DNA from: a virus
Virus record (IMG/VR): IMGVR_UViG_3300021185_002167
Location: 62,001-126,000 of that record
DNA length: 64,000 nucleotides
Strand: one strand, 5' to 3'
In this document: in pieces, positions 1-64,000 of the stretch
How the letters are laid out: the number at the start of each line of letters is the position of its first letter
How positions within the stretch are numbered: position 1 is the stretch's first letter
Position numbers and translations under genes: made by a program
Notes under the pieces: generated by a model
Seen by the model: the letters and a program-made list of their open reading frames with translations, nothing else
Told to the model about the DNA's origin: nothing
The model's database searches: none

Positions 1-1467
1 CCATTTCTAAAATACTTTCAGTCAGCTGTTAAATCATGTTCACAAGGTGGAGTAAGAGGTGGAGCAGCTACTGTATATCTACCTTTATGGCATTATGAAT
101 TTGAAGACTTAATCGTACTTAAAAACAATAAAGGTACTGATGAAACAAGAGTTCGTCACATGGATTATGCATTTCAATTTAACAAACTTATGTATGAAAG
201 ACTTTTATCTGGCGGGAACATAACATTTTTCGATCCAAATGATGTACCTGGTTTATATGATGCATTTTTTGTAGATCAAGACAAATTTCAAGAGTTATAC
301 GAAAAATACGAGAGAGCTCACAGTATAAGGAAAAAAACATTACCAGCTTTAGAAGTATTTCAATCATTCTTAACAGAAAGAAAAGATACTGGTAGGATAT
401 ATCTTATGAATGTAGACCATGCTAACGATCATGGTTCATTTATACCAGAGAAAGCTCCTATCAAAATGAGTAACCTATGTTGCGAAATTGATTTACCTAC
501 AACACCATTAGAAAGTAATGATGATACAGATGGAGAAATATCTCTTTGTACTTTATCAGCAATTAACTGGGGACTTATAAATGAAACACATGAATTTGAA
601 AAATATTGCGACCTTACAGTACGTGCTCTTAATGAGTTATTGGACTACCAAGGCTATCCAATCGAAGCAGCAAAACAAGGGACTCTTAATAGAAGACCTT
701 TGGGCGTTGGAATTATCAATCTTGCCTATTTTCTAGCTAAAAGAGGACTTAAATATGACGAATCAGCATACGAAGTTGTTGATGAATATGCTGAAGCTTG
801 GTCATATTATTTGTTAAAAAGTTCAGCAAACCTTGCAGCTGAAAGAGGAAAATTGATATATAATACAGATACGAAATATTCTAAAGGAATACTTCCTATC
901 GATACTTATAAGAGAGCGATAGATAATCTTATAGTGCATAGAGAGCGTTTACCGTGGGAAGAGTTAAGAGAACAACTCAGAGAAACTGGTATTAGAAACT
1001 CTACGCTAATGGCCTTGATGCCCGCTGAAACAAGCGCTCAGATAAGTAATAGTACGAATGGTATTGAACCACCAAGAGCATTGGTATCGTACAAACAAAG
1101 TAAAGATGGAGTGATGGCTCAGGTTGTGCCTGGATATCATCATCTTAAAAATAAATATGATTTACTCTGGGATCAAAAGTCTCCGGAGGGATATCTTGCA
1201 ATATGTGGTATATTACAAAAATATATTGACCAAGGAATCTCTGTAAATACATCTTATAATCCTGAACACTTTGAGGATAATAAGGTACCTATGTCAGTAA
1301 TGATAAAGGATTTAGTAACATCATATAAGTATGGATTAAAGCAATTATATTACTTCAACACATTTGATGGAGCTGGAGAAATGACTGATGGAGAAACTCA
1401 TCATGCCTACGACGGCAAGAGCGAAACATTTGTTGATGATGAGGATTGCGATTCATGCAAGATTTAA
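1..1467 (+). CDS. nrdA: Ribonucleoside-diphosphate reductase class Ia alpha subunit (3' part)
   Basis: The reading frame is open from base 1, so the 5' end lies outside the window. The protein reduces ribonucleoside diphosphates to deoxy forms for phage DNA synthesis, working with NrdB. Visible family signatures are SCSQGGVRGGAAT near the left edge, VRHMDYAFQFN, the active-site loop SNLCCEIDLP (the catalytic thiyl Cys codon is 478-480, followed by Glu two residues later), the partner redox Cys in EISLCTLSA (codon 547-549), and a C-terminal swinging arm ending CDSCKI. The C-terminal pair is C-x2-C, whereas E. coli NrdA has C-x4-C. A second Cys (481-483) directly follows the catalytic one. The gene opens a cluster with nrdB, a cytochrome c and a glutaredoxin. 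Identity is certain; only the missing N-terminus (ATP-cone region) is unknown. Confidence 0.97.
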   Translation, partial: PFLKYFQSAVKSCSQGGVRGGAATVYLPLWHYEFEDLIVLKNNKGTDETRVRHMDYAFQFNKLMYERLLSGGNITFFDPNDVPGLYDAFFVDQDKFQELYEKYERAHSIRKKTLPALEVFQSFLTERKDTGRIYLMNVDHANDHGSFIPEKAPIKMSNLCCEIDLPTTPLESNDDTDGEISLCTLSAINWGLINETHEFEKYCDLTVRALNELLDYQGYPIEAAKQGTLNRRPLGVGIINLAYFLAKRGLKYDESAYEVVDEYAEAWSYYLLKSSANLAAERGKLIYNTDTKYSKGILPIDTYKRAIDNLIVHRERLPWEELREQLRETGIRNSTLMALMPAETSAQISNSTNGIEPPRALVSYKQSKDGVMAQVVPGYHHLKNKYDLLWDQKSPEGYLAICGILQKYIDQGISVNTSYNPEHFEDNKVPMSVMIKDLVTSYKYGLKQLYYFNTFDGAGEMTDGETHHAYDGKSETFVDDEDCDSCKI

Positions 1468-1688
1468 AGAAAAAAATAAACGACAGAATGGATATCCTAC
1501 AAGATTGGATGGAGCAGGATTACCATCTTAAAAGACCTGACGTTGTTTATGAACATACATTAACAGTAAGTAAATTCTGGCCTGTATTATCTGAAGAGGA
1601 TAGAGATTATATACAAGGCGTACAATTTGCAATTGATACAAAATCGAACATATCTTGGAGACCGAATGCCGATACTACAGAAAAATAA
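1455..1688 (+). CDS. Hypothetical protein between nrdA and nrdB
   Basis: This 77-residue reading frame is wedged between nrdA and nrdB and overlaps both, which is typical of a real phage gene in a compact operon. I chose ATG 1455 because GAGG at 1441-1444 lies 10 nt upstream; an in-frame TTG at 1446 would sit too close to that site. The product is acidic/aromatic (DRMDILQDWMEQDYHLKRPD near the N-terminus, LSEEDRDYIQ in the middle) with no Cys and no membrane segment. I do not recognise a family. Position suggests a role with ribonucleotide reductase, but that is only context. Confidence 0.6.
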   Translation: MQDLKKKINDRMDILQDWMEQDYHLKRPDVVYEHTLTVSKFWPVLSEEDRDYIQGVQFAIDTKSNISWRPNADTTEK

Positions 1689-2739
1689 AAAATCACATCT
1701 AGAACGTAACATGTTTTTTGATAATGGTGTTGACATCGCAAGATACGATCAAGTCAAATATCCACAATTAGAAAAAATAACAGACAAACAACTTGGTTTC
1801 TTTTGGAGACCAGAAGAAGTAGATGTATCAAAAGATAAGAAAGACTTTTATGAGCTTTCAGAGCATGAGCAACATATCTTTACATCTAATCTTAAAAGAC
1901 AGATTGTTTTAGATAGTGTACAAGGACGAGCTCCTAATATGGCATTTCTTCCTATATGTTCTTTACCAGAAGTAGAGAACTGGGTAGAGACATGGTCATT
2001 CTTCGAAACAATTCACAGTAGAAGTTATACACATATTATAAGAAATATATATCCTAATCCATCAGATGTATTTGACCACATGTTAGATATTAAAGAGATA
2101 ACAACTTGTGGAAAGGATATATCAAAATACTATGATGAGTTAATAGCTGATAATAATTACGCCACAAATAAAATGGACCATAAGAGGTCATTATATATGT
2201 GCATGCTTTCAGCTAATGCCCTTGAAGGAATCAGATTTTATGTATCCTTCGCCTGCAGTTGGGCATTCGCTGAATTAAAGAAGATGGAAGGTAACGCAAA
2301 AATTATTAAGTTTATCGCAAGAGATGAAAATACACATCTTGCTGGTACAACTGTTATGATAAGAAACCTTATTAAAGAAGACAAAGATATTGCAAAAATC
2401 GCTAAGAAATATGAAGATGATGCAGTCAAACTTTTTGTAGATGTTATTGAACAAGAAAAAGAATGGGCAAGATACTTATTCAAAGATGGTTCAATGATTG
2501 GTTTAAATGAAACCATATTAGAAAATTATGTAGAATGGATAGGATGTAAACGAATGAGAGCATTAGGTCTACCTTGTCCATATACAGTTCCACAAATGAA
2601 TCCATTACCTTGGACAGAGAAATGGATATCAGGTGGTAGCGTGCAGGTAGCTCCTCAAGAGACAGAGATAAGTTCTTATGTCGTAGGTGGAGTAAAACAA
2701 GATGTAGATAATAACACATTAGTAGGATTAAGTTTATGA
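1666..2739 (+). CDS. nrdB: Ribonucleoside-diphosphate reductase class Ia beta subunit
   Basis: This is the radical-generating di-iron subunit that partners NrdA. With ATG 1666 as start the protein has 357 residues. GGAG at 1657-1660 sits 5 nt before this ATG; the upstream in-frame TTG at 1627 has no such support. Ligand and radical residues are in place: Asp83 (VLDSVQGR), Glu114 and His117 with the radical Tyr121 (ETIHSRSYTH), a later Glu in ALEGIRFY, and Glu/His in RDENTHL. The Tyr at the radical position argues for class Ia rather than the Tyr-less class Ic. The C-terminal tail (NNTLVGLSL) is the peptide that docks on NrdA. The stop codon overlaps the next start as ATGA, implying translational coupling to the cytochrome gene. 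Confidence 0.97.
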   Translation: MPILQKNKKSHLERNMFFDNGVDIARYDQVKYPQLEKITDKQLGFFWRPEEVDVSKDKKDFYELSEHEQHIFTSNLKRQIVLDSVQGRAPNMAFLPICSLPEVENWVETWSFFETIHSRSYTHIIRNIYPNPSDVFDHMLDIKEITTCGKDISKYYDELIADNNYATNKMDHKRSLYMCMLSANALEGIRFYVSFACSWAFAELKKMEGNAKIIKFIARDENTHLAGTTVMIRNLIKEDKDIAKIAKKYEDDAVKLFVDVIEQEKEWARYLFKDGSMIGLNETILENYVEWIGCKRMRALGLPCPYTVPQMNPLPWTEKWISGGSVQVAPQETEISSYVVGGVKQDVDNNTLVGLSL

Positions 2740-3179
2740 GAGAATTAGGAAAGGTTTTATTAGGTTGCTCAGCAATCGTAATATTTTTTATGATAATGAT
2801 TATGCCAAACATGGCGTATAGTGGATATAGTAGTAGCAGTTCGTGTATACATGAATGTTATGAAGAGTATGTAGCATTAAATGGTACACCATCTGAAATA
2901 GAACAGAAAAAGAAAGCATTAGCAGCTGAAGATGAATTTAGTTCTATTAAAGGATTATGGGCTGGATGCGCAGCATGTCACGGAGCAGAAGGACAAGGTA
3001 ATGGACCTTTCCCTAAACTTGCAGGACAGAGTTCAGATTATATCGTAAGTAGATTATATGCATATCAAAATAGAGAACAAGTTGGTCCTATGAGTTCAAC
3101 AATGTGGGCTCAAGCTGGTATGTTATCTGATAGCGATATAGATACAATAGGTAAATTTATTGAGGAGACAATGAAATGA
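2736..3179 (+). CDS. Exported class I c-type cytochrome
   Basis: The 147-residue product starts with a hydrophobic export signal or anchor (residues about 6-28) followed by a Ser-rich stretch with C37-x3-C41. The C-terminal half is a single class I cytochrome c domain: heme-attachment motif C78-A-A-C81-H82, then GAEGQGNGPFPKLAGQ, a helix (YIVSRLYAYQ), a likely distal Met in VGPMSSTM (Met119 or Met123) and the closing LSDSDIDTIGKFIEE helix typical of c5/c553/c4-type cytochromes. Such proteins carry single electrons on the periplasmic side; heme would have to be attached by the host's cytochrome c maturation system. The gene overlaps nrdB by ATGA and glutaredoxin by ATGA, so it belongs to the operon. 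It is unlikely to work directly with cytoplasmic ribonucleotide reductase. The partner is unknown; supporting host respiration during infection is an inference. Confidence 0.88.
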   Translation: MRELGKVLLGCSAIVIFFMIMIMPNMAYSGYSSSSSCIHECYEEYVALNGTPSEIEQKKKALAAEDEFSSIKGLWAGCAACHGAEGQGNGPFPKLAGQSSDYIVSRLYAYQNREQVGPMSSTMWAQAGMLSDSDIDTIGKFIEETMK

Positions 3180-3403
3180 TACAGATATACGGAAAAGAAC
3201 AATGTCCATATTGCGATATGGCAAAAGCTTTATGTGAACAGAAAGGAATGGATTACGAATATAAACAATACGGAATTGATTTTGATAGAAGTTACATGAC
3301 TGAGATATTTCCAGGCGCAAGAACGTTTCCTCAAATCATTGTTGATGGTAGTAAGATTGGTGGATATACAGAACTTAAAGAACTTACGGACTTAGAGCTA
3401 TGA
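3176..3403 (+). CDS. Glutaredoxin
   Basis: This is a 75-residue glutaredoxin with dithiol active site C10-P-Y-C13 near the N-terminus, the conserved cis-Pro segment TFPQIIVDG and the GGYTEL helix cap. It would pass electrons from glutathione to the C-terminal cysteines of NrdA (CDSC) in the cytoplasm, as phage NrdC-type proteins do. Its length is the family minimum. The start overlaps the cytochrome stop (ATGA), and its own stop overlaps the next ATG at 3400. Confidence 0.95.
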   Translation: MIQIYGKEQCPYCDMAKALCEQKGMDYEYKQYGIDFDRSYMTEIFPGARTFPQIIVDGSKIGGYTELKELTDLEL

Positions 3404-3528
3404 TTCTAGAATGCGAGCACTGCTATTCACGTATCGTAATTAAACCTGATGAACCAATCAAAATAAATTTTTGCCCTCATTGCGGCGAAGCTACTGAAGA
3501 TTCAGACGAACTGGACTTTAATGAATAA
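3400..3528 (+). CDS. Small zinc-ribbon protein
   Basis: This 42-residue ORF starts inside the glutaredoxin stop (ATGA) and ends 8 nt into the next gene. Two Cys pairs, C5-x2-C8 (CEHC) and C25-x2-C28 (CPHCGE), separated by a beta-type stretch (SRIVIKPDEPIKINF), form a textbook one-zinc ribbon, followed by an acidic tail. Small stand-alone zinc ribbons in phages often bind nucleic acid or RNA polymerase. No specific role can be assigned. Confidence 0.7.
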   Translation: MILECEHCYSRIVIKPDEPIKINFCPHCGEATEDSDELDFNE

Positions 3529-3946
3529 TTGGTTATACCAAGGTAGAACATTCGAACCACCAGAAGAATTTACACCTGATGTATGGTATGGATTTGTCTA
3601 CTGTATAACTAACAGAGCAAAAAATAAAAAGTATGTTGGAAAGAAATTCTTCTGGAAAGCAAAGACTTTACCTATTACAAAGAAAAGAAAAAGACGTCAA
3701 AGACTTAAAGTAGAGTCAGATTGGCGCACATATTACGGTTCAAATAAACACTTACAACAAGATGTAATCGATATGGGAGAAGACTTTTTCCATAGAGAGA
3801 TTATACACTTATGTAAAACAAAAGGCGAATGCGCTTATATGGAAACAAAAGAGCAATTCGAAAGAGAAGTTTTATTAACAGAAGACTATTACAATGGTAT
3901 TATCAATTGTAGAATAGGTGGAAACGCTGTAAAAAACTTAAAATAA
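3521..3946 (+). CDS. GIY-YIG-like endonuclease family protein
   Basis: This 141-residue protein has a GIY-YIG core variant: GFVYCITN (GIY position), then KKYVGKKFFW (YIG position). A basic stretch KKRKRRQRLK follows, then ESDWRTYYGSN and a conserved REIIHLCKTKGECAYMETKE region. Proteins of this type are common as single copies in marine T4-like phages and are often labelled Seg-like endonucleases. GIY-YIG enzymes cut DNA, either as homing enzymes or in host DNA breakdown. No inserted intron or disrupted gene is visible next to it, so a resident role is as likely as homing. It is the last gene of the nrd cluster, before an early promoter. Confidence 0.72.
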   Translation: MNNWLYQGRTFEPPEEFTPDVWYGFVYCITNRAKNKKYVGKKFFWKAKTLPITKKRKRRQRLKVESDWRTYYGSNKHLQQDVIDMGEDFFHREIIHLCKTKGECAYMETKEQFEREVLLTEDYYNGIINCRIGGNAVKNLK

Positions 3947-3949
3947 ACG

Positions 3950-3978
3950 TTTACATTTACTCAAAAGTATGGTATAAT
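3950..3978 (+). promoter_or_regulatory. T4-type early promoter
   Basis: TTTACA (3950-3955), a 17-nt spacer, and TATAAT (3973-3978), with the extended elements CG before the -35 box and TATGG before the -10 box. The ATG of the next gene is at 3988, only 9 nt after the -10 box, so the mRNA would have a leader of about 3 nt. Confidence 0.9.
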
Positions 3979-3987
3979 AGATATATA

Positions 3988-4410
3988 ATGGCAAAAATAC
4001 TTAAATTTCCTACACCACAGGAATTACAACAAAAGCAAGACGAAAAAACGCTTGATCAAGCAAGTGAAACATGTGTCGATAGTGCGCATTTTCTCTTTGA
4101 AGTATTAGAAGAATTTATAAATGCTGGCGAAGTATCAGAAGACTTTATGGATATGGATTTCAGAGATGAAACTAATCAAGAGTCAAGAGATATGTATGTC
4201 ATAGTTAATATGATAAATGGTATGTTAAATCGTTATTATGGAATTCCACATGGATTACATCAAACGATGGACAGTGCTTATGTCAAGATAAAAGAAATGA
4301 TTCTTATAAACGAACAAGCAAACCACGAACTTGCTGAATATACATTTGAGCCAGATAATAGTGATATTGAAATTGAATTTACACCAGAGGACCCAGATGA
4401 TATTGATTGA
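3988..4410 (+). CDS. Conserved hypothetical acidic protein
   Basis: This 140-residue, strongly acidic protein starts MAKILKFPTPQELQQ and ends in a run of Asp/Glu. The middle part looks like a helical bundle (SAHFLFEVLEEFINAG, RDMYVIVNMINGMLNRYYG). No catalytic motif or membrane segment is seen. Its start lies almost at the predicted transcription start of the 3950-3978 promoter and there is no Shine-Dalgarno sequence, so it is probably translated from a near-leaderless mRNA. Its end overlaps the RNase H gene by 14 nt. Function unknown. Confidence 0.8.
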   Translation: MAKILKFPTPQELQQKQDEKTLDQASETCVDSAHFLFEVLEEFINAGEVSEDFMDMDFRDETNQESRDMYVIVNMINGMLNRYYGIPHGLHQTMDSAYVKIKEMILINEQANHELAEYTFEPDNSDIEIEFTPEDPDDID

Positions 4411-5251
4411 TTACAGCCAAATAGCGCTGTCTAATATAATAGTTCAAAAACTAAATGATGAACAAATGATAAGACATATGATACTTAATAGTATACGTAT
4501 GTATAATAAGCGTTACAGAGACGAATATGGCCAATTGGTTATATGCGCTGACGGTATGAACACTTGGAGAAAAGAGTTCTTTCCTGAATATAAAGCGTCT
4601 CGTAAAAAAGGTAGAGAAGAATCTAAGCAAGATTGGAATGAAATCTTTAGAATATTACAAACTGTAAGAGATGAAATAAGAGATTATCTACCATATAAAG
4701 TTATACATTTAGAAGGTGTAGAAGCTGATGATGTCATAGGTACATTAACAATGGAAACTCAAGAGTTTGGTCAAGCAGAACCTGTTATGATTATATCATC
4801 TGATAAAGACTTTATACAACTACAAAAGTATAAGAACGTAAAACAGTTTAGTCCTATACAAAAGAAATTCGTAAAAGATGCTAATCCAAGAACATATTTG
4901 TTTAATCATATTATGAGAGGCGATAGTGGAGATGGTATACCAAACGTATTATCTGATGACGATACTTTTATAACTGAAAAAAATCAAACACCTTTAAGAC
5001 AAACAAGGATAGATGCTTGGCTAGAAAACTCTGATAATCTAAGAGAATCAATGGATGATGATACATATCGTAATTATCAACGTAATAAAAAACTTATTGA
5101 TTTAACTGATATACCAGAAACTATACAAGAAACTATTATAAATAATTTTAATGGTCAAACAAAAACACCAAATATGAAAGTATTGAACTATTTAATAAAG
5201 AAAAGATGTAATCATTTGATTGAAGTCGTGGAGGAATTTTACAATGGCTAG
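4397..5251 (+). CDS. rnh: RNase H, FEN-1-type 5'-3' exonuclease
   Basis: This 284-residue relative of T4 RNase H removes RNA primers and adjacent DNA from lagging-strand fragments. Two-metal acidic motifs are visible: ILIDYSQ at the N-terminus, VICADG, GVEADDVIGTL, SSDKDFIQLQ, and RGDSGDGIPN, the helix-hairpin-helix/metal segment. I chose ATG 4397 over earlier in-frame codons because it places the first Asp at the expected spot and GAGG at 4387-4390 lies upstream. T4 RNase H is slightly longer (305 residues). It overlaps both neighbours, so it belongs to the operon started at 3950. Confidence 0.93.
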   Translation: MILIDYSQIALSNIIVQKLNDEQMIRHMILNSIRMYNKRYRDEYGQLVICADGMNTWRKEFFPEYKASRKKGREESKQDWNEIFRILQTVRDEIRDYLPYKVIHLEGVEADDVIGTLTMETQEFGQAEPVMIISSDKDFIQLQKYKNVKQFSPIQKKFVKDANPRTYLFNHIMRGDSGDGIPNVLSDDDTFITEKNQTPLRQTRIDAWLENSDNLRESMDDDTYRNYQRNKKLIDLTDIPETIQETIINNFNGQTKTPNMKVLNYLIKKRCNHLIEVVEEFYNG

Positions 5252-5672
5252 AAAATTAATATCAGAAGTCCTGGTTGAAGCAGGCAAAATCGTAAAACGT
5301 GATGAAAGAATCAAGTTTTTACAACTCAATAAATCACCAGGTCTTACAGACATACTTAGAATAAACTATGATGATACTATAGTATCTGCACTTCCAGCTG
5401 GAGCTCCAAATTATAGTCAAGACGATGCTCCAAAAGGATATGAGTATACTCGCTTAAATAAAGCATATACTCAATTTAAGTATTTCTTTAAAGGACCAGT
5501 AGCAAATGGTATGAAACCACTTAAGAGAGAAGGTCTTTTTCTTAATTTGCTCGAAACTCTTAATCCAGAAGAAGCTGATCTACTCGTTGCAGCAAAAGAC
5601 AAAAGTATGAAATACAAGGGCATCACTAAAAGATTAGTTAACGATGCATTTCCAAATTTGATAGTTAAATAG
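5244..5672 (+). CDS. Conserved T4-like phage protein (DUF6433-like)
   Basis: This 142-residue protein starts at ATG 5244, 9 nt after GGAGG (5230-5234) and 8 nt inside rnh. Sequence features are KLISEVLVEAG, a middle section with aromatic residues (YTQFKYFFKG) and a conserved C-terminal segment LLETLNPEEADLLVAAKDK followed by DAFPNLIV. This pattern matches, from memory, a family found in many marine T4-like phages (DUF6433). Its biochemical role is not known to me. The position directly after rnh suggests a link to replication. Confidence 0.75.
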   Translation: MARKLISEVLVEAGKIVKRDERIKFLQLNKSPGLTDILRINYDDTIVSALPAGAPNYSQDDAPKGYEYTRLNKAYTQFKYFFKGPVANGMKPLKREGLFLNLLETLNPEEADLLVAAKDKSMKYKGITKRLVNDAFPNLIVK

Positions 5673-5729
5673 GAGGTTAACACTTTCGTTATGATAGAAT
5701 TTAATTTTAATATCACAAGGAGACTACCT

Positions 5730-5879
5730 ATGTTTTTACAAATTGAAAGGCTAAAGAAAGATATTTCAGAGGCAATATACTATCAGAAGAGATTATTAAA
5801 AAAGGGCAAGCATAACCTAGCTTATAAAATAGGTAAAAAAATTGACTATATGTCTCATACATTAAATGAAATGAAATAA
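5730..5879 (+). CDS. Small hypothetical basic protein
   Basis: This is a 49-residue, Lys-rich, fully helical-looking peptide (MFLQIERLKKDISEAIYYQK, then a basic middle). ATG 5730 is preferred because AAGGAG (5717-5722) lies 7 nt upstream. An in-frame ATG at 5691 gives 62 residues but lacks such a site. No family recognised. Confidence 0.6.
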   Translation: MFLQIERLKKDISEAIYYQKRLLKKGKHNLAYKIGKKIDYMSHTLNEMK

Positions 5880-5892
5880 ACCCAAAAAAACG

Positions 5893-5921
5893 TTTACATT
5901 TGATTGAAAGTATGGTATAAT
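5893..5921 (+). promoter_or_regulatory. T4-type early promoter
   Basis: TTTACA (5893-5898), 17-nt spacer, TATAAT (5916-5921), with CG before the -35 box and TATGG before the -10 box. The ATG at 5929 is 7 nt after the -10 box, where transcription would normally begin, so the mRNA is predicted to be leaderless. Confidence 0.92.
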
Positions 5922-5928
5922 ATATATT

Positions 5929-6249
5929 ATGATACAGATACTACGCGAAATAACAGACTGGGGTGACCAGCAAATATCAAACGGCGACTACTACGTTAAC
6001 AGCCACGGATACCTTATAGGTTATATGCCTAAAGGTGGCGCTTACAAAGAGTTTAATACTCCTATGAAGCAGTTTTCAAAATCAAGACGCAAATTCAAAC
6101 TTATTGGCGAATGGCCAGAAGAACTACCAGATGGAGCAATCACTGTCAAAGGTAGCAATGGTAATACATATACTATTGTTAATGACAAATGCTCATGTCC
6201 TGGATTTAAGTTCAGAGGTAGTTGCAAACACATGGAGAAAGCAGCATGA
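5929..6249 (+). CDS. SWIM-type zinc-finger protein
   Basis: This 106-residue protein has a C-terminal SWIM signature: C-x-C, a short loop, then C-x-H (DKCSCPGFKFRGSCKHMEK). It is preceded by ITVKGSNGNTYTIVN, the usual beta-strand lead-in of SWIM domains. SWIM modules bind zinc and mediate DNA or protein contacts. The N-terminal 60 residues (TDWGDQQISNGDYYVNSHG, GYMPKGGAYKEF) are not recognised. There is no Shine-Dalgarno; the ATG coincides with the expected transcription start. The stop overlaps the following ATG (6246). Confidence 0.8.
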   Translation: MIQILREITDWGDQQISNGDYYVNSHGYLIGYMPKGGAYKEFNTPMKQFSKSRRKFKLIGEWPEELPDGAITVKGSNGNTYTIVNDKCSCPGFKFRGSCKHMEKAA

Positions 6250-6821
6250 ATATATTCGTACTCGATAATGACCCAGTGATTGCAGCTCAAGATCAATGTG
6301 ATAAACACGTTGTCAAAATGATTGTTGAATCAGCTCAAATGCTTTCAACAGTTCATCGTATGCTAGATGGTGTAATGGAAAGAAGACCATCTAAATCAGG
6401 AGCAATGCTACAATATTGGAAACTACTTGATGAACGCGAAGATATACTATATAAAGCATGTCATTTCAATCATCCGTCAACAATATGGACTCGTGAAGGC
6501 TGTTGTAATTACACATGGCATTACAATCATTTTATTGCACTTTGCGATGAGTATACATATAGGTATGGTAAAACACATTCAACTGATACTAAACTACGTG
6601 AAGCGCTTAAACATCAGCCTAACAATATTAAAACAGGAAAAACATCATTCAAACTTGCAATGGGTTCAAATCCTGAATGTGTTGTTAATGGACTTGGTGG
6701 AACTGATGCAGTTCAATCATACAGAAACTTTTATCATACAAAACAAGATCGATTCAAAATGGATTGGACAAAAAGACCAATACCAGAATGGTTTACAGTT
6801 AAAAAACTAGGAGCAGTATAA
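6246..6821 (+). CDS. Conserved phage protein of unknown function
   Basis: This 191-residue protein starts MNIFVLDNDPVIAAQDQCDK, a signature I recognise from many marine myophages but cannot link to a named function. His and Cys are frequent (DKHVVKM, KACHFNHPSTIW, CCNYTWHYNHF), suggesting a metal site. A C-terminal segment holds SNPECVVNGLGGTDAVQSY. ATG 6246 overlaps the SWIM gene stop (ATGA) and GGAG at 6234-6237 is a suitable ribosome site. Length and composition suggest a soluble enzyme. Confidence 0.8.
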   Translation: MNIFVLDNDPVIAAQDQCDKHVVKMIVESAQMLSTVHRMLDGVMERRPSKSGAMLQYWKLLDEREDILYKACHFNHPSTIWTREGCCNYTWHYNHFIALCDEYTYRYGKTHSTDTKLREALKHQPNNIKTGKTSFKLAMGSNPECVVNGLGGTDAVQSYRNFYHTKQDRFKMDWTKRPIPEWFTVKKLGAV

Positions 6822-7067
6822 ATGCCAACATATGAATTTAAAAATACAAAGACAGGCGAAGTATTCGAAAAGTTTATGTCTTATGATAATAAAGTTAAAT
6901 TCTTAGAAGAAAATCCAGACGTTCAATCTCACTATACAACATTAAATATAGACCATGATGGTGGTAAGTCAGTTCTTACAAGAGCTGGTGGCGGTTGGAA
7001 AGAAGTACAAGAAAGAATTAAATCCGGAATGCCACCTAAAGACAGAGGATTAATTAAATCAAAATAA
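6822..7067 (+). CDS. Small FmdB-like protein lacking zinc cysteines
   Basis: This 81-residue protein begins MPTYEFKNTKTGEVFEKFMS, the same N-terminal strand pattern as FmdB/zinc-ribbon regulators, but it has no Cys pairs, so no zinc site. The second half is Gly-rich and basic (GGKSVLTRAGGGWKEVQERI). Similar short proteins occur beside phoH in marine T4-like phages. Function unknown. The start follows the previous stop directly and its own stop overlaps phoH (TAATG). Confidence 0.75.
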   Translation: MPTYEFKNTKTGEVFEKFMSYDNKVKFLEENPDVQSHYTTLNIDHDGGKSVLTRAGGGWKEVQERIKSGMPPKDRGLIKSK

Positions 7068-7759
7068 TGCAACAAAAAAGACCAAGCAAATTAAGACTCG
7101 AGCATATAGCTAAATATAAACCATTGACTCAAAGTCAAGAAAAAGTATATGATTCATGGAATAATAATCAGAATCTTATATTGAGCGGATCAGCTGGTAC
7201 TGGTAAAACATTTTTATCTTTATACTTTGGTATCAGTGCAGCATTAGATAAGAATGAAAAACAAGAGAAAGTAGTAGTTGTAAGAAGCGCTGTTCCTACA
7301 AGAGATATGGGATTCTTACCTGGTACAATAGAAGAAAAAGAAGATGCTTACAAAGCGCCATATACAGCAATAGTTAATGAGTTATTCAGAGATGGAGAAG
7401 CATATAAAAAGATGGAACAGTTTAAGAACATTGAATTCTTAACAACATCTTTTATACGTGGTATTACAATACATAACGCAGTAGTTATTATTGACGAGGC
7501 TCAAAACTGTAACTTTCATGAACTTTGTAGTGTGATAACTCGACTTGGAGATAATTGTAGATTAATTATATCGGGTGATTATTATCAAAGCGATTTCGTT
7601 AAACAGAATGATAAAAGCGGTTTATATAACTTTATAAATATATTAAATAATATGAAGAGCTTTGACCACATAGAATTTGAATGGAAAGATATAGTACGTA
7701 GTGGTTTAGTAAGAGACTTTATAATGACAAAAGAAATGTTAGAGAACAATAAACTATGA
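7067..7759 (+). CDS. phoH: PhoH-like ATPase
   Basis: This 230-residue P-loop ATPase of the PhoH family has Walker A GSAGTGKT at residues 41-48, Walker B with VVIIDEAQN in the middle, the sensor segment LIISGDYYQSDF and a C-terminal arginine-finger region (DIVRSGLVRDFI). PhoH-family proteins are frequent in marine phages. The bacterial family is phosphate-regulated and partly RNA-associated, but the phage role is undefined. No phosphate box was recognised upstream. It overlaps both neighbours, so it is part of the 5929 operon. Confidence 0.94.
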   Translation: MQQKRPSKLRLEHIAKYKPLTQSQEKVYDSWNNNQNLILSGSAGTGKTFLSLYFGISAALDKNEKQEKVVVVRSAVPTRDMGFLPGTIEEKEDAYKAPYTAIVNELFRDGEAYKKMEQFKNIEFLTTSFIRGITIHNAVVIIDEAQNCNFHELCSVITRLGDNCRLIISGDYYQSDFVKQNDKSGLYNFINILNNMKSFDHIEFEWKDIVRSGLVRDFIMTKEMLENNKL

Positions 7760-7938
7760 TAAAAGAAGAATATAGAGACGCTACTCCAGAAGAAGTTGAT
7801 GAATGGCAAGACACAGATTATTTTATGAAAGGTGACTTTGACCCATTACAACTCTTTGTAGTTATACCAACAATTGTACAAATATTCATGTTTGGATCGA
7901 TGCTTTTAGTATTTAAACTCAACGATGCATATTTTTAA
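7756..7938 (+). CDS. Small single-pass membrane protein
   Basis: This 60-residue protein has an acidic N-terminal half (REEYRDATPEEVDEW type composition) and one hydrophobic segment near residues 31-53 (QLFVVIPTIVQIFMFGSMLL). It overlaps phoH by ATGA and the next membrane ORF by 14 nt. Function unknown. Confidence 0.65.
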   Translation: MIKEEYRDATPEEVDEWQDTDYFMKGDFDPLQLFVVIPTIVQIFMFGSMLLVFKLNDAYF

Positions 7939-8092
7939 AACATATTTTAAGCTCTTACTTGGCGTGGGCTCATTAGAAAAAGAATACAACATTACGCCAC
8001 TTAACATTATTATTACTGCCTTTATAGTAGGTACACTCTTTTTAGGAATGATATTCTTATTGATTGCAGGAACATATTACATTATTAATTAA
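7925..8092 (+). CDS. Small single-pass membrane protein
   Basis: This 55-residue ORF starts at ATG 7925 inside the preceding gene and ends 2 nt before the nuclease ATG. Residues 1-20 are basic/amphipathic (MHIFKTYFKLLLGVG). Residues about 28-50 form a transmembrane segment (NIIITAFIVGTLFLGMIFLL). Two small membrane proteins in a row are reminiscent of paired phage membrane factors, but no family was recognised. Confidence 0.6.
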   Translation: MHIFKTYFKLLLGVGSLEKEYNITPLNIIITAFIVGTLFLGMIFLLIAGTYYIIN

Positions 8093-8094
8093 TT

Positions 8095-8769
8095 ATGAAA
8101 TTTTTACACGAACCTAAAGATTTAGGTTACAACGATTTAGAAGCCGTCACAGGCGACAAGGGAAGGTTTTACTCAGATCCCGAAGGAAATAAGTACGCTT
8201 CAGTTACTACAGTCCTTTCAATACTATCAGAAGAAGCGATACAAGCTTGGAGAGCAAGAGTTGGCGAAGAAGAAGCCAATAGGATATCTCGTCAAGCAAG
8301 TTCTCGTGGAACAACAGTCCATAACATAATAGAAAAATATGTAGCAAATGACCCTGAGTATATCAAAGGAGAAATGCCACATAACGTTCAAACCTTTAAG
8401 GATATACAACCTGTCTTAGATGAGAGTGTTACAAAGGTATATCAACAAGAAGCTCCGCTTTATTCTAAACACTTAGGTTTAGCTGGAAGAGTTGACTTAG
8501 TCGGTCAATGGAAAGGCGTAGATTCTATTATTGATTGGAAGACATCACGTAAGTTAAAAAAGAAAGAATGGATTAGTTCATACTTTATGCAATGCGCAGC
8601 TTACGCGATTATGTGGGAAGAAAGAACTGGCATGCCAATAAAACAATTAGTTGTTTGTATTGCTGGTGATGAAGGTTCACAGGTCTTTGTTGAAGATAGA
8701 GACAATTGGACAAAAGATTTAATTAATACTATTAATGAATATAAACGTAGAAAACTATTCGGGAGATAA
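8095..8769 (+). CDS. PD-(D/E)XK nuclease, RecB/Cas4-like
   Basis: This 224-residue protein carries the complete motif series of RecB-type exonucleases: RGTTVH (His76), GRVDLVG (Asp134), IIDWKTS (Asp147 and Lys149) and the helix MQCAAYA (Gln166 and Tyr170). Such enzymes degrade DNA ends or process recombination intermediates using metal ions. No Fe-S cluster cysteines are visible, so it is closer to lone phage exonucleases than to Cas4 proper. It sits between phoH and small hypotheticals; a role in recombination or host DNA breakdown is likely but inferred. Confidence 0.85.
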   Translation: MKFLHEPKDLGYNDLEAVTGDKGRFYSDPEGNKYASVTTVLSILSEEAIQAWRARVGEEEANRISRQASSRGTTVHNIIEKYVANDPEYIKGEMPHNVQTFKDIQPVLDESVTKVYQQEAPLYSKHLGLAGRVDLVGQWKGVDSIIDWKTSRKLKKKEWISSYFMQCAAYAIMWEERTGMPIKQLVVCIAGDEGSQVFVEDRDNWTKDLINTINEYKRRKLFGR

Positions 8770-8770
8770 A

Positions 8771-8977
8771 ATGGCAAACTATAAAGATAAAATAATACAT
8801 ACACTTAAGGTTCATGCTGCAGCTCATGTACAGAAACATATAATGAATGCTAACATTCTTATGGGTTCTCATGTCGGTGTTGCTGAACATCCGGATTTAA
8901 TTGAGACCATTGAGAAAGAATTGATGGAAGCAGCTAAATACCAAGATGTATTAGATATGGTGGAAAAGCATCTATAA
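8771..8977 (+). CDS. Small helical hypothetical protein
   Basis: This 68-residue protein starts at ATG 8771, with GGGAG (8761-8765) placed 5 nt upstream. It is His- and Ala-rich (LKVHAAAHVQKHIMNANIL) and mostly helical, with an acidic C-terminus. It resembles short structural hypotheticals of T4-like phages; no function can be given. Confidence 0.7.
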   Translation: MANYKDKIIHTLKVHAAAHVQKHIMNANILMGSHVGVAEHPDLIETIEKELMEAAKYQDVLDMVEKHL

Positions 8978-8989
8978 GCATAAAATTCT

Positions 8990-8997
8990 TATAAATA
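8990..8997 (+). promoter_or_regulatory. Possible late promoter box TATAAATA
   Basis: An exact T4-type late box lies just upstream of the early promoter at 9002-9030 and 39 nt before ATG 9037. The two elements together would allow both early and late expression of the HAD gene. AT-rich chance occurrence cannot be excluded. Confidence 0.45.
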
Positions 8998-9001
8998 GAT
9001 A

Positions 9002-9030
9002 TTTACATTTACAAAAAAGTATGGTATAAT
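9002..9030 (+). promoter_or_regulatory. T4-type early promoter
   Basis: TTTACA (9002-9007), 17-nt spacer, TATAAT (9025-9030), preceded by TATGG. ATG 9037 follows the -10 box by 6 nt, giving a predicted leaderless mRNA. Confidence 0.92.
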
Positions 9031-9036
9031 ATATCT

Positions 9037-9642
9037 ATGAAAAAGTTTAACGAGTTTTTAGCAGAAAGAGCAGGTAAAGGATTAACAATATTTGATATTG
9101 ATGATACTATGTTCGTATCTAAAGCTCGTGTAATTGTAAAAAATAAAAATACTGGACAAAGTAAACCACTTACTCCAATGGAGTTTAATAGTTATAAACT
9201 ACGTAAGAACGAAGAATATGACTTTGGTGAATTTAGATCAGCTAAAATATTCTATCAAACAGCAACTCCAATTGCTCGTATGGTACAAAAGGCGAAAGCA
9301 ATTATAAGTAACGCAACCAAAAAAGGTTCAAAGGTTATTGTTGTAACTGCAAGAAGTGATATGGATGATAAGAATCTCTTTATCAAAACTTTTGAAGCTC
9401 ATGGTATACCAATGAAAAATGTATACGTTGAGAGAGCTGGTAATATGAGTGGTAGTAGTGCTGAGAATAAAAAAGTAATATTTAGAAAGTATTTAAAAAC
9501 TGGTGAGTATGCAAGAATAAGATTATTTGATGACCACAAAGAAAACTTAACTGCACTACTTGATTTGAAAAAAGAGTTTCCTTCAGTAGAAATGTTTGCT
9601 TATTTAGCAGATTTAAAAGGAAGCGTAAAGAGGATTAAATAA
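9037..9642 (+). CDS. HAD-superfamily phosphatase-like protein with capsid-targeting-like N-terminus
   Basis: This 201-residue protein has HAD motif I IFDIDDTMF, motif II VVTARSD and a motif IV-like LFDDHKEN. It is therefore probably a Mg-dependent phosphatase or related hydrolase. The first 11 residues, MKKFNEFLAER, resemble the capsid-targeting peptide of T4 internal head proteins (MKTYQEFIAEA), so packaging into the head is possible. The gene is preceded by an early promoter with no leader and by a late box. Substrate unknown; a nucleic-acid end or nucleotide phosphatase is plausible from context. Confidence 0.78.
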   Translation: MKKFNEFLAERAGKGLTIFDIDDTMFVSKARVIVKNKNTGQSKPLTPMEFNSYKLRKNEEYDFGEFRSAKIFYQTATPIARMVQKAKAIISNATKKGSKVIVVTARSDMDDKNLFIKTFEAHGIPMKNVYVERAGNMSGSSAENKKVIFRKYLKTGEYARIRLFDDHKENLTALLDLKKEFPSVEMFAYLADLKGSVKRIK

Positions 9643-9845
9643 TGTCAATAAAATTAGGCAAAAGCATAACAACAAGAGATAGAAATACTGGTAAATTAAC
9701 AACTGAGCATTCATATATAAAAATGATTGCAATAAAGGAATTAATTGAGAAGTTTAATAACGCTAATACTCGTAAAAGAGATAAACAAAAAATTAAGAAC
9801 GAGTTAGTCAGGAGAGGTGGAGTTGTCTTCCAAGAAATTAGATAG
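9642..9845 (+). CDS. Conserved small T4-like phage protein
   Basis: This 67-residue basic protein has the pattern IKLGKSITTRDRNTGKLTTE and a C-terminal KQKIKNELVRRGG, seen in many marine T4-like phages next to head and core genes. No enzymatic motif. The start overlaps the previous stop (TAATG). Function unknown. Confidence 0.75.
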   Translation: MSIKLGKSITTRDRNTGKLTTEHSYIKMIAIKELIEKFNNANTRKRDKQKIKNELVRRGGVVFQEIR

Positions 9846-9978
9846 GATTAAAGAAGTTCTTAATTTAAAAGAATATCGCAAAAAACAAAAAACAAAATTT
9901 AGAAAAAAACTTCTAAGTATTGTTTTAGCTATTGCATTAATAGCAGGTGCGATAACATATTGGATATATTATGGATAG
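9823..9978 (+). CDS. Small membrane protein with TTG start
   Basis: This 51-residue ORF starts at TTG 9823, 8 nt after GGAG (9811-9814), and has a very basic N-terminal half (KEYRKKQKTKFRKK) followed by one transmembrane segment (LLSIVLAIALIAGAITYWIY). It overlaps the genes on both sides. The layout, with a cytoplasmic basic domain and a C-terminal anchor, gives no specific function. Confidence 0.55.
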   Translation: MSSKKLDRIKEVLNLKEYRKKQKTKFRKKLLSIVLAIALIAGAITYWIYYG

Positions 9979-10153
9979 TAAGAAGCAATGGCATGGTGGA
10001 AAAGGTTCTGGTAGAAGAAGTACTGCAAATGATAACGCATACGGAGATAACTGGGATAAGATATTTGGTAAGAAGAAAAAAGAAACAATAACTGAACCAA
10101 CACCAAAAGGTATACCTTCAGCGTATAAATATAAGTATAAAACAAAGGAATAA
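9971..10153 (+). CDS. Small basic hypothetical protein
   Basis: This 60-residue, Lys/Gly-rich protein (KKQWHGGKGSGRRS, DNWDKIFGKKKK) ends in a Tyr/Lys-rich tail. Similar short proteins are present in marine T4-like phages. ATG 9971 overlaps the preceding membrane-protein stop by 8 nt. Unknown function; disordered by composition. Confidence 0.7.
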   Translation: MDSKKQWHGGKGSGRRSTANDNAYGDNWDKIFGKKKKETITEPTPKGIPSAYKYKYKTKE

Positions 10154-10154
10154 T

Positions 10155-10421
10155 ATGAGTATAGATATAGACCAATTTGATTTCGGCTTTACAGCTGTTG
10201 ATGAAAATGAACTCGAAGCAGTACAAAAGTTATCAACTCAAGCTTCAGCAGTATCAGAATCTGCTGAACAAACAGAAGAGAAATTAAATAAACTCTATAA
10301 TGCCATATTACCTTTACTTAGTAATTTAAAAGCAAACCCAGAAAAAGATTATATCTACTGGCCAGGAAGAACTGAAAAGGTAGAAGCTTTTGAGGATATG
10401 ATATCGGAGATAATTAAGTAA
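10155..10421 (+). CDS. Small acidic hypothetical protein
   Basis: This 88-residue acidic protein has the N-terminal DIDQFDFGFTAVDENELE, a coiled-coil-like Ser/Ala/Gln/Glu stretch (QKLSTQASAVSESAEQTEEK) and a C-terminal WPGRTEKVEAF. It is a familiar type of conserved small gene in marine T4-like phages. Function unknown. Its stop overlaps the next ATG. Confidence 0.75.
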   Translation: MSIDIDQFDFGFTAVDENELEAVQKLSTQASAVSESAEQTEEKLNKLYNAILPLLSNLKANPEKDYIYWPGRTEKVEAFEDMISEIIK

Positions 10422-11095
10422 TGGCAATAGGAACAACTAATATTTCGTTAGCTAACATTTATGGAGAAGTAAATAATACGCTTCCAGGTGGTACTAATGT
10501 TTCTTTACAAACACAATCTCAAAATGCTGGAAATACTACGCATACATCTACTATATCAGGTTACACATCTCCGGGTGGTGGTATCACAGGTGCTCCATTT
10601 GGAATGGGTGAATTTGGTGGATATGTAAATACGTACGCAACCACTTCACATACTTCTATATCTGCTGACAGTTTTGAAAGCGATTCAAACGCTGAAGCAT
10701 TTATAAGATGGAACGTTCAATACAATAGCTCAGGTAATATTAGAGTTTATGTAACTGGAGGAGATACCTTATCACCTACTTCTGCTACAACTGTTTATCT
10801 TATAACAAACCCTGCTGCTGGATATACCGTACGACATGGAACTTTTAGTCATTCTGGTAATGACATACCGAGTACAAGTGGAACTATATCTGCATCAGCA
10901 AGTACAATATTAACAGCTCCAGGTTCAACCTCAATAAGGCTTCTTATTGAATCAGGAGGCGGTTATGACGATGTAGGTTTTGCATCTGCTACCGGTAGCG
11001 GTTCACTCATATTTGAAAAGAGTGGTAGTCCCACATTTACATATAGCTTTACATATGATATGACTGCTGAAACTGAAGGTTCAGGCGGCCAATAA
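10421..11095 (+). CDS. Putative virion structural protein
   Basis: This 224-residue protein is rich in Ser, Thr and Gly with predicted beta strands throughout and no Cys. The N-terminus (IGTTNISLANIYGEV) and the GGGITGAPFGMGEFGG segment resemble the N-terminal attachment parts of small tail or decoration proteins in marine phages. It lies just before lysozyme. No exact assignment is possible; a minor tail or capsid surface protein is the best reading. Confidence 0.6.
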   Translation: MAIGTTNISLANIYGEVNNTLPGGTNVSLQTQSQNAGNTTHTSTISGYTSPGGGITGAPFGMGEFGGYVNTYATTSHTSISADSFESDSNAEAFIRWNVQYNSSGNIRVYVTGGDTLSPTSATTVYLITNPAAGYTVRHGTFSHSGNDIPSTSGTISASASTILTAPGSTSIRLLIESGGGYDDVGFASATGSGSLIFEKSGSPTFTYSFTYDMTAETEGSGGQ

Positions 11096-11131
11096 ATAAA
11101 ATAACAATATATAAAGACCACAGGAGTTAAA

Positions 11132-11572
11132 ATGAATATTGAACAATTAAAAGAAACACTAAAAATTGACGAAGGAGTAGTTTATGAAATTTATAATGAC
11201 CATCTTGGTTATCCAACATTTGGAATTGGTCACCTCGTTCTTGAACGGGACGGAGAACATGGGTTACCGGTGGGTACTCCAGTCTCAGAGGATAGAGTTA
11301 GCGAATGCTTCGAACAAGATGTACAAATAGTAATAGAAGATTGTAAAAAATTACACGACGGATGGGATGGATATCCTCAAGAAGTGAAACAGATCATTGC
11401 GAACATGATGTTCAATATGGGACTTACGCGCTTAAGTAAATTTAATAAACACAATGCAGCGCTGCAGTGTGGTGATTGGAAGGAGGCTGCTATAGAAGGC
11501 AGAGATTCAAGATGGTACAAGCAAGTAACAAACAGAGCCGAGAGGCTAATGAAAAGACTCGAAGAGGTATAG
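11132..11572 (+). CDS. T4-type lysozyme (GH24 endolysin)
   Basis: This 146-residue muramidase resembles T4 gpe. The catalytic triad fits the family spacing exactly: Glu14 (KIDEG), Asp23 and Thr29 (YNDHLGYPTFGIGHL). It cuts the peptidoglycan glycan backbone. T4 gpe is 164 residues, so this is a compact version. There is no signal peptide, so release needs a holin or other membrane pore. The start follows the site CAGGAG (about 11121-11126). Because gp5 in this genome has no lysozyme domain, this is the only muramidase found in the window. Confidence 0.94.
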   Translation: MNIEQLKETLKIDEGVVYEIYNDHLGYPTFGIGHLVLERDGEHGLPVGTPVSEDRVSECFEQDVQIVIEDCKKLHDGWDGYPQEVKQIIANMMFNMGLTRLSKFNKHNAALQCGDWKEAAIEGRDSRWYKQVTNRAERLMKRLEEV

Positions 11573-11661
11573 AAGCGAACTATAAAGGACGTTTTTACTG
11601 CCATGAGAGAAAGGATTATTTCCCTTGGAAAGAATTCGTTAACTATAAATATAATAAATGA
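11512..11661 (+). CDS. Possible small hypothetical protein overlapping lysozyme end
   Basis: This 49-residue reading frame starts inside the lysozyme gene and extends 89 nt beyond it, filling the space up to the next gene. Its unique C-terminal part has a natural look (GRFYCHERKDYFPWKEF). The ribosome site (GAAGG, 12 nt upstream) is poor and the start is uncertain, so it may be an artefact of the AT-rich spacer. Confidence 0.4.
   Translation: MVQASNKQSREANEKTRRGIEANYKGRFYCHERKDYFPWKEFVNYKYNK
11644..11651 (+). promoter_or_regulatory. Late promoter box TATAAATA
   Basis: An exact T4 late box lies 24 nt upstream of ATG 11676, whose ribosome site GGAGG is at 11663-11667. Predicted to drive the Lys-rich membrane protein gene. 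Confidence 0.65.
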
Positions 11662-11675
11662 TGGAGGTAAATATT

Positions 11676-11975
11676 ATGGATATATCATTCATAGTGATTG
11701 TTGGAGTCGTGGTAGCCATAGTTGGTTATGCAATATACGATTCAATGAAACCCGGTTCAGGAGTTAGAGCAAGAAATGAAAAGGGACATTATATAAAAGA
11801 TGACCCTACTACTGCTAAGAACGAAGCTTTCGTAGATGGTAAAACACCACCTAAGAAAAAGAAAGCTCCGGTCAAGAAAAAGCCAGCGGCTAAAAAGCCT
11901 GCAGCTAAGAAAACAGTAGCTAAGAAAGCTCCTACGAGAAAACCTAGGGCAAAGAAAACTACGACAAAAAAATAA
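11676..11975 (+). CDS. Membrane-anchored protein with histone H1-like Lys/Ala/Pro tail
   Basis: This 99-residue protein has one N-terminal transmembrane segment (residues 3-22, ISFIVIVGVVVAIVGYAIY), a short linker, and a C-terminal 45 residues of Lys/Ala/Pro/Thr repeats such as KKPAAKKPAAKKTVAKK. That tail resembles histone H1 and would bind nucleic acid or acidic surfaces without sequence preference. ATG 11676 has GGAGG 8 nt upstream; an earlier ATG at 11658 is less likely. It is preceded by a late box and followed by a strong terminator, so it is a single-gene late unit. Function unknown. Confidence 0.75.
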   Translation: MDISFIVIVGVVVAIVGYAIYDSMKPGSGVRARNEKGHYIKDDPTTAKNEAFVDGKTPPKKKKAPVKKKPAAKKPAAKKTVAKKAPTRKPRAKKTTTKK

Positions 11976-11999
11976 TTTGCAAATTAGTTTTTATAAGAG

Positions 12000-12022
12000 G
12001 GGACTTTAAAGTCCCTTTTTTT
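12000..12022 (+). terminator. Rho-independent terminator
   Basis: GGGACTTT/AAAGTCCC forms a stem at 12000-12015, followed by seven T residues (12016-12022). It closes the Lys-rich membrane protein unit and separates it from the late promoter of the curli cassette. Confidence 0.93.
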
Positions 12023-12045
12023 ATGTGTCTTAGCCTTCGAGCTAT

Positions 12046-12053
12046 TATAAATA
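12046..12053 (+). promoter_or_regulatory. Late promoter box TATAAATA
   Basis: An exact late box lies between the terminator and ATG 12087. It is the first promoter of the run of overlapping genes that leads into csgF, csgG and the cyclase, and so probably drives that cassette late in infection. Confidence 0.75.
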
Positions 12054-12086
12054 ACCATATAAGTTAATTTATAGGACAATAATAAC

Positions 12087-12338
12087 ATGGCAACAGTAAA
12101 ACTTAAAGGATCAGAAACTAATTTAGCAACTGATACTAACGTTAATTTCGCTACATTAGTAAGAGTAGTAAATAATAAAACATCAATTCAGCTTATAACT
12201 ATAAAAGATGCTGGTGGTAGTACTAAAGGTACATTTACAATGACAGCTGGTTCAGTAGAATTAGTTGAAAAAACCGCAACTGATACTCTTTTAGGAGCTG
12301 CAACATCATTAGCAGTTAAAGTAGCATTCACTAAGTAA
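12087..12338 (+). CDS. Small putative virion protein
   Basis: This 83-residue, Thr/Ala/Val-rich beta-type protein (MATVKLKGSETNLATDTNVN, then VRVVNNKTS, and a TATDTLLGA segment) resembles small structural proteins that are abundant in marine T4-like phages. It has no Cys and no signal. It is the first gene after the 12046 late box, and its stop overlaps the next ATG (TAATG). Confidence 0.65.
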   Translation: MATVKLKGSETNLATDTNVNFATLVRVVNNKTSIQLITIKDAGGSTKGTFTMTAGSVELVEKTATDTLLGAATSLAVKVAFTK

Positions 12339-12634
12339 TGGGTGAAATATTTACGCTTATATCCGATCTAGGATTACCTATTGCGGGTGCTCTAGTAATG
12401 GGATATTTTATATTTGTTATAATAAAGCAAATACTTGAAGGCGTTGTTGATGACATAAACACTCTTACAATGTTTTGTTCATCACTTGAGAATAGAGCAA
12501 GAACAATGAGTAATGAAATGATTAAAATAGATTTACTTGTAAGTAGTGCATTGGAATTAAGACCCGATGTCGAAAGAATAGCTAGGGCAGAAAATTTTAT
12601 TGAAGATGGAAAGCTCGACGTAAGAAGAGATTAG
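12338..12634 (+). CDS. Small membrane protein, copy 1 of a paralogous pair
   Basis: This 98-residue protein has one hydrophobic segment (residues about 10-33, GLPIAGALVMGYFIFVIIKQ) followed by a helical, coiled-coil-like cytoplasmic or periplasmic part (VVDDINTLTMFCSSLENRAR). The layout matches the next gene (G-hydrophobic-GYF...I.Q, then Asp and a helical tail), so the two look like duplicates. A holin-like or ion-channel-like role is possible but unsupported by a named family. Confidence 0.7.
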   Translation: MGEIFTLISDLGLPIAGALVMGYFIFVIIKQILEGVVDDINTLTMFCSSLENRARTMSNEMIKIDLLVSSALELRPDVERIARAENFIEDGKLDVRRD

Positions 12635-12635
12635 T

Positions 12636-12905
12636 ATGGAACTGGAAATAGCTGATATAGTAGGTAAGTATGGATTTCCAACTGTCATGGTTGTAGGTTT
12701 AGGATATTTTGTATATTTTGTTTATAACTTTATACAAGAACATTTAGACCCTGCAACAGAAAAAATGCATTTTCAATTAATAAAAGTGATTGACCAAATG
12801 AGAATGTTAGACCAAGACCTTATAAGATTACAGCAAAAAGTAGATACAGTATTGGAATATAAAGAAAATGAAAAGAAAAAACAAGATAGAAAAGATGAAG
12901 TATAA
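12636..12905 (+). CDS. Small membrane protein, copy 2 of a paralogous pair
   Basis: This 89-residue relative of the preceding protein has a membrane segment at about 13-34 (YGFPTVMVVGLGYFVYFVYN) and a helical tail with LIKVIDQMRMLDQDLIRLQ that ends in Lys/Glu/Asp. Both members start with an acidic amphipathic stretch and share a G-(F/L)-P motif at the membrane entry. Located directly before csgF, they may be part of the same export or anchoring system. That is inference from position. Confidence 0.7.
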   Translation: MELEIADIVGKYGFPTVMVVGLGYFVYFVYNFIQEHLDPATEKMHFQLIKVIDQMRMLDQDLIRLQQKVDTVLEYKENEKKKQDRKDEV

Positions 12906-13407
12906 AGCAGAAGCATTTACCTTAATGGGAATATTTATTTTGTCGATATCAAGTCTTGGTGTAAGTGCTGCAGAGATAGTACATAAATTTAAAAATCCTT
13001 CCTTTAGTGGAATAGGTACTGCTTCTCATTATCTTACTGTAGAGAATCAAGAATTCTCTCGTAAGAAATCTATAGAAGAAGCATTAGCTGCAGCAGAAAA
13101 AGCAGCGCAAAGAGAAGCTGAGAATACTACTCTTGCTAAGTTTATAAGAAACTTGGAAAGTAGAATATATGCTCAAATGTCAAAACAACTTGTTGAGAGT
13201 ATGTTTCAAAATGATGGCGCAGTAAGATTTGGTTCCTTTACATTAGAAGGATCAGTCGTTACTTATGAAGTGATAACCAATGAAGATGGTTCAGAATATA
13301 TTAAAATGTCTATAATCGATGCAAATGGAACTGAAACTGTTATTCAAATTCCTATAGGAACAGGTTACTTCGGGAGCGATTATGGTACGTCAGCTGACGG
13401 CGGTTAG
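12868..13407 (+). CDS. csgF: Curli assembly factor CsgF
   Basis: The protein has up to 179 residues. A signal peptide (KAEAFTLMGIFILSISSLG, cleavage after SAA or VSA) is followed by the CsgF signature HKFKNPSFSGIG, matching FRNPNFGG of E. coli CsgF, then a helical Ala/Glu-rich neck and a long segment (LAKFIRNLESRIYAQMSKQL) that aligns with FTQAIQSQILGGLL. The C-terminus carries strands ending IQIPIG. In E. coli, CsgF plugs into the CsgG pore and anchors the curli nucleator at the surface. ATG 12895 gives a tidier signal peptide and is an alternative start; neither start has a clear ribosome site. It overlaps csgG by 26 nt. Confidence 0.88.
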   Translation: MKRKNKIEKMKYKAEAFTLMGIFILSISSLGVSAAEIVHKFKNPSFSGIGTASHYLTVENQEFSRKKSIEEALAAAEKAAQREAENTTLAKFIRNLESRIYAQMSKQLVESMFQNDGAVRFGSFTLEGSVVTYEVITNEDGSEYIKMSIIDANGTETVIQIPIGTGYFGSDYGTSADGG

Positions 13408-14299
13408 TCTTTCAATAGCCCTATTATCTAGTTGCGCAGCTGTACCTAGATACTCAGAAAATCCTCAGGATTGTAATAAAGATACATGGGGCGAACAGTA
13501 TGACCATGACCTATGGAACTATGCAAAAGCTTCAGGAAGAACATTTGAAAGAGCAATACCGTTTATATGTGTTGACGCACCTGAAGTTGTTAAGTTACCA
13601 TCATTTATAAAACTACTACAACTTCCACCAGCTGAATCTAAACCAGTAGTTGCAGTTTACCAATTTGCAGATAAAACTGGTCAAAGAAAAGCAAGAGAAG
13701 GTATAGCCGATTTTTCTACAGCAGTTACTCAAGGTAGTACTGAAATGTTAATTGATGCTCTTAAAAGCGCAGGTAATGGTAGTTGGTTTAGAGTTGTAGA
13801 GAGACAAGGATTAGATAACCTTGTAAGAGAAAGACAAATTATTAGAAGTGCTCGTCAAGATATTGCAAAAGCAAAAGGCGAAGAAGAAGCACAAGGTATA
13901 CAACCACTATTATTTGCTGGAATGATAATAGAAGGTGGTATAATAGGTTATGATACAAACATCCTATCCGGTGGCCGTGGAGCTAGAACGTTAGGTATAG
14001 GAATAAGCAGACAATATCGTAAAGATGTTGTAACAGTTTCAATTAGAGCAGTATCTGTTCTAACTGGAGAAGTTTTATTAAACGTCCAAAGTAAGAAAAC
14101 TATCTTATCTTATGGAAGTGGCGGTGATATTTTTCGATTTATCGAAGAAGGTACACAATTGATAGAGTATGAAGACGGAGTGGGTAAAAATGAGTCAGTG
14201 ACATACGCAGTACGAACAGCCATCGAGGCCGGAGTACTGGAATTAATCAACCAAGGTCATGATAGAAGATTTTGGAAAATAGAAGGAAAAGAAACATGA
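13382..14299 (+). CDS. csgG: Curli secretion channel CsgG (outer-membrane lipoprotein)
   Basis: This 305-residue close relative of E. coli CsgG carries a lipobox ending LSSC (Cys18). Shared landmarks with E. coli include KTGQ-type turn after VVAVYQFAD, FSTAVTQGSTEML, VVERQGLDNLVRERQIIR, MIIEGGIIGYDTN, SGGRGARTLGIG, KTILSYGS, FRFIE, and a C-terminal AIEAGVLELINQGHDR. CsgG forms a nonameric pore that exports curlin subunits across the outer membrane. About 40 extra residues lie between the lipobox and the core. In the constriction loop Phe111 is kept, but the neighbouring Asn is Asp110 and the Tyr position is charged. Start ATG 13382 overlaps csgF; the stop overlaps the next gene as ATGA. Confidence 0.95.
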   Translation: MVRQLTAVSLSIALLSSCAAVPRYSENPQDCNKDTWGEQYDHDLWNYAKASGRTFERAIPFICVDAPEVVKLPSFIKLLQLPPAESKPVVAVYQFADKTGQRKAREGIADFSTAVTQGSTEMLIDALKSAGNGSWFRVVERQGLDNLVRERQIIRSARQDIAKAKGEEEAQGIQPLLFAGMIIEGGIIGYDTNILSGGRGARTLGIGISRQYRKDVVTVSIRAVSVLTGEVLLNVQSKKTILSYGSGGDIFRFIEEGTQLIEYEDGVGKNESVTYAVRTAIEAGVLELINQGHDRRFWKIEGKET

Positions 14300-15021
14300 T
14301 AAAATATATTTTAGGCCTAAGTTTATTTTTTAGTTTAAACTCTTTCGCAGCAGCATCTGATGATAATGAAATTAATATTGCTCAAGTAGGTGATACACTT
14401 ACTTTGTATATTGACCAAGTAGGATACGGTAACAAAATAGGACTTGATAACTTTGACAGTAGTTCAAGTGCTATGCCGATTACTGGGTCATCATTAACTT
14501 TCAATATCGACCAAATAGGTAATGAAAACTTACTCTTTGGTAAACTCACAGCAGATTCTTCATCTTACACTTTAGAGTGGAATGGTGATAATAATGTTTG
14601 GGATTGGATGATTGGAGAAACTGGTTCAGCTGATAGTTCAAACTATTTAGTTGATATAACTGGTGACTCTAATACTATGGACCTAGACCAAGGTTCATTA
14701 TTTAGTGCGGAAAGATTAAATTTTGATTTAACAGTTTTAGGTAGTTCGAACGTATTTGATGTTGACATAGAAACTGATGATGTTATATGGAACTTTGATG
14801 TTACAGGTAGCACAAATAATATTAATACTTTACAAAAAGATGGATACTATAATGAGATTAATTTTACTCTTGATGGTTCCGGAGCTGATGTAGACATTAA
14901 CCAGATATCTGGTACGTGTCCTACAGGAGTTTCAAGTTGTAAGGGTATTATAACACTTGATGTGGATAGTGAAAATGCAACAATTCAAATCAATCAAAAA
15001 GATTCAGCTAACGATAGTTAA
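14296..15021 (+). CDS. Curlin-repeat amyloid-type subunit, copy 1
   Basis: This 241-residue secreted protein has a signal peptide (IKYILGLSLFFSLNSFAAA) and degenerate curlin repeats of the type N-x-(I/V)-x-Q-x-G-x2-N: INIAQVGDTLTL, YIDQVGYGNKI, FNIDQIGNENL, MDLDQGS, VDINQISG, IQINQK. Asn, Asp, Gln and Gly are strongly enriched, as in CsgA/CsgB. Near the C-terminus there is a pair C-x6-C (CPTGVSSC) before the final strand. It is likely the substrate of CsgG. ATG 14296 is used because it gives an intact signal peptide and ATGA coupling to csgG. Repeats are less regular than in enterobacterial CsgA. Confidence 0.83.
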   Translation: MIKYILGLSLFFSLNSFAAASDDNEINIAQVGDTLTLYIDQVGYGNKIGLDNFDSSSSAMPITGSSLTFNIDQIGNENLLFGKLTADSSSYTLEWNGDNNVWDWMIGETGSADSSNYLVDITGDSNTMDLDQGSLFSAERLNFDLTVLGSSNVFDVDIETDDVIWNFDVTGSTNNINTLQKDGYYNEINFTLDGSGADVDINQISGTCPTGVSSCKGIITLDVDSENATIQINQKDSANDS

Positions 15022-16132
15022 TCTTATACTTGTAGGGTTTGTTTCGGCAGACCCTATAGGTTCTATTGTAGAGCAGTCCGGTTCTACGCAAATTAAAAGA
15101 CAACAAGAACAAATAAAAATAACTGATGAGGTACAACCTGATATTCAGTTAAATGATGTAGCTGAAACGGCGAATGGTAAACTAAAAATAAAGTTTTTAG
15201 ATGACGCTCAATTAGATATCAAAGAACATAGTGAAGTGTTAATTGATGAAATATATTATGACCCAGACCCATCACTCTCTAAAATGTCAATGAAGTTTAC
15301 TATGGGAACAGCAAGATTTGCTTCAGGTTCTCTTGGATTAGTAAACAAAGCGAATATAGATATACAAACACCAACAGCCACGATAGGTATTCGTGGTACA
15401 GATTTTACAACAACAATTGATGAACTTGGAAGGTCATTAATTATGTTACTTCCTGATGTAAATGGCGATCCATCAGGAGAGATTACAGTTACAAACGAAG
15501 CTGGAGTTATAACTCTTAATCAAGCTTATCAAGCAACAATGGTATCTTCGTTAAATACAATGCCAACTAAACCTGTTACTATCGGTGGTATTACACCTTC
15601 AATGATTGATAATATGTTTATTGTTAATCCACCAAAAGAAGTAAAAGAAGCTATAGAAGAACAGGTAAAGGATGATTCAAATAAAGACCAAGGATTACTT
15701 GATATAGATTACTTAGAATATAACGAATTAGAAAAAGACTTTGATGATTATGCTAACGATCCTGATTATGACGCTCGAAATGGTAGGATTGATGTTGATT
15801 TTTTAGCTGGTGAATTTTTACCAGACCTTTTAGATGTTGTAGAAGAATTAATTAAAACAACTGTTGTACTTGGAGATAAACAAGGAGCAACTGGTGGAAC
15901 AGCAGGATTTAAACTTGAAGGTGCTCAACTTGGACTGAATAAGGATAGTCAATATAATATATTCTTAGAAGATTCAGGTATTGTATTCTTTAGAGATATT
16001 AATGGTGTCATAAATCTTATATTCGAAGCAGGAGCTTCAGTTAATCTTAATACTGTTGTTGATGGTTATGAAGGAACAATCACAATGAATGGTGGAGACG
16101 ATATAAATATTTACATAAGGCAGGTAAACTAA
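14975..16132 (+). CDS. Secreted FecR-domain protein
   Basis: With ATG 14975 the protein has 385 residues: signal peptide (KKIQLTIVNLILVGFVSA), a FecR domain over roughly residues 30-170 (GSIVEQSGSTQIKR, VAETANGKLKIKFLD, HSEVLIDEIYYD, TPTATIGIRGTDFTTTI), an acidic linker and a beta-rich C-terminal part ending NGGDDINIYIRQVN. Stand-alone secreted FecR proteins often neighbour CHASE2 cyclases in bacteria and are thought to be periplasmic sensory or surface components. Here it sits between two curlin-repeat genes, and the last strand (INIYIRQ) itself looks like a curlin strand. It overlaps the preceding gene by 47 nt. The precise role is unknown. Confidence 0.85.
   Translation: MQQFKSIKKIQLTIVNLILVGFVSADPIGSIVEQSGSTQIKRQQEQIKITDEVQPDIQLNDVAETANGKLKIKFLDDAQLDIKEHSEVLIDEIYYDPDPSLSKMSMKFTMGTARFASGSLGLVNKANIDIQTPTATIGIRGTDFTTTIDELGRSLIMLLPDVNGDPSGEITVTNEAGVITLNQAYQATMVSSLNTMPTKPVTIGGITPSMIDNMFIVNPPKEVKEAIEEQVKDDSNKDQGLLDIDYLEYNELEKDFDDYANDPDYDARNGRIDVDFLAGEFLPDLLDVVEELIKTTVVLGDKQGATGGTAGFKLEGAQLGLNKDSQYNIFLEDSGIVFFRDINGVINLIFEAGASVNLNTVVDGYEGTITMNGGDDINIYIRQVN
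16102..16109 (+). promoter_or_regulatory. Possible internal late promoter box TATAAATA
   Basis: An exact late box lies in the last codons of the FecR gene, 23 nt before the 23-residue ORF and 91 nt before the second curlin gene. It could boost expression of that subunit. Chance occurrence is possible in AT-rich coding sequence. Confidence 0.4.
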
Positions 16133-16203
16133 TGAAAGAAAAAAGAAAAACTCTTGTATCAATTTGGACAAATGGTAAAAAAACAGTGAGAGTATACTCA
16201 TGA
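16132..16203 (+). CDS. Possible 23-residue basic peptide
   Basis: This short frame starts at the FecR stop (TAATG overlap) and ends by ATGA overlap with the next gene. The peptide is basic (MKEKRKTLVSIWTNGKKTVR). The double overlap suggests translation, perhaps only to couple the two flanking genes. Confidence 0.4.
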   Translation: MKEKRKTLVSIWTNGKKTVRVYS

Positions 16204-16847
16204 AAATGATAGCATATATATGGCTTATCTCATTTTGTGCTCTTTCATTTGCAGGAGATAACCACGTACATATAGAACAAGTTGGTGGTGGAGATAATGT
16301 TGAGATTGATGTTACTCAAATAGGATATGATAATGAAATTAATTTTTCATTCGATCATCAAAATAATGTGTTTAACTTAAATCAAACTGGAAGTGGTAAC
16401 TATATTGGTTGGGTTTCCTATTGGGGTTCAGGTAAATCATGGGGTGGTGATGTTGATGGTACTAATAATAGCGAATCAGTTATGCAATTAAACGGTGCGA
16501 CTTATGGTAGACATATATGGGGAAATAGTAATGACGTTGATATATATCAGAATGGAACACATACTCATAACCTAGACTTACATGCTAATTCTGTAGACCA
16601 TGACCTATGGCAAGAAGGAAGTGGTAGTCATTATAATCATACTTATTTTTATGGCTCATCATCTTATTCAGATACAAATATAATGCAAAAAGGAACTGGT
16701 TCTCATAACTCTCAAATCACATTACAAGGTTCATATGCAACTACATTAAATATATTACAACAAGGATCGATTAATCAAGCTTATTCATTAACTCAAAATT
16801 GTCAAACAGTAGGCGGTTGTACAGTATCAATTACTCAAGGAAATTAG
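16200..16847 (+). CDS. Curlin-repeat amyloid-type subunit, copy 2
   Basis: This 215-residue secreted protein has a signal peptide (MIAYIWLISFCALSFAG) and curlin-type repeats: VHIEQVGGGDNV, DVTQIGYDNEI, FNLNQTGSGNYI, VDIYQNGTHTHN, NIMQKGTGSHNS, NILQQGSINQAY, SLTQN. The spacing of Gln-x-Gly-x2-Asn units is about 20-25 residues, as in CsgA. It is His-, Tyr- and Trp-rich in the middle. The C-terminus has C-x5-C (CQTVGGC) directly before a final strand TVSITQGN, paralleling the first curlin-like protein. It is the best candidate major subunit of the cassette. Confidence 0.86.
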   Translation: MKMIAYIWLISFCALSFAGDNHVHIEQVGGGDNVEIDVTQIGYDNEINFSFDHQNNVFNLNQTGSGNYIGWVSYWGSGKSWGGDVDGTNNSESVMQLNGATYGRHIWGNSNDVDIYQNGTHTHNLDLHANSVDHDLWQEGSGSHYNHTYFYGSSSYSDTNIMQKGTGSHNSQITLQGSYATTLNILQQGSINQAYSLTQNCQTVGGCTVSITQGN

Positions 16848-16870
16848 TATAACACTTTGTATTACACTTT

Positions 16871-18709
16871 ATGAAATATTTAACTTCAATATGGACAACT
16901 ATTATACTTGGTATTACACTTTTAGGTGTAAGAATTCTAGACCCTCAGTTATTAGAACAGTTTAGGCTCAGCATATTCGATCAGTATATACAATCTCTTC
17001 CAGTAGAACATTCGAACGATATAGTGTTGATTAATATATCCGAGTCTTCACTCGAAGCTTATGGTCAATACCCTTGGCCACGTCAGAATCACGCAGCAGT
17101 GATTTCTGATTTAAGGAACTCGAATGCTGGCATGATAGGGTTTACTATAATGTTTCCAGAAGAAGATCGTTTCGGAGGTGACACTATCTTTGCGTCTTGG
17201 ATAAAAGATAATGGTATTATTCTTGCACAAGATGCGGATCAAAATGGGAGAAGTTCTAAAGCACCTTATGTAGGGTATGCAACATTTGGTTATTCAGGAG
17301 ATCCATTAGATCTTACATATCGATATAAAGGACTGATTACAAATATAGAAGAATTAGAGAAACATGCATGGGGAGTAGGTCTATTAAATGGAGCTCCTGA
17401 AGTAGATAATCTTACAAGAAGAATACCATTAATGTCTCAAGTTAACGGAGATTTATATCCATCATTTGCATTAGAAACTGTAAGAGCAATGCAAGATAAG
17501 AAATCGTATACAATAAAGTTAAATGAAGCTGGAATTGAAAGTATAGTATTAAGACCTTTTATAATACCAACAGATGAGAGAGGTAGTATATGGTTAAAAT
17601 GGAATACACACTTTGAATCAATTGATTATGATGGACAACCATTACCAGATTTAAAAGGAAAGACAGCAATTATAGGAGTTACTGCAAAAGGTATTGTTCC
17701 TCAAGTATCTACTCCAGCTGGGTTATTATATCCACATCAAATACAAGCAAATGCATTACAGACAATAATATCTGATAATCCTATATCACGGCCTCAATGG
17801 ACTTATCTTGCTGAACTTGCAATGATTCTGATTGGTTCTCTTCTGATTGTATTAACTGTATACTATCTTCCGATATGGGTCGGTGCTGTATCCTTCGTCG
17901 GCTCTGCAATCGCTGTAAGCTTTGCTTCTTATTACGCCTGGTACGAATTTTCTATACTCCTCGATTTATCAGCTACTCTAATAATATATATACTTTTACT
18001 CACCTCATCGAGTTTCAATAATTTTTATAAACAATTCGTATTAAGACAACAAGTAAAGAAACAATTTGGTACATATGTATCTCCTGACTTAGTTAAACAA
18101 TTACAAAAAGACCCATCACTCTTACGATTAGGTGGAGAAAGAAAAGAGATGACCTTTATGTTTATGGATATATGTGGATTCACTCCTATATCAGAATATT
18201 ATAAAAACAAAGATGACCCAGAAGGACTTGTAATTCTTATAAATAATTATTTAGATACTATGACAAAAATCGTTTTAAAGAACGGTGGAACTATAGATAA
18301 ATTTATGGGTGATTGTATCATGGCATTTTGGAATGCTCCACTTGATTGTGAAGACCATGCCTTTAAAGCTGTACAAACATCGATCGAAATATGCGAGGCA
18401 GCTGATGAACTTATACAACAACTTGAAGAGCAAGGTTTACCTAGGATTGATATTGGCATTGGTATCAACACCGGGACTTGTATTGTCGGAAATATGGGTT
18501 CAGAATCTAGATTTGACTATTCCGTCATTGGAGATGCCGTTAACCTCGGGGCTAGACTCGAAGGCCAAACAAGAAATTATGATGGGGTTCGAGTGTTGTT
18601 GGGACCGGAAACTTATAGAAGCTGTAAAGACCGAAGAGTATTTACACAAATCGATAGAATCCGTGTTAAAGGAAAATCCGAGAAAGTTACAATATACTCA
18701 CCAATCTAG
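16871..18709 (+). CDS. CHASE2-domain class III adenylate cyclase
   Basis: This 612-residue membrane enzyme comprises an N-terminal transmembrane helix (about 6-22), a periplasmic CHASE2 sensor (about 30-305, with NISESSLEAYGQYPWPR and GKTAIIGVTAKGI), three further transmembrane helices (about 311-380) and a cytoplasmic class III cyclase domain (about 424-612). Catalytic residues are complete: metal Asp433 (FMDICGFT) and Asp481 (KFMGDCIMAF), adenine-selecting Lys477 and Asp549 (FDYSVIGDAVN), and transition-state Asn558 and Arg562 (VNLGARLE). It should make cAMP from ATP in response to a periplasmic cue. It follows the second curlin-like gene by 23 nt. A phage-encoded cyclase is unusual; coupling to the FecR and curli genes is suggested by the layout. 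Confidence 0.94.
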   Translation: MKYLTSIWTTIILGITLLGVRILDPQLLEQFRLSIFDQYIQSLPVEHSNDIVLINISESSLEAYGQYPWPRQNHAAVISDLRNSNAGMIGFTIMFPEEDRFGGDTIFASWIKDNGIILAQDADQNGRSSKAPYVGYATFGYSGDPLDLTYRYKGLITNIEELEKHAWGVGLLNGAPEVDNLTRRIPLMSQVNGDLYPSFALETVRAMQDKKSYTIKLNEAGIESIVLRPFIIPTDERGSIWLKWNTHFESIDYDGQPLPDLKGKTAIIGVTAKGIVPQVSTPAGLLYPHQIQANALQTIISDNPISRPQWTYLAELAMILIGSLLIVLTVYYLPIWVGAVSFVGSAIAVSFASYYAWYEFSILLDLSATLIIYILLLTSSSFNNFYKQFVLRQQVKKQFGTYVSPDLVKQLQKDPSLLRLGGERKEMTFMFMDICGFTPISEYYKNKDDPEGLVILINNYLDTMTKIVLKNGGTIDKFMGDCIMAFWNAPLDCEDHAFKAVQTSIEICEAADELIQQLEEQGLPRIDIGIGINTGTCIVGNMGSESRFDYSVIGDAVNLGARLEGQTRNYDGVRVLLGPETYRSCKDRRVFTQIDRIRVKGKSEKVTIYSPI

Positions 18710-18725
18710 AGATAGAGAGATTCTA

Positions 18726-19007
18726 TTGACATGGTATTTACTTAATGCATTAGATGTCCATTCAACGTTAAAAGGATTAAAATATTCATGTATAACTGAA
18801 GCCAATCCAATACTGCCAACTGTACCACATAGGGATAATCTCTTAATTCATAAATCAATTGTATTAAGTAGTTTCTTTAATTTAGATCTATGGAGTGCTG
18901 AAGAAATATGGGTAATGAATCTTGTTATGGCTTCTGTTGTTATCGATAATTATAAAATTGTAAATAGATCTAAAAAAAATCCAACAACGTGTCCTAAACG
19001 CGGTTAA
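18726..19007 (+). CDS. Small multi-pass membrane protein (DUF5658-like)
   Basis: This is a 93-residue reading frame after the cyclase. It lacks an ATG; TTG 18726 is the likeliest start, after a GAGAG run. Features are WYLLNALDVHSTLKGL, the motif EANPILPT, a second hydrophobic segment (HKSIVLSSFFNLDLW), a third (WVMNLVMASVVIDNY) and a basic Cys-containing tail. The LN-x2-D-x2-ST...EANP pattern matches, from memory, small DUF5658-type membrane proteins. It closes the cassette before the next early promoter. Function unknown. Confidence 0.65.
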   Translation: MTWYLLNALDVHSTLKGLKYSCITEANPILPTVPHRDNLLIHKSIVLSSFFNLDLWSAEEIWVMNLVMASVVIDNYKIVNRSKKNPTTCPKRG

Positions 19008-19062
19008 AACTGCTGACATAGTGATTGTTGTGTAATTAATTTAATTATTTTCACTCGAACCG

Positions 19063-19091
19063 TTTACATTTGCTCCCAACTAGGGTATAAT
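19063..19091 (+). promoter_or_regulatory. T4-type early promoter
   Basis: TTTACA (19063-19068), 17-nt spacer, TATAAT (19086-19091), CG before the -35 box. The -10 extension is TAGGG here rather than TATGG. The transcript has a normal leader with AAGGAG at 19114-19119 before ATG 19125. The stretch 19008-19062 upstream holds no gene. Confidence 0.9.
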
Positions 19092-19124
19092 ATACCTATA
19101 CAATTTAAAAGATAAGGAGTTTAA

Positions 19125-19424
19125 ATGAATATAACAACAATAAAAGAAATCGTTCAAGAATTTGATGGCATCAAATTTACAACAAGTGGTAAAACTTTCG
19201 AAGGCTATGTCAAAGAAGTTAATGACACTGATATAACTGTAAGAGCATATGATAAAGATGAAGTTGAACCTAATGGGTTAGCTGATCATTCTACATATAT
19301 CTTACCTTACGTAACATTTAAAGGTATTAATTTAGAATGGTTTTATGAAGGACAAGGAGCTGATAATTCAGCAATCGGAATGTCTGGATATTGGGTTAAC
19401 GATTTACAAGAGGTAGTAGCATAA
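19125..19424 (+). CDS. Hypothetical early protein
   Basis: This is a 99-residue soluble protein with strands in the first half (GIKFTTSGKTFEGYVKEV, TDITVRAYDKDEVE) and a Gly/Trp-rich end (EWFYEGQGADNSAIGMSGYW). It has a good AAGGAG ribosome site and early promoter, and its stop overlaps the next ATG. Function unknown. Confidence 0.75.
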   Translation: MNITTIKEIVQEFDGIKFTTSGKTFEGYVKEVNDTDITVRAYDKDEVEPNGLADHSTYILPYVTFKGINLEWFYEGQGADNSAIGMSGYWVNDLQEVVA

Positions 19425-19867
19425 TGAATATAATATTTGATGTAGATGGAACTCTTATGGATATAGAGACAAGAAGAAAATTCCTTGATGAAACACCACC
19501 TAACTGGGATAAGTTTATGGACCCTAGTGAGATGCAAACTGACAAACCAATGGAGCATGTATTTAATTTAGCTGCATGTTTATACGATAGTGGTCATCAA
19601 ATAGTAGTTGTTTCAGCAAGAAACGAAAGACATAGAGAAGTTACAGAAAGCCAGCTAAAAACAGCAGGAGGCGAATTCTGGAGTCATATGTTTTTAAGAC
19701 CAGATGATAGCTACGAGCCAGACCATGAATTCAAACAAAGAGTTCTTAATGAGCTTATCAAAGCTGATTGGAAACCAGACATGATATTCGACGACAGAAA
19801 TTCTGTTGTTGACATGTGGAGATCTAATGGAATCCCTTGTCTACAAGTCGCAGAAGGTAACTTTTAA
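19424..19867 (+). CDS. HAD-type polynucleotide 3'-phosphatase-like protein
   Basis: This is a 147-residue HAD enzyme with motif I FDVDGTL, motif II VVVSARNERHREVTESQL, a later Lys (EFKQRVLNELIK) and motif IV MIFDDRNSVVDMW. The arrangement resembles the phosphatase half of T4 polynucleotide kinase (PseT), which removes 3'-phosphates from nucleic-acid ends. No P-loop kinase half is present. A nucleotide or end-trimming phosphatase in the cytoplasm is likely. Confidence 0.82.
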   Translation: MNIIFDVDGTLMDIETRRKFLDETPPNWDKFMDPSEMQTDKPMEHVFNLAACLYDSGHQIVVVSARNERHREVTESQLKTAGGEFWSHMFLRPDDSYEPDHEFKQRVLNELIKADWKPDMIFDDRNSVVDMWRSNGIPCLQVAEGNF

Positions 19868-19868
19868 G

Positions 19869-19994
19869 ATGGGTAAATTAAGACAATGGTTTAGAAATTG
19901 GCTTGACGTACAAGTAGAAAAGTCATTACAAAGACAAGCAAATAAAATGTTTGATAAAAATAAAGTAAAATATACTGACGGAGACAATACTTGA
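19869..19994 (+). CDS. Small basic hypothetical protein
   Basis: This 41-residue helical, basic peptide (MGKLRQWFRNWLDVQVEKSL) begins one base after the phosphatase stop. No ribosome site stands out, so coupled translation is likely. Unknown function. Confidence 0.5.
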   Translation: MGKLRQWFRNWLDVQVEKSLQRQANKMFDKNKVKYTDGDNT

Positions 19995-20046
19995 GAATAG
20001 AACAACACTTTCTCACAATTATTTCACCAAAAAGTGAAAATAATCC

Positions 20047-20075
20047 TTTACATTTGCTCCCAACTATGGTATAAT
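20047..20075 (+). promoter_or_regulatory. T4-type early promoter
   Basis: TTTACA (20047-20052), 17-nt spacer, TATAAT (20070-20075), TATGG before the -10 box. AAGGAG at 20095-20100 precedes ATG 20109. Just upstream (about 20018-20044) an imperfect inverted repeat, TTATTTCAC/GTGAAAATAA, could be a weak hairpin. Confidence 0.92.
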
Positions 20076-20108
20076 AACTATATATTCAATTGATAAGGAG
20101 TATAAGAT

Positions 20109-20618
20109 ATGAATAAATTAGTAATAAACACGCAATACCTAGAGAACTACGGTACTCAAGAGGACCCTTACATGAAGTTCAAGGGTGGTAATACCTTTGT
20201 ACTTCCTAACTGTGGAGAGTTGGACTCTAACGAAATTGCTACAGTCGTAGCTAGAGTTAGACCATTCATCACTACTACTTTGGCAGAGTCCAATGGCGGT
20301 TGTGAGGAATACATCATTGATTCTACAGTTGTACCACATTCTGCAAAAGCTTGTGAGGACTGGGAAACAATCACTGACTTTTGTTTTGACCAATTCACTG
20401 GTGATGTTCATTTCATCAAAATTACTGACAACCGTGAAGATGGTTGGATGAGAAAAGAAATTCTCGAAGTAACTGAGACATGGACTAACAACCGTGAAAA
20501 CTATAAGAAAGAATTCTTAATGGACGACGGCGATTTATGTGTTGGCGACAAAGAGGCAAATGCCTGGCTTAAACTGAATACAGTAAAACCAAAAATGGAA
20601 AGAAACATAACATTTTAA
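20109..20618 (+). CDS. Conserved hypothetical early protein
   Basis: This 169-residue soluble protein has an N-terminal signature VINTQYLENYGTQED and FKGGNTFVLPN that I recognise from other marine phages without a function. The centre holds Cys/Glu-rich segments (ESNGGCEEYIIDST, KACEDWETI). It has the strongest expression signals of its region: early promoter plus AAGGAG. Base use is slightly more G+C-rich than neighbours. Confidence 0.78.
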   Translation: MNKLVINTQYLENYGTQEDPYMKFKGGNTFVLPNCGELDSNEIATVVARVRPFITTTLAESNGGCEEYIIDSTVVPHSAKACEDWETITDFCFDQFTGDVHFIKITDNREDGWMRKEILEVTETWTNNRENYKKEFLMDDGDLCVGDKEANAWLKLNTVKPKMERNITF

Positions 20619-20628
20619 GGAGTATATT

Positions 20629-20823
20629 ATGGAAAGATATTTAATCACAACAGAGTCATACATATATGCAGAGAACGAAGCAAAAGCAAAGTCACTTGCA
20701 GGATATGTACAAGGCAAACAAAGAAAGTCATATGACAACCAATGTCATGTAACAAAATTAGAGTACGCACCTTTTGGCGGCGGATTCTCAGATACAAATT
20801 TAATTGAAGGAGAAATACTATGA
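20629..20823 (+). CDS. Small hypothetical early protein
   Basis: This 64-residue protein (MERYLITTESYIYAENEAKA, then a Lys/Gln-rich stretch and APFGGGFSDTN) is preceded by AAGGAG at about 20617-20622. No motif. The fold looks like a short alpha/beta unit. Its stop overlaps the next start (ATGA). Confidence 0.7.
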   Translation: MERYLITTESYIYAENEAKAKSLAGYVQGKQRKSYDNQCHVTKLEYAPFGGGFSDTNLIEGEIL

Positions 20824-21104
20824 GTAATACATTTGAATTACTAAAAGCTGAGCTTAATCAGTATAAAGAAGAAAAAGATATGCAAGAAATGATTGCTAAG
20901 CTTGACGCAAGAAAATCAATTATTAAAGAGCAATCTAAATTAACTAAGCAAGTTAAAAAGGCTGGTAAACAATCACCAGGCGGTTTAGACTGTTTCAAAG
21001 AAGAGAATATGTATCATAGCGAAAAGAACATATCTCGTTATCTAGAAGATAGTTCAATCATGCATGCATATGACGCTTCTAAATTAGACCAGGAGTGGAA
21101 CTAA
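20820..21104 (+). CDS. Small helical hypothetical protein
   Basis: This 94-residue protein is coiled-coil-like in the first 55 residues (FELLKAELNQYKEEKDMQEM, then Lys-rich), with a conserved-looking PGGLDCFKEENMYH centre. Coupled to both neighbours by overlaps. Function unknown. Confidence 0.7.
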   Translation: MSNTFELLKAELNQYKEEKDMQEMIAKLDARKSIIKEQSKLTKQVKKAGKQSPGGLDCFKEENMYHSEKNISRYLEDSSIMHAYDASKLDQEWN

Positions 21105-21259
21105 TGAATAGAGGACATCAAAGAGCTATTGCATTACAAACTGCAAGAGATAAAGCAAACGATCCTGACTTTAAATTGTTATGGGATATGAAACTAAGAG
21201 AACTTATTAAAATTGCAGAAAAAGGAGAAAAGGGAAAATGGGCCAATACGATAAAGTAG
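21104..21259 (+). CDS. Small basic hypothetical protein
   Basis: This 51-residue ORF starts in the preceding stop (TAATG) and ends 22 nt inside the next gene. Basic and helical (MNRGHQRAIALQTARDKAND, then LWDMKLRELIKIAEKGEK). The overlaps support it; no family recognised. Confidence 0.6.
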   Translation: MNRGHQRAIALQTARDKANDPDFKLLWDMKLRELIKIAEKGEKGKWANTIK

Positions 21260-21537
21260 TAGAAAAGCAAAGAATAAAAATTGCAGCTGAAGAGTGGGCA
21301 GGTAAAGTTAAATCAATACATGCTCATAGCTTATCAAGTTTGTATTATGATGATCGACCACAAGATACTCAAGGCAATAAAAGCGTAGTTGATATAGAAT
21401 ATAACTCAGGAAGAGTTGAAAGAAAACTTATTAATACAGGAGAAACCTTTATCTTTGACAAATATGAACTTAAGGGCAATGACCTTTTACAGACGTTTGG
21501 CCAAAATAATGAAAATAATCCTTTACATTTGACTTAA
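21238..21537 (+). CDS. Hypothetical early protein
   Basis: This is a 99-residue protein with a helical N-terminal part (VVEKQRIKIAAEEWAGKVKS) and beta-strands later (SVVDIEYNSGRVERKLI, ETFIFDKYELKG). AAAGGAG lies upstream in the preceding gene. The last codons overlap the next early promoter, a sign of compact packing. Function unknown. Confidence 0.72.
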   Translation: MGQYDKVVEKQRIKIAAEEWAGKVKSIHAHSLSSLYYDDRPQDTQGNKSVVDIEYNSGRVERKLINTGETFIFDKYELKGNDLLQTFGQNNENNPLHLT

Positions 21538-21550
21538 AGTATGGTATAAT
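21522..21550 (+). promoter_or_regulatory. T4-type early promoter inside a coding end
   Basis: TTTACA (21522-21527), 17-nt spacer, TATAAT (21545-21550), TATGG before the -10 box. The -35 box lies within the last codons of the preceding gene. ATG 21557 is 6 nt after the -10 box, so the mRNA is predicted leaderless. Confidence 0.92.
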
Positions 21551-21556
21551 ATACAT

Positions 21557-21805
21557 ATGAACGAATATTTAATTGAAAAGAATAAAATGATGGGAGGTAT
21601 ACAAAAAGTATATAAGTTCCCTAATGGATATGGTGCAAGCGTTATTCAACATAAAGGTTCATATGGATATGTAAAGGGGCAATGGGAAGTTGCTGTATTA
21701 CATGAAGGTCAACTTTGTTATTCAACTCCTATCACATCTGATGTCATAGGTCATCTTAATGACCCAGAGGTTGATAACATTTTAGGTAAAATATTTAGAT
21801 TATGA
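21557..21805 (+). CDS. Hypothetical early protein from leaderless mRNA
   Basis: This 82-residue beta-rich protein (KVYKFPNGYGASVIQHKG, YGYVKGQWEVAVLHEG) ends in a hydrophobic IFRL. No Shine-Dalgarno sequence lies between promoter and ATG. Function unknown; similar small GYG-containing proteins are common in marine phages. Confidence 0.75.
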   Translation: MNEYLIEKNKMMGGIQKVYKFPNGYGASVIQHKGSYGYVKGQWEVAVLHEGQLCYSTPITSDVIGHLNDPEVDNILGKIFRL

Positions 21806-21933
21806 AAAAAACAATAAGACGTCCGGTGAGTACGCTAACTCACACATCAAGAGAAGTTGCAATTCATTTCTTAGCATGGAGAGAAAAGCAAAAAGAAAAA
21901 ACCATGATAGGTCATAATGGAGGTCCTAAGTAA
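21802..21933 (+). CDS. Small basic hypothetical protein
   Basis: This 43-residue ORF overlaps its neighbours by ATGA (start) and TAATG (end). Sequence MKKTIRRPVSTLTHTSREVA, then FLAWREKQKEK and a GHNGGPK tail. No function known. Confidence 0.55.
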   Translation: MKKTIRRPVSTLTHTSREVAIHFLAWREKQKEKTMIGHNGGPK

Positions 21934-22283
21934 TGGGTGCAACTAATTTTTATATGGGTTCATTACGATATGATATCCACGGCAGAAAAAGAAAGAAGCA
22001 TGCTTCTAACAGAGTAAAGAAAAAGCCTGTTGAGTTTAAACCAATGACTATTGAAGTATCTACTCTTGACCAACTACGAGCTGAACAAGCAGCTCAATAC
22101 AAATCAGTTATGGAAGACTATATGAAAGATGGTAACTATCCAAAATCTGATACTACTAAAAAAGAAACAATGAAATACACAGGTACTCTTGTCAAAGGTA
22201 TTGCTACAATGCATAAGTCAAATGCAGTCCCAGTTATTTCACAACAAGAAGCTGAGGATATCAGCAAAATGAGGAGAAACTAA
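21933..22283 (+). CDS. Basic hypothetical protein
   Basis: This 116-residue protein has a basic N-terminal third (YDIHGRKRKKHASNRVKKK) and a central helical segment (STLDQLRAEQAAQYKSVMED). It could bind nucleic acid by charge. Stop and next start overlap (TAATG). Function unknown. Confidence 0.7.
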   Translation: MGATNFYMGSLRYDIHGRKRKKHASNRVKKKPVEFKPMTIEVSTLDQLRAEQAAQYKSVMEDYMKDGNYPKSDTTKKETMKYTGTLVKGIATMHKSNAVPVISQQEAEDISKMRRN

Positions 22284-22405
22284 TGAATACAATATTTAGT
22301 ATACTATTACTGATAGGTACTGCATGGTTTGCATTTATGTCAGCTCATGTTTCTTCAGAACAAAAAGAAGGAAAAACTATTCGATTACCTTGGGAAAAGG
22401 AATAA
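22283..22405 (+). CDS. Small single-pass membrane protein
   Basis: This 40-residue ORF has AGGAGA upstream (22271-22276), a transmembrane segment at residues 3-20 (TIFSILLLIGTAWFAFMSA) and a short charged tail (RLPWEKE). Tight overlaps on both sides. Confidence 0.6.
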   Translation: MNTIFSILLLIGTAWFAFMSAHVSSEQKEGKTIRLPWEKE

Positions 22406-22497
22406 TGGAATACTTTTTATATTTTATATTATTCTGTATGATATGCAACGGTATTGTATACGTAATACAAGAATTAATTAATAAGTTTTATGATTGA
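22405..22497 (+). CDS. Very small membrane peptide
   Basis: This 30-residue ORF overlaps the previous stop (TAATG) and is hydrophobic over residues 4-21 (FLYFILFCMICNGIVYVI). Its last codons form the left arm of the terminator hairpin. Together with the preceding ORF it makes a two-gene membrane pair. Confidence 0.5.
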   Translation: MEYFLYFILFCMICNGIVYVIQELINKFYD

Positions 22498-22549
22498 ACT
22501 TCATCAACGCAACTCCTTATCACCCGCGGAAGTTCAATCATATTTTTTT
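22489..22549 (+). terminator. Terminator with 14-bp stem and 26-nt loop
   Basis: TATGATTGAACTTC (22489-22502) pairs perfectly with GAAGTTCAATCATA (22529-22542), followed by seven T (22543-22549). The loop (22503-22528) contains ACTCCTTATCACCC, which is C-rich and resembles an anti-Shine-Dalgarno. Large loops are unusual for a simple terminator, so a stable 3' RNA or small RNA is possible. Confidence 0.85.
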
Positions 22550-22558
22550 AAAAAAACG

Positions 22559-22587
22559 TTTACATTTGATAAGGAATGTGGTATAAT
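22559..22587 (+). promoter_or_regulatory. T4-type early promoter
   Basis: TTTACA (22559-22564), 17-nt spacer, TATAAT (22582-22587), preceded by an A-run and CG. AAGGAG at 22605-22610 precedes ATG 22617. Confidence 0.92.
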
Positions 22588-22616
22588 AGATCTATATAGT
22601 TAATAAGGAGAAATAT

Positions 22617-23732
22617 ATGGCTAAAAGAAAAAGAGGACCAAGTCTTGATGAAAAGTATCTTGGACCAGAACCAATATATACAAGTGAATCAGATTTTACC
22701 GGTGGAAACTGGACTAAAGGCGTTCATTGGTATAACTATTTTTATAAACAAAAAGATTATATGCCAACAACTCATCAGTTCTGTAAAGACGTAATGGGAT
22801 GGGATAAGAAAAAAATATCAGTACTTAAAAGGCTTAAAGACTACAGATTTATGAAAGTTAATAAGTTGATTAAAATGTATTATAGAGGTTGGCAATATCC
22901 AGAAGAACAAATCACTTCTATAAAAGATTTTATCAATGAACAATACAAAGTAGCTTTAAAAGAAAAGAAAGTTGAAGAAGCTAAAAAGGCTGATGTAGTT
23001 ATTATATCACCAGCTGAAAGAACTCGTATGAAAGTTATGGACACTATATATTATGACTTTGATTCTACTATAGTTGAAGGTTGGCTTGAAGGAGAATTTA
23101 AACAAAAGTTTAATGCTTTTAATCGATTTAAACTACATCAGCTTAAAGGTAACGCAATTAATATATTTAAAGCTCTTGTCGAAACTGAATATAATAATAT
23201 CAAAGATGCTTATGAAAAGAATTGCGATCAAGCAGTAGAAGCATACTCTCATTTTACGAAAGGCGAAAAGAGCAAGATGCTTAAACAGCTTGAAGAGATA
23301 TTTGTCGATCTTGAAAGACTAAGAGATTCTTTTAAAGCGACAAGGTCTACTAAAGTTAAAAAAGTTAAAGCTTCAGATCAACAAGTAACTAAGCTTAAGT
23401 ATTGTGCAGAAAACTTAGATGCTAAATTAACATCTATTAATCCTGTTGCGATACCAGGTAAAACTAAACTATATGTTTATAACTGTAAGAATAAAAAGCT
23501 TATGGAGTATGTAACATCATCAATAGGTGGCTTTGAAATATCAGGTACATCTATAAGAAATTTTGAAAAAGAATCTCGACAAGCTACATTAAGAAAGCCT
23601 GATGAAATATTACCAATGGTTCTTAATAAGACTGAAAAACAAATTGAGAAGATATGGGAAACGTTAACAACTAAAATAGATAAACCCACAGGAAGAATAA
23701 ATGCTGACTGTATTTTAATGAGAGTATTTTAA
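22617..23732 (+). CDS. Conserved T4-like phage protein, unknown function
   Basis: This 371-residue Lys-rich protein starts KRKRGPSLDEKYLGPEP and has a conserved-looking section (GVHWYNYFYKQKDYMPTTHQ) followed by long helices (residues about 90-250) and a C-terminal beta/alpha part (TKLYVYNCKNKKLMEYVTS). It is a type I associate with marine T4-like phages beside gene 33. No catalytic residues are obvious. It leads the operon that includes the late-transcription coactivator and replication genes. Confidence 0.8.
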   Translation: MAKRKRGPSLDEKYLGPEPIYTSESDFTGGNWTKGVHWYNYFYKQKDYMPTTHQFCKDVMGWDKKKISVLKRLKDYRFMKVNKLIKMYYRGWQYPEEQITSIKDFINEQYKVALKEKKVEEAKKADVVIISPAERTRMKVMDTIYYDFDSTIVEGWLEGEFKQKFNAFNRFKLHQLKGNAINIFKALVETEYNNIKDAYEKNCDQAVEAYSHFTKGEKSKMLKQLEEIFVDLERLRDSFKATRSTKVKKVKASDQQVTKLKYCAENLDAKLTSINPVAIPGKTKLYVYNCKNKKLMEYVTSSIGGFEISGTSIRNFEKESRQATLRKPDEILPMVLNKTEKQIEKIWETLTTKIDKPTGRINADCILMRVF

Positions 23733-23742
23733 GGAAAAAATT

Positions 23743-23988
23743 ATGTCAGATAATCCAGTAGAACAAAAAGTAATGACAAAGAAAAGATTTTCTGCAGCAG
23801 TAGAACATCTTGTCGCTAATAACAATATGTCTTATATCGATTCAGCAGCTTATATAGTTGAACAAAGAGGTATGGACTATAAGAATATGAAGAAGCTTTT
23901 AACAGATTCTTTAAAACAAAAGATTGAAGAAGAAGCAGCTAGCTTAAATTTAATCAAAATCAAACGAACTAATAAATTACCATTATAA
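23743..23988 (+). CDS. 33: Late-promoter transcription coactivator gp33-like
   Basis: This 81-residue protein shows the gp33 pattern: N-terminal acidic stretch, NNMSYIDSAAYIVEQRGMDYKNMKKLLTD-type helices (compare FGMSYLEATTAFLEENSI in T4) and a helix ending KQKIEEEAASLNLI, with a hydrophobic C-terminal LPL like the clamp-binding tail of T4 gp33. In T4, gp33 bridges RNA polymerase and the gp45 sliding clamp to activate TATAAATA promoters. The late boxes in this window make such a factor necessary. The homology is by eye on a short protein. Confidence 0.8.
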   Translation: MSDNPVEQKVMTKKRFSAAVEHLVANNNMSYIDSAAYIVEQRGMDYKNMKKLLTDSLKQKIEEEAASLNLIKIKRTNKLPL

Positions 23989-23998
23989 AGGAGAAAAA

Positions 23999-24262
23999 AT
24001 GAGTAGTAATGTAATCATTCCATCAAGCGTGGAAGACAAAAAAAGAATCAAAGGATGCATTGAAGAGATATCAAACTCTCTTACGCGTATCGATTCAGAA
24101 AAAGCTTTTATAAAAGAAGCAGTTGAATCATGCGCAGAGGATGTAGCAATTGATAAAAAGCATCTAAGAAAAATGGCTAACATACATCATAAGCAAAACT
24201 TAAGCGAAGTTGTTGGCGAAATAGAAGATGTAGAAGCTCTATACGAAGGAGTTATGGTATAG
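23999..24262 (+). CDS. dsbA: DsbA-like double-stranded DNA-binding protein
   Basis: This 87-residue helical protein lies between gp33 and gp59. Features: IPSSVEDKKRIKGCIEEISN, LTRIDSEKAFIKEAVES and HLRKMANIHHKQNLSEV. T4 has a small DNA-binding protein, DsbA, in the same cluster, said to assist late transcription; this is a good size and context match. AAAGGAG lies 8 nt before the start. Identity rests partly on position. Confidence 0.62.
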   Translation: MSSNVIIPSSVEDKKRIKGCIEEISNSLTRIDSEKAFIKEAVESCAEDVAIDKKHLRKMANIHHKQNLSEVVGEIEDVEALYEGVMV

Positions 24263-24858
24263 TGAACGATCCGTTTGAATCTTATAAATTGTATAATGCG
24301 CTCAAACTCCATTTCGAAACAGATGGATATGATGCTGTTAAATACCATTATAAGACAAACGTAAAGCCAACATCCTTCTTTAAACGTAAGGATAAATACT
24401 TCTTTGCCAAGCTTGCTAATACATATGAATCTGAATTAAAAGAATTCTATATAGCAAACTTTAAAAACGATGTTAAGTATGTCGGTGATATGCTTAACGA
24501 AGGTGGCGAAAGGTATTATAGAGACCATAAAAAGATTATGGAATCTCTCAGCTATCAGTTTCAAACTGATATAAATAAACTTAATGATATGGATATATCG
24601 TTTGATTCTCTCTTAACGGCAGAAGATAACAATCATCCATTGATTATAAAGCTTTGGATGCAAGAAGAAATACAGTTGGAAACAATCGTAATCTTGGATT
24701 CAATACTTGGGTTTGTAGAACGTGAAAATAATAAGATAACAGATACAATCATTTGGCCTGATATCTATAGAAAGATTATGAAATACAAACCTTTCGTAAA
24801 GTTCGATCGAAATAAATGTTTAAATTTATTAAAAAAGACCTTTACAAATGCCACATAA
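24262..24858 (+). CDS. 59: Helicase-loading protein gp59
   Basis: This 198-residue protein starts at GTG 24262, overlapping the preceding stop. It matches gp59 landmarks: YKLYNALKLHFETDGYDAVKYHYKTNVK (compare YKLYLMIKQHMNGKYDVIKYNW), FFKRKDKYFFAKLANTY, FYREY-like YYRDHKKIM and the C-terminal ILDSILGFVE. In T4, gp59 places the gp41 helicase on gp32-coated forks. Directly upstream of gene 32, as in T4. A -35 box lies inside its 3' end region. Confidence 0.9.
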   Translation: MNDPFESYKLYNALKLHFETDGYDAVKYHYKTNVKPTSFFKRKDKYFFAKLANTYESELKEFYIANFKNDVKYVGDMLNEGGERYYRDHKKIMESLSYQFQTDINKLNDMDISFDSLLTAEDNNHPLIIKLWMQEEIQLETIVILDSILGFVERENNKITDTIIWPDIYRKIMKYKPFVKFDRNKCLNLLKKTFTNAT

Positions 24859-24869
24859 TGTGGTATAAT
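24841..24869 (+). promoter_or_regulatory. T4-type early promoter for gene 32
   Basis: TTTACA (24841-24846) lies in the last codons of gp59, followed by a 17-nt spacer and TATAAT (24864-24869) with GTGG before the -10 box. The leader before ATG 24927 is about 50 nt with GGAG at 24915-24918; no pseudoknot like that of T4 gene 32 was spotted by eye. Confidence 0.9.
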
Positions 24870-24926
24870 ATAACTATAATATAATGTATAACGTGGACAA
24901 TTCAGTAAATATATGGAGAAAATAAT

Positions 24927-25832
24927 ATGTCATTAGACAATCTAAAGAGCATGCGAGGCTCATCAATCGATAAACTCGTAAAAGCAGCGGAAGCAGTATC
25001 AACAACAAAGACAGAATCTAACAGCTATGCTGACGATAGATTCTGGAAACCGACCAGAGATAAAGCAGGTAACGGTTATGCAGTAGTCAGATTCCTACCA
25101 GCCAAAGAAGGTGAAGATCTTCCTTGGGTAAGGTATTGGGACCACGGGTTTAAAGGACCAACTGGCTTATGGTATATCGAAAACTCTTTAACATCTATTG
25201 GACAACCAGATCCAGTGAGCGAATCAAATGGTTTACTTTGGAATTCAGGTCGTGATGAAGATAAAGCTCTCGCAAGAGAAAGGAAAAGAAGGTTACATTA
25301 CGTATCAAACGTATTAGTTATCTCTGATCCGGACAATCCACAAAATGAAGGAAAGGTATTTCTTTATAAGTTTGGTAAAAAAATCTTTGATAAGATTATG
25401 GATGTCATGCAACCTCAGTTCGCTGATGAAGAACCAGTAAATCCTTACGATTTCTGGGAAGGTGCAGACTTCAAAATTAAAATCAGAAAAGTAGAAGGGT
25501 GGGTCAACTATGACAAATCAGAATTCTCTTCAGCTTCTGCCCTACACGGTGGAGATGAAGCAAGACTTACTGAAGTGTATGACAAAATCTATTCTCTTGG
25601 TGATTTCTTATTACCAGAGAACTACAAAACTTATGATGAGTTAAGTATGAAGTTAAATAAAGTATTAGGTGTAACAGCCGGACATACTGCAGCGCCAGAA
25701 CCAATGTTGCAACAAACTTCAGCGCCAGCTCCGACTATGGAATCAGCCGATACGAGCTTTCCACCAGCGGACAATTCATCTGATGAAGATGATACACTTA
25801 GCTATTTTGCGAAACTTGCTAAAGAAAGTTAA
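24927..25832 (+). CDS. 32: Single-stranded DNA-binding protein gp32
   Basis: This 301-residue protein coats single-stranded DNA during replication, recombination and repair. It shows the T4 gp32 core: DKAGNGYAVVRFLPAKEGED, VRYWDHGFKGPTGLWYIENS, NVLVISDPDNPQNEGKVFLYKFGKKIFDKI, and YDFWEGADFKIKIRKVEGWVNYDKSEF; plus an acidic C-terminal tail (SSDEDDTLSYF) for partner binding. The T4 zinc site (one His and three Cys) is absent; there are no Cys residues. It has its own promoter and terminator, so expression can be independent. Confidence 0.96.
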   Translation: MSLDNLKSMRGSSIDKLVKAAEAVSTTKTESNSYADDRFWKPTRDKAGNGYAVVRFLPAKEGEDLPWVRYWDHGFKGPTGLWYIENSLTSIGQPDPVSESNGLLWNSGRDEDKALARERKRRLHYVSNVLVISDPDNPQNEGKVFLYKFGKKIFDKIMDVMQPQFADEEPVNPYDFWEGADFKIKIRKVEGWVNYDKSEFSSASALHGGDEARLTEVYDKIYSLGDFLLPENYKTYDELSMKLNKVLGVTAGHTAAPEPMLQQTSAPAPTMESADTSFPPADNSSDEDDTLSYFAKLAKES

Positions 25833-25848
25833 TTTTAATTAATTTTGG

Positions 25849-25874
25849 AAAGGACTCGAAAGGGTCCTTTTTTT
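25849..25874 (+). terminator. Rho-independent terminator after gene 32
   Basis: AAAGGAC (25849-25855) pairs with GTCCTTT (25864-25870) around an 8-nt loop, followed by T residues to 25874. It lies between convergent gene 32 and the minus-strand tape measure gene and overlaps the latter's stop codon. Confidence 0.9.
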
Positions 25875-27675
25875 ATGTGTATGTATTTGCCAACATACCA
25901 CCAACAGCATCTACTGCTTGATTAGCAGCGTTTGATATTACTGTTACTGTATCACCAGCTTTTTGTTGTATGTTATATAATGCAGTATCACGTCTTGCAG
26001 CTTCCTGATCAGTCATTCTTGGTCCTGAGAATACTTGATCTTTTAATGCTTTACCTTCTCTAGATTTTGCATCAATAAGCATTCCTTTTTTATCCATACC
26101 GTCAGCTTTTGCTTTAAGACCATCTAAAGCAGTATCTCCAGCAGTAAAGACTTTATCAAATCCTTCTTTAAATCCTTCCATTGGTGTTTTACCACCTGGT
26201 AATGATGCAGCTATAGCTCCTAATCCGCCGGCAGCAACTGCTTGAGGAAATGTTGCGATCTTTTTAAATATTTTTAATAGACTAATAGTAATATTTTTTA
26301 TAATACCACCAAATCCTATATCACTAATAGTATCTCTCATACGTGCAAAGAAGTTTATAATAGTATCAGTGACTGCATCAAAGGCATCACCTACTATTTT
26401 TGTAAATGAAAATGATGCTAAAAACTCTGCAGCTTTTTCAAATCCAAAGAATCCTAATATTTTACCTGTTATAAATCTAATACCATCCAAGAGAAATATT
26501 GGGCCCATGAGTAACATTTGTTTAAAGCCACCCATAATACCTGCAAAAACTTTAGTTAAGAAACTCCCATCTTCATATTGTTTAAATCCTTTAAAGAATC
26601 CAACTATAAAGTTAAATATACCAAAGAATCTACCAAGAACTCGACCTATACCTTTAAACGCGTTACCTACTCTAGATAAGAATCCAAACACCGTTTGTAT
26701 TGGCTTTAAAGCTTTAAAGAAATTTACTATTGACGATCCAAGACTGTTAACAACTTTACTTGATGTTCCTAAAGCTTTACCAGCTTTATCAACTGATTTA
26801 ATAACAACACTTGCTTGACCAGTAAATAAATTTATAAGTCCATTTAATGGTTTAAACAATGTATTAAGAGCTCTTGAAATACCTTTCATTAATTTAGAAT
26901 CTACTGGAAAACTAAACTTAAGCTTAGTTAATGATTCTAATGCTCTAAACCTTCCAGCAAGAAAACCAGTAGTTGCTGCAGCTACTTTAGTAACGTTACC
27001 AAGTATAGTAGTCATAATTCTGAATGAATCCATAAATACAAGCTTTAACTGCTTCACCGATCTCGCTAAGAATCCAGGGGGTTTATTACCCTTTGACTTA
27101 AATATACCAGTAAAAGCTTTGAATCCATTAGTAACAGTAGTTTGAATGCTTACTCTTAAACCTTTAAAGAATCCTTGCATGCCTAATAACTTTCCAATTT
27201 TAGTACCAATTGCTGATAAACCTTTCCCTATAAGTTTAAATGGTTCTAAGAATGCTGATGCAAAGAATCCGATAAGAAGACCACGTACCGCTGTATTAAT
27301 TATAATACCTGCTATAGTACCACGGCCTTTATCGCCAAATTCTTCTTTAAGTTGTTCATAACTAAAAGATGTATATTTTGCAATAGTTTCTAATAGGTCA
27401 TTACGTTCATTATCACGTTTAGCTTCTATTCTTCCTCTGAGTAACTGTTCTTTTTCAGCTTCTAATTCATCTAATTTGCCTGATTTTAATACTTCTATAA
27501 GGTCTTCTATAGCGTATAATTGACTCGTGTCTAAGTTGCGACCTTCCGTTCTCATATAATCATTAAGCTCTTGCGTATAATACGCTGATTCTTGAGCCAT
27601 TGCTGTAGCGTCGTTTAATTCTTGTAGTTGTTCTACTACGTCGCCAAGTGATTTTTGATTAGGTTGATCTGCCAT
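25873..27675 (-). CDS. Putative tail tape measure protein
   Basis: This is a 600-residue protein with a charged helical N-terminal third (EKEQLLRGRIEAKRDNERND) and then many hydrophobic or amphipathic helices separated by Gly/Lys/Phe repeats (GFFKGLRVSI, FKAFTGIFKSKG, FNFIVGFFKGFKQ). That composition is typical of tape measure proteins. It is 600 residues against 590 for T4 gp29. It lies downstream of gp26 and its frameshift ORF, mirroring the chaperone-to-tape-measure order of many tailed phages. I see no peptidase motif. Identification is from composition, length and order. Confidence 0.7.
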   Translation of the reverse strand: MADQPNQKSLGDVVEQLQELNDATAMAQESAYYTQELNDYMRTEGRNLDTSQLYAIEDLIEVLKSGKLDELEAEKEQLLRGRIEAKRDNERNDLLETIAKYTSFSYEQLKEEFGDKGRGTIAGIIINTAVRGLLIGFFASAFLEPFKLIGKGLSAIGTKIGKLLGMQGFFKGLRVSIQTTVTNGFKAFTGIFKSKGNKPPGFLARSVKQLKLVFMDSFRIMTTILGNVTKVAAATTGFLAGRFRALESLTKLKFSFPVDSKLMKGISRALNTLFKPLNGLINLFTGQASVVIKSVDKAGKALGTSSKVVNSLGSSIVNFFKALKPIQTVFGFLSRVGNAFKGIGRVLGRFFGIFNFIVGFFKGFKQYEDGSFLTKVFAGIMGGFKQMLLMGPIFLLDGIRFITGKILGFFGFEKAAEFLASFSFTKIVGDAFDAVTDTIINFFARMRDTISDIGFGGIIKNITISLLKIFKKIATFPQAVAAGGLGAIAASLPGGKTPMEGFKEGFDKVFTAGDTALDGLKAKADGMDKKGMLIDAKSREGKALKDQVFSGPRMTDQEAARRDTALYNIQQKAGDTVTVISNAANQAVDAVGGMLANTYT

Positions 27676-27679
27676 TTAT

Positions 27680-28057
27680 CTATTTCCCGAATGCTTTGCC
27701 AGCTTCTGATATACCAAATGCACCAAGTGTTACTACAACAAATGATGTATATATTGTTTCTGAAACTTTTAAATCCATGTCCCATACAAGTGCTGTGACT
27801 AAGTCAGTCATACCAAACACTACCATTAGGAAGAATGAAATAAATCCTATGATTGCTTTTTCATTCAAGTCGTTATCGTCAATAAACAAGTCCATAAATT
27901 TTCTTTTACGAGGACCAAGCTGTTCTTTTGCAAGCCGAGCTTCTTCTTTCATTTCTTTGATTGCGTCTTCTTGTTCATCAAGCTTCTCAATCATAGCCAT
28001 GTACTTATCTAAATCAATTTCTACTTCATTTCTGCTGTTATCTTGATTATCAGCCAT
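27680..28057 (-). CDS. Two-pass membrane protein in the tail cluster
   Basis: This 125-residue protein has a long charged coiled-coil N-terminal half (DLDKYMAMIEKLDEQEDAIK) and two transmembrane helices near residues 67-90 (KAIIGFISFFLMVVFGMTDL) and 99-118. A clear AAGGAG site lies upstream on the minus strand. It sits between gp26 and the tape measure gene, an unexpected place for a membrane protein. A holin-like role or an insertion/ejection role at the cytoplasmic membrane is possible; neither is proven. Confidence 0.75.
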   Translation of the reverse strand: MADNQDNSRNEVEIDLDKYMAMIEKLDEQEDAIKEMKEEARLAKEQLGPRKRKFMDLFIDDNDLNEKAIIGFISFFLMVVFGMTDLVTALVWDMDLKVSETIYTSFVVVTLGAFGISEAGKAFGK

Positions 28058-28059
28058 TA

Positions 28060-28248
28060 TTATCTCCTTTGTTCGTTTTTTAAACGTTCATTTTCTTCTT
28101 CTATCCAATCCGTTAATAAAGAAACGTATATCTCCCTTTCCCACGGTACCATATTATCAAGTTCAGTTAAACTGTAATGGTGGTGCTGCATCATAGCGAA
28201 GTTGGTCTTATAATGGTTAACAAGACTATCGTGCGAAAGGCCTACGTA
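28060..28248 (-). CDS. gp26 C-terminal extension reached by -1 frameshift
   Basis: This reading frame begins at the slippery run at the end of the gp26 gene and is open for 62 codons to TAA at 28062-28060. It encodes GLSHDSLVNHYKTNFAMMQH and then LTELDNMVPWEREIYVSLL and a Glu/Lys-rich end. The first ATG in this frame (28194) would remove the conserved-looking first part and has no ribosome site, which favours translation only as a fusion. Similar C-terminal modules (short His/Tyr motif, then an acidic helix) are the -T parts of tail assembly chaperones in other phages. A stand-alone 44-residue product from 28194 is the alternative. Confidence 0.68.
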   Translation of the reverse strand, partial: YVGLSHDSLVNHYKTNFAMMQHHHYSLTELDNMVPWEREIYVSLLTDWIEEENERLKNEQRR

Positions 28249-28949
28249 AAAAAACTTTGAAGACCTTTTAACTCCTGGCTATTCGCCTTACCACATGATG
28301 TACAATTAAATTCAATCAAACTTGATAGAGCGGGCATTGACCCAAAGAATTCAGATAAATTTTGAAATTGTTCTGAATTTAATGATTCAACAAAATTCGT
28401 TAATTCCTTTGTTGTCTCGCTCTTAGCATCATATACATTATCTTCATCAAAGATACTATCGATACAAGCTACTAACATTGACATAGCCGCATCCATTTCA
28501 TTATCTCCAAGATTTGATAAACTATCAATATCTTTTACAGAAGGATATTTTAAAACTACGCCAACAGTATCTGTTAACATCATTTGTTTATTATCATCTG
28601 TAACGACTGGTGCTTCTATTGCATCGAAGTCTATTTGTACTTCGTTACCATGTTGGCACTCTTCGCATTTTATATTTAAATCAATCTTTTCACCAACTGA
28701 TTTAGATCTTAATGCTAAAAATAAAGTTTCAATGTCAAACATTGCTAAACTTTCAACATCAATATCATCAAATACACAAGCTTTAATAATATCTATTGTT
28801 GTCTGCATGATAACCTTGCTATCATTTGACTCCATAGCCATCATCAAAAGCTTTTCTTCTTTTACTAAGTACGGTCTATAACTGATTTCTTGTCCAGTTG
28901 ACGGTACTTCTACCTTATACCTTGCGGTATTTAGCTCTGGTAAAGCCAT
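28242..28949 (-). CDS. 26: Baseplate/tail assembly protein gp26-like
   Basis: This 235-residue protein belongs to the T4 gp26-type baseplate family. It begins LPELNTARYKVEVPSTGQEI and continues YRPYLVKEEKLLMMAMESND, a family hallmark. A zinc-ribbon-like site is formed by CEECQHG in the middle and CTSCGK near the end. It has GGAG upstream on the minus strand. T4 gp26 is a catalyst of baseplate hub assembly. The last sense codons before TAG hold a run of seven T that is a canonical slippery site, so a longer fusion (about 296 residues) is likely also made. Confidence 0.87.
   Translation of the reverse strand: MALPELNTARYKVEVPSTGQEISYRPYLVKEEKLLMMAMESNDSKVIMQTTIDIIKACVFDDIDVESLAMFDIETLFLALRSKSVGEKIDLNIKCEECQHGNEVQIDFDAIEAPVVTDDNKQMMLTDTVGVVLKYPSVKDIDSLSNLGDNEMDAAMSMLVACIDSIFDEDNVYDAKSETTKELTNFVESLNSEQFQNLSEFFGSMPALSSLIEFNCTSCGKANSQELKGLQSFFT
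28248..28254 (-). promoter_or_regulatory. Slippery heptamer T_TTT_TTT for -1 frameshift
   Basis: On the minus strand gp26 reads CAA AGT TTT TTT ACG TAG. The seven T (28254 down to 28248) are phased as X XXY YYZ in the gp26 frame. Slipping back one base gives TAC GTA GGC and the open 62-codon extension. No downstream pseudoknot was worked out. Confidence 0.7.
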
Positions 28950-28967
28950 AATAATTCTCCTATTATA

Positions 28968-29606
28968 TTATCCAAAAATTGATAACGCATTTCTTATTGC
29001 GCTACCGGTACTACTTAATGCGCCTTCTGGCACGTACCTATCATAACTAAAGCTCACATTTAACTTTTGAATAGTATCTGACGATTCGTTCGAAAGTACT
29101 AATTCATTTATAGTTGTAGGAAATGCTCCCTCAAGTTTCACACCATATATCGGCGTGTTTTTCTCATCCAATTGCTGTATAATAACATCACATGTAATGT
29201 CTTTCTTATAAGCAACTGTATAAGTTTCCATGTTTATTATACTATTTATCCAAGTATCAAATACTGTTTTCATATAATAATCATTTGTTAATAAAAAACT
29301 TAAAGATATATCATCGTGGATATATCCATAAGGTATCTTTATTGATTGTTTTTCAGCCTGGTAATCCAGTGTACTGATTTGTTTGCCTGGTATAGATACT
29401 GCATCACAAAGTAAATTAATATCTCTTGGGTCATTAATTAAATTCCTTGCAGTAAAATTACCTGAGATAACAGAACTTATAACCTGTTGTCCATCTAAAT
29501 TAAAAAGAGTCTGAACAGGTGGTGTAAATATAACTCTAAATCGATTTGCTTTTGCTAAGCCACCTTTTTTACTGATTAATGCTTTTAAATCTTCTATATT
29601 ACTCAT
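28968..29606 (-). CDS. Tail tube / baseplate tube initiator-like protein (gp54/gp19 family)
   Basis: This 212-residue protein has the tube-protein fold signature: ANRFRVIFTPP, LCDAVSIPGKQI, IPYGYIHDDISLSFLLTNDYYMKTVFD and a C-terminal GAFPTTINELVLSNESSDTIQKL strand pattern. The same fold is used by T4 gp19 (tube) and gp54 (tube initiator on the baseplate). Neighbouring gp26, gp4 and gp48 favour the gp54 role; the short length is nearer gp19 (163) than gp54 (320). It overlaps the upstream gene by ATGA. Confidence 0.78.
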   Translation of the reverse strand: MSNIEDLKALISKKGGLAKANRFRVIFTPPVQTLFNLDGQQVISSVISGNFTARNLINDPRDINLLCDAVSIPGKQISTLDYQAEKQSIKIPYGYIHDDISLSFLLTNDYYMKTVFDTWINSIINMETYTVAYKKDITCDVIIQQLDEKNTPIYGVKLEGAFPTTINELVLSNESSDTIQKLNVSFSYDRYVPEGALSSTGSAIRNALSIFG

Positions 29607-30193
29607 GGCTGTCTCGCTATTTTAAGGCTCTCATTCCAAACACTTCCTTTACTCTTCTTCTTAAATTGTTCTACTGGTAAGAATATAGCTATTTCCCAGT
29701 CAGTCATTGGCACTCTACTAAATTGAGATACTACATGTTTGCCTAAGTAATGTTTAAAACATGGTTTGAATTCTTTATATTTACGTACACTACTTATTAA
29801 ATTGTATCTCAGTTTTGTTAACCTTGAACTTTCTTTTGGTTGAGCTGGTCCAAATTCCATTAGGTTATCTAAGAATGCTGCTCTTGTATTGTAATTAAGA
29901 TAATGTAGATTTAATCCATAGAATCCACCAGGTGCACCATCAACCATTATTGTTAAAGGAAACCTATCATAGTATGGTAAAGTTTCTTTATGCTTAGGGT
30001 CATAAAAATACATGTACATATTGCCACGTATATTTTGAGCTGTTTTATCAAGTGCCTTATCTTTTAATATAGAAGTTGGTGATACTTGTAGGTTAGTTAC
30101 GTTTCTTTTAAACCATGCTTGTGATTCTTTCGTACGTGTACGTATACCAGCTCTAAAAGCATTTGCCTGTAATGTATCAAATAAACTTGCCAT
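29603..30193 (-). CDS. gp2-like DNA end protector / head completion protein
   Basis: This is a 196-residue protein with a basic N-terminal region and the core MYMYFYDPKHKETLPYYDRFPLT-type segment, NLHYLNYNTRAAFLDNL, FKPCFKHYLGKHVVSQF and WEIAIFLPVEQFKKKSK. I associate this pattern with gp2-type proteins that cap the DNA end at the head portal in T4-like phages, and its gp4 neighbour fits. The assignment is from memory of the family. The ATG lies 6 nt after a minus-strand late box, so the mRNA may be leaderless. Confidence 0.55.
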   Translation of the reverse strand: MASLFDTLQANAFRAGIRTRTKESQAWFKRNVTNLQVSPTSILKDKALDKTAQNIRGNMYMYFYDPKHKETLPYYDRFPLTIMVDGAPGGFYGLNLHYLNYNTRAAFLDNLMEFGPAQPKESSRLTKLRYNLISSVRKYKEFKPCFKHYLGKHVVSQFSRVPMTDWEIAIFLPVEQFKKKSKGSVWNESLKIARQP

Positions 30194-30199
30194 ATAAAC

Positions 30200-30207
30200 T
30201 ATTTATA
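30200..30207 (-). promoter_or_regulatory. Late promoter box TATAAATA (minus strand)
   Basis: The plus strand reads TATTTATA, an exact late box on the minus strand. The start codon of the gp2-like gene (30193) is 6 nt downstream, giving a predicted leaderless transcript. Confidence 0.65.
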
Positions 30208-30212
30208 AAGAA

Positions 30213-30653
30213 CTACAGTATCTTTATCCCTAAATTTTTTAAAGTTTCTTCTGTCCATACTTGAAACTTCCAACCTTTATGTTCAGCAAACTCTTGAGCT
30301 GCTTCCCATTTAGATATATTCTTTGCGTATGTAGTAACTTCGTTTATATATTTTTTAGTCTTACGAGTACGTGTTTTAGGTGGAGTTGTTTGATTCTTAG
30401 GTTTAATCTCAATAAGATAAGTTTTTTTATCTTCCATTTGTATTAATAAGTCAACAAAATAACGATGTAACTTGTTATCTGTCTTACATTTATAAGGTAC
30501 AACTACCTCTTCAGAATTCCACATCTTGACTTTCGGATTGTTTTCGCACCATTTAAACGCTTGTCTTTCCCATAAGGATCGATATACTACCTTACTTGCA
30601 TTGCCAGCGTACTTTTCTGGTCGCTTTATTTTGTATTTGCCTTGATAACTCAT
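30213..30653 (-). CDS. 4: Head completion nuclease gp4-like
   Basis: This 146-residue protein closely follows T4 gp4: SYQGKYKIKRPEKYAG, VVYRSLWERQAFKWCENNP, NSEEVVVPYKCK, HRYFVDLLIQMED, YLIEIKPKNQTTPP, KWEAAQEFAEHKGWKF. The E-x-K and Asp residues form a PD-(D/E)XK nuclease site like TnsA. gp4 acts at the head after DNA packaging. First gene of the minus-strand cluster, with a late box 24 nt upstream. Confidence 0.9.
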   Translation of the reverse strand: MSYQGKYKIKRPEKYAGNASKVVYRSLWERQAFKWCENNPKVKMWNSEEVVVPYKCKTDNKLHRYFVDLLIQMEDKKTYLIEIKPKNQTTPPKTRTRKTKKYINEVTTYAKNISKWEAAQEFAEHKGWKFQVWTEETLKNLGIKIL

Positions 30654-30660
30654 ATAAATA
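30653..30660 (+). promoter_or_regulatory. Late promoter box TATAAATA
   Basis: An exact late box, 37 nt before ATG 30698 of gp48. It is part of a divergent pair with the minus-strand box at 30678-30685. Confidence 0.75.
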
Positions 30661-30677
30661 ACTCTATAGTTTAATTA

Positions 30678-30685
30678 TATTTATA
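30678..30685 (-). promoter_or_regulatory. Late promoter box TATAAATA (minus strand)
   Basis: The plus strand reads TATTTATA. It drives the minus-strand cluster starting with gp4 (ATG at 30653). The two divergent late boxes face across each other within 33 bp. Confidence 0.72.
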
Positions 30686-30697
30686 TAGGAAAAAACA

Positions 30698-31660
30698 ATG
30701 GCTCAAGATTCAGGCGATTTTCACAATCAGTTATATCACAATCCATCACGAAACGCACCACCTTTTAAATCAGGAGATCCAAAGGTACCTGATAAAAGTT
30801 TAATAACAGCTGCAAGTGAGCTTACTGATAATTTAGTAAATGCTGCAACTGGTGAAAGAGTTGATTTATCAAAAAACCAATATCATTATTTTCCAGATTC
30901 TATCAGAGATGGTGCTAATCAAGGATATCCCTTTATGCAATTTATGATTAAACAAACTAAAGGTAAAGGTTTGGTTAATATATTCTTACCATTTCCTCCA
31001 GGAGTAGCAGTATCTGATGGAGCTAATTACGGTAATTTTGATATGGGTACACTTTCAGGAGGTTTAGATTTTGCTAAACAACTTGCTCAAGGTAATAATA
31101 CATCAACAAATCAAGACGCATTAGCTCTTGCATTGATTTCTAAAGAAAAATTAAGCGGACGTAGTACTGGTTTAAATGTAAGAAGTAAAGGAGCGCTTAA
31201 AGCTGGGGTTGCTACTAATCCATATACAAGACAAACATTTGAAAATGTAAATATAAGAAGTTTTAGTTTTACATTTAAACTTGTAGCTGAATCAGCATCT
31301 GAATCAAAAATGGCAAAAAACATAGAAAGAACATTTAGAAAATTCTTATATCCTAAGAGAGCTGGAGCGGTTGCATTAACATATCCACCATTAGTTGATA
31401 TAAAATTCTGGGCTGAAGGCCGTGAAAATGATTATATGCCAAAAATTAAACCATGTTATCTTACATCTTTAGAATCTACTTTTAATGAATCAACAAATAA
31501 TGTTCATGCATCAACAGGGGCTCCTCTGGAAGTATCGCTTTCACTCTCATTCCAAGAAGAAAGATCTTTAATAAGACAAGATTTATATGAAAATGATGAC
31601 ACTATAATAGAAAGAGATGGATTTCATAACGATCCAGTTCCATCAGGAGAAAAAAAATAA
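30698..31660 (+). CDS. 48: Baseplate tail tube cap gp48
   Basis: This is a 320-residue tail-cap protein. Landmarks: FPDSIRDGANQGYPFMQFMI, NIFLPFPPGVAVSDGANYGN, IRSFSFTFKLVAESASESKM, FRKFLYPKR and the C-terminal PLEVSLSLSFQEERSL. In T4 gp48 (364 residues) sits on the baseplate hub and starts tail-tube growth with gp54. It is the first gene of the rightward baseplate operon. Confidence 0.9.
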   Translation: MAQDSGDFHNQLYHNPSRNAPPFKSGDPKVPDKSLITAASELTDNLVNAATGERVDLSKNQYHYFPDSIRDGANQGYPFMQFMIKQTKGKGLVNIFLPFPPGVAVSDGANYGNFDMGTLSGGLDFAKQLAQGNNTSTNQDALALALISKEKLSGRSTGLNVRSKGALKAGVATNPYTRQTFENVNIRSFSFTFKLVAESASESKMAKNIERTFRKFLYPKRAGAVALTYPPLVDIKFWAEGRENDYMPKIKPCYLTSLESTFNESTNNVHASTGAPLEVSLSLSFQEERSLIRQDLYENDDTIIERDGFHNDPVPSGEKK

Positions 31661-32473
31661 ATGAGTTTTTTTAATAAATTTCCAAAGATAGAATACGACT
31701 TTAATCGTACAGGTATTAAACAAAATATGGTTGACTTATTTAGAAGTGTAAGACCATTACCTACGTTTATTGATAATTATTCTGCATATAAGTTTTATGA
31801 TATTAAAAACGGAGAAAGACCTGATATTATTTCTGGTAGATTATATGGTACATCACAGTACTATTGGACATTCTTTGTTATTAATGATTTTTTACATGAT
31901 GGTTATCGTTCATGGCCAATGAGCCAAGAAGACTTGTATGATTACATTGAAAAACAATATTCAGGATATGTAATAGAAACAAGTCCAAGTATTGTACGTG
32001 ATAGTGATGGTCTTATTACTGACCATAGGAATAGTTTAGCAGGCAGATTTAAATTAGGCGAAACATTAACGGGTGCTACAAGTGGAGCAAGTGGTACATT
32101 AACTAAAAAAATAACTGATTTAAGTCAATTAATAGTACAAAATACAACAGGTGCCTTTATAGGAGATCAAACCGGTTCAACAAATACAACTGAACAGATA
32201 ACAGGTTCAACATCTGAAGATTCAGTTGCTACATATAGAGTGTTTAAATATATTGACGCTCCACATTATTTTTATAAAAATGGAGATGTAAATAAGAAAC
32301 CAGTAACAAACGATATTCATATTGAGGGTGGAATACCTAATCATCAGTTATTATATGTTACTAATAGAGAACAAGAGATTATGAAAAATGATAGCAGATC
32401 TCAAATAAGATATGTAGACCCTGCATATATAAATGAGTTTGTTACTAAGTTTGAAGAAATAATTAATGAGTAA
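31661..32473 (+). CDS. 53: Baseplate wedge protein gp53
   Basis: This is a 270-residue gp53-type wedge protein: FFNKFPKIEYDFN, LPTFIDNYSAYKFYDIKNGE, PDIISGRLYGTSQYYWTFFV and the C-terminal DPAYINEFVTKFEEI. T4 gp53 has 196 residues; the excess is a central insertion (FKLGETLTGATSGASGTLTK and onward, residues about 128-190) of a Gly/Thr-rich repeat domain that also appears in gp8 and gp10 here. ATG follows the gp48 stop directly. Confidence 0.87.
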   Translation: MSFFNKFPKIEYDFNRTGIKQNMVDLFRSVRPLPTFIDNYSAYKFYDIKNGERPDIISGRLYGTSQYYWTFFVINDFLHDGYRSWPMSQEDLYDYIEKQYSGYVIETSPSIVRDSDGLITDHRNSLAGRFKLGETLTGATSGASGTLTKKITDLSQLIVQNTTGAFIGDQTGSTNTTEQITGSTSEDSVATYRVFKYIDAPHYFYKNGDVNKKPVTNDIHIEGGIPNHQLLYVTNREQEIMKNDSRSQIRYVDPAYINEFVTKFEEIINE

Positions 32474-33851
32474 TAGTAATTTAACATCAGGAGCAGTCAC
32501 AGCAACGCCTAAAGGTTATGGACTTGAAGTATGTACAATAACATCTAATACAGGTTTACCTATTGATATTACTGAACTTGTTCAAGATATAAAAATTACT
32601 GAAAGTTTATATCAGTCAGGTATGACAGTTGATATATTTGTTTATGACGCTTTAAATTTAATTGAAGAATTAAGAATTGCGGGTAATGAATATGTTGAAA
32701 TAATCTTATCAAGAGCTGAGCCAACTTCAAAAGATAAATACGAAATTAAAAAGTTTGAACTTAAATTAAGAGTAGCTGAATTAAAAAATTACTCAACACC
32801 ACAACCATCTACAAAAGCTTATACATTACAGTGTGTATCAAAGCATGTTTATTTAAATAACTATAGACTTTTAAAAAGAAGCTTTAGTAATACAGCATCT
32901 AGTTTAATAAAAAGTATAGTATCTAAAGAACTACAATCAACTATTGATATAAAAACAAAATCAAACGGTATTATAAAAGGTATATATCCAAGAATACAAC
33001 CGTTACAAGCAATATCTTGGCTCTTACGAAACTCTTATGATGCTGGTACTCCATTTTATTTTTATGAAACGCCAGCTGATGGTCTTATATTTACATCTTA
33101 TAATAAAATATTAGAAAACAAAGATAACGTATATGCTACTTATAATAACTACCCTATGTTTAATGAAAGCTTTAAAGGTGGCGCAGAATCTTTATATAAT
33201 GTTTTTAATGAAGAGAAATCTAAAATAACTAAAATGAACTCTCATTTAAATATGTCTAAACTTAAAGCTGCATATAATGGAGCATTTGGCTCTGTTCTTA
33301 ATAAAATAGATATTAGTACTAAAAAAGTAACTCCAGTACCTTTTAATTATAATAAAACTAAAATGATGATGTTAAACGAGCACTCGCCTATAAGTGGTAA
33401 TATTAAAATAGGTGAAGTTAATATGACAGATTTTAAAGATACTAAACAACATTATGTTTCAATTAATACACATTCTCACGATGAATTTCGCGATAGTCTA
33501 CTAAATGATTCAGGTTTTTATACAATAATTAAAGGAAACTATCATAAAGTAACTGACACTAATGCATTAGGTAAATCACAAGCTCATCATCATAATTTAG
33601 ATACAATTAAACAAGAGATTGTAATACCAGGTGACTTTAGTCTTTCATGTGGTAAGATTGTAAATTTAAATATTATAAAAAATGCTGATATTACAATTGA
33701 ACAAGAAGAAAATAGTGAATTTATAGATACGATACTTTCTGGTAAACATTTAGTTACTCAAATCGTTCATCACTTTGGTAAAGACGGTTATATGATGAAT
33801 GTAGTATTAAAGAAAGATTCATTTATATCACCACTAGAAAAAGGATTATAA
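32466..33851 (+). CDS. Baseplate hub protein gp27-like
   Basis: This is a 461-residue protein with a beta-rich N-terminal part (LEVCTITSNTGLPIDITELV, DIKITESLYQSGMTVDIFVY), a central VSKHVYLNNYRLLKRSF section and a C-terminal GDFSLSCGKIVNLNI...HLVTQIVHHFG typical of hub proteins with two barrel domains. In T4, gp27 forms the trimeric torus that carries the gp5 spike; here gp5 follows immediately, supporting the assignment. Sequence similarity to T4 gp27 itself is not obvious by eye. Confidence 0.75.
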   Translation: MSNSNLTSGAVTATPKGYGLEVCTITSNTGLPIDITELVQDIKITESLYQSGMTVDIFVYDALNLIEELRIAGNEYVEIILSRAEPTSKDKYEIKKFELKLRVAELKNYSTPQPSTKAYTLQCVSKHVYLNNYRLLKRSFSNTASSLIKSIVSKELQSTIDIKTKSNGIIKGIYPRIQPLQAISWLLRNSYDAGTPFYFYETPADGLIFTSYNKILENKDNVYATYNNYPMFNESFKGGAESLYNVFNEEKSKITKMNSHLNMSKLKAAYNGAFGSVLNKIDISTKKVTPVPFNYNKTKMMMLNEHSPISGNIKIGEVNMTDFKDTKQHYVSINTHSHDEFRDSLLNDSGFYTIIKGNYHKVTDTNALGKSQAHHHNLDTIKQEIVIPGDFSLSCGKIVNLNIIKNADITIEQEENSEFIDTILSGKHLVTQIVHHFGKDGYMMNVVLKKDSFISPLEKGL

Positions 33852-33852
33852 T

Positions 33853-34374
33853 ATGATAGGAAGAATGGCAGATCAATATAAAAACGGAGCCTTTGTATGG
33901 TATACTGGCGTGGTAGAAGATATTGATGATAAAGAACAGTTAAATAGAGTTAAAGTAAGATGTTTTGGTTTTTATGATGAGGATGCAGTAAGTGTAGAAG
34001 ATTTGCCTTGGGCTACAGTTATGATGCCAACAACATCAGCATCTATACAAGGTAATGGTGGTAATCATCATTTAGAAGTCGGCTCATGGGTTATAGGATT
34101 CTTTAGAGATGGACCATCAGCTCAAGACCCTATTGTTATGGGTTCAATCGCTACTCAAACAGATAGAGTAAAAGATATACCATCACAATCATCAAACGAT
34201 AATAAGGTATATAAATCAAAAGCTGGTCATTTAATTGAAATTGATAATACAGATGGCGAAGAAGAAATAAGAATTACTCATGGTAAAGAAGTTAATGGTA
34301 TAAAATCATATATACATATGAGAGAAGATGGACGTATAGAAATTAAATCTGCTGTTAAAGTAAGAATTATCTAA
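33853..34374 (+). CDS. 5: Short baseplate hub/spike OB-fold protein gp5-like
   Basis: This is a 173-residue protein with the N-terminal OB-fold of gp5 (WYTGVVEDIDDKEQLNRVKV, LPWATVMMPTT, LEVGSWVIGFFRDG, DPIVMGSIATQTD) and a short beta-helix start (AGHLIEIDNTDGEEEIRI, HMREDGRIEIKSA). T4 gp5 has 575 residues with a central lysozyme domain and a long spike; both are missing. The spike tip would then be another protein. It makes the membrane-puncturing part of the baseplate. Confidence 0.85.
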   Translation: MIGRMADQYKNGAFVWYTGVVEDIDDKEQLNRVKVRCFGFYDEDAVSVEDLPWATVMMPTTSASIQGNGGNHHLEVGSWVIGFFRDGPSAQDPIVMGSIATQTDRVKDIPSQSSNDNKVYKSKAGHLIEIDNTDGEEEIRITHGKEVNGIKSYIHMREDGRIEIKSAVKVRII

Positions 34375-35393
34375 TGTCAACTCCTACATTAACAATACCG
34401 CAATTAGAATGCCCGGCAGTTTTATTACCTACACCAGCTAATTTAGTAAATTATTTTAAAGGTTTAGCTTCTCATGCGTATACGTACGAGATAGAAGAAA
34501 TAAAAGATATACTAGAAACTTTAAAACCTATATTCGATCCATATGACCCTAAGTTTAAAAAATTAGAAATACCAGAAATAGAATGGGAGATACGAGTACA
34601 AGGTTTAGTTGATGAGTTTAGTACATATGTACAATCGCAATTATTAAAAATAGTCGCTGACCTAGTATCTATTGAAATAACAGTTGAAATACTTGGTATA
34701 GAAGTTGATGTTATTAAATTTGCTACTGATAGAACTTATTTAAATACAATATTTGATAGTATTGATTTAGATATCGATAATTTATATGACCTATTACCGC
34801 CAGAATATAAACTATATAAAGATAAGTTTGATAGTTTAGATTTTAAAAAGAAAACAGTAAAAGATTTCTTTAAAGAAAAAGTAAAAGACTTTCAAACTGG
34901 CAATTTTATACAAGGATTACAAGATTTAGGATTAGGCTTTACTTTACCAACTGACCCAAGAGCAGCTGCTAAATTAGCGATACAAGCTATTATTGCTGAT
35001 GAGAAAAAAGATATAGAACAACAAATAGAAGATTTAAAAAATATACAGATAGGGCCCTTTACTATAGAACAAATATTAGGCGGTGAAATAACTGAAAAGG
35101 TAGAGATATCAGAATTTCAAAGAGATAGATTAATAAAAAAATTAATTAATTTTGCTCAAGATTATTTTGCGTATCTACTTAAAGAAGTACTTTCTAAAAT
35201 AACAGCTGCTATAGAAGCTATACCAGGACTAGATGATATTATTGCATTCTTAACATTAGATTTTTGTAAGTTCTTAGAGATAATAGGAGTACCAAAAACA
35301 ATTGAATTACCAGCAGGTATACAAGAAGTAGCAGTTGTTATTGATATAGATAATCAACTTCCTAACGCATTTACGGTTGAAGAAGCCGATTAA
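34374..35393 (+). CDS. Conserved baseplate-region structural protein
   Basis: This is a 339-residue protein with long amphipathic helices (KLINFAQDYFAYLLKEVLSK), Asp/Glu/Ile-rich and lacking domains I can name. The N-terminal PTLTIPQLECPAVLLPTPAN and central LGLGFTLPTDPRAAAKLAIQ suggest interaction motifs. It sits between gp5 and gp25, as similar unnamed genes do in marine T4-like phages. Probably a baseplate component or hub tip. Starts in the gp5 stop (TAATG). Confidence 0.7.
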   Translation: MSTPTLTIPQLECPAVLLPTPANLVNYFKGLASHAYTYEIEEIKDILETLKPIFDPYDPKFKKLEIPEIEWEIRVQGLVDEFSTYVQSQLLKIVADLVSIEITVEILGIEVDVIKFATDRTYLNTIFDSIDLDIDNLYDLLPPEYKLYKDKFDSLDFKKKTVKDFFKEKVKDFQTGNFIQGLQDLGLGFTLPTDPRAAAKLAIQAIIADEKKDIEQQIEDLKNIQIGPFTIEQILGGEITEKVEISEFQRDRLIKKLINFAQDYFAYLLKEVLSKITAAIEAIPGLDDIIAFLTLDFCKFLEIIGVPKTIELPAGIQEVAVVIDIDNQLPNAFTVEEAD

Positions 35394-35397
35394 AGAG

Positions 35398-35405
35398 TAT
35401 AAATA
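35398..35405 (+). promoter_or_regulatory. Late promoter box TATAAATA
   Basis: An exact late box in the short gap before gp25; ATG 35411 is only 5 nt after the box, so transcript and start codon nearly coincide. No ribosome site is visible. Confidence 0.72.
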
Positions 35406-35410
35406 CATAT

Positions 35411-35860
35411 ATGGCAGGATTATATACAGGCAGTAAACGAATAACTGGTAAGCTAGAACAAGCGAGCGTTGTCGCAAAGAAAAAGTCATGGAGTGATTTA
35501 GACCTTTCTTTAAAGATACATCCTATACGTAAGGATATAGTATCGTTAAAAGACGATGCTGCAATTAAAAATGCAGTTAAAAATTTATTAGTTTCTAATT
35601 TTTATGAGAGACCATTTCAAGATGATTTAGGCGCTAACCTAAGAGGTTTATTATTTGAACCTGCAGGTTTATTTACAGAAATTATGTTAAGAGATAACAT
35701 AAAAAATGTATTAGATAATTACGAGCCAAGAATCAGAGTATCATCAATTAATATAATTGATAACACTCAAGCGAATTCATATGGTATTATAGTAAATTTT
35801 AAAATAAAAGAATTCGATCAAGCAACATCAGTAAATATCGAGTTAAGAAGGTTAAGATAA
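35411..35860 (+). CDS. 25: Baseplate wedge protein gp25
   Basis: This is a 149-residue gp25: SWSDLDLSLKIHPIRKDIV, DAAIKNAVKNLLVSNFYERP, FQDDLGANLRGLLFEPAG, NVLDNYEPRIRVSSINI. The YEPRI segment is the conserved EPR motif where the contractile sheath starts. T4 gp25 has 132 residues. No Shine-Dalgarno; probably leaderless from the 35398 late box. Confidence 0.92.
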   Translation: MAGLYTGSKRITGKLEQASVVAKKKSWSDLDLSLKIHPIRKDIVSLKDDAAIKNAVKNLLVSNFYERPFQDDLGANLRGLLFEPAGLFTEIMLRDNIKNVLDNYEPRIRVSSINIIDNTQANSYGIIVNFKIKEFDQATSVNIELRRLR

Positions 35861-35861
35861 T

Positions 35862-37706
35862 ATGGCAACAAATTTAAATGTAACAGAATTAGATTTTGCA
35901 GACATTAAGCAAAATTTAAAAAACTTTTTAAAACAACAATCAGAGTTTAGTGACTATGATTTTGATGGGTCAGGCCTTAATGTTTTATTAGATGTATTAG
36001 CTTATAATACTCATTATAACGCATTAAACGCTCACTACTCATTAAATGAATCATTCTTAGATTCAGCTCAGATAAGAGGTAATGTAGTCACAAGAGCAAA
36101 GCTTTTAGGTTATACACCAAGATCAGTTTTATCTCCAAGAGGTAAAGTTAATATTGTTGTCGATATATCTGGAGAAATAGGAACAATACCAACTGTTTTA
36201 GAATTAACACGTGGTACTAAATTAAATACTGTTGTAAGTGGAGAAGAATTTCAATACGTGGTATTAGAAACTCAACAAGCAACATTAGTAGGTACAACAT
36301 ATACATTTAATGATGTTATTATTGCAGAAGGTTCTGTAAGAGAATTAAAATATAGAGTTGATAATGATATAGAAAATCAAAAGTTTCAACTTACCGATTA
36401 TAACGCAGATTCAAGTACATTAAGAGTAAGAGTACAGTCAAACGAAGAGTCAAGCTCATTCGATATATACACTCCTTTTGAATCATTAAGAGGTGTTGAT
36501 TCAACATCAAAGGTTTATTATCTACAAGAAAATCCAAGTGGATTCTTTGAAGTATACTTCGGTGATGGTATTACCGGATTTAAACCAGCAAATAATAACA
36601 TTATAACTCTTGATTATGTTATTACAGAAGGTATAGAATCAAACGGTGCTAATAATTTTGATATGTTAGATGATATCAATGGATATAGTAGTATTACTGT
36701 CACATTAGCGTCAGCTGCATCAGGTGGAGCTGAAGAAGAAACAATGGAATCTATACGTTTTAACGCACCATTAACATTTATATCTCAAAACAGAGCTGTG
36801 ACAGCCGATGATTACGCAGCGATTATTAAAAAAGAGTTTAGTAATATCGATTCTATATCAACATGGGGTGGTGAAGATAACGATCCACCTGATTACGGTA
36901 AAGTATATATCGCAATTAAACCTTTATTAGCAGAAACACTTACAACCGCTGAAAAAACAGATATTACTGGCGCAATATTAAAAGGTAAGAATGTAGTTTC
37001 TATTGTACCAGAAATTGTAAATACTAACTTTACTTATTTAGAAATAGATGCAGCATTTAAATATAATCCTAACTTAACTGATAGAAGTTCTGTTGAATTA
37101 CAATCAGTTGTAAGAGATACAATAACAGATTATAACTTTAATAATTTAAATAAATTTGATGGTGTATTTAGGCATTCTCAATTAACAAAAGCAATTGATA
37201 ATTCAGACCCATCAATATTAAATACTATAGTAAGACCAAGAATGTTTCAAAATATTACACCGAGTAATAATTCAGATAATAATTTTGATCTTTCTTTTGT
37301 TGCTCCATTCTTTCAATCAGGGCAATCAACAGCATTTATTTTAAAATCATCTTCATTTAAAATTAATAATGTAGACCATTTCTTTGGTGATGTTCCTATA
37401 AGTGGTTCAACACAAAGAAAAGTTATTGTATATAAAGTTGTTGGATTATCTAATGTAACTGTTGTAAATGATGCAGGTATCATTGATGTCGAAAAAGGAA
37501 CTGTTACTTTAAATAACTTTAGACCTGATACGACAGCAGCAATTAAAATAACAGTATTACCTAACTCATTAGATCTTGCTCCAAAGAGAGCTGAATTAAT
37601 TTCTATAGATAATAATAGCGTTACAATAACACCAGAAGTAGATACTATTGCAGTTGCTGGTTCAGCTGGTAGTATAAATTATAACACAACATCAAGATTT
37701 AAATAA
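35862..37706 (+). CDS. 6: Baseplate wedge protein gp6
   Basis: This is a 614-residue gp6 (T4: 660). Landmarks are FADIKQNLKNFLKQQSEF at the N-terminus, DGSGLNVLLDVLAYNTHYNA, LNESFLDSAQIRGNVVTRAK, LLGYTPRSVLSPRG, and the J-like central part FFEVYFGDGITGFKP and AVTADDYAAIIKKEF. gp6 forms the inner ring of the baseplate together with gp25, gp53 and gp7. Starts one base after gp25. Confidence 0.93.
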   Translation: MATNLNVTELDFADIKQNLKNFLKQQSEFSDYDFDGSGLNVLLDVLAYNTHYNALNAHYSLNESFLDSAQIRGNVVTRAKLLGYTPRSVLSPRGKVNIVVDISGEIGTIPTVLELTRGTKLNTVVSGEEFQYVVLETQQATLVGTTYTFNDVIIAEGSVRELKYRVDNDIENQKFQLTDYNADSSTLRVRVQSNEESSSFDIYTPFESLRGVDSTSKVYYLQENPSGFFEVYFGDGITGFKPANNNIITLDYVITEGIESNGANNFDMLDDINGYSSITVTLASAASGGAEEETMESIRFNAPLTFISQNRAVTADDYAAIIKKEFSNIDSISTWGGEDNDPPDYGKVYIAIKPLLAETLTTAEKTDITGAILKGKNVVSIVPEIVNTNFTYLEIDAAFKYNPNLTDRSSVELQSVVRDTITDYNFNNLNKFDGVFRHSQLTKAIDNSDPSILNTIVRPRMFQNITPSNNSDNNFDLSFVAPFFQSGQSTAFILKSSSFKINNVDHFFGDVPISGSTQRKVIVYKVVGLSNVTVVNDAGIIDVEKGTVTLNNFRPDTTAAIKITVLPNSLDLAPKRAELISIDNNSVTITPEVDTIAVAGSAGSINYNTTSRFK

Positions 37707-40228
37707 TGTCATATAAGTCTACATTAACACCTGGCGCGATCGAAGTCGAACAGGGAAGTTTATCTCAAACAAAAGAAGATATACGTATCGATCAATTGAT
37801 ACCTACTGAGATATTATCAGACAAAACTAAACTTAAACAATTCTTAGAAGCTTATTACGCTTTTCAAAACATGGATGAGTTTATATATCAAGAAAATGAA
37901 GACTTTAGTGATATTATTTTAAATAATCAAGCTCAGTTTAGAATACCAGATCCTAAGAATGAAAATAATAGATTCTTTACTGATGAGTCAGGCGCAGATT
38001 CAACTCTTATTTTAACAGCTCCTGATGGTACAACAACAAATATAACGTTAACTGATGTCAATGTAGCAATAACAAACGGTAATGAACTACCAGGTACACT
38101 TGCAACTTCAACATCTGAGATAGGTAAGACATTTACTGTCAATGGATTAGAATCTTATAATAACTATACTGCTAAATTAAATACAATTGTTAAATACTGG
38201 GTAGGTCCTGGACCATCTTATGTAATGAATACAATTGAACAAGCAATGGACATTGATTTAAATGGAGAAAGCTATTTAGAATTAATGCAAAAAGAAATTG
38301 CTGCTACTATTCCAAGAGGAGTAACAGTAAATAAAAGAAATCTTTATAAACAAATAATAGATTTTTATAAGTTAAGAGGATCAGCTGATTCTGTAGAAAT
38401 ATTTTTTAAAATATTATTTAATGATACTGCAGAAGTTGAATTTCCATATGATAAAACATTAATACCTTCAAGTGGTAACTGGGATATTAATCCAGCATTA
38501 TCAAAAGGTGGACAATACTTAGATAATAAAGGATTCTTATCTGATAGTATTAAAGTACAAGATAGTTTAAGATATCAAAAGTTCTCATACCTTATTAAAA
38601 CAGGTAAAAATTTATCTGATTGGGAGCTTGCGTTTGATAGATTAGTACATCCAAGTGGATTTATATACTTTGCTGAGATATTAATATTCTTACAATTAAC
38701 AGGAGCTGTTTTAACAGATGCTTTAACTTTAAGTCGTATGCCAGGTACTCAACCAGGTATTATAGGACCTGAAGATATACCAGTACTTGTTGAAATGTTT
38801 GCTTCATCTTTCTTACCTACAACAACAGCTAAGATACATAAATCAGCTACTGTTTCAGTCGCTTTAAAAACCGGTGTTATTAACAGTGTAACAGTAACAA
38901 GTGGAGGAAGTGGTTATACTTCAGTTCCTACGATTACATCATCTGATTCAGGTACTCCATCAGGGTTTACAACAGCAACATTAACTGCAGCTCTTACAAA
39001 TGGAGCAGTATCAGGAATTACAATAGGTAACGGTGGACAGGATTATAATGTACCAACTCTCTCTATTGCAGCTCCAACAGCAATTACATTTGATGGAAGC
39101 GAAGCCGAGGTATTAGCACAAGGTATTGTTAATATTGCAGACGATACAATTAAACTTACAAGTGCACAACAAGCTGTTTTACCAGTTAATTCAATAGTTA
39201 CATATAGCTCAGGTGCAGGTGGAGCAATTTCTGGATTAGTAAGTGGCACTCAATATAGAATACATACATCTACTGGAAGTAAAGTTAAATTAAAAGCTTT
39301 AAGTGGATCTGAATCAGTAATTGATATTACGGGTGTAGGTTCAGGTACAGATCATTCATTCACCGGTGAAACAGCTACAGCAACAGCAACAAAACTTGAC
39401 GGAGCTTTACAAAGTATAGAAATAGTAGAGCCAGGATTCGGTTATTCATCAACACCTGCTATTACATTTAGTGGTATAGACGTTGAAGGCGAAACCGGTG
39501 TTGCTCCAGTAGTAAGTATTGGTATTGATTCAAATGGAAGATTAGATATTGATAATATTGTTATAACATCTGAAGGTTCTAATTGGTCTTCACTCTTTGG
39601 TACTGTTGCAGGAAATACAAATGCAGGTTCAATTGCAGATGTTGAATTTATAAACACTGCTAATAAAAACTATTCTTCGGCGCCAACAATAATATTTCCA
39701 GAGCCACAAGCAAAAGATGCAGATGGTATTTTATTAAGTACAAACGTATTAGCTGAAGCAACATTTAGTTTAAATTCTGATGGAGAAATAAGTGGTGTTA
39801 CAATAACACAAGCTGGTTCAGGCTATATATTAGACCCAATTGTAAGATTAGGAAGTACTTTAAATAGTGAAGCAAGAGTACCTAATCTTAAACATATAAC
39901 TGAAATTAATTGTAATCATAATCATGTTGATACATTAATAACAGAAGTTAAAACAAATCCGCTTCAAACAGCTGGTTCAATAATGACTTCAACAAGTAAT
40001 GCAGATAAATTCTTACCAGAGCATACAGTAAAGGTTGTAAATCCTAATTTTAGAACCATTATAAATAATAATTACATACAAAGGAAAGGCACAGATAGTT
40101 TCTATAATACATCTAGGCTTTATAATACTAATCAATCAATTGAGTTTTTAGGCAACAAAACGTTACAAACTATTGACTCAACTGATATAAATAACTATAA
40201 TACAAGTACATTTGTACACATAGAATAA
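37706..40228 (+). CDS. Baseplate wedge gp7-like protein with GxGY repeat domains
   Basis: This is an 840-residue protein in the gp7 position (after gp6, before gp8). The N-terminal ~340 residues are family-specific (LTPGAIEVEQGSLSQTKEDI, YYAFQNMDEFIYQENEDFSD, FYKLRGSADSVEIFFKILF). The rest holds repeats of the form V-x-V-x5-GxGY-x3-P (GGSGYTSVPTI, GGQDYNVPTLS, PGFGYSSTPAI, AGSGYILDPIV), separated by Gly/Thr/Ala-rich strands, plus an insert near residues 475-560. It ends with HNHVDTLITEVKTN and a Tyr/Asn-rich tail. It shows no clear sequence likeness to T4 gp7 by eye; the call rests on order and on marine relatives. Confidence 0.7.
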   Translation: MSYKSTLTPGAIEVEQGSLSQTKEDIRIDQLIPTEILSDKTKLKQFLEAYYAFQNMDEFIYQENEDFSDIILNNQAQFRIPDPKNENNRFFTDESGADSTLILTAPDGTTTNITLTDVNVAITNGNELPGTLATSTSEIGKTFTVNGLESYNNYTAKLNTIVKYWVGPGPSYVMNTIEQAMDIDLNGESYLELMQKEIAATIPRGVTVNKRNLYKQIIDFYKLRGSADSVEIFFKILFNDTAEVEFPYDKTLIPSSGNWDINPALSKGGQYLDNKGFLSDSIKVQDSLRYQKFSYLIKTGKNLSDWELAFDRLVHPSGFIYFAEILIFLQLTGAVLTDALTLSRMPGTQPGIIGPEDIPVLVEMFASSFLPTTTAKIHKSATVSVALKTGVINSVTVTSGGSGYTSVPTITSSDSGTPSGFTTATLTAALTNGAVSGITIGNGGQDYNVPTLSIAAPTAITFDGSEAEVLAQGIVNIADDTIKLTSAQQAVLPVNSIVTYSSGAGGAISGLVSGTQYRIHTSTGSKVKLKALSGSESVIDITGVGSGTDHSFTGETATATATKLDGALQSIEIVEPGFGYSSTPAITFSGIDVEGETGVAPVVSIGIDSNGRLDIDNIVITSEGSNWSSLFGTVAGNTNAGSIADVEFINTANKNYSSAPTIIFPEPQAKDADGILLSTNVLAEATFSLNSDGEISGVTITQAGSGYILDPIVRLGSTLNSEARVPNLKHITEINCNHNHVDTLITEVKTNPLQTAGSIMTSTSNADKFLPEHTVKVVNPNFRTIINNNYIQRKGTDSFYNTSRLYNTNQSIEFLGNKTLQTIDSTDINNYNTSTFVHIE

Positions 40229-40244
40229 CAACGAGAGAAGCAGC

Positions 40245-41831
40245 ATGCCAGCAATAGTAACATCAAATTTTAGAACTTTAAACGCTCAACACTTTAAAGA
40301 CCAAGTAGACGGTTCAAGTGTTTATGTATCAATAGGTAAATCAGACGTATGGTCGTTAACGACTTCAGATACAACTGATACAACACCATTTACTCCGGGC
40401 GATAACTTAGATAATTTAGGAGAAGCAAGAGCAAACCTAATCGGTATGAAAAAGATTGTAGCAACTGATATTGCTCATGTAGTTCCAAGACATACTTGGA
40501 CATCAGGAAATTCATACTATGCATGGGATTCAGATGACGCTGGTATTTTTGATAAAGCGTTCTATATCGTAACATCAGAATTTAAAGTTTATAAATGTAT
40601 TAAGGCAGGCGGTGGAGCTTCAAGCATTCAGCCAACTCAAACATTAACTGCTCCAACAGCAGAATCAGATGGTTATACATGGAAATATATGTATACTATC
40701 TCAGTAGCTGACGCTGAAAAATTCTTAACAAATAGTTATATGCCAGTTAAAACCGTTTCTTTAGGTGGAAGTGGAACAGTTTCAGTAAGTACAAGTTCAG
40801 CAACTCTTGTAACACTTACAGAAACTAACTTCAAAATTAATACCGGTATGACAGTAACAGGTTCTAATATATCAGGAACTCCAACTGTTTCAGCAATCAA
40901 TGGTTCAGTTCTTACTTTATCAACAGCTCAAACTTTAACAGCAGCAGATATACTTACATTTGCATATGCTCAAAATAGCGACGCAGAAGCTGTATTAAGT
41001 GAAGCAGATTATGCTCAATACTTAAACCAAAAAGCTTCAAAAGATTTATCAACTGCAGGTGGAGTTGAAAGAATCGAAGTAACAGCTGGTGGAACTGGAT
41101 ATACATCAGCGCCAACAGTAACAATAAGTGGTGATGGTACTGGTGCAACAGGAACAGCAGTTTTATCTGGTACTACTCTTGCATCTGTAACAGTTAATAA
41201 TAAAGGTACTAATTATAGCGTACTCGATATTACTTTTTCTGGAGGCGGCGGTTCAGACGCTGGAGCAAGAGGAGTTATAACTCCTAAAGGCGGACATGGT
41301 GTTGACCCAGTAAGAGAACTTGGTGCATTCTTCATGTCATTAAACTCTAAGTTAGATGGTAATGATGGTGGTGATTTAACAGTAGGTAATGATTTTAGAC
41401 AAATTATGTTATTTAATCAGCCAAGAGTTTATAACGCTACTCCACTTGCAGGTAATATTGCAACAGCTGATACTTTAAAAGCAACTTCTTATTTAGATCT
41501 CGCTGTCACAGCAGACGCTGCAGCTTATACAGTTGATGAATTAGTAGTAGGACAAACATCAGGTGCTCAAGCATATGTAGTAGAAATAGACGCATCTAAT
41601 GGTTATCTTAGATATCATCAAAATGATAAAACAGGATATAAAGTATTTACAGATGGAGAAGATGTTGTTGGTCAAACTAGTTCAAAAACAGGAGCTCTTG
41701 CTTCATCAAACGCAGTAGGTAATCCAGAGGTTGATAGATCTTCAGGCGAAATTCTTTTCTTAGAAAACAGAGACCCTATTAGCAGAACCACAACACAGAT
41801 TGAAGATATAAAAGTAATTATAGAATTCTAA
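40245..41831 (+). CDS. 8: Baseplate wedge protein gp8 (enlarged)
   Basis: This is a 528-residue gp8. The N-terminus AIVTSNFRTLNAQHFKDQV, VYVSIGKSDVWSL, AHVVPRHTWTSGN and the C-terminus FLENRDPISRTTTQIEDIKVI match the ends of T4 gp8 (334 residues; IVTSKFRT..., MENRPPIIMAMDQTEEINIL). The additional ~190 residues are inserted repeat modules, GGTGYTSAPTVTISGDGTG and VVGQTSGAQAYVVEID, also found in gp7-like, gp53 and gp10-type proteins. gp8 links the inner and outer baseplate rings. Confidence 0.87.
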   Translation: MPAIVTSNFRTLNAQHFKDQVDGSSVYVSIGKSDVWSLTTSDTTDTTPFTPGDNLDNLGEARANLIGMKKIVATDIAHVVPRHTWTSGNSYYAWDSDDAGIFDKAFYIVTSEFKVYKCIKAGGGASSIQPTQTLTAPTAESDGYTWKYMYTISVADAEKFLTNSYMPVKTVSLGGSGTVSVSTSSATLVTLTETNFKINTGMTVTGSNISGTPTVSAINGSVLTLSTAQTLTAADILTFAYAQNSDAEAVLSEADYAQYLNQKASKDLSTAGGVERIEVTAGGTGYTSAPTVTISGDGTGATGTAVLSGTTLASVTVNNKGTNYSVLDITFSGGGGSDAGARGVITPKGGHGVDPVRELGAFFMSLNSKLDGNDGGDLTVGNDFRQIMLFNQPRVYNATPLAGNIATADTLKATSYLDLAVTADAAAYTVDELVVGQTSGAQAYVVEIDASNGYLRYHQNDKTGYKVFTDGEDVVGQTSSKTGALASSNAVGNPEVDRSSGEILFLENRDPISRTTTQIEDIKVIIEF

Positions 41832-41839
41832 TATAAATA
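41832..41839 (+). promoter_or_regulatory. Late promoter box TATAAATA
   Basis: An exact late box directly after the gp8 stop, 19 nt before ATG 41859, with GGAAGAGAG as ribosome site between them. Confidence 0.75.
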
Positions 41840-41858
41840 ATATTAGGAAGAGAGATTT

Positions 41859-44800
41859 ATGACAACAACAGTAGTAAAAAATTATAGTATAGCCCCGTAT
41901 TACGATGACTTTGATGAAACAAAGAATTATCATCGTATACTTTTTAGACCTGGCTATTCAGTTCAAGCAAGAGAGCTTACTCAATTACAAACAGCATTAC
42001 AAGCTCAAATTGATCGATATGGTCAATTCGCGTTTAAAGATGGTTCAAGAGTTGTAAATGGTAAAGTTACATTAAATGTACAGTACGATTTTATAAAAAT
42101 AGAATCATCATTTACTCATAGTACTGCTGGAGCTTTAAACGCAGATAACTATTTATCAGAATTTGTAGGTACTACTATTACTGGTGCTACAACCGGAGTA
42201 ACTGCTACAGTTGTAGAAGTTATTGCAGCAGGTGGTTCAGATCCAGCTACTTTATATTTAAAATATACAAACTCAGGTACTAATAATACCACATCAACTT
42301 TTTCAGCTGGTGAAGAGTTAAGTTCCGATGCAGGTACAGTAAGATATGGTAAAGTTGGTGGAGGCTCTGGGTCTTCAATATCAAATCCTACAGGTCAAGG
42401 TTCATCTATTAATATAGAAGAAGGTGTATACTTTATAGCAGGTACATTTGCATATGTTCCAGCTGGTTCATTAATATTAGACAAATATACAAATACACCT
42501 AACTATATTATTGGTTTAAAAGTTACTGAATCTGTTGTTGATTCAACTACAGATACTACTTTACTTGATAACGCTCAAGGCGTTCCAAATACTGCGGCTC
42601 CAGGCGCAACAAGATATAAAATTGCTACAACACTTATTAAAGAGTCTTTAAACTTTTCTTCAAGAACTGAAGATAGTTATATTACTCTTGTTGTTATAGA
42701 AGACGGAAAAACATCAGTAGATAAAACAGATAAAACTGGAGATACTGAGTTAACAGAAAGATTAGCAAGAAGAACATTCGAAGAATCAGGCGACTATGTT
42801 GTAGAACCTTTTCAAATACAAAAGAGAGAGTATCTTAATGATGGTACTAATGATGGTTATAGAACAACAGCCGAAATAATAGCTGATGGAGATGCAGCTA
42901 ATACAAGCGCTGCTACAACATTCGGTAATGATAGATTAGCAATTGGTGTTGACCCATCAGTAGCTTATGTTAAAGGATTTAGAGTTCAAAACAATACAAC
43001 TAAAAATGTTATCGTAGAAAAGCCAAGAGGCGCAAATGCTACTAATAACGTTAATGTTGCAACAACAAGTATACCGGTAGGTAACTATGTTAAATTAACA
43101 CCTTCAACTGTAAAAGGTATGCCAGATGTTAATGATTTTTCAACTTTAAATTTACATAACGCAACAGGACAAGGTGGTTCAGTTGTTGGTACTGCAAGAG
43201 CAAGGTCAATAGAATATGTAGGCACAGAATTAAGACTGTACTTATTTGATATTAATATGACCTCAGGAACATTTAGTGCAGTACGAAGTATAGAACAAGC
43301 TGATTCAGGACAAGCATTTATTGGTGATTTAGCTTTAGCTGGTAATTTATTTGATGTTGGTAATAATGGATTAGTATTTAAACTTCCATATTCAGCTGTT
43401 AAAACTCTTTACACAGCCGCAAACGCAGCAGTTGTAGATACTGTATATGTTGTAAAACAATTATTTGAAACAAGTGGGTCAACTATTAGTATTGCTTCTG
43501 GACAAGGTACATTTATTAATACATCAACGATCACAGCTTCACTCGGAACAGGAGTTATTGATGTAACCCCAACAATATCATCAGGTAGTGACGGTTCTAC
43601 ATCATTAACATTTAGTGATGTCAGTGGAGTTGCACCGGGTTCAGCTGAACTTAAGGTTATGGCAGACGTCCAGAAAAACCTTTTACATAAAACAAAAACA
43701 AGAACAAATAACTCTACTAAAACAGGAGCTCTTTCAGGTGGTTCATTAAGTTTAGGTAAAGCAGATATTATAAGAATTGTTTCAGTCGTTGATGCTCAAT
43801 CAGTAGATATTACAGAAAGATTTACATTAGATAATGGTCAAAGAGATAACTTCTATGACATTGGTAAAATAAGTCTTAAGCCAGGATTCTCTACTCCATC
43901 TGGTAACATAGTAGTTACATTTGATTTTTATGAGCATGGTTCAGGTGATTACTTTACAGTTGATTCATATCCAACAGCTGATTATGATACAATTCCTGCA
44001 TTTAGTAGTCAACAAGGTCTTGTACAATTAAGAGATTGTTTAGACTTTAGACCAAGAAAAGCAGATGCAGCAGATAACTTTACTGCAACTGGATCTTCAA
44101 ATCCACAGCCACCTAAACCAGGTCATGCTGCAATTGCTGAAGTTACTCATTACATGCCAAGAATCGATAAACTCTATATTACACGTAGAGGCGAATTCAA
44201 AACAGAAATTGGTGTACCAAGTTTAAATCCTAAAGCTCCAGAAACTCCTGAAGATGCTATGGGTATATACAACTTAAAATTAAATCCTTACGTATATACT
44301 ATCGATGATGTTAAACCAGAAATTATAGACAATCGAAGATATACAATGAGAGATATCGGTTCTCTAGATAAAAGAATTAAGAACCTAGAATATTATACAT
44401 CTTTATCATTATTAGAACAAAGTGCAGCTGATATAGAATTATATGATAGTGGTGGATTCTCAAGATTAAAAAATGGATTTATAGTAGATGGATTTAAAGG
44501 ACATAACATAGCAGATTCAAGTAATCCAGACTATTCAGCATCAATTGATAAAACAAATGGTTTATTAAGACCTAAGTTTGATGAAAGAAATGCTAACTTA
44601 GTAAGAAAAGCAAGTGACTCAGGAACAGCAGTTAAAAACGGCTCAATAGTTACTATGCCTCATACATCTACAAACTATATTAATCAGCCATATTCATCAT
44701 TTGCTTCAAATGTAAATCCATATAACGTATTTAGTTGGGCAGGTACAATAGAGCTTTCTCCAGAAGGAGACGAATGGAAAGAGACAGACGTAAGACCTAA

Positions 44801-47090
44801 TGTTATTATTGATGATTCATCAGCATACGAACAGTTTGCTCAAATGGCAGAAGAAGCAGGTATTCTAGGAACAGTTTGGAACGAATGGGAAACAAACTGG
44901 ACTGGAGTTGAAGTCGATTCTGATACAAGAGAAACAGGTAATAGAGTAGACCTAAGAGGAAGAGGATTAGCTGTAGAAGAAGGATTCTTTGGATTAGGTA
45001 CTGGTAGATTAGGCGTAAGTCAAACAACTACAACTACAAGAACAACAACTCAAAATCAATCAAGATCAGGTTTAAGAACTGATTTAGCATTTGATACAGT
45101 ACAAAGAACAGATGGAACAAGAGTTGTTGAAGTTAACTTTGTACCATTTATCAGATCAAGAAAAGTATTCTTTAAAGCTCAGCTTTTAAAACCAGGTACA
45201 CAGGTTTATGCATTCTTTGATAGCGTAAACGTTACAGATTTCTGCGCAGAAGAAAGCTTTACAGAATTCTCAGATCAAACAAATGTAGATACATTTGAAG
45301 GAACAACAGTACATCCATCAAATGGCAATTTAATTACAGACGCTTCGGGCATAGTGGAAGGTTCGTTTATCATACCAAGAAATGCCGCGCTTAAGTTCCA
45401 AACTGGTGTAAGAGAATTTAGACTTACAGACAGTTCTACAAACAATAAGGATAGCGAAACAACCTATGCCGAAGCTCAGTATCATGCTCAAGGATTATTA
45501 GAATCAGTAGAAAGTAGAGTAGTATCAACAAAGGTTCCAAGATTAGTTCAATCAGAATTAAACGATGATAGAACTATAGTAGATAGTCAAGTATCTGAAA
45601 CAACTGAATGGGTAGATCCATTAGCAGAAACTATTCTTATTGATAAGCAAGGTGGTATCTTTGCAAAATCAGTTGACTTATTCTTTAAAACAAAAGATAC
45701 ATCAATACCAGTAAGAGTTACTTTAAGAACAACTCAAAATGGTACACCAACACAAAGAATCGTTCCAGGAGCTGATAAGATTTTATATCCATCATCAGTT
45801 AACGTATCAGCTGATGCATCAACAGCAACAAACTTTGCTTTCGACTATCCAGTTTATTTAGCTCAGGATACTGAATATGCAATAGTAATTACATCTCAAT
45901 GTGATAACTATGAAGTATATGTAGCTGAAATGGGTGGATTTGATTTAACAAATACCGCTGAAAGAATTACAAAACAACCATACGGTGGTGTATTCTTTAC
46001 ATCTCAAAATGCTTCAACATGGACTCCAGAACAAAGTAAAGATCTTAAGTTTAAATTAAACAGAGCTTCATTTACTGGTTCATCTGCTGAAATCACATTA
46101 GTTAATGATATATTACCAGTACGTAAACTCGTAGGTAATCCACTCTCAACAACAAGTGGTTCTAAAGTAATTACAGTTACTCATAAAAATCATGGTATGC
46201 ATGATTCAACATCTAAAGTAACAATAGATGGCGCAGCAACTACTAACGGTATTACAGGCAGTGATATTGATGGTACATATACAATAAGCAATATTACTCA
46301 TGATAGTTATTCAATTACTGCAACTGGTAGTAATAATGCTTCAGCCACAGGAGCAGGTGGTGGTTCATCTGTAACAGCAACTGAAAATAGACATATTGAT
46401 GTCATGTATCCAGTGCTTCAAAACTTACAAATACCTGGTACATCTCTTAGATTCTTTGCTACAATTTATAGCTCACAAAGTATCGATGGTTCAGAAGCAG
46501 CTCATCAGCCATCAAATGAATTTGAAATATTACCAAATAAAAACTATGTATTTGATGCTCCAAAAATGATTGGTTCTTCAATACAAGAATCAAACAATAT
46601 GAGTGGTAATAAGTCTCTTTCAATAAGATGCGTACTTAGTACAACAAACGAAGCTTTATCTCCTGTAATAGACATGAACAGAGCTTCAGTCCATACAATA
46701 CAAAACATAGTAAGTTCAAACGGTGGATCTGAAGCAGTAACTTCAGGCGGAGCAGAACTTACAAGATATATTACTAAAAAGGTAGAACTTAATGAAGAAG
46801 CAGATACTGCAACTATTTTCTTAAATGCAAGTAGACCAGGTTCAGCAAATATAGATTTATACTATAGAACATTAGAAGGTGGTTCATCTTCAAACATTAA
46901 TGATGTAGCATTTGTTGCGGCTTCTCCAGTAGAATCTATACCAGTTAATGAAACTGGTTTTTCTGAAGTAAGATACGATATAGACCCAACAGGTAGTTTT
47001 GGTACTATACAGTTTAAAATAGTATTACGTTCAACAGTATCTTCTACTCCACCAAGAATAAAAGATTTTAGAGCAATCTGTGCAACATAG
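41859..47090 (+). CDS. Giant baseplate/fibre-adaptor protein (DUF4815, gp10-type)
   Basis: This 1743-residue protein is the largest in the window. The N-terminus, APYYDDFDETKNYHRILFRP and GYSVQARELTQLQTALQAQI, is the DUF4815 signature of phage adaptor/baseplate proteins. The middle includes SYPTADYDTIPAFSSQQGLV and LRDCLDFRPRKADAADN, then RRYTMRDIGSLDKRIKNLE and a coiled-coil-like part. The last third is beta-rich (FFKAQLLKPGTQVYAFFDSV). Inserted modules of the ATSGA/ATTG type (ITGATTGVTATVVEV) and an HKNHGMHD module occur. In marine T4-like phages this position corresponds to gp10, which holds the tail fibres. The fibre array follows directly. Confidence 0.8.
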   Translation: MTTTVVKNYSIAPYYDDFDETKNYHRILFRPGYSVQARELTQLQTALQAQIDRYGQFAFKDGSRVVNGKVTLNVQYDFIKIESSFTHSTAGALNADNYLSEFVGTTITGATTGVTATVVEVIAAGGSDPATLYLKYTNSGTNNTTSTFSAGEELSSDAGTVRYGKVGGGSGSSISNPTGQGSSINIEEGVYFIAGTFAYVPAGSLILDKYTNTPNYIIGLKVTESVVDSTTDTTLLDNAQGVPNTAAPGATRYKIATTLIKESLNFSSRTEDSYITLVVIEDGKTSVDKTDKTGDTELTERLARRTFEESGDYVVEPFQIQKREYLNDGTNDGYRTTAEIIADGDAANTSAATTFGNDRLAIGVDPSVAYVKGFRVQNNTTKNVIVEKPRGANATNNVNVATTSIPVGNYVKLTPSTVKGMPDVNDFSTLNLHNATGQGGSVVGTARARSIEYVGTELRLYLFDINMTSGTFSAVRSIEQADSGQAFIGDLALAGNLFDVGNNGLVFKLPYSAVKTLYTAANAAVVDTVYVVKQLFETSGSTISIASGQGTFINTSTITASLGTGVIDVTPTISSGSDGSTSLTFSDVSGVAPGSAELKVMADVQKNLLHKTKTRTNNSTKTGALSGGSLSLGKADIIRIVSVVDAQSVDITERFTLDNGQRDNFYDIGKISLKPGFSTPSGNIVVTFDFYEHGSGDYFTVDSYPTADYDTIPAFSSQQGLVQLRDCLDFRPRKADAADNFTATGSSNPQPPKPGHAAIAEVTHYMPRIDKLYITRRGEFKTEIGVPSLNPKAPETPEDAMGIYNLKLNPYVYTIDDVKPEIIDNRRYTMRDIGSLDKRIKNLEYYTSLSLLEQSAADIELYDSGGFSRLKNGFIVDGFKGHNIADSSNPDYSASIDKTNGLLRPKFDERNANLVRKASDSGTAVKNGSIVTMPHTSTNYINQPYSSFASNVNPYNVFSWAGTIELSPEGDEWKETDVRPNVIIDDSSAYEQFAQMAEEAGILGTVWNEWETNWTGVEVDSDTRETGNRVDLRGRGLAVEEGFFGLGTGRLGVSQTTTTTRTTTQNQSRSGLRTDLAFDTVQRTDGTRVVEVNFVPFIRSRKVFFKAQLLKPGTQVYAFFDSVNVTDFCAEESFTEFSDQTNVDTFEGTTVHPSNGNLITDASGIVEGSFIIPRNAALKFQTGVREFRLTDSSTNNKDSETTYAEAQYHAQGLLESVESRVVSTKVPRLVQSELNDDRTIVDSQVSETTEWVDPLAETILIDKQGGIFAKSVDLFFKTKDTSIPVRVTLRTTQNGTPTQRIVPGADKILYPSSVNVSADASTATNFAFDYPVYLAQDTEYAIVITSQCDNYEVYVAEMGGFDLTNTAERITKQPYGGVFFTSQNASTWTPEQSKDLKFKLNRASFTGSSAEITLVNDILPVRKLVGNPLSTTSGSKVITVTHKNHGMHDSTSKVTIDGAATTNGITGSDIDGTYTISNITHDSYSITATGSNNASATGAGGGSSVTATENRHIDVMYPVLQNLQIPGTSLRFFATIYSSQSIDGSEAAHQPSNEFEILPNKNYVFDAPKMIGSSIQESNNMSGNKSLSIRCVLSTTNEALSPVIDMNRASVHTIQNIVSSNGGSEAVTSGGAELTRYITKKVELNEEADTATIFLNASRPGSANIDLYYRTLEGGSSSNINDVAFVAASPVESIPVNETGFSEVRYDIDPTGSFGTIQFKIVLRSTVSSTPPRIKDFRAICAT

Positions 47091-47098
47091 GAATTATA

Positions 47099-47302
47099 AT
47101 GCCAAATAAGAAAAAAGTAAATGAACTTCCTGATTTTGAAAAAGATACAGTCACGAATGCTGTTATAAATACTAATAGTTCAGCTTTTTCAAATAGAAGA
47201 GAGCAATTAGCTAAGTTAGCAAATAAAGATTCTGAAATCGAAAAAATGAAATCAGATATAGAAGAACTTAAAAAGATTATAAAAAAATTAGGTAGTAAAT
47301 AA
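47099..47302 (+). CDS. Small coiled-coil protein
   Basis: This 67-residue acidic/basic peptide (KKKVNELPDFEKDTVTNAV, then a C-terminal heptad stretch EIEKMKSDIEELKKIIKKL) lies between the adaptor and first fibre. Likely a trimerising or coupling element. Stop overlaps the next ATG (TAATG). Confidence 0.7.
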   Translation: MPNKKKVNELPDFEKDTVTNAVINTNSSAFSNRREQLAKLANKDSEIEKMKSDIEELKKIIKKLGSK

Positions 47303-50300
47303 TGGCTATAAGAGACGAAATCAGAATATTAAAAGCAAATACATTAGAAGAGTTTAGACAAAAAACTAATGAACTTTCGATCGATAAAGTTGGTGATAAT
47401 AAACTCTTATCAAGTAGTATAACCGATAAGACATACGAATTTACAGCAACAGCAGGTCAAAAGCATTTTGAGATATCTGGAAGATTCGAAGTATTTCCAG
47501 AACAAACTATTGATAGAACTACTGGAGTCGCTGAAGCATTTAGAACAGGAGCTGTAAGAGTTAAGAGTGATAGTACTGAATTATTACAAGGTCTATCTGC
47601 AAATGAGTTTATCGTACCTAATTATGCTTTAAAGGTTACATTAACCGGTTCACCTACTATACCATCTGAGTTTGTAGAAGACGCAGTACTTACTCAATCA
47701 GGCGGATTCTCAGGAGTTCTTTTATCTGCAGATAATACACAATTAAGATTTAAATCATTTACCGGTACATTTAGTGATTCTCAAAACTTAGGTATACCAC
47801 ATACTGAACCATTAAAAAGAATATCTGCTGTAAAAATTAGTTCAAATACAGTAATAAATGCTAGTCATGGTATATTAATAGAACTTATAACACCAGCAAG
47901 TGTCGGCGATTCAATTCAAATAATAGCTACAAGTTTAGTAGATGCTATTAATGAATTACAAGATGACATTGGTGTAACAGAAAATTTATCAACAGATGCA
48001 GGTAATACAGTAAATGCGATTAACGAGCATGAAACAGATTTATATGGCACAGGTAATGTTATATTCGGTGGGTTATCATCTACTGGTTTCCAAGACGCTA
48101 TTGAAGAAGTAAGAGCAGAATTAGGAGCTCATACTTCATTAGGTACTACGCATACAAGTACAGCAGTTGGAGCTATTAACGAATTAGAAGCAGCTGTAAG
48201 AGGTAACTTAAGTAACTATACATTAAATACAACAGCAAATGATTTGATTACTGCAGTAAATGAACATGAAACTGATATCGGTGATATGTCATTAACAACA
48301 ACTGCAAGCGATTTAACAGATGCTATCAACGAATTAGACGCTTTACAAGGTAATAATTCTCTTACAACTACAGGTTCTACTTTAACTGCAGCCGTTAACG
48401 AATTAGACGCTGAATTAGGAACAATTAGTACAAATGCTATGGGAACATCAGCTAGTACAGTAAGTGGAGCAATTGCAGAACACGAAGCGCAAATAGGTAA
48501 TATAGGTATCACAACTATTGCTTCAGGCAATAATAGTATTACAGGAGCTTTATCTCAATTACATTCTGAGTTAGGAAGTGCTGCATTAAATACAAGCGCA
48601 AATACTCATACAGGTGCTATTAACGAACATGAAGCAGATATAGGTAATATGACTCTTACAGGTTTATCAGCTACTGATTTATCAGCTGGTTTAAGAGAAC
48701 TTGCTTCAGAAAAACTAGATATTACAAACACAACAGCTAGCGGTCAATCACTTTCAGGTAATATTAATTATACAACTGCAGGTGGTAATGGAACATTTGA
48801 TTTTGGACCAGGAACAGTTTTAGATATATCAGATGGTACATTACTTGTATCAGCAGCTGGTGGTGTTGCAAACTTTGGTTCTGCATTCTTAAACCTTGAT
48901 GGTGAAGTTGCTCAAATGGGTCTTCAAGTAGATAGAGATCATATCACTCCATCAGGTTCTATGACTAATCATGATGTAAAATTACAATGGAATGAAGCTT
49001 TAGTATCATCAACTCCTGAAAGAGCATGGCAAGTTGTTGGAATGGCTGATAATGGTTCAACAAATACTGCAGATCTTATAACATTCTATAATGCAAAAGA
49101 TTTAATTGCAAATAATACAGAAACAGGTATTAGCGTAACATGGGATTCATCAAATCAAAACTTTGATTTTGCTTTAACAGCTGACCCACAAATTACTTTA
49201 GGCGGAGATTTAGGTGGTACCGCAACTTTAACAAATTTAACAGGTAATACTACATTAACTGCAACAATTCAAGCTGGTTCAGTAGAAAATAGTATGTTGG
49301 CAGGAAGTATTGCTGCTTCTAAATTAGCAGGTTCAATACCAAATAGTAAATTAGTAAATACAGGAATAAGTATTGATGCTGAAACAGGAACAACTCATCT
49401 TATTAATTTAGGTGAAACACTTACAGTAAATGGTACATCTGGAGAAATTGAAACTAATATAAACAATAATGTTTTAGCTATTGGTTTACCAAGTAATGTC
49501 ACAATTGGAAATAATCTAACTGTCACAGGTAATTTAACTGTTCAAGGTACTCAAACAATTTTAAACACTTCAACATTAGAAGTTGAAGATACATTAGTAT
49601 TGGCTGGTAATGATTTAAGTTCAGAGCCAACTAGTGGAGGATTTGGTTTAGAGGTTGGTCCAATTACAAGTCCAAGTGGAGTTGCTTCAGGCGTCACAGG
49701 TGCTCACTCAATTGTATATAACTATGCAACAGACAGATGGGAAGCAGATGGTTCATTAATATTATCATCAGCTACACTTGCAACTCCTCAAATTGAAGGT
49801 TCAGATTTTGGTCCTGGCGATAACTTAACATTTACTGCAGGAACTGGATTAAGTGAAAGCGTATCAGGCTTTGCTGTAACATATACAAATACAGATAAAG
49901 GTTCATCACAGAATATCTTTAAAAATATTACTGCTAACTCAGGTGGTACTGCAACAGCTAATAGTAATAATGATACACTTACAATTTTTGGTGGAAGTAG
50001 TTTAACTTCAGTAAGAAGTGGCGATACAATTACTCTTAATCATACAAGTACTGGAGCAACCAGTGTAAATAATAGTGGTAATACAGTTATTCAAGATTTA
50101 ACAATTGATGGAAACGGTCACGTGACAGCGGTTGGTTCAGCCACTATTGATACATATGACGGATGGGCTCTTACAGTTGGAGGTACTAATAGAGGTACTA
50201 TCACTGAAAATGAAAGAGTTTCATTTACTGGCGGAACTTCAATAGATGTAGCTTACAGCGCCACAAACAATAATATAACATTTAATCATGCTAATACATC

Positions 50301-51570
50301 AAGTGTTGGTAATATAAATGCAAGTGGTACAACCTTTGTTCAAGATTTAACTTTTGATACTCATGGTCACGTAACTGCAGCTTCAACCGGTTCATTTACA
50401 TTAGGTAATGGTACATTAACAGTTCAAGGTACTGGAGTACTAGGTGGTTCTGGAACATTTACAGCTAACCAATCTACAGCTGGTACAATATCAATAACAC
50501 ATGATAATGTAAGTAGATCTGATTCTACAAGTGCTCAATCAAGAAGTTATGGTCAGTCATTTACTGTAATTGATAGTGTTTCAACAAGTTCACAAGGACA
50601 TTTAACTGGAGTTAATACAAAAACAGTTACTTTACCAGCTTCTGATAATACAAATACTATACCTAATAATGCTACAATAAGTATTTCAGCTGGAACATCA
50701 TTGACAGGTGGTGGCTCATTTACAACTGACCAAGCAAGTAGTGCAACTATTACTGTTAATCACGCTGATACATCAAGTCAAGGATCAGTAAATAATAGTG
50801 GTAGAACATATATTCAAGATATTGGTCTTGATACACATGGACATATTACTAGCATTACATCAGCTACAGAAACTGTAACTAATACTAACACAGTTACTCA
50901 AATAAGAGAAGATAGTGGAGCTTATAGAACTGGTAATATTACTCTACAAAGTGGTACAAATGTAAATATTACTGAACCATCAACTGGAACATTTAGAATT
51001 GATTCAACAGATACCAATACTAATACAACATATTCAGCTGGAACTGGTTTAGATCTTAGTGGTACAACATTTAGTGTTGAACCAGATTTAAGAGGTGAAG
51101 TTACTAGAATAGGATATAGCAGTACAACATATACTAATATGTCAGCCAGTACTTCTGTTCAGTGGGTATTTGGTAACAACGTTGAAATGCAAATAGAATC
51201 TGACGGTGATCTACATGTTGATTCAGATATTGTCGCATTTTCTACTTCTACAAACTCAGATAAAAAATTAAAAACAAATATTGTTACTGTTGAAAATGCA
51301 CTTGATAAAGTATGCCAATTAGACGGTGTTACTTTTGATTGGATTAAAGATGGTAAAGAATCAGCTGGTGTTATTGCTCAGAATGTAGAAAAGGTATTAC
51401 CTAGAGCTGTTAAAGAAGTTAAAGAACTTAATAGTGATGATACTCATAAGACAGTTGATTATAACCAGTTATCTGCATTGTTTATTGAAGCAATTAAAGA
51501 ATTAAAAGATGAAAATAAATCTCTAAGATCAGAGATTGAAGAATTAAAAAGTATAAATAAGAAGGTATAA
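47302..51570 (+). CDS. Tail fibre protein 1 with S74 chaperone C-terminus
   Basis: This is a 1422-residue fibre: an N-terminal helical attachment part, then about ten repeats of 25-35 residues containing (A/V)(I/V)NE(H/L) between 47930 and 48720 (TANDLITAVNEHETDIGDM, TASDLTDAINELDALQG), followed by Ser/Thr/Gly-rich strands (NNTNGT-type, TLTVQGTGVLGGSGTF) and a C-terminal intramolecular chaperone of the peptidase S74 type (SDKKLKTNIVTVENALDKVC, ESAGVIAQNVEKVLPRAVK) ending in a coiled coil. The chaperone trims itself off after trimer folding. A host-recognition fibre. Confidence 0.9.
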   Translation: MAIRDEIRILKANTLEEFRQKTNELSIDKVGDNKLLSSSITDKTYEFTATAGQKHFEISGRFEVFPEQTIDRTTGVAEAFRTGAVRVKSDSTELLQGLSANEFIVPNYALKVTLTGSPTIPSEFVEDAVLTQSGGFSGVLLSADNTQLRFKSFTGTFSDSQNLGIPHTEPLKRISAVKISSNTVINASHGILIELITPASVGDSIQIIATSLVDAINELQDDIGVTENLSTDAGNTVNAINEHETDLYGTGNVIFGGLSSTGFQDAIEEVRAELGAHTSLGTTHTSTAVGAINELEAAVRGNLSNYTLNTTANDLITAVNEHETDIGDMSLTTTASDLTDAINELDALQGNNSLTTTGSTLTAAVNELDAELGTISTNAMGTSASTVSGAIAEHEAQIGNIGITTIASGNNSITGALSQLHSELGSAALNTSANTHTGAINEHEADIGNMTLTGLSATDLSAGLRELASEKLDITNTTASGQSLSGNINYTTAGGNGTFDFGPGTVLDISDGTLLVSAAGGVANFGSAFLNLDGEVAQMGLQVDRDHITPSGSMTNHDVKLQWNEALVSSTPERAWQVVGMADNGSTNTADLITFYNAKDLIANNTETGISVTWDSSNQNFDFALTADPQITLGGDLGGTATLTNLTGNTTLTATIQAGSVENSMLAGSIAASKLAGSIPNSKLVNTGISIDAETGTTHLINLGETLTVNGTSGEIETNINNNVLAIGLPSNVTIGNNLTVTGNLTVQGTQTILNTSTLEVEDTLVLAGNDLSSEPTSGGFGLEVGPITSPSGVASGVTGAHSIVYNYATDRWEADGSLILSSATLATPQIEGSDFGPGDNLTFTAGTGLSESVSGFAVTYTNTDKGSSQNIFKNITANSGGTATANSNNDTLTIFGGSSLTSVRSGDTITLNHTSTGATSVNNSGNTVIQDLTIDGNGHVTAVGSATIDTYDGWALTVGGTNRGTITENERVSFTGGTSIDVAYSATNNNITFNHANTSSVGNINASGTTFVQDLTFDTHGHVTAASTGSFTLGNGTLTVQGTGVLGGSGTFTANQSTAGTISITHDNVSRSDSTSAQSRSYGQSFTVIDSVSTSSQGHLTGVNTKTVTLPASDNTNTIPNNATISISAGTSLTGGGSFTTDQASSATITVNHADTSSQGSVNNSGRTYIQDIGLDTHGHITSITSATETVTNTNTVTQIREDSGAYRTGNITLQSGTNVNITEPSTGTFRIDSTDTNTNTTYSAGTGLDLSGTTFSVEPDLRGEVTRIGYSSTTYTNMSASTSVQWVFGNNVEMQIESDGDLHVDSDIVAFSTSTNSDKKLKTNIVTVENALDKVCQLDGVTFDWIKDGKESAGVIAQNVEKVLPRAVKEVKELNSDDTHKTVDYNQLSALFIEAIKELKDENKSLRSEIEELKSINKKV

Positions 51571-51579
51571 AGGAAAAAA

Positions 51580-51918
51580 ATGGCAGTTTATTCCAACATA
51601 GTAGTCGATCAAGGAGCAGATTATTCAGCTTCTATAGACGTTACTGATAGTGATGGTGATAATTTAAATCTTACTGGCTACTCAGGAGCTGGACAAATAA
51701 GAAAGACATATTCATCATCAACAGCTGTAAACTTTGCAGTATCAGTTGCATCTCCAGAAACGGCTGGAGTGCTTAATATTAGTTTGACAAATGCTCAAAC
51801 AAATGCTATGAAAGCTGGACGTTATGTTTACGATGTAGAGATAACAAGTTCAGGCGGAACAAAGACTAGAGTTTTAGAAGGACAATTAGAAATTACTCCA
51901 GGAGTAACAACAATATAA
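51580..51918 (+). CDS. Small beta-sandwich structural protein
   Basis: This 112-residue protein (NIVVDQGADYSASIDVTDSD, NLTGYSGAGQIRKTYSS, AGRYVYDVEITSSGGTKTRV) has the pattern of small BppU/Ig-like tail proteins common in marine phages. Probably a fibre-base or collar component. AAAGGA precedes the ATG. Confidence 0.75.
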   Translation: MAVYSNIVVDQGADYSASIDVTDSDGDNLNLTGYSGAGQIRKTYSSSTAVNFAVSVASPETAGVLNISLTNAQTNAMKAGRYVYDVEITSSGGTKTRVLEGQLEITPGVTTI

Positions 51919-51919
51919 A

Positions 51920-52135
51920 ATGGCAAATATAAAAGCTAAAATACGTAAAGATCCAAATAAGATAGTTGCGCAAACTCTTAAAGTAGGTAACGTCGCATTA
52001 ACAGATTTAACTGACATTAATGCTACAGGTACTGAAGACGGAGCCGTTTTACTATACAATGGAACAACAACAAAATGGGATGCTACAACAGACTTAGGCA
52101 ACCAAAACACGAATATAATCGGAGGCACATACTAA
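51920..52135 (+). CDS. Small structural protein with GGTY tail
   Basis: This 71-residue protein (NIKAKIRKDPNKIVAQTLKV, LTDINATGTEDGAVLLYNG) ends NIIGGTY. The next fibre ends almost identically, NIIDGGTY, so the two share a C-terminal unit. Likely a fibre or collar accessory. Confidence 0.7.
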   Translation: MANIKAKIRKDPNKIVAQTLKVGNVALTDLTDINATGTEDGAVLLYNGTTTKWDATTDLGNQNTNIIGGTY

Positions 52136-52136
52136 A

Positions 52137-53729
52137 ATGGCAAATTTAACTAGGATGAAAATCCTTAATACGGGTTCTACCACCACAGCTCCTAGTAATC
52201 TTAAGACAGGTGAATTAGCTTATTCATATGTTGCTGGTACACAAGCGAACAATGGTGATAGATTATATATTGGTACAGGTACAGAAACAAACGGTATTGC
52301 TGCATCGGTTGATTTAATCGGTGGTAAGTATTTTACTGGTTTATTAGACCATGTACATGGAACAACAACAGCAAATAGCGCTTTAATCGTTGATGGTAAT
52401 AAACACCTTGATGAATTAAATATAGGTACTTTAGCTCTTGAAGCAACAGGTGGTAGTGGTCAAACAGTAACAAGTATTTCTACATCAACAACTTTATCAG
52501 GAGCTTCTGATAGTCAATTAGTTACAGCATTAGCTGTTAAGACTTATATTGATACTGAAGTTACTGCTCAAGATTTAGACTTCCAAGGCGATAATGGTGG
52601 TGCGTTATCTATAGACTTAGATTCAGAATCGCTTACTATTTCAGGTGACACTGGTATTACAACAACAGGTTCAGGTAATACAATTGAGATTGACCTAGAT
52701 GATACTTCTGTTACTCCAGGCTCATATGGTTCACAAACACAAATACCAACATTTACAGTTGACCAACAAGGTAGATTAACAGCTGCTGCTACAGTTGCAG
52801 TTGCTACTGCTCTTACAGTTGATGGTGATTCTGGTACAGGTGATGTTGATTTATTAACAGATGATTTACAAATTACTGGTACAGCAAATGAAATCGTAAC
52901 AGCATCTTCAAAAAGTGGTACTGATGTAACACTTCAAATTGGTTTACCAGATGATGTTACAATAGGTAATGACTTAACAGTAACAACAGATTTAGATGTA
53001 GGTTCAAGTAAATTTACAGTTGCAGGTGCTACAGGTAATACTTTAATTGATGGTACTTTAAATGTTAATGGTAATGTTAACTTAGGTAACGCTTCATCTG
53101 ATACAGTTGTTATTGCTGGTAACTTAACAGTTCAAGGTACAACAACTACAGTAGAATCAACAACAGTTACTATTGATGACCCAGTAATTGCATTAGCAGA
53201 TAATACTACTTCAAATACATCAGACGGTCTTGATCGTGGTGTAAGATTTAAGTGGGGAACAGGTTCAGCAGTTGCAACAGGTTTCTTCGGTTTCGATATT
53301 CAAACAGAAAGATTTGTATTTACTAAAGATGAAACAGTATCATCAGATGATTTCTCTACTCCTTGGAGTGATGCAGAATTCGGTGATGTATATGCAACAG
53401 GTGCAGACATTGGTAATATTAAAATTGGTCTTACTGGCGATAACGAAATTGATACAGTATCAGGCAATTTAACAATTGATTCAGCAGGCGGAACAGTTAC
53501 TGTTGATGATAATTTAGATGTTACAGGAACAGTCACATTAACAAATGACCTTGCAGTTGCTCACGGTGGTACTGGTGTATCATCATTTACTGATAATGGT
53601 GTTTTATATGGTGACGGAAGTAACGCATTAGATGTTACAGCAGCTTCAAGTGCCGATGGTTCTTTATTACAAGCTGATAGTGGTGGAGTTCCTGCATTTT
53701 CTAATATCATAGATGGCGGAACCTACTAA
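52137..53729 (+). CDS. Tail fibre protein 2
   Basis: This is a 530-residue fibre. N-terminus TRMKILNTGSTTTAPSNLKT, GELAYSYVAGTQANNGDRLY is an attachment motif of marine phage fibres. The body has repeats such as TGDVDLLTDDLQITGTANEI and NLTVQGTTTTVESTTVTID, ending DGSLLQADSGGVPAFSN and GGTY. No S74 chaperone. Starts just after the 71-residue gene. Confidence 0.85.
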   Translation: MANLTRMKILNTGSTTTAPSNLKTGELAYSYVAGTQANNGDRLYIGTGTETNGIAASVDLIGGKYFTGLLDHVHGTTTANSALIVDGNKHLDELNIGTLALEATGGSGQTVTSISTSTTLSGASDSQLVTALAVKTYIDTEVTAQDLDFQGDNGGALSIDLDSESLTISGDTGITTTGSGNTIEIDLDDTSVTPGSYGSQTQIPTFTVDQQGRLTAAATVAVATALTVDGDSGTGDVDLLTDDLQITGTANEIVTASSKSGTDVTLQIGLPDDVTIGNDLTVTTDLDVGSSKFTVAGATGNTLIDGTLNVNGNVNLGNASSDTVVIAGNLTVQGTTTTVESTTVTIDDPVIALADNTTSNTSDGLDRGVRFKWGTGSAVATGFFGFDIQTERFVFTKDETVSSDDFSTPWSDAEFGDVYATGADIGNIKIGLTGDNEIDTVSGNLTIDSAGGTVTVDDNLDVTGTVTLTNDLAVAHGGTGVSSFTDNGVLYGDGSNALDVTAASSADGSLLQADSGGVPAFSNIIDGGTY

Positions 53730-53737
53730 TATAAATA
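53730..53737 (+). promoter_or_regulatory. Late promoter box TATAAATA
   Basis: An exact late box at the stop of fibre 2, with an unusually long leader (about 73 nt) holding two palindromes before the TTG start at 53817. Confidence 0.75.
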
Positions 53738-53750
53738 ATACTATATAATT

Positions 53751-53796
53751 CCTGTATATACAGGGTGAACATTTTAAATTAACTCTATATAGAGTT
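53751..53796 (+). repeat. Two perfect palindromes in the fibre-3 leader
   Basis: CCTGTATATACAGG (53751-53764) and AACTCTATATAGAGTT (53781-53796) are each perfect inverted repeats, and both contain TATATA at the centre. They lie between the late box and the start codon and could be hairpins or binding sites. Confidence 0.75.
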
Positions 53797-53816
53797 TGAC
53801 ATAGGAGAAGCCAAAA

Positions 53817-56654
53817 TTGGCCCGTAATACAGACATTAGACTTAGGCGTTCAGCAACCGCAGGCGCAATTCCAACTACAAGTGCATTAAACCTAGGTGAG
53901 TTAGCAATTAACACCTATGATGGTAAGTTATACCTTAAGAAAAGTGTAAGTGGCACAGAATCAATTGTAGAGATTGGAGCATCAGGAGGCGGAGGTGCTC
54001 AACAGCAAACTGCAGTTTATAAAGAATATGTTTATACGGCCACAAATAACCAAACAAGTTTTTCAGGTTCTGATGATAACTCACAGACCCTTTCCTATGT
54101 TCCAACATTTTTACAAGTCTTTTTAAATGGTGTTCTATTAGAGAATGGAACAGATTATACTGCAACAACAAGTACATCAGTAGTCCTAGTCAATGGAGCA
54201 AATGCTGGTGATGTTTTACAAGTATCAACATTCGTTAAAGTACTTGGTACTGGCGATATGGTTACCAATACTTTTACAGGTAGTGGTTCAACTGCAGCAT
54301 ATACACTTTCAACAAATCCTGATACAGAAGAAAATACTATAGTATTTGTTGATGGTGTTTATCAGGAAAAAGATACATATACAGTTTCAGGTACAACATT
54401 AACCTTTGATGCAAATGTTCCTAATGGTGCTTCAATAGAAGTCATTATTGGTAGTCGAAATGTTACTACATTAGATGCTGCAGATTTAGATATATCAGGT
54501 GATTTAACAGTTGCTGGTGAAGCAATTATCACTGGAGATATACAAGGTGATTTACGAGGTGCAACATTATTTAAAGGACAAGCTGGTGAAGCTTTATCAA
54601 AAGGTGAGGTTGTTTATATATCAGGCATCTCTGGAAATACGACAGTTGTTTCCAAAGCAGATGCAAATGATGCAGCTAAAATGCCAGCCTTTGGTATTGT
54701 TTCTGCTGATGCAAGTTTAAATGCCTCAGTTTCAATATACACATTTGGTAGATTAGGTGGATTAGATACATCAAGTTTTTCAGAAGGTGATGAATTATTT
54801 GTTTCCACTACAGCTGGTGCATTAACAGATACTGCACCAACAGGTGAATCATCAAAATTACAAAAAATAGCAAAGGTCACAAGGTCAGATAATTCAGCGG
54901 GTTCCATATTTATTATGGGTGCTGGAAGAAGTAATGCTGTTCCTAATTTAGATGATGGTGATATTTTTATTGGTAATGGAAGTAACCAGGCAGTTAGTTC
55001 AAGTTTAAATACATTAATTGATTCAAGACTTTCATCTGGTAATGTTGCAACAATTGAAACATCTGGTAATGTTACTGTTGGTGGTAACTTAACTGTTTCA
55101 GGTAGTACAACAACTTTAAATACAGCAACACTTGATGTAGAAGATATTAATATTACAGTAAATGCCGGTTCAGGAGATACTTCTGGTACTGCAGATGGCG
55201 CTGGTCTTACAATACAAGATGCTGTTAATGGCACAACCGATGCAACAATTTTATGGGACCAAACAAATTCAGAGTTTGATTTCTCACATGGTATTAATAT
55301 AACTGGTGGTTTAACAACATCAGCTGCATCTGATTTAAATTCAGATATTAATATATCAGGTACACTTTCACTTGATGGTACAGCAAATGAATTAAGATTT
55401 TACGAAGGTTCTAATTATGTAGGCTTTGAAGCTCCTGCTTTATCTGCTGACCAAATTTGGGTATTACCAAATTCAGATGGAACAGCCGGATACGCGCTTA
55501 AAACTGACGGTTCAGGAAATTTAAGTTGGGGATTAGCTGGTGGTAATGCATTTGAAACAATTGCAGTTTCAGGTCAAAGTAATATTGTTGCAGCAAGTTC
55601 AACAGATACATTAACAATTTCTGCTGGTGCAGGAATTACACTTACAACAAATGCTGGAACAGATACACTTACAATTACTAATAGTCAACTTGGCGCTAAC
55701 GCATTTGGTAACATTGCAGTAAGTGGACAAACAACAGTTGCTGCAGATAGTACAAATGATACATTAACATTGGTTGGACAAAATGGTGTATCAATTACAA
55801 CTGATGCATCTTCAGATACAGTAACAATTGATGGGAGAACATCTTATTCTCCATTCACAACTGATTTATTTACTGGTAATAATTCAGATGTTAATTTTGT
55901 TTTAAGCACAACACCGAGTTCAGAAGATAACTTAATCGTATTTTTAGAAGGTGTATATCAGAATAAAAATTCTTATTCATTAAGTGGAGCAACAATTACA
56001 ATGTCTGGAGCACCAGGCACTGGAGAAGAACTTGTTGTTCATCAAGTAGGTGATATCATATCAGGTCAAGCTCTTGTAAGAAATAACTTTACTGGTGTTT
56101 TAAATCAAACTGACTTTACATTAACACTTGCTCCAATGAATGCAAATAATACATTTGTTTATATGGATGGAGTTTATCAGGAAAAATCAGAATATACAGT
56201 AAGTGGTACAACATTATCATTTACAACTGCTCCTACTGCTGGTGATTCAATAGAAGTTATCATACCAAAAACAACTGAATTACAGCAACCAGCTACTGCA
56301 TCTATTGATGATATTGCAATGTTTGATGATACTGCAATTATTGGTAATACATTAACATCAACAACTGTAGCATCTACAAGCGCAACAACAATTGCAACAC
56401 ATGCTGCTGCAACATATAGAACAGTTAAATATTTAGTACAATGTACACAAGGAACAGATTACCATTCAACAGAGATTAATTTAATCCATGATGGTACAAC
56501 TGTTTATATTACAGAATATGGAACATTATTTGATAATGCTTCACTTGGTACATTCAATGCAACAATTTCAGGTGGTAATATATTACTACAAATCACACCA
56601 GGAAGCGCAACAAGTATGCCAGTAAAGGTTATCTCAACGGCTGTTCCGGTATAA
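53817..56654 (+). CDS. Tail fibre protein 3 with four-fold repeat
   Basis: This is a 945-residue fibre starting at TTG 53817 with AGGAG at 53803-53807. The N-terminus RNTDIRLRRSATAGAIPTTS, LNLGELAINTYDGKLYLKKS is a common attachment motif. Four ~60-residue repeats share V-x-DGVYQEK-x2-YTVSGTTL-x-F (near codons for residues 80-150, 155-220, 685-745, 755-820). Between them is a section with FKGQAGEALSKGEVVYISGI, the domain of many phage fibres. The C-terminus is a small beta knob (TVKYLVQCTQGTDYHSTEIN type) without S74 chaperone. Confidence 0.87.
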   Translation: MARNTDIRLRRSATAGAIPTTSALNLGELAINTYDGKLYLKKSVSGTESIVEIGASGGGGAQQQTAVYKEYVYTATNNQTSFSGSDDNSQTLSYVPTFLQVFLNGVLLENGTDYTATTSTSVVLVNGANAGDVLQVSTFVKVLGTGDMVTNTFTGSGSTAAYTLSTNPDTEENTIVFVDGVYQEKDTYTVSGTTLTFDANVPNGASIEVIIGSRNVTTLDAADLDISGDLTVAGEAIITGDIQGDLRGATLFKGQAGEALSKGEVVYISGISGNTTVVSKADANDAAKMPAFGIVSADASLNASVSIYTFGRLGGLDTSSFSEGDELFVSTTAGALTDTAPTGESSKLQKIAKVTRSDNSAGSIFIMGAGRSNAVPNLDDGDIFIGNGSNQAVSSSLNTLIDSRLSSGNVATIETSGNVTVGGNLTVSGSTTTLNTATLDVEDINITVNAGSGDTSGTADGAGLTIQDAVNGTTDATILWDQTNSEFDFSHGINITGGLTTSAASDLNSDINISGTLSLDGTANELRFYEGSNYVGFEAPALSADQIWVLPNSDGTAGYALKTDGSGNLSWGLAGGNAFETIAVSGQSNIVAASSTDTLTISAGAGITLTTNAGTDTLTITNSQLGANAFGNIAVSGQTTVAADSTNDTLTLVGQNGVSITTDASSDTVTIDGRTSYSPFTTDLFTGNNSDVNFVLSTTPSSEDNLIVFLEGVYQNKNSYSLSGATITMSGAPGTGEELVVHQVGDIISGQALVRNNFTGVLNQTDFTLTLAPMNANNTFVYMDGVYQEKSEYTVSGTTLSFTTAPTAGDSIEVIIPKTTELQQPATASIDDIAMFDDTAIIGNTLTSTTVASTSATTIATHAAATYRTVKYLVQCTQGTDYHSTEINLIHDGTTVYITEYGTLFDNASLGTFNATISGGNILLQITPGSATSMPVKVISTAVPV

Positions 56655-56657
56655 ATA
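56650..56657 (+). promoter_or_regulatory. Late promoter box TATAAATA
   Basis: An exact late box overlapping the fibre-3 stop codon, 36 nt before ATG 56694; GGAGAG lies in the leader. Confidence 0.75.
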
Positions 56658-56693
56658 GAATTATAATATAAACCTTGGAGAGTGAAAAGGTAA

Positions 56694-59012
56694 ATGGCAA
56701 ATAAAAATTTCATAGTTAAAAATGGTATCACTGTAGGTGGTACTGAAGTAGTCAGTTCATCAGGCGTAGTTACATCTGCGGCACTTGGTGGACAAACACT
56801 CGCATCTGGAGATTCTCCAACATTTAATGATTTATCTCTTACAGGTGATTTAAATTTAACTGGTGATTTAAATATTACTGGTGATGTGAACTCTCTTTCA
56901 GTTACAGATTTAGATGTCACAGACCAAACAATTACATTAGGTGCAGGTCAAGTTGAATCAGCATCTGGTGGTTCAGGTATTATTGTAGACGGTTCAAATG
57001 CAAGTCTCTTATGGAATGAAACAACTGATGTATTTGATATTAATAAAGGTATATCTATTACAGGTAGTACTTTAGTTTCTGACGATCAAACAAACGATTG
57101 GGTTAAACAAAGTGTAAGTGGTACAACTTCTACTTTAACATTTGGTAATACCGAATCAACAAGTGGACAGGCTAAGTGGGAATACACTAGGTCGAATGGA
57201 AAATTTAAAGGTTATATAGGAGCTAATGCAGTAAATAACTTTATGACTATTGATTCTTCAGGGGAGGTTGGAATCGGAACTGATAATCCAGCCGAAAAAC
57301 TTCATGTGTCTGGAGGCGCTGTTAGAATAGATACAGATACTAACTCAACGCTCACAATTGGTGATGGCGGTAGTGATGCAATAACTCTATATGGAGGCAC
57401 AGGAGATGAACTATATATTGGAGCCAACAACGCATATAAATTAAGATTTAAAACTGACGGCGATATTGTTATGGATAATGGCGGAAATTTAGGAATTGGA
57501 ACGAGTAGTCCAAATGCTGCTGAGTTTAGTGCAACTCCTAATGGAGTTTTAGAAGTACAAGGAACTAAACCTGTTGTTTATTTAAGTGAAACAGATACTA
57601 CAGATGCTCATGCTTGGTTAGGTGTTAGTAATGGAGTAACATATTTAGGTTCTACAGGAAGTGGATTACAAATTAGAACTGGAACTGATAGTGCTTCAAC
57701 TAAAGTTACTGTTGATACATCAGGTAATGTTGGAATTGGAACGACATCGCCTCAATCAGGATTACATATTGCTGAAGGTGGTTCAGGTTCTGATGGTGGT
57801 TCAGTTCTTACTTTATCACAAACAGGTTTTGGCTCTATTGTTAATAATGATGATTTAGGTAGTGTGCATTTTGGTGGCGTAACAAGTGGTGGAGTTGGTA
57901 TTCATAACGCTGCAAAAATTATGGTTGAAGGTGATGCTACTTGGGCAAGTAATGATTATCCAACTAGAATGTCATTTTTTACTACAGCAGATGGTGCTTC
58001 ATCTGCAACAGAAGCCATGCGTATTGATTCTTCAGGCAAAGTTGGAATTGGTGTAACACCAAAAACAGATTGGGACACTGGATATAATGCAATTCAAATA
58101 GGAGAGTCATCTGCATTCTTTGCTAATGGTTCAGCTGATGAAGTATTTATGTCTCAAAACGCTAGGTGGACTTCTGGTGGTTGGAAATATAATTCATCAG
58201 GAACTGCTACATTATTTGATATGCAGTCAGGAACTACGAGGTGGAGAAGAGCAACAAGTGGCAGTAATGATGGAACTATTTCGTGGGCAGAGTCAATGCG
58301 TATCACTTCTACAGGCAAAGTTGGAATTGGAACTGATAATCCTACTGCGATTTTAGATGTATCAGCTGCTATAGGCTCAGATATAGCGCAGACTTCTACA
58401 CATACTTATAGCTCTAACAGAAACTGGGCAATGAGAACTAATAATTATGGTTCTTCAAACTGGGGCGGTTGGTCATTAGAGCGAAGTGCAGCAGCTGGTG
58501 GTGTACCTAATAAAGCTTATATAGGTATTCATGCAAATGGTAATGTAGGAATTGGTTACGGAGGATCTGCTGGAAGTGGAGGCTGGGATGGTTATAATGA
58601 TAACCCCACTGCAAGATTACATGTAGGTGGAGATATTAAGTCAACTCTTCAAGTAAAACAAGGCAATTCAGACGGAACTCCAAGATATATTAATATTCCT
58701 TATTCATCAGCTGGGAGTGGGTTTGCTTTTAATTTTGAAGATTTAGCTACACACCCAGGAGTTAGTGACCAAGCATCAGAAACAAATTCTTTCATGTTTG
58801 AAGTAAATGTAACTAGCTATCTTTTCAAGTATGTAAAAGCTTTAATAATAATAGATACAAATTCTACTAACTCGCTCTCAGTTGTAACTTTACATAATAG
58901 TGGATTAACTTGCTCTGCAACTATACCAAGTGGAAGTGAAGTAATTACAGTAACAATTGGTGGGTTGTGGGGCAATGCAACTAACTACATGGGAAGAATA
59001 ACTACATTTTAG
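56694..59012 (+). CDS. Tail fibre protein 4 with GIGT repeats
   Basis: This is a 772-residue fibre. The N-terminus FIVKNGITVGGTEVVSSSGV is the attachment motif. It contains TGDLNLTGDLNITGDVN and numerous SGxVGIGT-(D/S/T)-x-P-x3-L-x-V units (GEVGIGTDNPAEKLHV, GNVGIGTTSPQSGLHI, GKVGIGTDNPTAILDV), a repeat typical of long trimeric beta-helical fibres. The C-terminus is a small globular part with GFAFNFEDLATHPG and no S74 domain. Confidence 0.85.
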   Translation: MANKNFIVKNGITVGGTEVVSSSGVVTSAALGGQTLASGDSPTFNDLSLTGDLNLTGDLNITGDVNSLSVTDLDVTDQTITLGAGQVESASGGSGIIVDGSNASLLWNETTDVFDINKGISITGSTLVSDDQTNDWVKQSVSGTTSTLTFGNTESTSGQAKWEYTRSNGKFKGYIGANAVNNFMTIDSSGEVGIGTDNPAEKLHVSGGAVRIDTDTNSTLTIGDGGSDAITLYGGTGDELYIGANNAYKLRFKTDGDIVMDNGGNLGIGTSSPNAAEFSATPNGVLEVQGTKPVVYLSETDTTDAHAWLGVSNGVTYLGSTGSGLQIRTGTDSASTKVTVDTSGNVGIGTTSPQSGLHIAEGGSGSDGGSVLTLSQTGFGSIVNNDDLGSVHFGGVTSGGVGIHNAAKIMVEGDATWASNDYPTRMSFFTTADGASSATEAMRIDSSGKVGIGVTPKTDWDTGYNAIQIGESSAFFANGSADEVFMSQNARWTSGGWKYNSSGTATLFDMQSGTTRWRRATSGSNDGTISWAESMRITSTGKVGIGTDNPTAILDVSAAIGSDIAQTSTHTYSSNRNWAMRTNNYGSSNWGGWSLERSAAAGGVPNKAYIGIHANGNVGIGYGGSAGSGGWDGYNDNPTARLHVGGDIKSTLQVKQGNSDGTPRYINIPYSSAGSGFAFNFEDLATHPGVSDQASETNSFMFEVNVTSYLFKYVKALIIIDTNSTNSLSVVTLHNSGLTCSATIPSGSEVITVTIGGLWGNATNYMGRITTF

Positions 59013-59020
59013 GAAAAAAT

Positions 59021-59278
59021 ATGATTTCAGATATATTAATAATGACAAGCTACCAATATCCTCAGGATGCACCAGTAGAAGAATTAACAAGAAGATTAAG
59101 AGAAATTAGAGATGCTGAATTAAAGGCTACTGATTTTTGGGGTTTATCAGATCGTACAATGACTGAAGCACAAAGAACATATAGACAAGAATTAAGAGAC
59201 TGTATATCTACAATAACGCCTGAAATTGATTCAGATGGCTTTTTAGTAATGACAGAATTTCCAACTTATAGCGAATAG
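59021..59278 (+). CDS. Tail-fibre-assembly-like small protein
   Basis: This is an 85-residue protein with EELTRRLREIRDAELKATDF, WGLSDRTMTEAQRTYRQELR, a pattern close to the R-x2-LL-x2-TDW...YRQ-x-LRD core of phage fibre assembly chaperones. It lies between two fibre genes, as expected for such a chaperone. AGGA at 59011-59014 precedes the ATG. Confidence 0.7.
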   Translation: MISDILIMTSYQYPQDAPVEELTRRLREIRDAELKATDFWGLSDRTMTEAQRTYRQELRDCISTITPEIDSDGFLVMTEFPTYSE

Positions 59279-59280
59279 GA

Positions 59281-59288
59281 TATAAATA
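59281..59288 (+). promoter_or_regulatory. Late promoter box TATAAATA
   Basis: An exact late box, 6 nt before ATG 59295 and without ribosome site in between; predicted leaderless. Confidence 0.72.
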
Positions 59289-59294
59289 AGTAAT

Positions 59295-62129
59295 ATGGCA
59301 TTAACAAAAATCACATCAGACGTTATAGGAACTGGAGCAATTGAATCAACTCATATTGCATCAGGAGCTATCTCATCTTCTCATTTAACAGGTATTACTA
59401 CAGATAATGTATCTGAAGGTAGTTCTAATACCTATTTTACAAATGCAAGAGCAAGAGCCTCAGTATCTGTTACTGGTGGTAACTTAACTTATGATAATTC
59501 AACAGGTGTATTACAATTAACTAATGCTGCTATTGAAGGTGCTATTTCTACACTCGGTGATATATCAACTGGTAATATTACAACAACAGGATATCTAAGA
59601 GGTCCTGCAACATTTACAATTGACCCAGCAGCTCATGGCAATAATACTGGAACACTTGTGATTGCCGGTAATCTTCAAGTTGATGGTACAACAACCACAA
59701 TTAATTCTACTACAATGACAGTAGATGATTTAAATCTTACATTAGCATCAGGAGCAGCTAATGCAGCTGCAGCAAACGGAGCAGGACTTACAGTTGATGG
59801 TGCAAGTGCTACTATTATTTACGATGGTACAAACGATGAGTGGGACTTTAACAAAGGTATACATCTTACAACTCCAGCTCTTACAACTGCAAGAATTACT
59901 GCAGAAGAGAGCTCTGGCGCAACAACTCAATTAAGCTCAGGCGGTACTACCGGATATGTAGGAACAATATCAAATCATGACTTATTAATACGAACTAATT
60001 CTTTCGAAAGAATTCGTATAGAAAATAGTGGTGCTATTTTACTAAACGATAATTTATTGTCTTGGTACAGTCAATCAAATACTACGTATAACAATGCTAA
60101 TTTAAGAGCAGAAGATTTTTACTTTAAAAATGCTGGTAATACTACAAGGATGTTTATTGATGGAAGTACAGGTAGAATTGGAATAGGTTCCAATAACACA
60201 TCTCCTGATCAACTATTAGATATAAGTGGATCAGGAGAAGGTCTAAATTTACAAGGTGGTAATAATCGTATATATTTTTCAAATCATAGAGCTCTAGAAG
60301 GTGCAGCTAACGGGTCGTTACTTCAAGTTGGAGAAGGTTTTACAGATATTTCTTTAGAAAGTGATGTTGGTATCGCAACAAGTTCTCCAGATTTTCCTTT
60401 AGATGTAAACGGAAATATTCAAAGTAGAGGAATATTAAATTTTGATAACGAAGCAAAAAGTCATCTTTATTGTAATTTTGTAAATGGTGTTGCAAATGCT
60501 AATGTTGATATCTATATAGGAAATGTTTCTATATGGGGATATATTGAAGTAGAAATTACTGGTACTTATTCTAATCAAAATACTGCGGGAAAACTAACAA
60601 AAGTATATGCAGTTGGTACTAACCCAAACAATGCTATTTATTTAAATAAAGGTCAAGTAACTTCAACTTTAGGAACAATAAAAGATAATATTGCTTTAGG
60701 AGACTTTTATTGGGATTCCACTAATTCAAGATATGCTATAAGAGTGTCTCATATAGTTTCGACTGGAAATGACTATACTATTAAAGTTAGATTCTTTACC
60801 CATCAAGGAAGTAGTATATATGGTGCAAGAGCGGCAATGGCTAATTTAGGTGTAACTAGCGTCTATACTGCTACTGCTCTCGGTAGAAATTACATTAATA
60901 TGACTGAAGGTCCACTTGATAGAGTAGGAATTGGAGAAACCGATCCTGATAGGCCTTTACATGTAAACAGTGGTGGCTCAAATGTAGTAGCTAAGTTTGA
61001 AAGTACAGATTCTGTTGCAGCTATTGAATTTACTGATCCAGCCGGATCTGCTGAAATAGGAAATGAAGGAAATGACATAAGACTTATGCCAGCTGGTTCA
61101 ACAAGAGCATATGTCACAACTAGTGGAAATATGCATCTTCAATCTGAATCACAATGTAGATTAGTATTAGGAAGCACTGGAGGAGTCAGTATAAATAATG
61201 CCACAAACTGGATTCGTGGTAGTGGTGGTTCTTTACAGTTTAATGCTGCTTCTTCAGGATATACTTGGGAATCTGGCGGTTCTACAAGATTAGCTATGTC
61301 TTCTACAGGAGTTATAACACAAACAACTGCAGGAACTTCTGATAGTTATGATATGATACTTAGGTCTACAGATAGTGGAGACCCAGGTTTAGCAATTGTG
61401 AGAGATAGCGCTGTTGGTTTTGGTATTGCAGTAAGAGCTTCGAGTGATGATTATGCAGATCTGCAGGTAAATAGTGGTGGTCAACCAGGCTATACTGAAG
61501 CAGGTGTGTTAAGATTGTATCATAATAACAATGTTGCAATGCCAGGAAACCACTCTTATAACGTAGATGATGGTTTGTTTTTACTTTCAGATACTGGAAG
61601 AATATTTCAAACGTTTGCATACAACTCAGCTGGGGCTGAAGTATTTTTACAAAACAATAGAAACGTTAATGGACAAGTAGCTGCTTTCCAATATAGGATT
61701 AATAATAGTTCGCAGAGTGGTGGTACAATATATGCAGGAACTAATGGATATACTGGAGGAAATTTCTCGGATTATAGATTAAAAAATAATGTTGCCAATT
61801 TAACTGGTTCATTAGATAAAATAAATGCATTAAGAGTTGTAAGTTATAATCATGTTGATACTCCAGATTTAACAGAGCTTGGTGTGATTGCTCATGAAAT
61901 TCAAGAAGTATTTCCTGAATTTGTTAGAGGAGAAAAAGATGCCGTTTGGACTCAAGAAGATATTGATAATTATGAAGGACAATTACCTGATGTAGAAGCT
62001 GGAGATATAAAAGCTCAACAAGTTGACTACTTTAGTAAAGAATGGACATCACACTTTATAAAAGCAATACAAGAATTAAAAGCAGAAAATGAAGTACTTA
62101 AAGCAAGAATAGAAGCATTAGAAGGATAA
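59295..62129 (+). CDS. Tail fibre protein 5 with S74 chaperone C-terminus
   Basis: This is a 944-residue fibre: attachment motif ITSDVIGTGAIESTHIASGA, body with YFTNARARASVSVTGGNLTY and GIGT-type repeats (GRIGIGSNNTSPDQLLDI, DRVGIGETDPDRPLHV), a middle beta section and a C-terminal S74 chaperone (NFSDYRLKNNVANLTGSLDK, LTELGVIAHEIQEVFPEFVR) with a closing coiled coil. The chaperone differs from that of fibre 1 in having an acidic insertion (DAVWTQEDIDNYEGQ). Confidence 0.9.
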   Translation: MALTKITSDVIGTGAIESTHIASGAISSSHLTGITTDNVSEGSSNTYFTNARARASVSVTGGNLTYDNSTGVLQLTNAAIEGAISTLGDISTGNITTTGYLRGPATFTIDPAAHGNNTGTLVIAGNLQVDGTTTTINSTTMTVDDLNLTLASGAANAAAANGAGLTVDGASATIIYDGTNDEWDFNKGIHLTTPALTTARITAEESSGATTQLSSGGTTGYVGTISNHDLLIRTNSFERIRIENSGAILLNDNLLSWYSQSNTTYNNANLRAEDFYFKNAGNTTRMFIDGSTGRIGIGSNNTSPDQLLDISGSGEGLNLQGGNNRIYFSNHRALEGAANGSLLQVGEGFTDISLESDVGIATSSPDFPLDVNGNIQSRGILNFDNEAKSHLYCNFVNGVANANVDIYIGNVSIWGYIEVEITGTYSNQNTAGKLTKVYAVGTNPNNAIYLNKGQVTSTLGTIKDNIALGDFYWDSTNSRYAIRVSHIVSTGNDYTIKVRFFTHQGSSIYGARAAMANLGVTSVYTATALGRNYINMTEGPLDRVGIGETDPDRPLHVNSGGSNVVAKFESTDSVAAIEFTDPAGSAEIGNEGNDIRLMPAGSTRAYVTTSGNMHLQSESQCRLVLGSTGGVSINNATNWIRGSGGSLQFNAASSGYTWESGGSTRLAMSSTGVITQTTAGTSDSYDMILRSTDSGDPGLAIVRDSAVGFGIAVRASSDDYADLQVNSGGQPGYTEAGVLRLYHNNNVAMPGNHSYNVDDGLFLLSDTGRIFQTFAYNSAGAEVFLQNNRNVNGQVAAFQYRINNSSQSGGTIYAGTNGYTGGNFSDYRLKNNVANLTGSLDKINALRVVSYNHVDTPDLTELGVIAHEIQEVFPEFVRGEKDAVWTQEDIDNYEGQLPDVEAGDIKAQQVDYFSKEWTSHFIKAIQELKAENEVLKARIEALEG

Positions 62130-62134
62130 TATAA

Positions 62135-64000
62135 ATGGCAACAAAAGTAAAACTAATAGCAGATGGAGTAATAACACCAGATCAAATTACTCTGACAACA
62201 GCAAGTTCAGGAACGAATACAACTGCTCCTGCAACGACTGCTTTTGTTCAACAGGAAATAACAGCATTAGTTGATAGTTCGCCTGCAGCTTTAAATACAC
62301 TCAATGAATTAGCGGCCGCACTTGGTGATGACGAAAATTTTAGCACAACCGTTACCGATAGTATTGCATTGAAAGCTCCATTGGCGAGTCCAGCATTTAC
62401 AGGTGCTGCTACCTTTGATACATCTATAGATGTTTCAGGTGTTATAACAAGTAAAGCTGATGGAGCAGTTAATGATGCGCAAACAGGTAGATTAAACTTT
62501 ACTAATACAAATTCAAATGCTTCATCAAATCCTATAAGAGCTTCTATACTTTCAGGTAGACAAAACTCTGCTTGGGGTGGTTATTTATCTTTATACACTT
62601 CAACAGGAACAGATGCTGCTACAGAGAAGGTCAGAATTGGAGAAACAGGCAGAGTTGGAATTGGATCGACTTCGCCACAAGCAAATTTAGTTATCTCAAA
62701 TAGTGGTGCAGGGGGTTTTGAATTTACACCTGATACTACTGTTTTTAGTATTGCAAATACAAACTATATAGCTTCATATGATAGAGCTGCATCCGCTTAT
62801 AGAGATATACTACTTGATGTAGGTGGTGCAGAATCTCAATCTATTAGATTTAAAGCTGGTGGCAATGTTGGAATTGGAACGAGTAGTCCTGTCGCTAAAT
62901 TAGATGTTCGTATGTCTGACTCTAATGGTGACTATGGTCGTGGACGTGATGGTAATTTAAATTTAGAAAATACAAATACATCAGTTACTGAAGGCGGATG
63001 GTTGTCAATATCTGGTTATATGGGAAATTCAGCTTCTAGCGGACAATATCAGATGGGTTATATAAGCGGTGGGAAGCAGACAACTGCAGCTGATGGAGAC
63101 TATGGCGGCTACTTAAGTTTATGGACTACATCAAGTGGAGCAAATGGCGAAGCTAACAGTGGTGGCTATGAACGCATGAGAATAGATTCATCAGGAAATG
63201 TTGGAATTGGAGAAACCTCTCCTGATGGAGAACTTCATGTTAAAGGAACAGGTGGTGGAAATGGTGATATCTATGTTGAAAGAACATCAGGTGCAAAAAT
63301 ACACTTACAAGCACAATCAGCAAATGGAAAAATAGGCACAATCTCAAATCATAATCTAGGATTAAATACTAATGGTACGACTCGTGTAACCATAGATACT
63401 AATGGACGAGTTGGAATTGGAACTAGTCAGCCACAAACATCTACTAAAGGATTACATGTAGTACATGATGGAACTGAAGGAACACCATCTTTCCCTAGTG
63501 GAGAAGTTATTATTGCACAAAGAAACTTTAACTCATCGCAAGGTTGTCATATAGGAATTATTGGAGGTAGCGCATCAGATAGTGCTATTAATTTTGGAGA
63601 TAAAGATAACTCTGATGCTGGTATTATTAGGTATCATCATAATGGAGATTTCTTAGGATTTACTACTAATACAACAGAACATTGGAAAATGTTTGCTAAT
63701 GGTAGCTTTCAACCTACACAACAACATACAAAAGATATAGGTGGAGTAAATGCAGAAGTTAGAAATATTTATGCACAAGGATTATATGTAGGAGGCTCAG
63801 CCGCAGCAAACAAACTTGACGATTATGAAGAAGGTACTTGGACTCCTGATTTAAGGAACAATACTATTTCGTTATCTACACAAACGTGGCAATATGGTCC
63901 AACAGCTGTATACACAAAAATAGGGGACTTAGTTTTTATACATCTTTCAGGAAAGTTAAGTGCTGTAGGAGGAACTGCTAGTGGTGAATTGAGAATATTT
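62135..64000 (+). CDS. Tail fibre protein 6 (5' part, runs off the window)
   Basis: The frame is open for 622 codons to the window end. N-terminus ATKVKLIADGVITPDQITLT, then TTAPATTAFVQQEITALVD and ALNTLNELAAALGDDENFS, LKAPLASPAFTG, a very common fibre N-terminal unit. The body has GRVGIGSTSPQANLVI, GNVGIGTSSPVAKLDV, GNVGIGETSPDGELHV and GRVGIGTSQPQ repeats as in fibres 4 and 5. A near-late box TATAAATG overlaps the start codon itself. The C-terminus is missing, so a chaperone cannot be judged. Confidence 0.88.
   Translation, partial: MATKVKLIADGVITPDQITLTTASSGTNTTAPATTAFVQQEITALVDSSPAALNTLNELAAALGDDENFSTTVTDSIALKAPLASPAFTGAATFDTSIDVSGVITSKADGAVNDAQTGRLNFTNTNSNASSNPIRASILSGRQNSAWGGYLSLYTSTGTDAATEKVRIGETGRVGIGSTSPQANLVISNSGAGGFEFTPDTTVFSIANTNYIASYDRAASAYRDILLDVGGAESQSIRFKAGGNVGIGTSSPVAKLDVRMSDSNGDYGRGRDGNLNLENTNTSVTEGGWLSISGYMGNSASSGQYQMGYISGGKQTTAADGDYGGYLSLWTTSSGANGEANSGGYERMRIDSSGNVGIGETSPDGELHVKGTGGGNGDIYVERTSGAKIHLQAQSANGKIGTISNHNLGLNTNGTTRVTIDTNGRVGIGTSQPQTSTKGLHVVHDGTEGTPSFPSGEVIIAQRNFNSSQGCHIGIIGGSASDSAINFGDKDNSDAGIIRYHHNGDFLGFTTNTTEHWKMFANGSFQPTQQHTKDIGGVNAEVRNIYAQGLYVGGSAAANKLDDYEEGTWTPDLRNNTISLSTQTWQYGPTAVYTKIGDLVFIHLSGKLSAVGGTASGELRIF

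What the first reader, a model, noticed from the sequence alone, without database searches (positions are those of the whole stretch)
2736..3179. c-type cytochrome encoded inside the ribonucleotide reductase operon of a phage
A CAACH heme site, a distal-Met region and a complete c5/c553-like C-terminal helix follow an export signal. The gene is translationally coupled between nrdB and glutaredoxin. Phage-encoded periplasmic electron carriers for respiration would be a new kind of metabolic gene outside the photosynthetic cyanophages.
Basis: partly seen in the sequence, partly recalled or inferred. Interest (0 to 1): 0.8.

Follow-up and report, generated by a model that had tools for sequence, protein, structure and literature searches.

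The report
Phage-borne respiratory cytochrome c
A marine T4-like phage carries a gene for a membrane-anchored haem protein of the kind bacteria use to pass electrons to oxygen, in related phages next to other respiratory genes, which suggests that such viruses adjust the breathing of the cells they infect.

Summary
Window 2736-3179 encodes a 147-aa class I c-type cytochrome: PF00034 E 5e-9; best solved relative cytochrome c554, E 4e-15; predicted fold matches c546/556, c552, c554 and c4 at Z 11.7-14. It overlaps nrdB and glutaredoxin by 4 nt each. In viral contigs 396 stretches encode relatives. Haem Cys78/Cys81/His82 and Met123 are invariant in 77 of 77 distinct phage proteins and 13 of 13 bacterial rows. 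No match in 50,697 phage records. An N-terminal membrane helix is followed by a conserved CxxxC segment; an orphan gammaproteobacterial family has the same architecture.

Beyond the finding: 47 of 80 phage loci encode a small one-helix membrane protein within 300 nt; other relatives place the cytochrome beside an alternative oxidase or a pseudoazurin, in one contig beside both plus a ferredoxin. I read this as a phage respiratory electron-transfer module, the counterpart of cyanophage plastocyanin and PTOX. Identity is well supported; the role (bc1 to oxidase) is inferred; haem binding, host and expression are untested. Ten paper searches found no description of it.

The parts
2736..3179 (+). 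membrane-anchored class I c-type cytochrome gene (147 aa)
2739..2813 (+). N-terminal membrane helix, residues 2-26 (anchor or signal)
   Evidence: helix 2-26 in the model; peak 19-residue hydropathy 2.42 at residue 4
2844..2858 (+). conserved Cys37-x3-Cys41 at the start of a predicted helix; role unknown
   Evidence: invariant in 45 of 45 rows of A2; present in the bacterial homologues
2967..2981 (+). CAACH haem c attachment site (Cys78, Cys81, His82)
3102..3104 (+). Met123, distal haem ligand candidate
   Evidence: invariant 77/77 phage, 13/13 bacterial, 6/6 outgroup rows; aligns to 'VM' of c554
1..1467 (+). nrdA, C-terminal part (gene begins upstream of the window)
   Evidence: PF02867 E 2.6e-82; upstream part in L293
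1666..2739 (+). nrdB, class Ia RNR small subunit; start chosen by likeness to relatives
   Evidence: PF00268 E 3.3e-45; phrog_86 E 3.5e-142
3176..3403 (+). glutaredoxin, 4-nt overlap with the cytochrome gene
   Evidence: PF00462 E 6.2e-12
7756..7938 (+). small one-helix membrane protein like those beside the cytochrome in other phages; tentative partner
   Evidence: tblastn links through L042 and L060; likeness to the L247 protein read by eye; hydropathy 2.27; no Pfam match

Best explanation
The gene encodes a class I (c4/c5/c554-like) cytochrome c held on the outer face of the inner membrane by its N-terminal helix. SHOWN by sequence or model: phage gene, cytochrome fold, intact haem and Met ligands, purifying selection, N-terminal membrane helix, conserved gene overlap with RNR and glutaredoxin. 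INFERRED: early in infection it is made with the dNTP-synthesis genes, exported by Sec, given haem by the host's cytochrome c maturation system, and passes electrons from host bc1 to a cytochrome c oxidase (cbb3 or aa3). It would thereby keep or raise respiratory flux while host protein synthesis is shut off, feeding ATP and precursor supply for DNA replication. In related phages an alternative oxidase, a pseudoazurin, a ferredoxin and a small one-helix membrane protein extend it to a respiratory module.
For: PF00034 above its cut-off; PDB sequence matches c554, c552, c4; structure Z 14.0 c546/556, 12.5 c552 and c554, 11.7 to the c4 subunit of the P. aeruginosa bc1-cbb3 supercomplex 8smr. Ligands invariant. 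dN/dS 0.07-0.38 in 8 pairs. Neighbours: nrdB and grx both adjacent in 46 of 80 loci; alternative oxidase within 60 nt of the cytochrome in 12 of 80 AOX loci and within 1.5 kb in 24; AOX diiron motifs complete in 79 of 80, the other cut at the contig end; pseudoazurin loci carry the cytochrome in 5 of 10. Bacterial homologues share anchor, CxxxC and haem domain.
Against: No haem binding, localisation, expression or redox data. The redox partner is unknown; bacterial homologues are orphans without respiratory neighbours. The window phage's own 128-kb record shows no AOX, pseudoazurin or Isc gene, and 11 of 20 long AOX records show no cytochrome, so the 'module' is loose. AOX takes electrons from quinol and bypasses cytochrome c, so their linkage may mean a shared setting, not a shared path. 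The host is unknown.
Confidence: 0.62

Rival explanations
1. It diverts electrons rather than sustaining respiration: with AOX it drains quinol or cytochrome pools away from proton pumping, to tune the membrane potential for lysis timing, keep catabolism running, or shut out other phages.
For: Linked AOX is non-pumping by established knowledge of that family; the two lie within 1.5 kb in 24 of 80 AOX loci.
Against: 77 of the 80 cytochrome loci L001-L080 show no AOX within the DNA held, up to about 5 kb a side; a cytochrome c normally feeds pumping oxidases.
Confidence: 0.13
2. It feeds a periplasmic reductase other than an oxidase, such as cytochrome c peroxidase or a nitrogen-oxide reductase, to remove oxidants or use another acceptor.
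For: c4/c552-like cytochromes serve several partners by general knowledge; pseudoazurin, a known donor to copper nitrite reductase (recalled), neighbours it in some phages.
Against: No such reductase was seen beside it in the loci read; AOX linkage points to O2.
Confidence: 0.12
3. It is a metal or thiol handling protein: the CxxxC segment binds copper or forms a disulfide, and the haem domain acts as its redox partner.
For: C37 and C41 are as conserved as the haem cysteines and are kept in bacterial homologues.
Against: The haem domain alone is complete; L277 has a haem-domain-only form of 106 aa.
Confidence: 0.08
4. It serves the ribonucleotide reductase itself, by supplying electrons or controlling oxygen for the NrdB radical.
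For: Conserved overlap with nrdB and glutaredoxin.
Against: c-type haem is attached outside the membrane and RNR is inside (established knowledge); 31 of 80 loci show no nrdB ending within 500 nt upstream, some of them because the contig ends, and in several the cytochrome lies among other phage genes.
Confidence: 0.05

Closest known systems
Cytochrome c554 / c552 / c4-c5 donors of gammaproteobacterial oxidases (PDB 2zzs, 1cno, 8yts, 6q2u, 8smr)
   Same: Class I fold, CxxCH, Met ligand, 27-39% identity over the haem domain
   Different: Phage-encoded; single haem; N-terminal anchor plus CxxxC segment; RNR-operon setting
Orphan gammaproteobacterial cytochrome with TM + CxGECY + CxxCH (L085, L166-L178)
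   Same: Whole architecture, including anchor and CxxxC; L085 is 36% identical to the window protein
   Different: Cellular, no operon; 76 of 77 phage rows form a separate clade, support 100/96
Cyanophage plastocyanin (petE) and PTOX
   Same: Phage-borne electron carrier and quinol oxidase; a review repeats the proposal that cyanophage plastocyanin feeds cytochrome oxidase (PMC10452541, passages)
   Different: Photosynthetic hosts; copper protein; the phage AOX found here matches no cyanophage record at 1e-5
Phage SoxD (PMC8190135, passages)
   Same: Phage gene of a family with cytochrome c motifs
   Different: Part of sulfur oxidation; in that paper two SoxD contigs lack motifs
Pelagimyophages and methylophage Melnitz
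   Same: T4-like; nearest gp6 at about 40%; shared curli block
   Different: No cytochrome match in the phage records; main text of PMC7029224 and PMC9004378 does not contain 'cytochrome'

Membership tests
Class I c-type cytochrome (PF00034) | CxxCH haem attachment motif | tested here: met
   CAACH in the window protein; Cys, Cys and His invariant in 77/77 phage rows
Class I c-type cytochrome (PF00034) | Distal Met ligand C-terminal to the haem site | tested here: met
   Met123 invariant; aligned to c554
Class I c-type cytochrome (PF00034) | Score above curated cut-off | tested here: met
   37.7 bits against 21.3
Class I c-type cytochrome (PF00034) | Cytochrome c fold | tested here: met
   Z up to 14.0 over 75-81 residues
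Class I c-type cytochrome (PF00034) | Covalent haem, low-spin spectrum | not testable with these tools
   needs expression with cytochrome c maturation genes
Class I c-type cytochrome (PF00034) | Located outside the cytoplasm | tested here: inconclusive
   N-terminal membrane helix or, in some relatives, a signal-peptide-like N terminus; topology not measured
c4/c5/c554-like electron donors to oxidases | Closest structural and sequence neighbours | tested here: met
c4/c5/c554-like electron donors to oxidases | Electron transfer to cbb3 or aa3 oxidase | not testable with these tools
   no biochemical data; no partner genes seen in the window phage
NCBIfam named cytochromes (ccoP, c550, SoxX) | Score above curated cut-off | tested here: not met
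   best 17.3 bits against 179.95
Phage auxiliary metabolic gene | Carried on true phage DNA | tested here: met
   128-kb virus record with T4-type genes
Phage auxiliary metabolic gene | Intact and under purifying selection | tested here: met
   dN/dS 0.07-0.38 in 8 pairs
Phage auxiliary metabolic gene | Changes host metabolism in infection | not testable with these tools
   no isolate
Cyanophage plastocyanin/PTOX set | Homology to those genes or presence of photosystem genes | tested here: inconclusive
   the cytochrome matches no phage record; photosystem genes were not searched for

The most novel reading that the evidence does not exclude
Marine T4-like phages, probably of heterotrophic bacteria, carry a modular respiratory toolkit (anchored cytochrome c, a new one-helix membrane partner protein, alternative oxidase, pseudoazurin, ferredoxin) that re-plumbs the host's oxygen-respiring chain during infection and is regulated with nucleotide synthesis, the respiratory equivalent of cyanophage photosynthesis genes.
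Probability: 0.5. Interest if true: 0.9.

Novelty: new variant of a known kind. Interest (0 to 1): 0.8.

Why it matters
Phage control of photosynthetic electron flow is textbook; control of aerobic respiration in non-photosynthetic hosts has little genetic support. A conserved phage cytochrome c, tied to DNA-precursor genes and in relatives to an alternative oxidase and a copper carrier, makes 'do phages run the host's respiratory chain?' directly testable, with consequences for carbon respiration estimates in the surface ocean.

Tried and rejected
Chance motif or contamination: rejected by family scores, conserved T4-type context and 396 viral relatives.

Presence in isolate or deposited phages: tblastn with the whole protein (E up to 1) and with the haem domain (E up to 10) gave no match. 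The tool warns that records very near the window's own may be left out.

PHROGs: only a weak hit to 19 residues, E 0.021. Viral structure library: no match under E 0.001; this says nothing about absence of the fold.

Function from cellular neighbours: the 12 fetched neighbourhoods of bacterial homologues show no respiratory cluster. In a phylum sample 4 of 398 genomes matched at 1e-20, and only the centre genome's match covered the N-terminal region. Whether SAR11 or SAR86 have it was not settled.

AOX in 12 cytochrome contigs by PF01786: 0 of 12, but the control did not ring, so inconclusive. An AOX motif pattern with wrong spacings gave 0 of 80, and an over-strict one 54 of 80; both were replaced (79 of 80).

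Invariance of C37/C41 is by construction (rows were picked by that motif; L003, L083, L277 and L278 fell out); the unforced evidence is. Many viral loci are near-copies: 77 distinct proteins from 115 loci, 19 distinct cytochromes among the 29 AOX loci. L260 groups with bacterial rows, but on a long branch with weak support.

Full report
OBSERVATION. The window lies in a 128,059-base virus record with T4-type genes. ORF 2736-3179 encodes 147 aa. Pfam gives Cytochrom_C at 5.2e-9; PDB sequences give c554, c552 and c4 at 4e-15 and weaker. It shares ATGA with nrdB before it and with glutaredoxin after it. It holds the only CxxCH in six-frame open frames of 80 aa or more in the window.

STRUCTURE. 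The AlphaFold2 model (mean pLDDT 84.4) shows a helix at 2-26, a poorly predicted link, helices 37-49 and 52-65, then a cytochrome domain. Residues 67-147 align at Z 14.0 (rmsd 1.5, 81 residues) to c546/556, 12.5 to c552 and c554, and 11.7 to the c4 subunit in the P. aeruginosa bc1-cbb3 supercomplex. The N-terminal 65 residues were barely tested by that comparison.

RELATIVES. A scan of viral contigs found 396 relatives, of which 80 loci were kept. In 45 aligned rows C37, C41, C78, C81, H82 and M123 are invariant. In 77 distinct phage proteins, 13 bacterial rows (12 distinct) and 6 outgroup rows the haem cysteines, His82 and Met123 never vary. dN/dS is 0.07-0.38 in eight pairs. In five pairs the haem domain is nearly unchanged at protein level (pN 0.00-0.02) while synonymous sites differ (pS 0.04-0.35) and the N-terminal part drifts more (pN 0.07-0.22); of the other three pairs two show the reverse (haem pN 0.10-0.15) and one no clear difference. 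In most relatives the N terminus reads as an uncleaved anchor; in L017, L032, L052 and L078 it reads as a signal peptide (my reading). No phage in 50,697 deposited records has it.

CELLULAR SOURCE. L085, a gammaproteobacterial MAG, encodes a protein with the same anchor, CTGECYE segment and haem domain. In 194 genomes of its order 43 had a match at 1e-12, and 13 carry the CxGECY form, one cut by a contig end. In 12 neighbourhoods it stands alone. On a 96-row tree from only 147 columns, 76 of 77 phage rows form one clade (100/96) beside the bacterial clade; L260 falls with the bacteria on a long, weakly placed branch. One old acquisition followed by spread in phages, perhaps with a second one, fits best; this is inference.

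SETTING IN PHAGES. Of 80 loci, nrdB ends within 500 nt upstream in 49, glutaredoxin starts at the cytochrome's end in 49 (46 with the 4-nt overlap), and both hold in 46. A one-helix protein without Pfam match lies within 300 nt of the cytochrome in 47 of 80; a relative of it is at 7756-7938 in the window. In L062, L084, L030 and L037 an alternative oxidase lies within about 5 kb (Pfam AOX 8e-70 for L062). A scan for that oxidase gave 187 viral relatives, 80 kept: 29 of 80 hold the cytochrome in the DNA at hand, 12 within 60 nt and 24 within 1.5 kb. In L230 the order is nrdB ... cytochrome, AOX, glutaredoxin with 4-nt overlaps; in L232 and L269 AOX, cytochrome, one-helix protein. AOX motifs for the diiron site (motifs recalled) are complete in 79 of 80. 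Pseudoazurin (Copper-bind 4e-15) was found in 10 viral loci, 5 with the cytochrome. On a 250-kb contig (L247) cytochrome, a small exported EF-hand-like protein, pseudoazurin, one-helix protein, ferredoxin and AOX lie within 2.6 kb (EF-hand and ferredoxin read by eye). In L042 the cytochrome is followed by a ferritin, a cysteine desulfurase and an IscU-like protein.

LIMITS. The window phage's own record shows no AOX, pseudoazurin or Isc gene. Of 20 long AOX records searched whole, 9 have the cytochrome. The host is unknown; nearest isolates by gp6 infect OM43 and SAR11 at about 40% identity, while the cytochrome's nearest bacterial kin found are gammaproteobacterial.

MECHANISM. Because c-type haem is attached outside the cytoplasm (established knowledge), the protein should sit at the outer face of the inner membrane. 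Its closest structural kin give electrons to oxidases, and the c4 in the bc1-cbb3 supercomplex is among its best matches. I therefore think it carries electrons from bc1 to a terminal oxidase during infection. The RNR linkage is best read as timing and demand, not direct chemistry. The CxxxC segment remains unexplained.

KNOWN WORK. Ten searches of the paper library (search listings) found no description of a phage c-type cytochrome of this kind. Nearest, from passages only: viral cbb3-oxidase reads (PMC3474794), SoxD (PMC8190135), a statement that no cytochromes were seen in certain denitrification phages (PMC8115048), and cyanophage plastocyanin and PTOX (PMC10452541). Subscription papers, preprints and supplementary tables were not searched.

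Noticed in passing
window 12868-16847: CsgF- and CsgG-like proteins, two curlin-repeat-like proteins and a FecR-like protein, in the order annotated in methylophage Melnitz. The passages I read of PMC9004378 and PMC7029224 say csgA and csgB are missing.
   Followed up: partly
window 16871-18709: Large membrane protein, adenylate/guanylate cyclase by its position relative to the Melnitz annotation and my reading; follows the curli block.
   Followed up: no
L200-L279: Alternative oxidase in marine phage contigs (187 stretches), unlike any deposited phage protein at 1e-5 except one 'hypothetical protein' in Phage C48C1.
   Followed up: partly
L247 6041-8594: Cytochrome, EF-hand-like, pseudoazurin, one-helix protein, ferredoxin and alternative oxidase clustered on a 250-kb viral contig.
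   Followed up: partly
L042 5457-7614: Ferritin-like, cysteine desulfurase and IscU-like genes directly after the cytochrome (Pfam).
   Followed up: partly
L011, L019, L074 and 14 other loci, upstream of the cytochrome: A second small membrane protein of about 57 aa, no Pfam match, in 17 loci.
   Followed up: no
L277 15495-15815: A different, soluble-looking phage cytochrome c of 106 aa without the CxxxC segment, on a 170-kb AOX contig.
   Followed up: no
window 3400-3528: 42-aa zinc-ribbon-like protein between glutaredoxin and a SegE-type GIY-YIG endonuclease; small zinc-ribbon-like ORFs also follow glutaredoxin in L067, L062 and L204 (my reading).
   Followed up: no
L082, L083, L084: Phage contigs binned into MAGs labelled Planctomycetaceae and Synechococcus; probably mis-binned.
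   Followed up: no

What the first reader, a model, noticed from the sequence alone, without database searches (positions are those of the whole stretch)
16871..18709. Intact membrane adenylate cyclase encoded by a phage
All class III catalytic positions are present (two metal Asp, adenine-selecting Lys and Asp, transition-state Asn and Arg) behind a full CHASE2 sensor with four membrane helices. A phage making cAMP on its own membrane receptor would rewire host signalling during infection, an unusual auxiliary function.
Basis: partly seen in the sequence, partly recalled or inferred. Interest (0 to 1): 0.82.

Follow-up and report, generated by a model that had tools for sequence, protein, structure and literature searches.

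The report
Phage curli-operon CHASE2 adenylate cyclase
A marine T4-like phage carries a complete membrane enzyme that should make the messenger cAMP, sitting at the end of a block of genes for secreting curli-type surface fibres; this kind of gene block is already described in ocean phages, and the enzyme is best read as its sensor.

Summary
The ORF at 16871-18709 is real: 612 aa, four membrane helices, a CHASE2 domain and a class III cyclase domain with the catalytic residues kept, under strong purifying selection, in a T4-like phage record of 128 kb. That cassette, cyclase included, was published for pelagiphages in 2022 (PMC9599517) and is annotated in HTVC008M and Melnitz. So this is a diverged new member of a known kind. 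Added here: (1) two bacterial genomes carry the same contiguous operon and their cyclases group with the phage ones; (2) a T4-type late-promoter motif lies upstream of the phage cassette in 32 of 39 loci; (3) other viral contigs attach a related CHASE2 cyclase to a type-I-secretion-like cassette, with FecR on the giant surface protein in several. Best reading: FecR plus CHASE2-AC is a sensor unit tied to surface-fibre export, made late in infection. No cNMP-binding receptor was found in the 12 viral records searched; the host target of cAMP is unknown.

The parts
16871..18709 (+). CHASE2 class III adenylate cyclase, 612 aa: TM1 about 4-22, periplasmic CHASE2, TM2-4 about 312-378, cytoplasmic cyclase 425-607
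16200..16847 (+). second curlin-like repeat protein (215 aa)
   Evidence: no Pfam hit of its own; same order slot as in viral homologues, found with phage-built curlin profiles
14957..16132 (+). FecR-domain protein, 391 aa
   Evidence: Pfam FecR 3.4e-07; phrog_37870
14272..15021 (+). curlin-repeat protein
   Evidence: Pfam Curlin_rpt 0.0066, below the curated cut-off
13382..14299 (+). CsgG outer-membrane curli secretion pore
   Evidence: Pfam 2.4e-53
12868..13407 (+). CsgF curli pore accessory/nucleator
   Evidence: Pfam 4.4e-15
12636..12905 (+). small hydrophobic protein, phrog_18771; likely the slot called histidine kinase in PMC9599517, but no kinase domain detected
12338..12634 (+). small hydrophobic protein, phrog_18771 (paralogue of the previous)
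12046..12053 (+). T4-type late-promoter element TATAAATA ahead of the cassette
   Evidence: present upstream in 32 of 39 viral loci, 0 of 39 on the reverse strand
16102..16109 (+). second TATAAATA, 90 bases upstream of curlin 2 and the cyclase

Best explanation
The protein is an active ATP-specific class III cyclase and the cytoplasmic output of a sensor unit belonging to a phage curli (type VIII) secretion cassette. Shown by sequence: the domains, catalytic residues, purifying selection, fixed gene order, and a late-promoter motif upstream. Inferred: late in infection the phage makes CsgG/CsgF pores and curlin-like fibres; the periplasmic FecR-domain protein reports the state of fibre or pore assembly to the CHASE2 domain; CHASE2 then changes cyclase dimer activity and hence cAMP. 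cAMP would act on a host receptor, because none was found in the phage records searched. In the T1SS-like relatives, several giant surface proteins carry the FecR domain themselves, which suggests that the monitored thing is the exported surface protein.
For: Domains and residues. Catalytic domain matches P. aeruginosa CyaB, 42% identity, TMt 0.87. dN/dS 0.05-0.13 in the cyclase domain. Order CsgF-CsgG-curlin-FecR-curlin-AC: every viral locus of the first scan that shows several of these genes fits it, truncated by contig ends. Two bacterial genomes hold the same operon and their cyclases group with the phage cyclases (97*). Ten of 65 upstream neighbours of bacterial CHASE2 cyclases are FecR and 14 are ABC transporters. 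FecR in T1SS-like surface proteins. Late-promoter motif. FecR next to a CHASE2 histidine kinase in a Burkholderia biofilm operon (PMC5192318), and a CHASE2 cyclase pathway that signals through an outer-membrane protein in S. meliloti (PMC13001267).
Against: No biochemical data. No cAMP receptor in the phage records searched and host receptors not examined. FecR-CHASE2 contact is inferred from gene neighbourhood only. Five other alphaproteobacterial csg loci sampled show no FecR or AC with these profiles, so curli does not need this unit. Ser551 instead of Thr or Asp is not proven to give ATP specificity. No clumping was seen in Melnitz-infected cultures (PMC9004378), though Melnitz has a changed active site.
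Confidence: 0.55

Rival explanations
1. The cyclase is a general host-reprogramming gene: cAMP acts on a host CRP-type regulator to shift metabolism during infection, and its place in the curli cassette is incidental.
For: The phage has no receptor of its own, so a host target is needed; the enzyme is highly conserved.
Against: The cyclase stays in the curli cassette in viral loci and in two bacterial genomes; related cyclases sit beside another export cassette. The CHASE2 sensor is also constrained (dN/dS 0.09-0.22).
Confidence: 0.2
2. The cassette is a lysis-timing device (proposed for Melnitz CsgGF in PMC9004378), and the cyclase helps to set lysis time.
For: Late-promoter motif and a phage lysozyme gene nearby at 11132-11572; two small hydrophobic proteins between them.
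Against: The cassette also encodes curlin-like proteins, not just a pore, and the same operon exists in bacterial genomes, where lysis is not its purpose.
Confidence: 0.12
3. The enzyme makes another cyclic nucleotide (cGMP, or cCMP/cUMP as in Pycsar) and serves in exclusion of rival phages.
For: PADLOC Pycsar cyclase models hit the catalytic domain, best 1.3e-23; Ser551 is not the textbook Asp.
Against: Lys477 is invariant; in the related CHASE2 cyclase Cya2 the E488K variant has adenylate cyclase activity (PMC5995499). No cNMP-binding effector domain in the record.
Confidence: 0.08
4. A passenger gene inherited with the curli genes and no longer used.
For: Melnitz has lost the transition-state Asn (Ser instead), so change at the active site does occur in one lineage.
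Against: Strong purifying selection and invariant active site in all the other viral homologues checked.
Confidence: 0.03

Closest known systems
Pelagiphage T8SS (curli) module with FecR and adenylate cyclase (PMC9599517; HTVC008M AGE60353.1)
   Same: Same genes in the same order; annotated adenylate/guanylyl cyclase; 44% identity over the full length
   Different: A distant relative: a 24.9-kb stretch of the window has almost no megablast match to any phage record
Methylophilales phage Melnitz T8SS module (PMC9004378)
   Same: Same gene order with FecR and two curlins
   Different: 36% identity; Melnitz cyclase has Asp at the 551 position and Ser in place of Asn558
Alphaproteobacterial CsgF-CsgG-curlin-FecR-CHASE2 AC operon (L084, L196)
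   Same: Same contiguous operon without CsgE; cyclases closest to the phage ones among the bacterial ones sampled
   Different: In bacterial contigs; 39-42% identity in the cyclase; L084 has Thr at the Ser551 position
Class III cyclases CyaB (3r5g) and Synechocystis CHASE2 cyclase Cya2 (2w01)
   Same: Same catalytic fold and residues; Cya2 is also CHASE2-coupled
   Different: CyaB has Thr where this has Ser; Cya2 has Glu instead of Lys477 and is a guanylate cyclase

Membership tests
Class III nucleotidyl cyclase | Two metal-binding Asp, transition-state Asn and Arg in a cyclase homology domain | tested here: met
   Asp433, Asp481, Asn558, Arg562; Pfam 2.2e-19; TMt 0.87 to CyaB
Adenylate (not guanylate) specificity | Lys at the first base-selecting position | tested here: met
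   Lys477 invariant in viral homologues
Adenylate (not guanylate) specificity | Asp or Thr at the second base-selecting position | tested here: not met
   Ser551; side chain similar to Thr, so ATP specificity is not excluded and enzyme assay decides
Class III nucleotidyl cyclase | Head-to-tail catalytic dimer with both active sites | not testable with these tools
   Only single chains can be modelled; all needed residues are in one chain, so a homodimer could form two sites
CHASE2 receptor | CHASE2 domain between one N-terminal and three following membrane helices | tested here: met
Curli / type VIII secretion cassette | CsgG pore and CsgF | tested here: met
Curli / type VIII secretion cassette | Curlin-repeat fibre subunits | tested here: inconclusive
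   Curlin_rpt below cut-off for the first, none for the second; profile and order match in viral set
Curli / type VIII secretion cassette | CsgE gate (present in E. coli; reported absent from alphaproteobacterial and phage modules) | tested here: not met
   No PF10627 in this record, HTVC008M, Melnitz, or the two bacterial genomes with the same operon
Pycsar defence | Pyrimidine cyclase with an adjacent cNMP-gated effector | tested here: not met
   Cyclase models hit but no cNMP-binding domain anywhere in the record

The most novel reading that the evidence does not exclude
FecR plus CHASE2 adenylate cyclase is a portable sensor unit that marine phages attach to at least two unrelated surface-protein export systems (curli T8SS and a T1SS-like cassette with giant cadherin/RTX proteins), so that the infected cell reports the state of phage-built surface fibres through cAMP. 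The T1SS-like phage cassette was not found in the papers I could search.
Probability: 0.4. Interest if true: 0.72.

Novelty: new member of a known kind. Interest (0 to 1): 0.45.

Why it matters
Phages of abundant marine bacteria carry genes to build surface fibres that their known hosts lack (PMC9599517, PMC9004378), and the reason is unknown. Tying the cyclase to a sensor unit for fibre export, late in infection and reused with a second export system, turns a loosely described auxiliary gene set into a testable signalling loop and points to a bacterial operon in which it could be studied.

Tried and rejected
A class-wide search for csg loci found few, and among the csg loci examined only L084 and L196 have the cyclase. 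Search for a phage-encoded cAMP receptor: none. Reading the two small upstream proteins as histidine kinases: no kinase domain, 89-98 aa; a holin-like identity was considered by eye but no Pfam model supports it. gp23 and the phrog_2 terminase were not found in the T1SS-type contigs tested, so their phage type is open. Host receptors in SAR11 could not be checked: no named SAR11 genome was in reach, and literature searches gave nothing useful.

Full report
The observation. The ORF at 16871-18709 (+, 612 aa) is intact. Pfam finds CHASE2 at 15-327 and the cyclase domain at 425-607. Four membrane peaks are seen. AlphaFold2 gives mean pLDDT 87.6 with the expected elements; confidence drops at 543-548, next to the active site. 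The catalytic part matches P. aeruginosa CyaB (42% identity, TMt 0.87) and the CHASE2-coupled Cya2.

Residues. Alignment to solved cyclases and to about 80 viral homologues gives metal Asp433 and Asp481, base-selecting Lys477, transition-state Asn558 and Arg562 (roles from general knowledge of class III cyclases). CyaB and the photoactivated cyclases have Thr there. Lys477 is the stronger guide: the guanylate cyclase Cya2 has Glu at this place and its E488K variant has adenylate cyclase activity (PMC5995499). Melnitz differs, with Asp at 551 and Ser at 558, and may be impaired. Against eleven relatives dN/dS is 0.05-0.13 in the cyclase domain and 0.09-0.22 in CHASE2, so both ends of the protein are constrained.

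Setting. The window is bases 62001-126000 of a 128,059-base virus record with a T4-like Gp23 capsid gene and T4-like baseplate genes. The best gp6 relatives are Melnitz, Mosig and HTVC008M at 38-40%. The host is not shown; SAR11 or another streamlined marine bacterium is likely by kinship. Upstream of the cyclase lie CsgF, CsgG, a curlin-repeat protein, FecR and a second curlin-like protein. Every viral locus of the first scan that shows several of these genes fits that order. Melnitz has the same annotated order; HTVC008M has the same layout with two genes annotated hypothetical in the FecR and second-curlin slots. PMC9599517 already describes this module, the cyclase included, its presence in podo- and myoviruses and its alphaproteobacterial affinity. 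PMC7029224 and PMC9004378 describe the curli genes, with no mention of a cyclase in the text. The finding as stated is therefore a new member of a known kind.

What is added. Both run CsgF-CsgG-curlin-FecR-CHASE2 AC. In the tree their cyclases are sister to the phage cyclases (97*, phage group 93). In a wider tree all phage cyclases and these two form one group apart from the other bacterial cyclases sampled (100/100), but the bacterial pair falls among the phage branches. Direction and number of transfers are open. L084 is from a MAG, so its placement is as good as the bin; the contig itself looks bacterial.

Second, TATAAATA, the T4 late-promoter core (from general knowledge), occurs 20 times on the + strand of the window, 14 of them within 100 bases before an ORF start. 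That is the highest among all 56 rearrangements of the same letters (next 7). It lies upstream of the curli block in 32 of 39 viral loci and never there on the reverse strand. These loci are related, so this is conservation, not 39 independent events. The cassette is probably expressed late.

Third, the cyclase of L086 is filed under a bacterial MAG, but its contig carries phage-type genes (for domains, for the exonuclease). It led to 80 viral contigs with a related cyclase. Where upstream sequence is present, the genes before many of them are a giant surface protein, an outer-membrane efflux protein, a roughly 254-aa membrane protein resembling the membrane half of an ABC transporter (phrog_2392; no Pfam ATPase hit), and HlyD; a minority sit beside curli genes instead. 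The three phage surface proteins checked have cadherin or RTX-type repeats, and two of the three carry an N-terminal FecR domain by Pfam; a bacterial 2072-aa RTX protein near a CHASE2 cyclase (L125) does too. L199 carries both cassettes side by side. Of the T1SS-type cyclases long enough to check, all keep Asp433, Lys477, Asp481, Ser551, Asn558 and Arg562. I found no paper on it in the searchable library, which is not proof of novelty. The phage type of these contigs is unresolved.

Mechanism. The common elements are CHASE2 cyclase, FecR domain, a surface fibre or adhesin, and its export channel. I take FecR to be the periplasmic partner of CHASE2; a Burkholderia biofilm operon couples FecR to a CHASE2 histidine kinase (PMC5192318), and S. 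meliloti CHASE2 cyclases respond to a signal sensed through an outer-membrane protein (PMC13001267). The contact itself is inferred. cAMP must act on something in the host: neither this record nor 11 other viral records has a cNMP-binding domain; several of those records are fragments. Pycsar models hit the catalytic domain, but no cNMP-binding effector is found.

Verdict. Real, intact, conserved, probably an active adenylate cyclase; already described as a kind; its role in fibre-export sensing is a testable hypothesis.

Noticed in passing
L086, L197-L276 (for example L203:480-9923, L241, L243): Type-I-secretion-like cassette in viral contigs: giant cadherin/RTX surface protein (several with an N-terminal FecR domain), TolC-like protein, short ABC membrane half, HlyD, then a CHASE2 adenylate cyclase. 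Not found in the papers searched.
   Followed up: partly
L199 1-10533: One viral contig holds both the T1SS-like cyclase cassette and a curli cassette in opposite orientation, with a second cyclase ORF beyond.
   Followed up: partly
window 12338-12634 and 12636-12905: Two 98- and 89-aa hydrophobic paralogues (phrog_18771) before CsgF, apparently the 'histidine kinase' slot of PMC9599517, but with no detectable kinase domain.
   Followed up: partly
L003 7932-9980 (Melnitz): Melnitz cyclase has Ser in place of the transition-state Asn and Asp at the second base-selecting position; it may be impaired or altered in specificity.
   Followed up: no
window 18309-19007: ORF in another frame overlapping the cyclase end; DUF5658 match at residues 143-209, so the true gene probably starts near or after the cyclase stop.
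   Followed up: no
L086 / genome G789 (MAG MED657): A MAG labelled Rickettsiales contains phage sequence, including the contig with the secretion-cyclase cassette and a contig with a Gp23 gene.
   Followed up: partly

What the first reader, a model, noticed from the sequence alone, without database searches (positions are those of the whole stretch)
28060..28949. Programmed -1 frameshift predicted at the end of the gp26-like gene
The gp26 frame ends CAA AGT TTT TTT ACG TAG. The seven T form a canonical X XXY YYZ heptamer two codons from the stop, and a one-base slip opens 62 further codons with a conserved-looking module before the membrane and tape-measure genes. This is the layout of the G/GT tail assembly chaperones of lambda-type phages, and the extension lacks a ribosome site of its own. 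It suggests that the T4-type gp26 family works as a tail chaperone with two products.
Basis: partly seen in the sequence, partly recalled or inferred. Interest (0 to 1): 0.76.

Follow-up and report, generated by a model that had tools for sequence, protein, structure and literature searches.

The report
Frameshifted tail-assembly chaperone, T4-like marine phage
In this uncultured T4-like marine phage, the gene for tail protein gp26 ends in a slippery run of seven T that should let some ribosomes slip back one base and make a longer second protein; the sequence evidence is strong, but this is the known tail-assembly-chaperone trick, already reported for T4-like phages.

Summary
On the MINUS strand a gp26-family ORF (28949..28242) ends AGT TTT TTT ACG TAG; a -1 slip on T TTT TTT (28254..28248) adds exactly 62 codons, ending at 28060. 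The extension is the family that cultured-phage records annotate as a separate gene 'gp51, baseplate hub assembly catalyst'. Among 47 representatives (under 90% identical), 41 carry in-phase T TTT TTT/C before the same module in the -1 frame. The codon before the run always ends in T although its amino acid varies (joint probability about 10^-19 under codon usage, phylogeny ignored). The extension evolves as -1-frame protein from the junction on. Seven T4-group phages instead have two gp26-family genes: a short one (gp26) without the heptamer, and a long one (gp51) with the module fused on. The gp26 model's best PDB matches include the HK97 tail assembly chaperone. Best explanation: a G/GT-type chaperone pair made by programmed -1 ribosomal frameshifting. 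Not new in kind: T4-like chaperone genes, poly-T shift sites and T4's two-gene alternative are attributed to Vladimirov, Gautam & Davidson 2022 by later papers. Frameshifting itself was not measured.

The parts
28242..28949 (-). gp26-family ORF, 235 aa; short (TAC-N / gpG-like) product
   Evidence: PF12322 T4_baseplate 2.8e-61; phrog_150 2.3e-64; AF2 model pLDDT 85, N-terminal 85-95 residues match HK97 tail assembly chaperone 2ob9 Z 7.1 and YqbN 3klu Z 7.0
28248..28254 (-). slippery heptamer T TTT TTT, in X_XXY_YYZ phase
   Evidence: T TTT TTT/C conserved in 41 of 47 representatives
28242..28244 (-). 0-frame stop TAG, one codon after the heptamer
28063..28248 (-). -1 extension, 62 aa (YVGLSHDSLVNHYKTNFAMMQHHHYSLTELDNMVPWEREIYVSLLTDWIEEENERLKNEQRR); TAC-C / gpT-like module, annotated elsewhere as gp51
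   Evidence: phrog_634 5.4e-28; up to 76% identity to cultured-phage 'gp51'; -1-frame purifying selection
28060..28062 (-). stop TAA of the -1 frame
28264..28268 (-). AAAGG, SD-like purine run 10-14 nt upstream of the heptamer; possible stimulator, confounded by a conserved Lys/Glu-Gly
   Evidence: G at -11 in 41/41 and at -10 in 38/41 representatives, but it encodes a conserved Gly
27680..28057 (-). next gene, 125 aa membrane protein, with its own SD (AAAGGAGATAATAATG)
25873..27675 (-). 600 aa candidate tape-measure protein (by position, length and hydrophobic segment)
   Evidence: weak similarity to phiM7 gp108, 2.8e-5; no convincing family hit
28968..29606 (-). tail-tube-family gene immediately upstream
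   Evidence: phrog_45 1.5e-39

Best explanation
The locus encodes a tail assembly chaperone pair of the lambda G/GT kind. Most ribosomes stop at TAG and make the 235-aa gp26-like protein. A minority slip back one base on T TTT TTT, with both Phe tRNAs re-pairing, and make a 296-residue protein with a 62-residue C-terminal module. By analogy with lambda, many short copies coat the tape-measure protein (probably encoded just downstream), and few long copies recruit tail-tube subunits. Shown here by sequence: the ORFs, the conserved heptamer in register, the -1 frame, selection on the -1 product, and homology to T4 gp26 and to T4 gp51's two parts. Inferred: that ribosomes actually shift, the ratio, and the binding roles.
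For: 1) All 77 of 80 viral-contig loci with a readable extension have it in the -1 frame, next to an in-phase T6T/T6C heptamer. After dereplication 41 of 47 representatives have it; the preceding codon is AGT, GAT, AAT, GCT, TCT, CAT or ACT, always ending in T across six amino acids, and the first Phe codon is always TTT against 63% usage; joint log10 P = -18.8, phylogeny ignored. 2) In 24 of 41 representatives no ATG/GTG/TTG occurs in the first 10 codons of the extension, yet the part before the first usable start is conserved with third-position variation (differences 2787:2663:5004 over 595 pairs; window vs L004 1:0:5, vs L007 1:1:9), and window vs L004 differ by 16 synonymous and 3 nonsynonymous codons in the extension. 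3) Phages with one PF12322 copy have the -1 module; seven with two copies have a short gp26 lacking the heptamer and a long gp51, which in T4 is PF12322 plus the module; the paralogues group apart from the frameshift genes, SH-aLRT 98. T4 itself thus makes a short and a long protein. 4) Order is tail tube - chaperone - membrane ORF - candidate tape measure. 5) The AF2 model of the window gp26 has HK97 tail assembly chaperone and YqbN among its three best PDB matches. 6) Independent literature gives the same reading for T4-like phages.
Against: No proteomic or reporter evidence for this phage. Ackermannviridae relatives and RHph_I34 keep the -1 module without T TTT TTY, most with an overlapping TRATG, so separate initiation is possible in part of the family. 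No consistent downstream stimulatory structure (mean z -0.8 over 41; window +0.2). The fold match is partial and Z is under 8; Foldseek E is only 0.8. No family profile identifies the tape measure.
Confidence: 0.92

Rival explanations
1. The module is an independent gene (gp51), translated from its own start by reinitiation after the gp26 stop, as annotated in many cultured-phage records.
For: Separate CDS 'gp51' in P-SSM2, Mosig, phiM7, RHph_I34, S-CRM01 and others. TAATG/TGATG overlaps occur in some, including Ackermannviridae. 17 of 41 heptamer-bearing representatives have some start codon within the first 10 extension codons.
Against: 24 of 41, the window included, have none; in the window the first ATG is residue 19, without an SD, and the conserved, selected sequence begins upstream of it. 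It does not explain the conserved T TTT TTY register. In T4 the module is fused to a gp26-like domain.
Confidence: 0.05
2. RNA polymerase slips on the T run, giving a mixed mRNA population; the second product comes from transcriptional rather than ribosomal slippage.
For: Homopolymer runs can slip during transcription (established knowledge); the window has seven T.
Against: 30 of 41 representatives have only six T followed by C, and the run is held in one codon phase (NNT TTT TTY), which tandem tRNA slippage needs and polymerase slippage does not. Direct RNA data were not available.
Confidence: 0.03
3. Chance heptamer plus a decayed or sequencing-broken single ORF; no regulated shift.
For: AT-rich genome; five other in-phase heptamers occur in window ORFs.
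Against: Same frame break in dozens of independent contigs and cultured phages; purifying selection in the -1 frame.
Confidence: 0.005

Closest known systems
T4-like tail assembly chaperones TAC-N/TAC-NC (Vladimirov, Gautam & Davidson 2022, Virology 566:9-15; text not held, known through PMC12846349 and PMC10885494)
   Same: gp26-family short form plus C-terminal module, poly-T shift site in T4-like TAC-N genes; two-gene alternative in some T4-like phages
   Different: This phage is an uncultured marine member; whether its close group was in their set could not be checked
Phage lambda gpG / gpGT
   Same: Short chaperone plus rarer -1 frameshift extension, ahead of the tape-measure gene; [quoted passage not shown]
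   Different: No sequence similarity tested or claimed; run of T as the shift site; contractile-tail phage
T4 gp26 and gp51
   Same: gp26 = PF12322 domain alone; gp51 = PF12322 domain plus the same C-terminal module
   Different: Two separate genes on opposite strands, no heptamer in gp26 (FF encoded TTC TTT), no frameshift needed
Vandenendeviridae/Andersonviridae TAC locus (PMC12846349)
   Same: Conserved -1 open frame after a T run at the 3' end of TAC-N
   Different: Shift motif reported as GTTTTT rather than T TTT TTY

Membership tests
gp26 family (PF12322 T4_baseplate) | Profile match above curated cut-off over the full domain | tested here: met
   207.5 bits vs cut-off 24.5, residues 9-234 on profile 2-218 of 219
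Programmed -1 ribosomal frameshift | X_XXY_YYZ heptamer in the 0-frame phase near the stop | tested here: met
   AGT TTT TTT ACG TAG
Programmed -1 ribosomal frameshift | Heptamer, register and extension conserved in relatives | tested here: met
   41 of 47 representatives, log10 P -18.8 vs codon usage
Programmed -1 ribosomal frameshift | Downstream structure or upstream SD-like stimulator | tested here: inconclusive
   Downstream folding not consistent; SD-like purine run at -14..-10 is confounded by a conserved Gly codon
Programmed -1 ribosomal frameshift | Both products detected, site-dependent | not testable with these tools
   Needs mass spectrometry or reporters
Tail assembly chaperone TAC-N/TAC-NC (lambda G/GT kind) | Short form plus C-terminally extended form of the same N-terminal domain | tested here: met
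   Predicted by frameshift here; realised as two genes in the T4 group
Tail assembly chaperone TAC-N/TAC-NC (lambda G/GT kind) | Gene lies between tail tube and tape-measure genes | tested here: inconclusive
   Tail-tube family gene upstream; downstream 600 aa ORF is a tape-measure candidate by position only, with a 125 aa membrane ORF between
Tail assembly chaperone TAC-N/TAC-NC (lambda G/GT kind) | TAC-N fold | tested here: inconclusive
   Best PDB matches of residues 1-95 are 3fgx Z 7.9, HK97 TAC 2ob9 Z 7.1, YqbN 3klu Z 7.0; all under 8
Tail assembly chaperone TAC-N/TAC-NC (lambda G/GT kind) | Binds tape measure (N part) and tail tube (C part), absent from the virion | not testable with these tools
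   Needs biochemistry

The most novel reading that the evidence does not exclude
The frameshift is ancestral to T4-like tails and was replaced once, in the T4 branch of Straboviridae, by gene duplication (short gp26 plus fused gp51), while other Straboviridae (Schizotequatrovirus, Nanhuvirus) kept the frameshift. The Ackermannviridae went a third way, with weak shift sites or reinitiation. The tree agrees with one split but is unrooted, and part or all of this may already be in Vladimirov et al. 2022.
Probability: 0.5. Interest if true: 0.4.

Novelty: new member of a known kind. Interest (0 to 1): 0.27.

Why it matters
It corrects a widespread annotation: 'gp51, baseplate hub assembly catalyst' in cyanophage and other T4-like records is most likely not a separate gene but the tail of a frameshift product. 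It adds many marine phages to the T4-like phages with frameshifted tail chaperones. The contrast with T4, where the heptamer is absent and a second, fused gene exists, is a natural experiment on how a phage can trade recoding for gene duplication.

Tried and rejected
Downstream RNA structure as stimulator: 60-nt windows after the heptamer are only slightly more stable than the rest of the gene (mean z -0.8, 10 of 41 below -2; window +0.2), so not claimed. Upstream SD-like element: present but explained by a conserved Gly codon. Pfam on the extension gave only a sub-threshold Stealth_CR2 match, E 0.04, ignored. PDB sequence search with the gp26 profile gave no credible hit. The T4-type gp51 model gave no strong PDB match; HK97 TAC appears at Z 3.7 only. 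The first literature searches with gp26/gp51 terms returned mostly unrelated phages whose gene numbers coincide. Vladimirov et al. 2022 is not in the library.

Full report
OBSERVATION. The finding is on the minus strand. ORF 28949..28242 (235 aa) ends CAA AGT TTT TTT ACG TAG; the seven T (28254..28248) are in X_XXY_YYZ phase. A -1 slip gives F-F-Y-V-G and 62 residues up to TAA at 28062..28060. The extension has no start codon before its residue 19, where the ATG lacks an SD. The next gene (ATG at 28057) has its own SD within the end of the extension. The window lies in a 128-kb virus record with one gp26-family gene.

IS IT CHANCE? In-phase T6Y/A6R heptamers occur 6 times in window ORFs of 120 aa or more, so a heptamer alone is weak evidence; only this one opens a long -1 frame, 62 codons against at most 15 for the others. 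The test is conservation. Of 80 gp26 relatives in viral contigs, all 77 with a readable extension carry it in the -1 frame. With cultured phages added, 88 of 94 loci have T TTT TTT/C in phase within the last 22 codons; after dereplication at 90% identity it is 41 of 47. The codon before the run encodes S, D, N, A, H or T but always ends in T; the first Phe codon is always TTT against 63% elsewhere in these genes; joint log10 P about -18.8 (rows treated as independent, so the figure is optimistic). The six without it are RHph_I34 (T TTT TTG) and five Ackermannviridae-type loci.

WHAT THE EXTENSION IS. It matches PHROG 634 'baseplate hub assembly catalyst' (5.4e-28) and more weakly the C-terminal end of the longer 'baseplate hub' family PHROG 150. 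In cultured phages the same stretch is annotated as a separate gene gp51 or left unannotated. Differences among 35 relatives in extension codons 5-18 fall mainly at third positions of the -1 frame (2787:2663:5004); the window and L004 differ by 16 synonymous and 3 nonsynonymous codons in the extension, against 49 and 61 in gp26. The protein is therefore very probably translated, and selected, from the junction on. In 24 of 41 representatives no ATG, GTG or TTG lies in its first ten codons, which argues against free-standing translation.

T4 AS A NATURAL CONTROL. T4 gp26 is a PF12322 domain alone; T4 gp51 is a PF12322 domain (residues 1-201, 3.9e-52) followed by the module. Seven phages of that group (T4, S16, KARL-1, phage 31, RB43, phiP4-3, Krischvirus) have two PF12322 genes; ten others, with the module in the -1 frame next to gp26, have one. 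In the seven, the short gene's C-terminus often keeps a K/R-G-x-x-x-F motif, but none has the heptamer (T4: GAG TTC TTT; KARL-1: GAA TTT GTT; RB43: GCG TTT TTA). The tree separates the two-gene paralogues from the frameshift genes with SH-aLRT 98; Vibrio VS2 and Cronobacter LPCS28, both Straboviridae, fall with the frameshift genes. The tree is unrooted, several branches are long, and many forks are open.

FOLD. The window gp26 model (pLDDT 85) has as its best PDB matches, over residues 1-95, 3fgx (Z 7.9), HK97 tail assembly chaperone 2ob9 (Z 7.1) and YqbN 3klu (Z 7.0); in Foldseek, HK97 TAC chains were the only listed hits with probability above 0.5, at E 0.8-1.6. This is suggestive, not proof. 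The T4-type gp51 model has a similar order of elements plus three C-terminal helices.

MECHANISM. Most likely a programmed -1 ribosomal frameshift producing a short chaperone and a rarer long one, working like lambda gpG/gpGT (roles in lambda: PMC5009743). Steps shown: ORFs, heptamer, conservation, selection, homology. Steps inferred: actual shifting, efficiency, binding partners. No stimulator could be established.

KNOWN OR NEW. PMC12846349 cites Vladimirov, Gautam & Davidson 2022 for poly-T -1 shift signals in TAC-N genes of T4-like phages, and PMC10885494 cites it for T4-like phages that carry a short gene and a longer fused gene instead of frameshifting. The original text was not held; from memory its abstract names T4 genes 26 and 51 as TAC-N and TAC-NC and says frameshifting is conserved in several T4-like groups. 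The present locus is therefore a new member of a known kind. [quoted passage not shown]

LIMITS. No expression data; rows of the heptamer statistic are related; the tape-measure assignment of the 600 aa ORF rests on position and weak similarity.

Noticed in passing
L090, L094, L095, L096, L097 (gp26 3' ends): Ackermannviridae-type phages keep the module in the -1 frame but lack T TTT TTY; four have TAATG overlapping the gp26 stop, Salmonella SP1 has no ATG/GTG/TTG near. How they make the long or second product is unexplained.
   Followed up: partly
27680-28057 (-): A 125 aa ORF with a hydrophobic segment sits between chaperone and candidate tape measure; small hydrophobic ORFs occupy the same place in phiM7, RHph_I34, IC12, Mosig and Melnitz, some similar to each other (phiM7 vs Melnitz 1.8e-7).
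   Followed up: partly
31661-31672 (+): The gene at 31661..32473 starts ATG AGT TTT TTT AAT, an in-phase T TTT TTT whose -1 frame stops at once; a useful non-programmed comparison.
   Followed up: no
24831 (+): In-phase A AAA AAG six codons before the end of ORF 24262..24858; a -1 slip would add 15 codons.
   Followed up: no
L102:1501-2794 (RB43): In RB43 the gp51-like gene (1501-2244) and gp26-like gene (2237-2794) lie on the same strand and overlap, unlike T4 where they are divergent.
   Followed up: no
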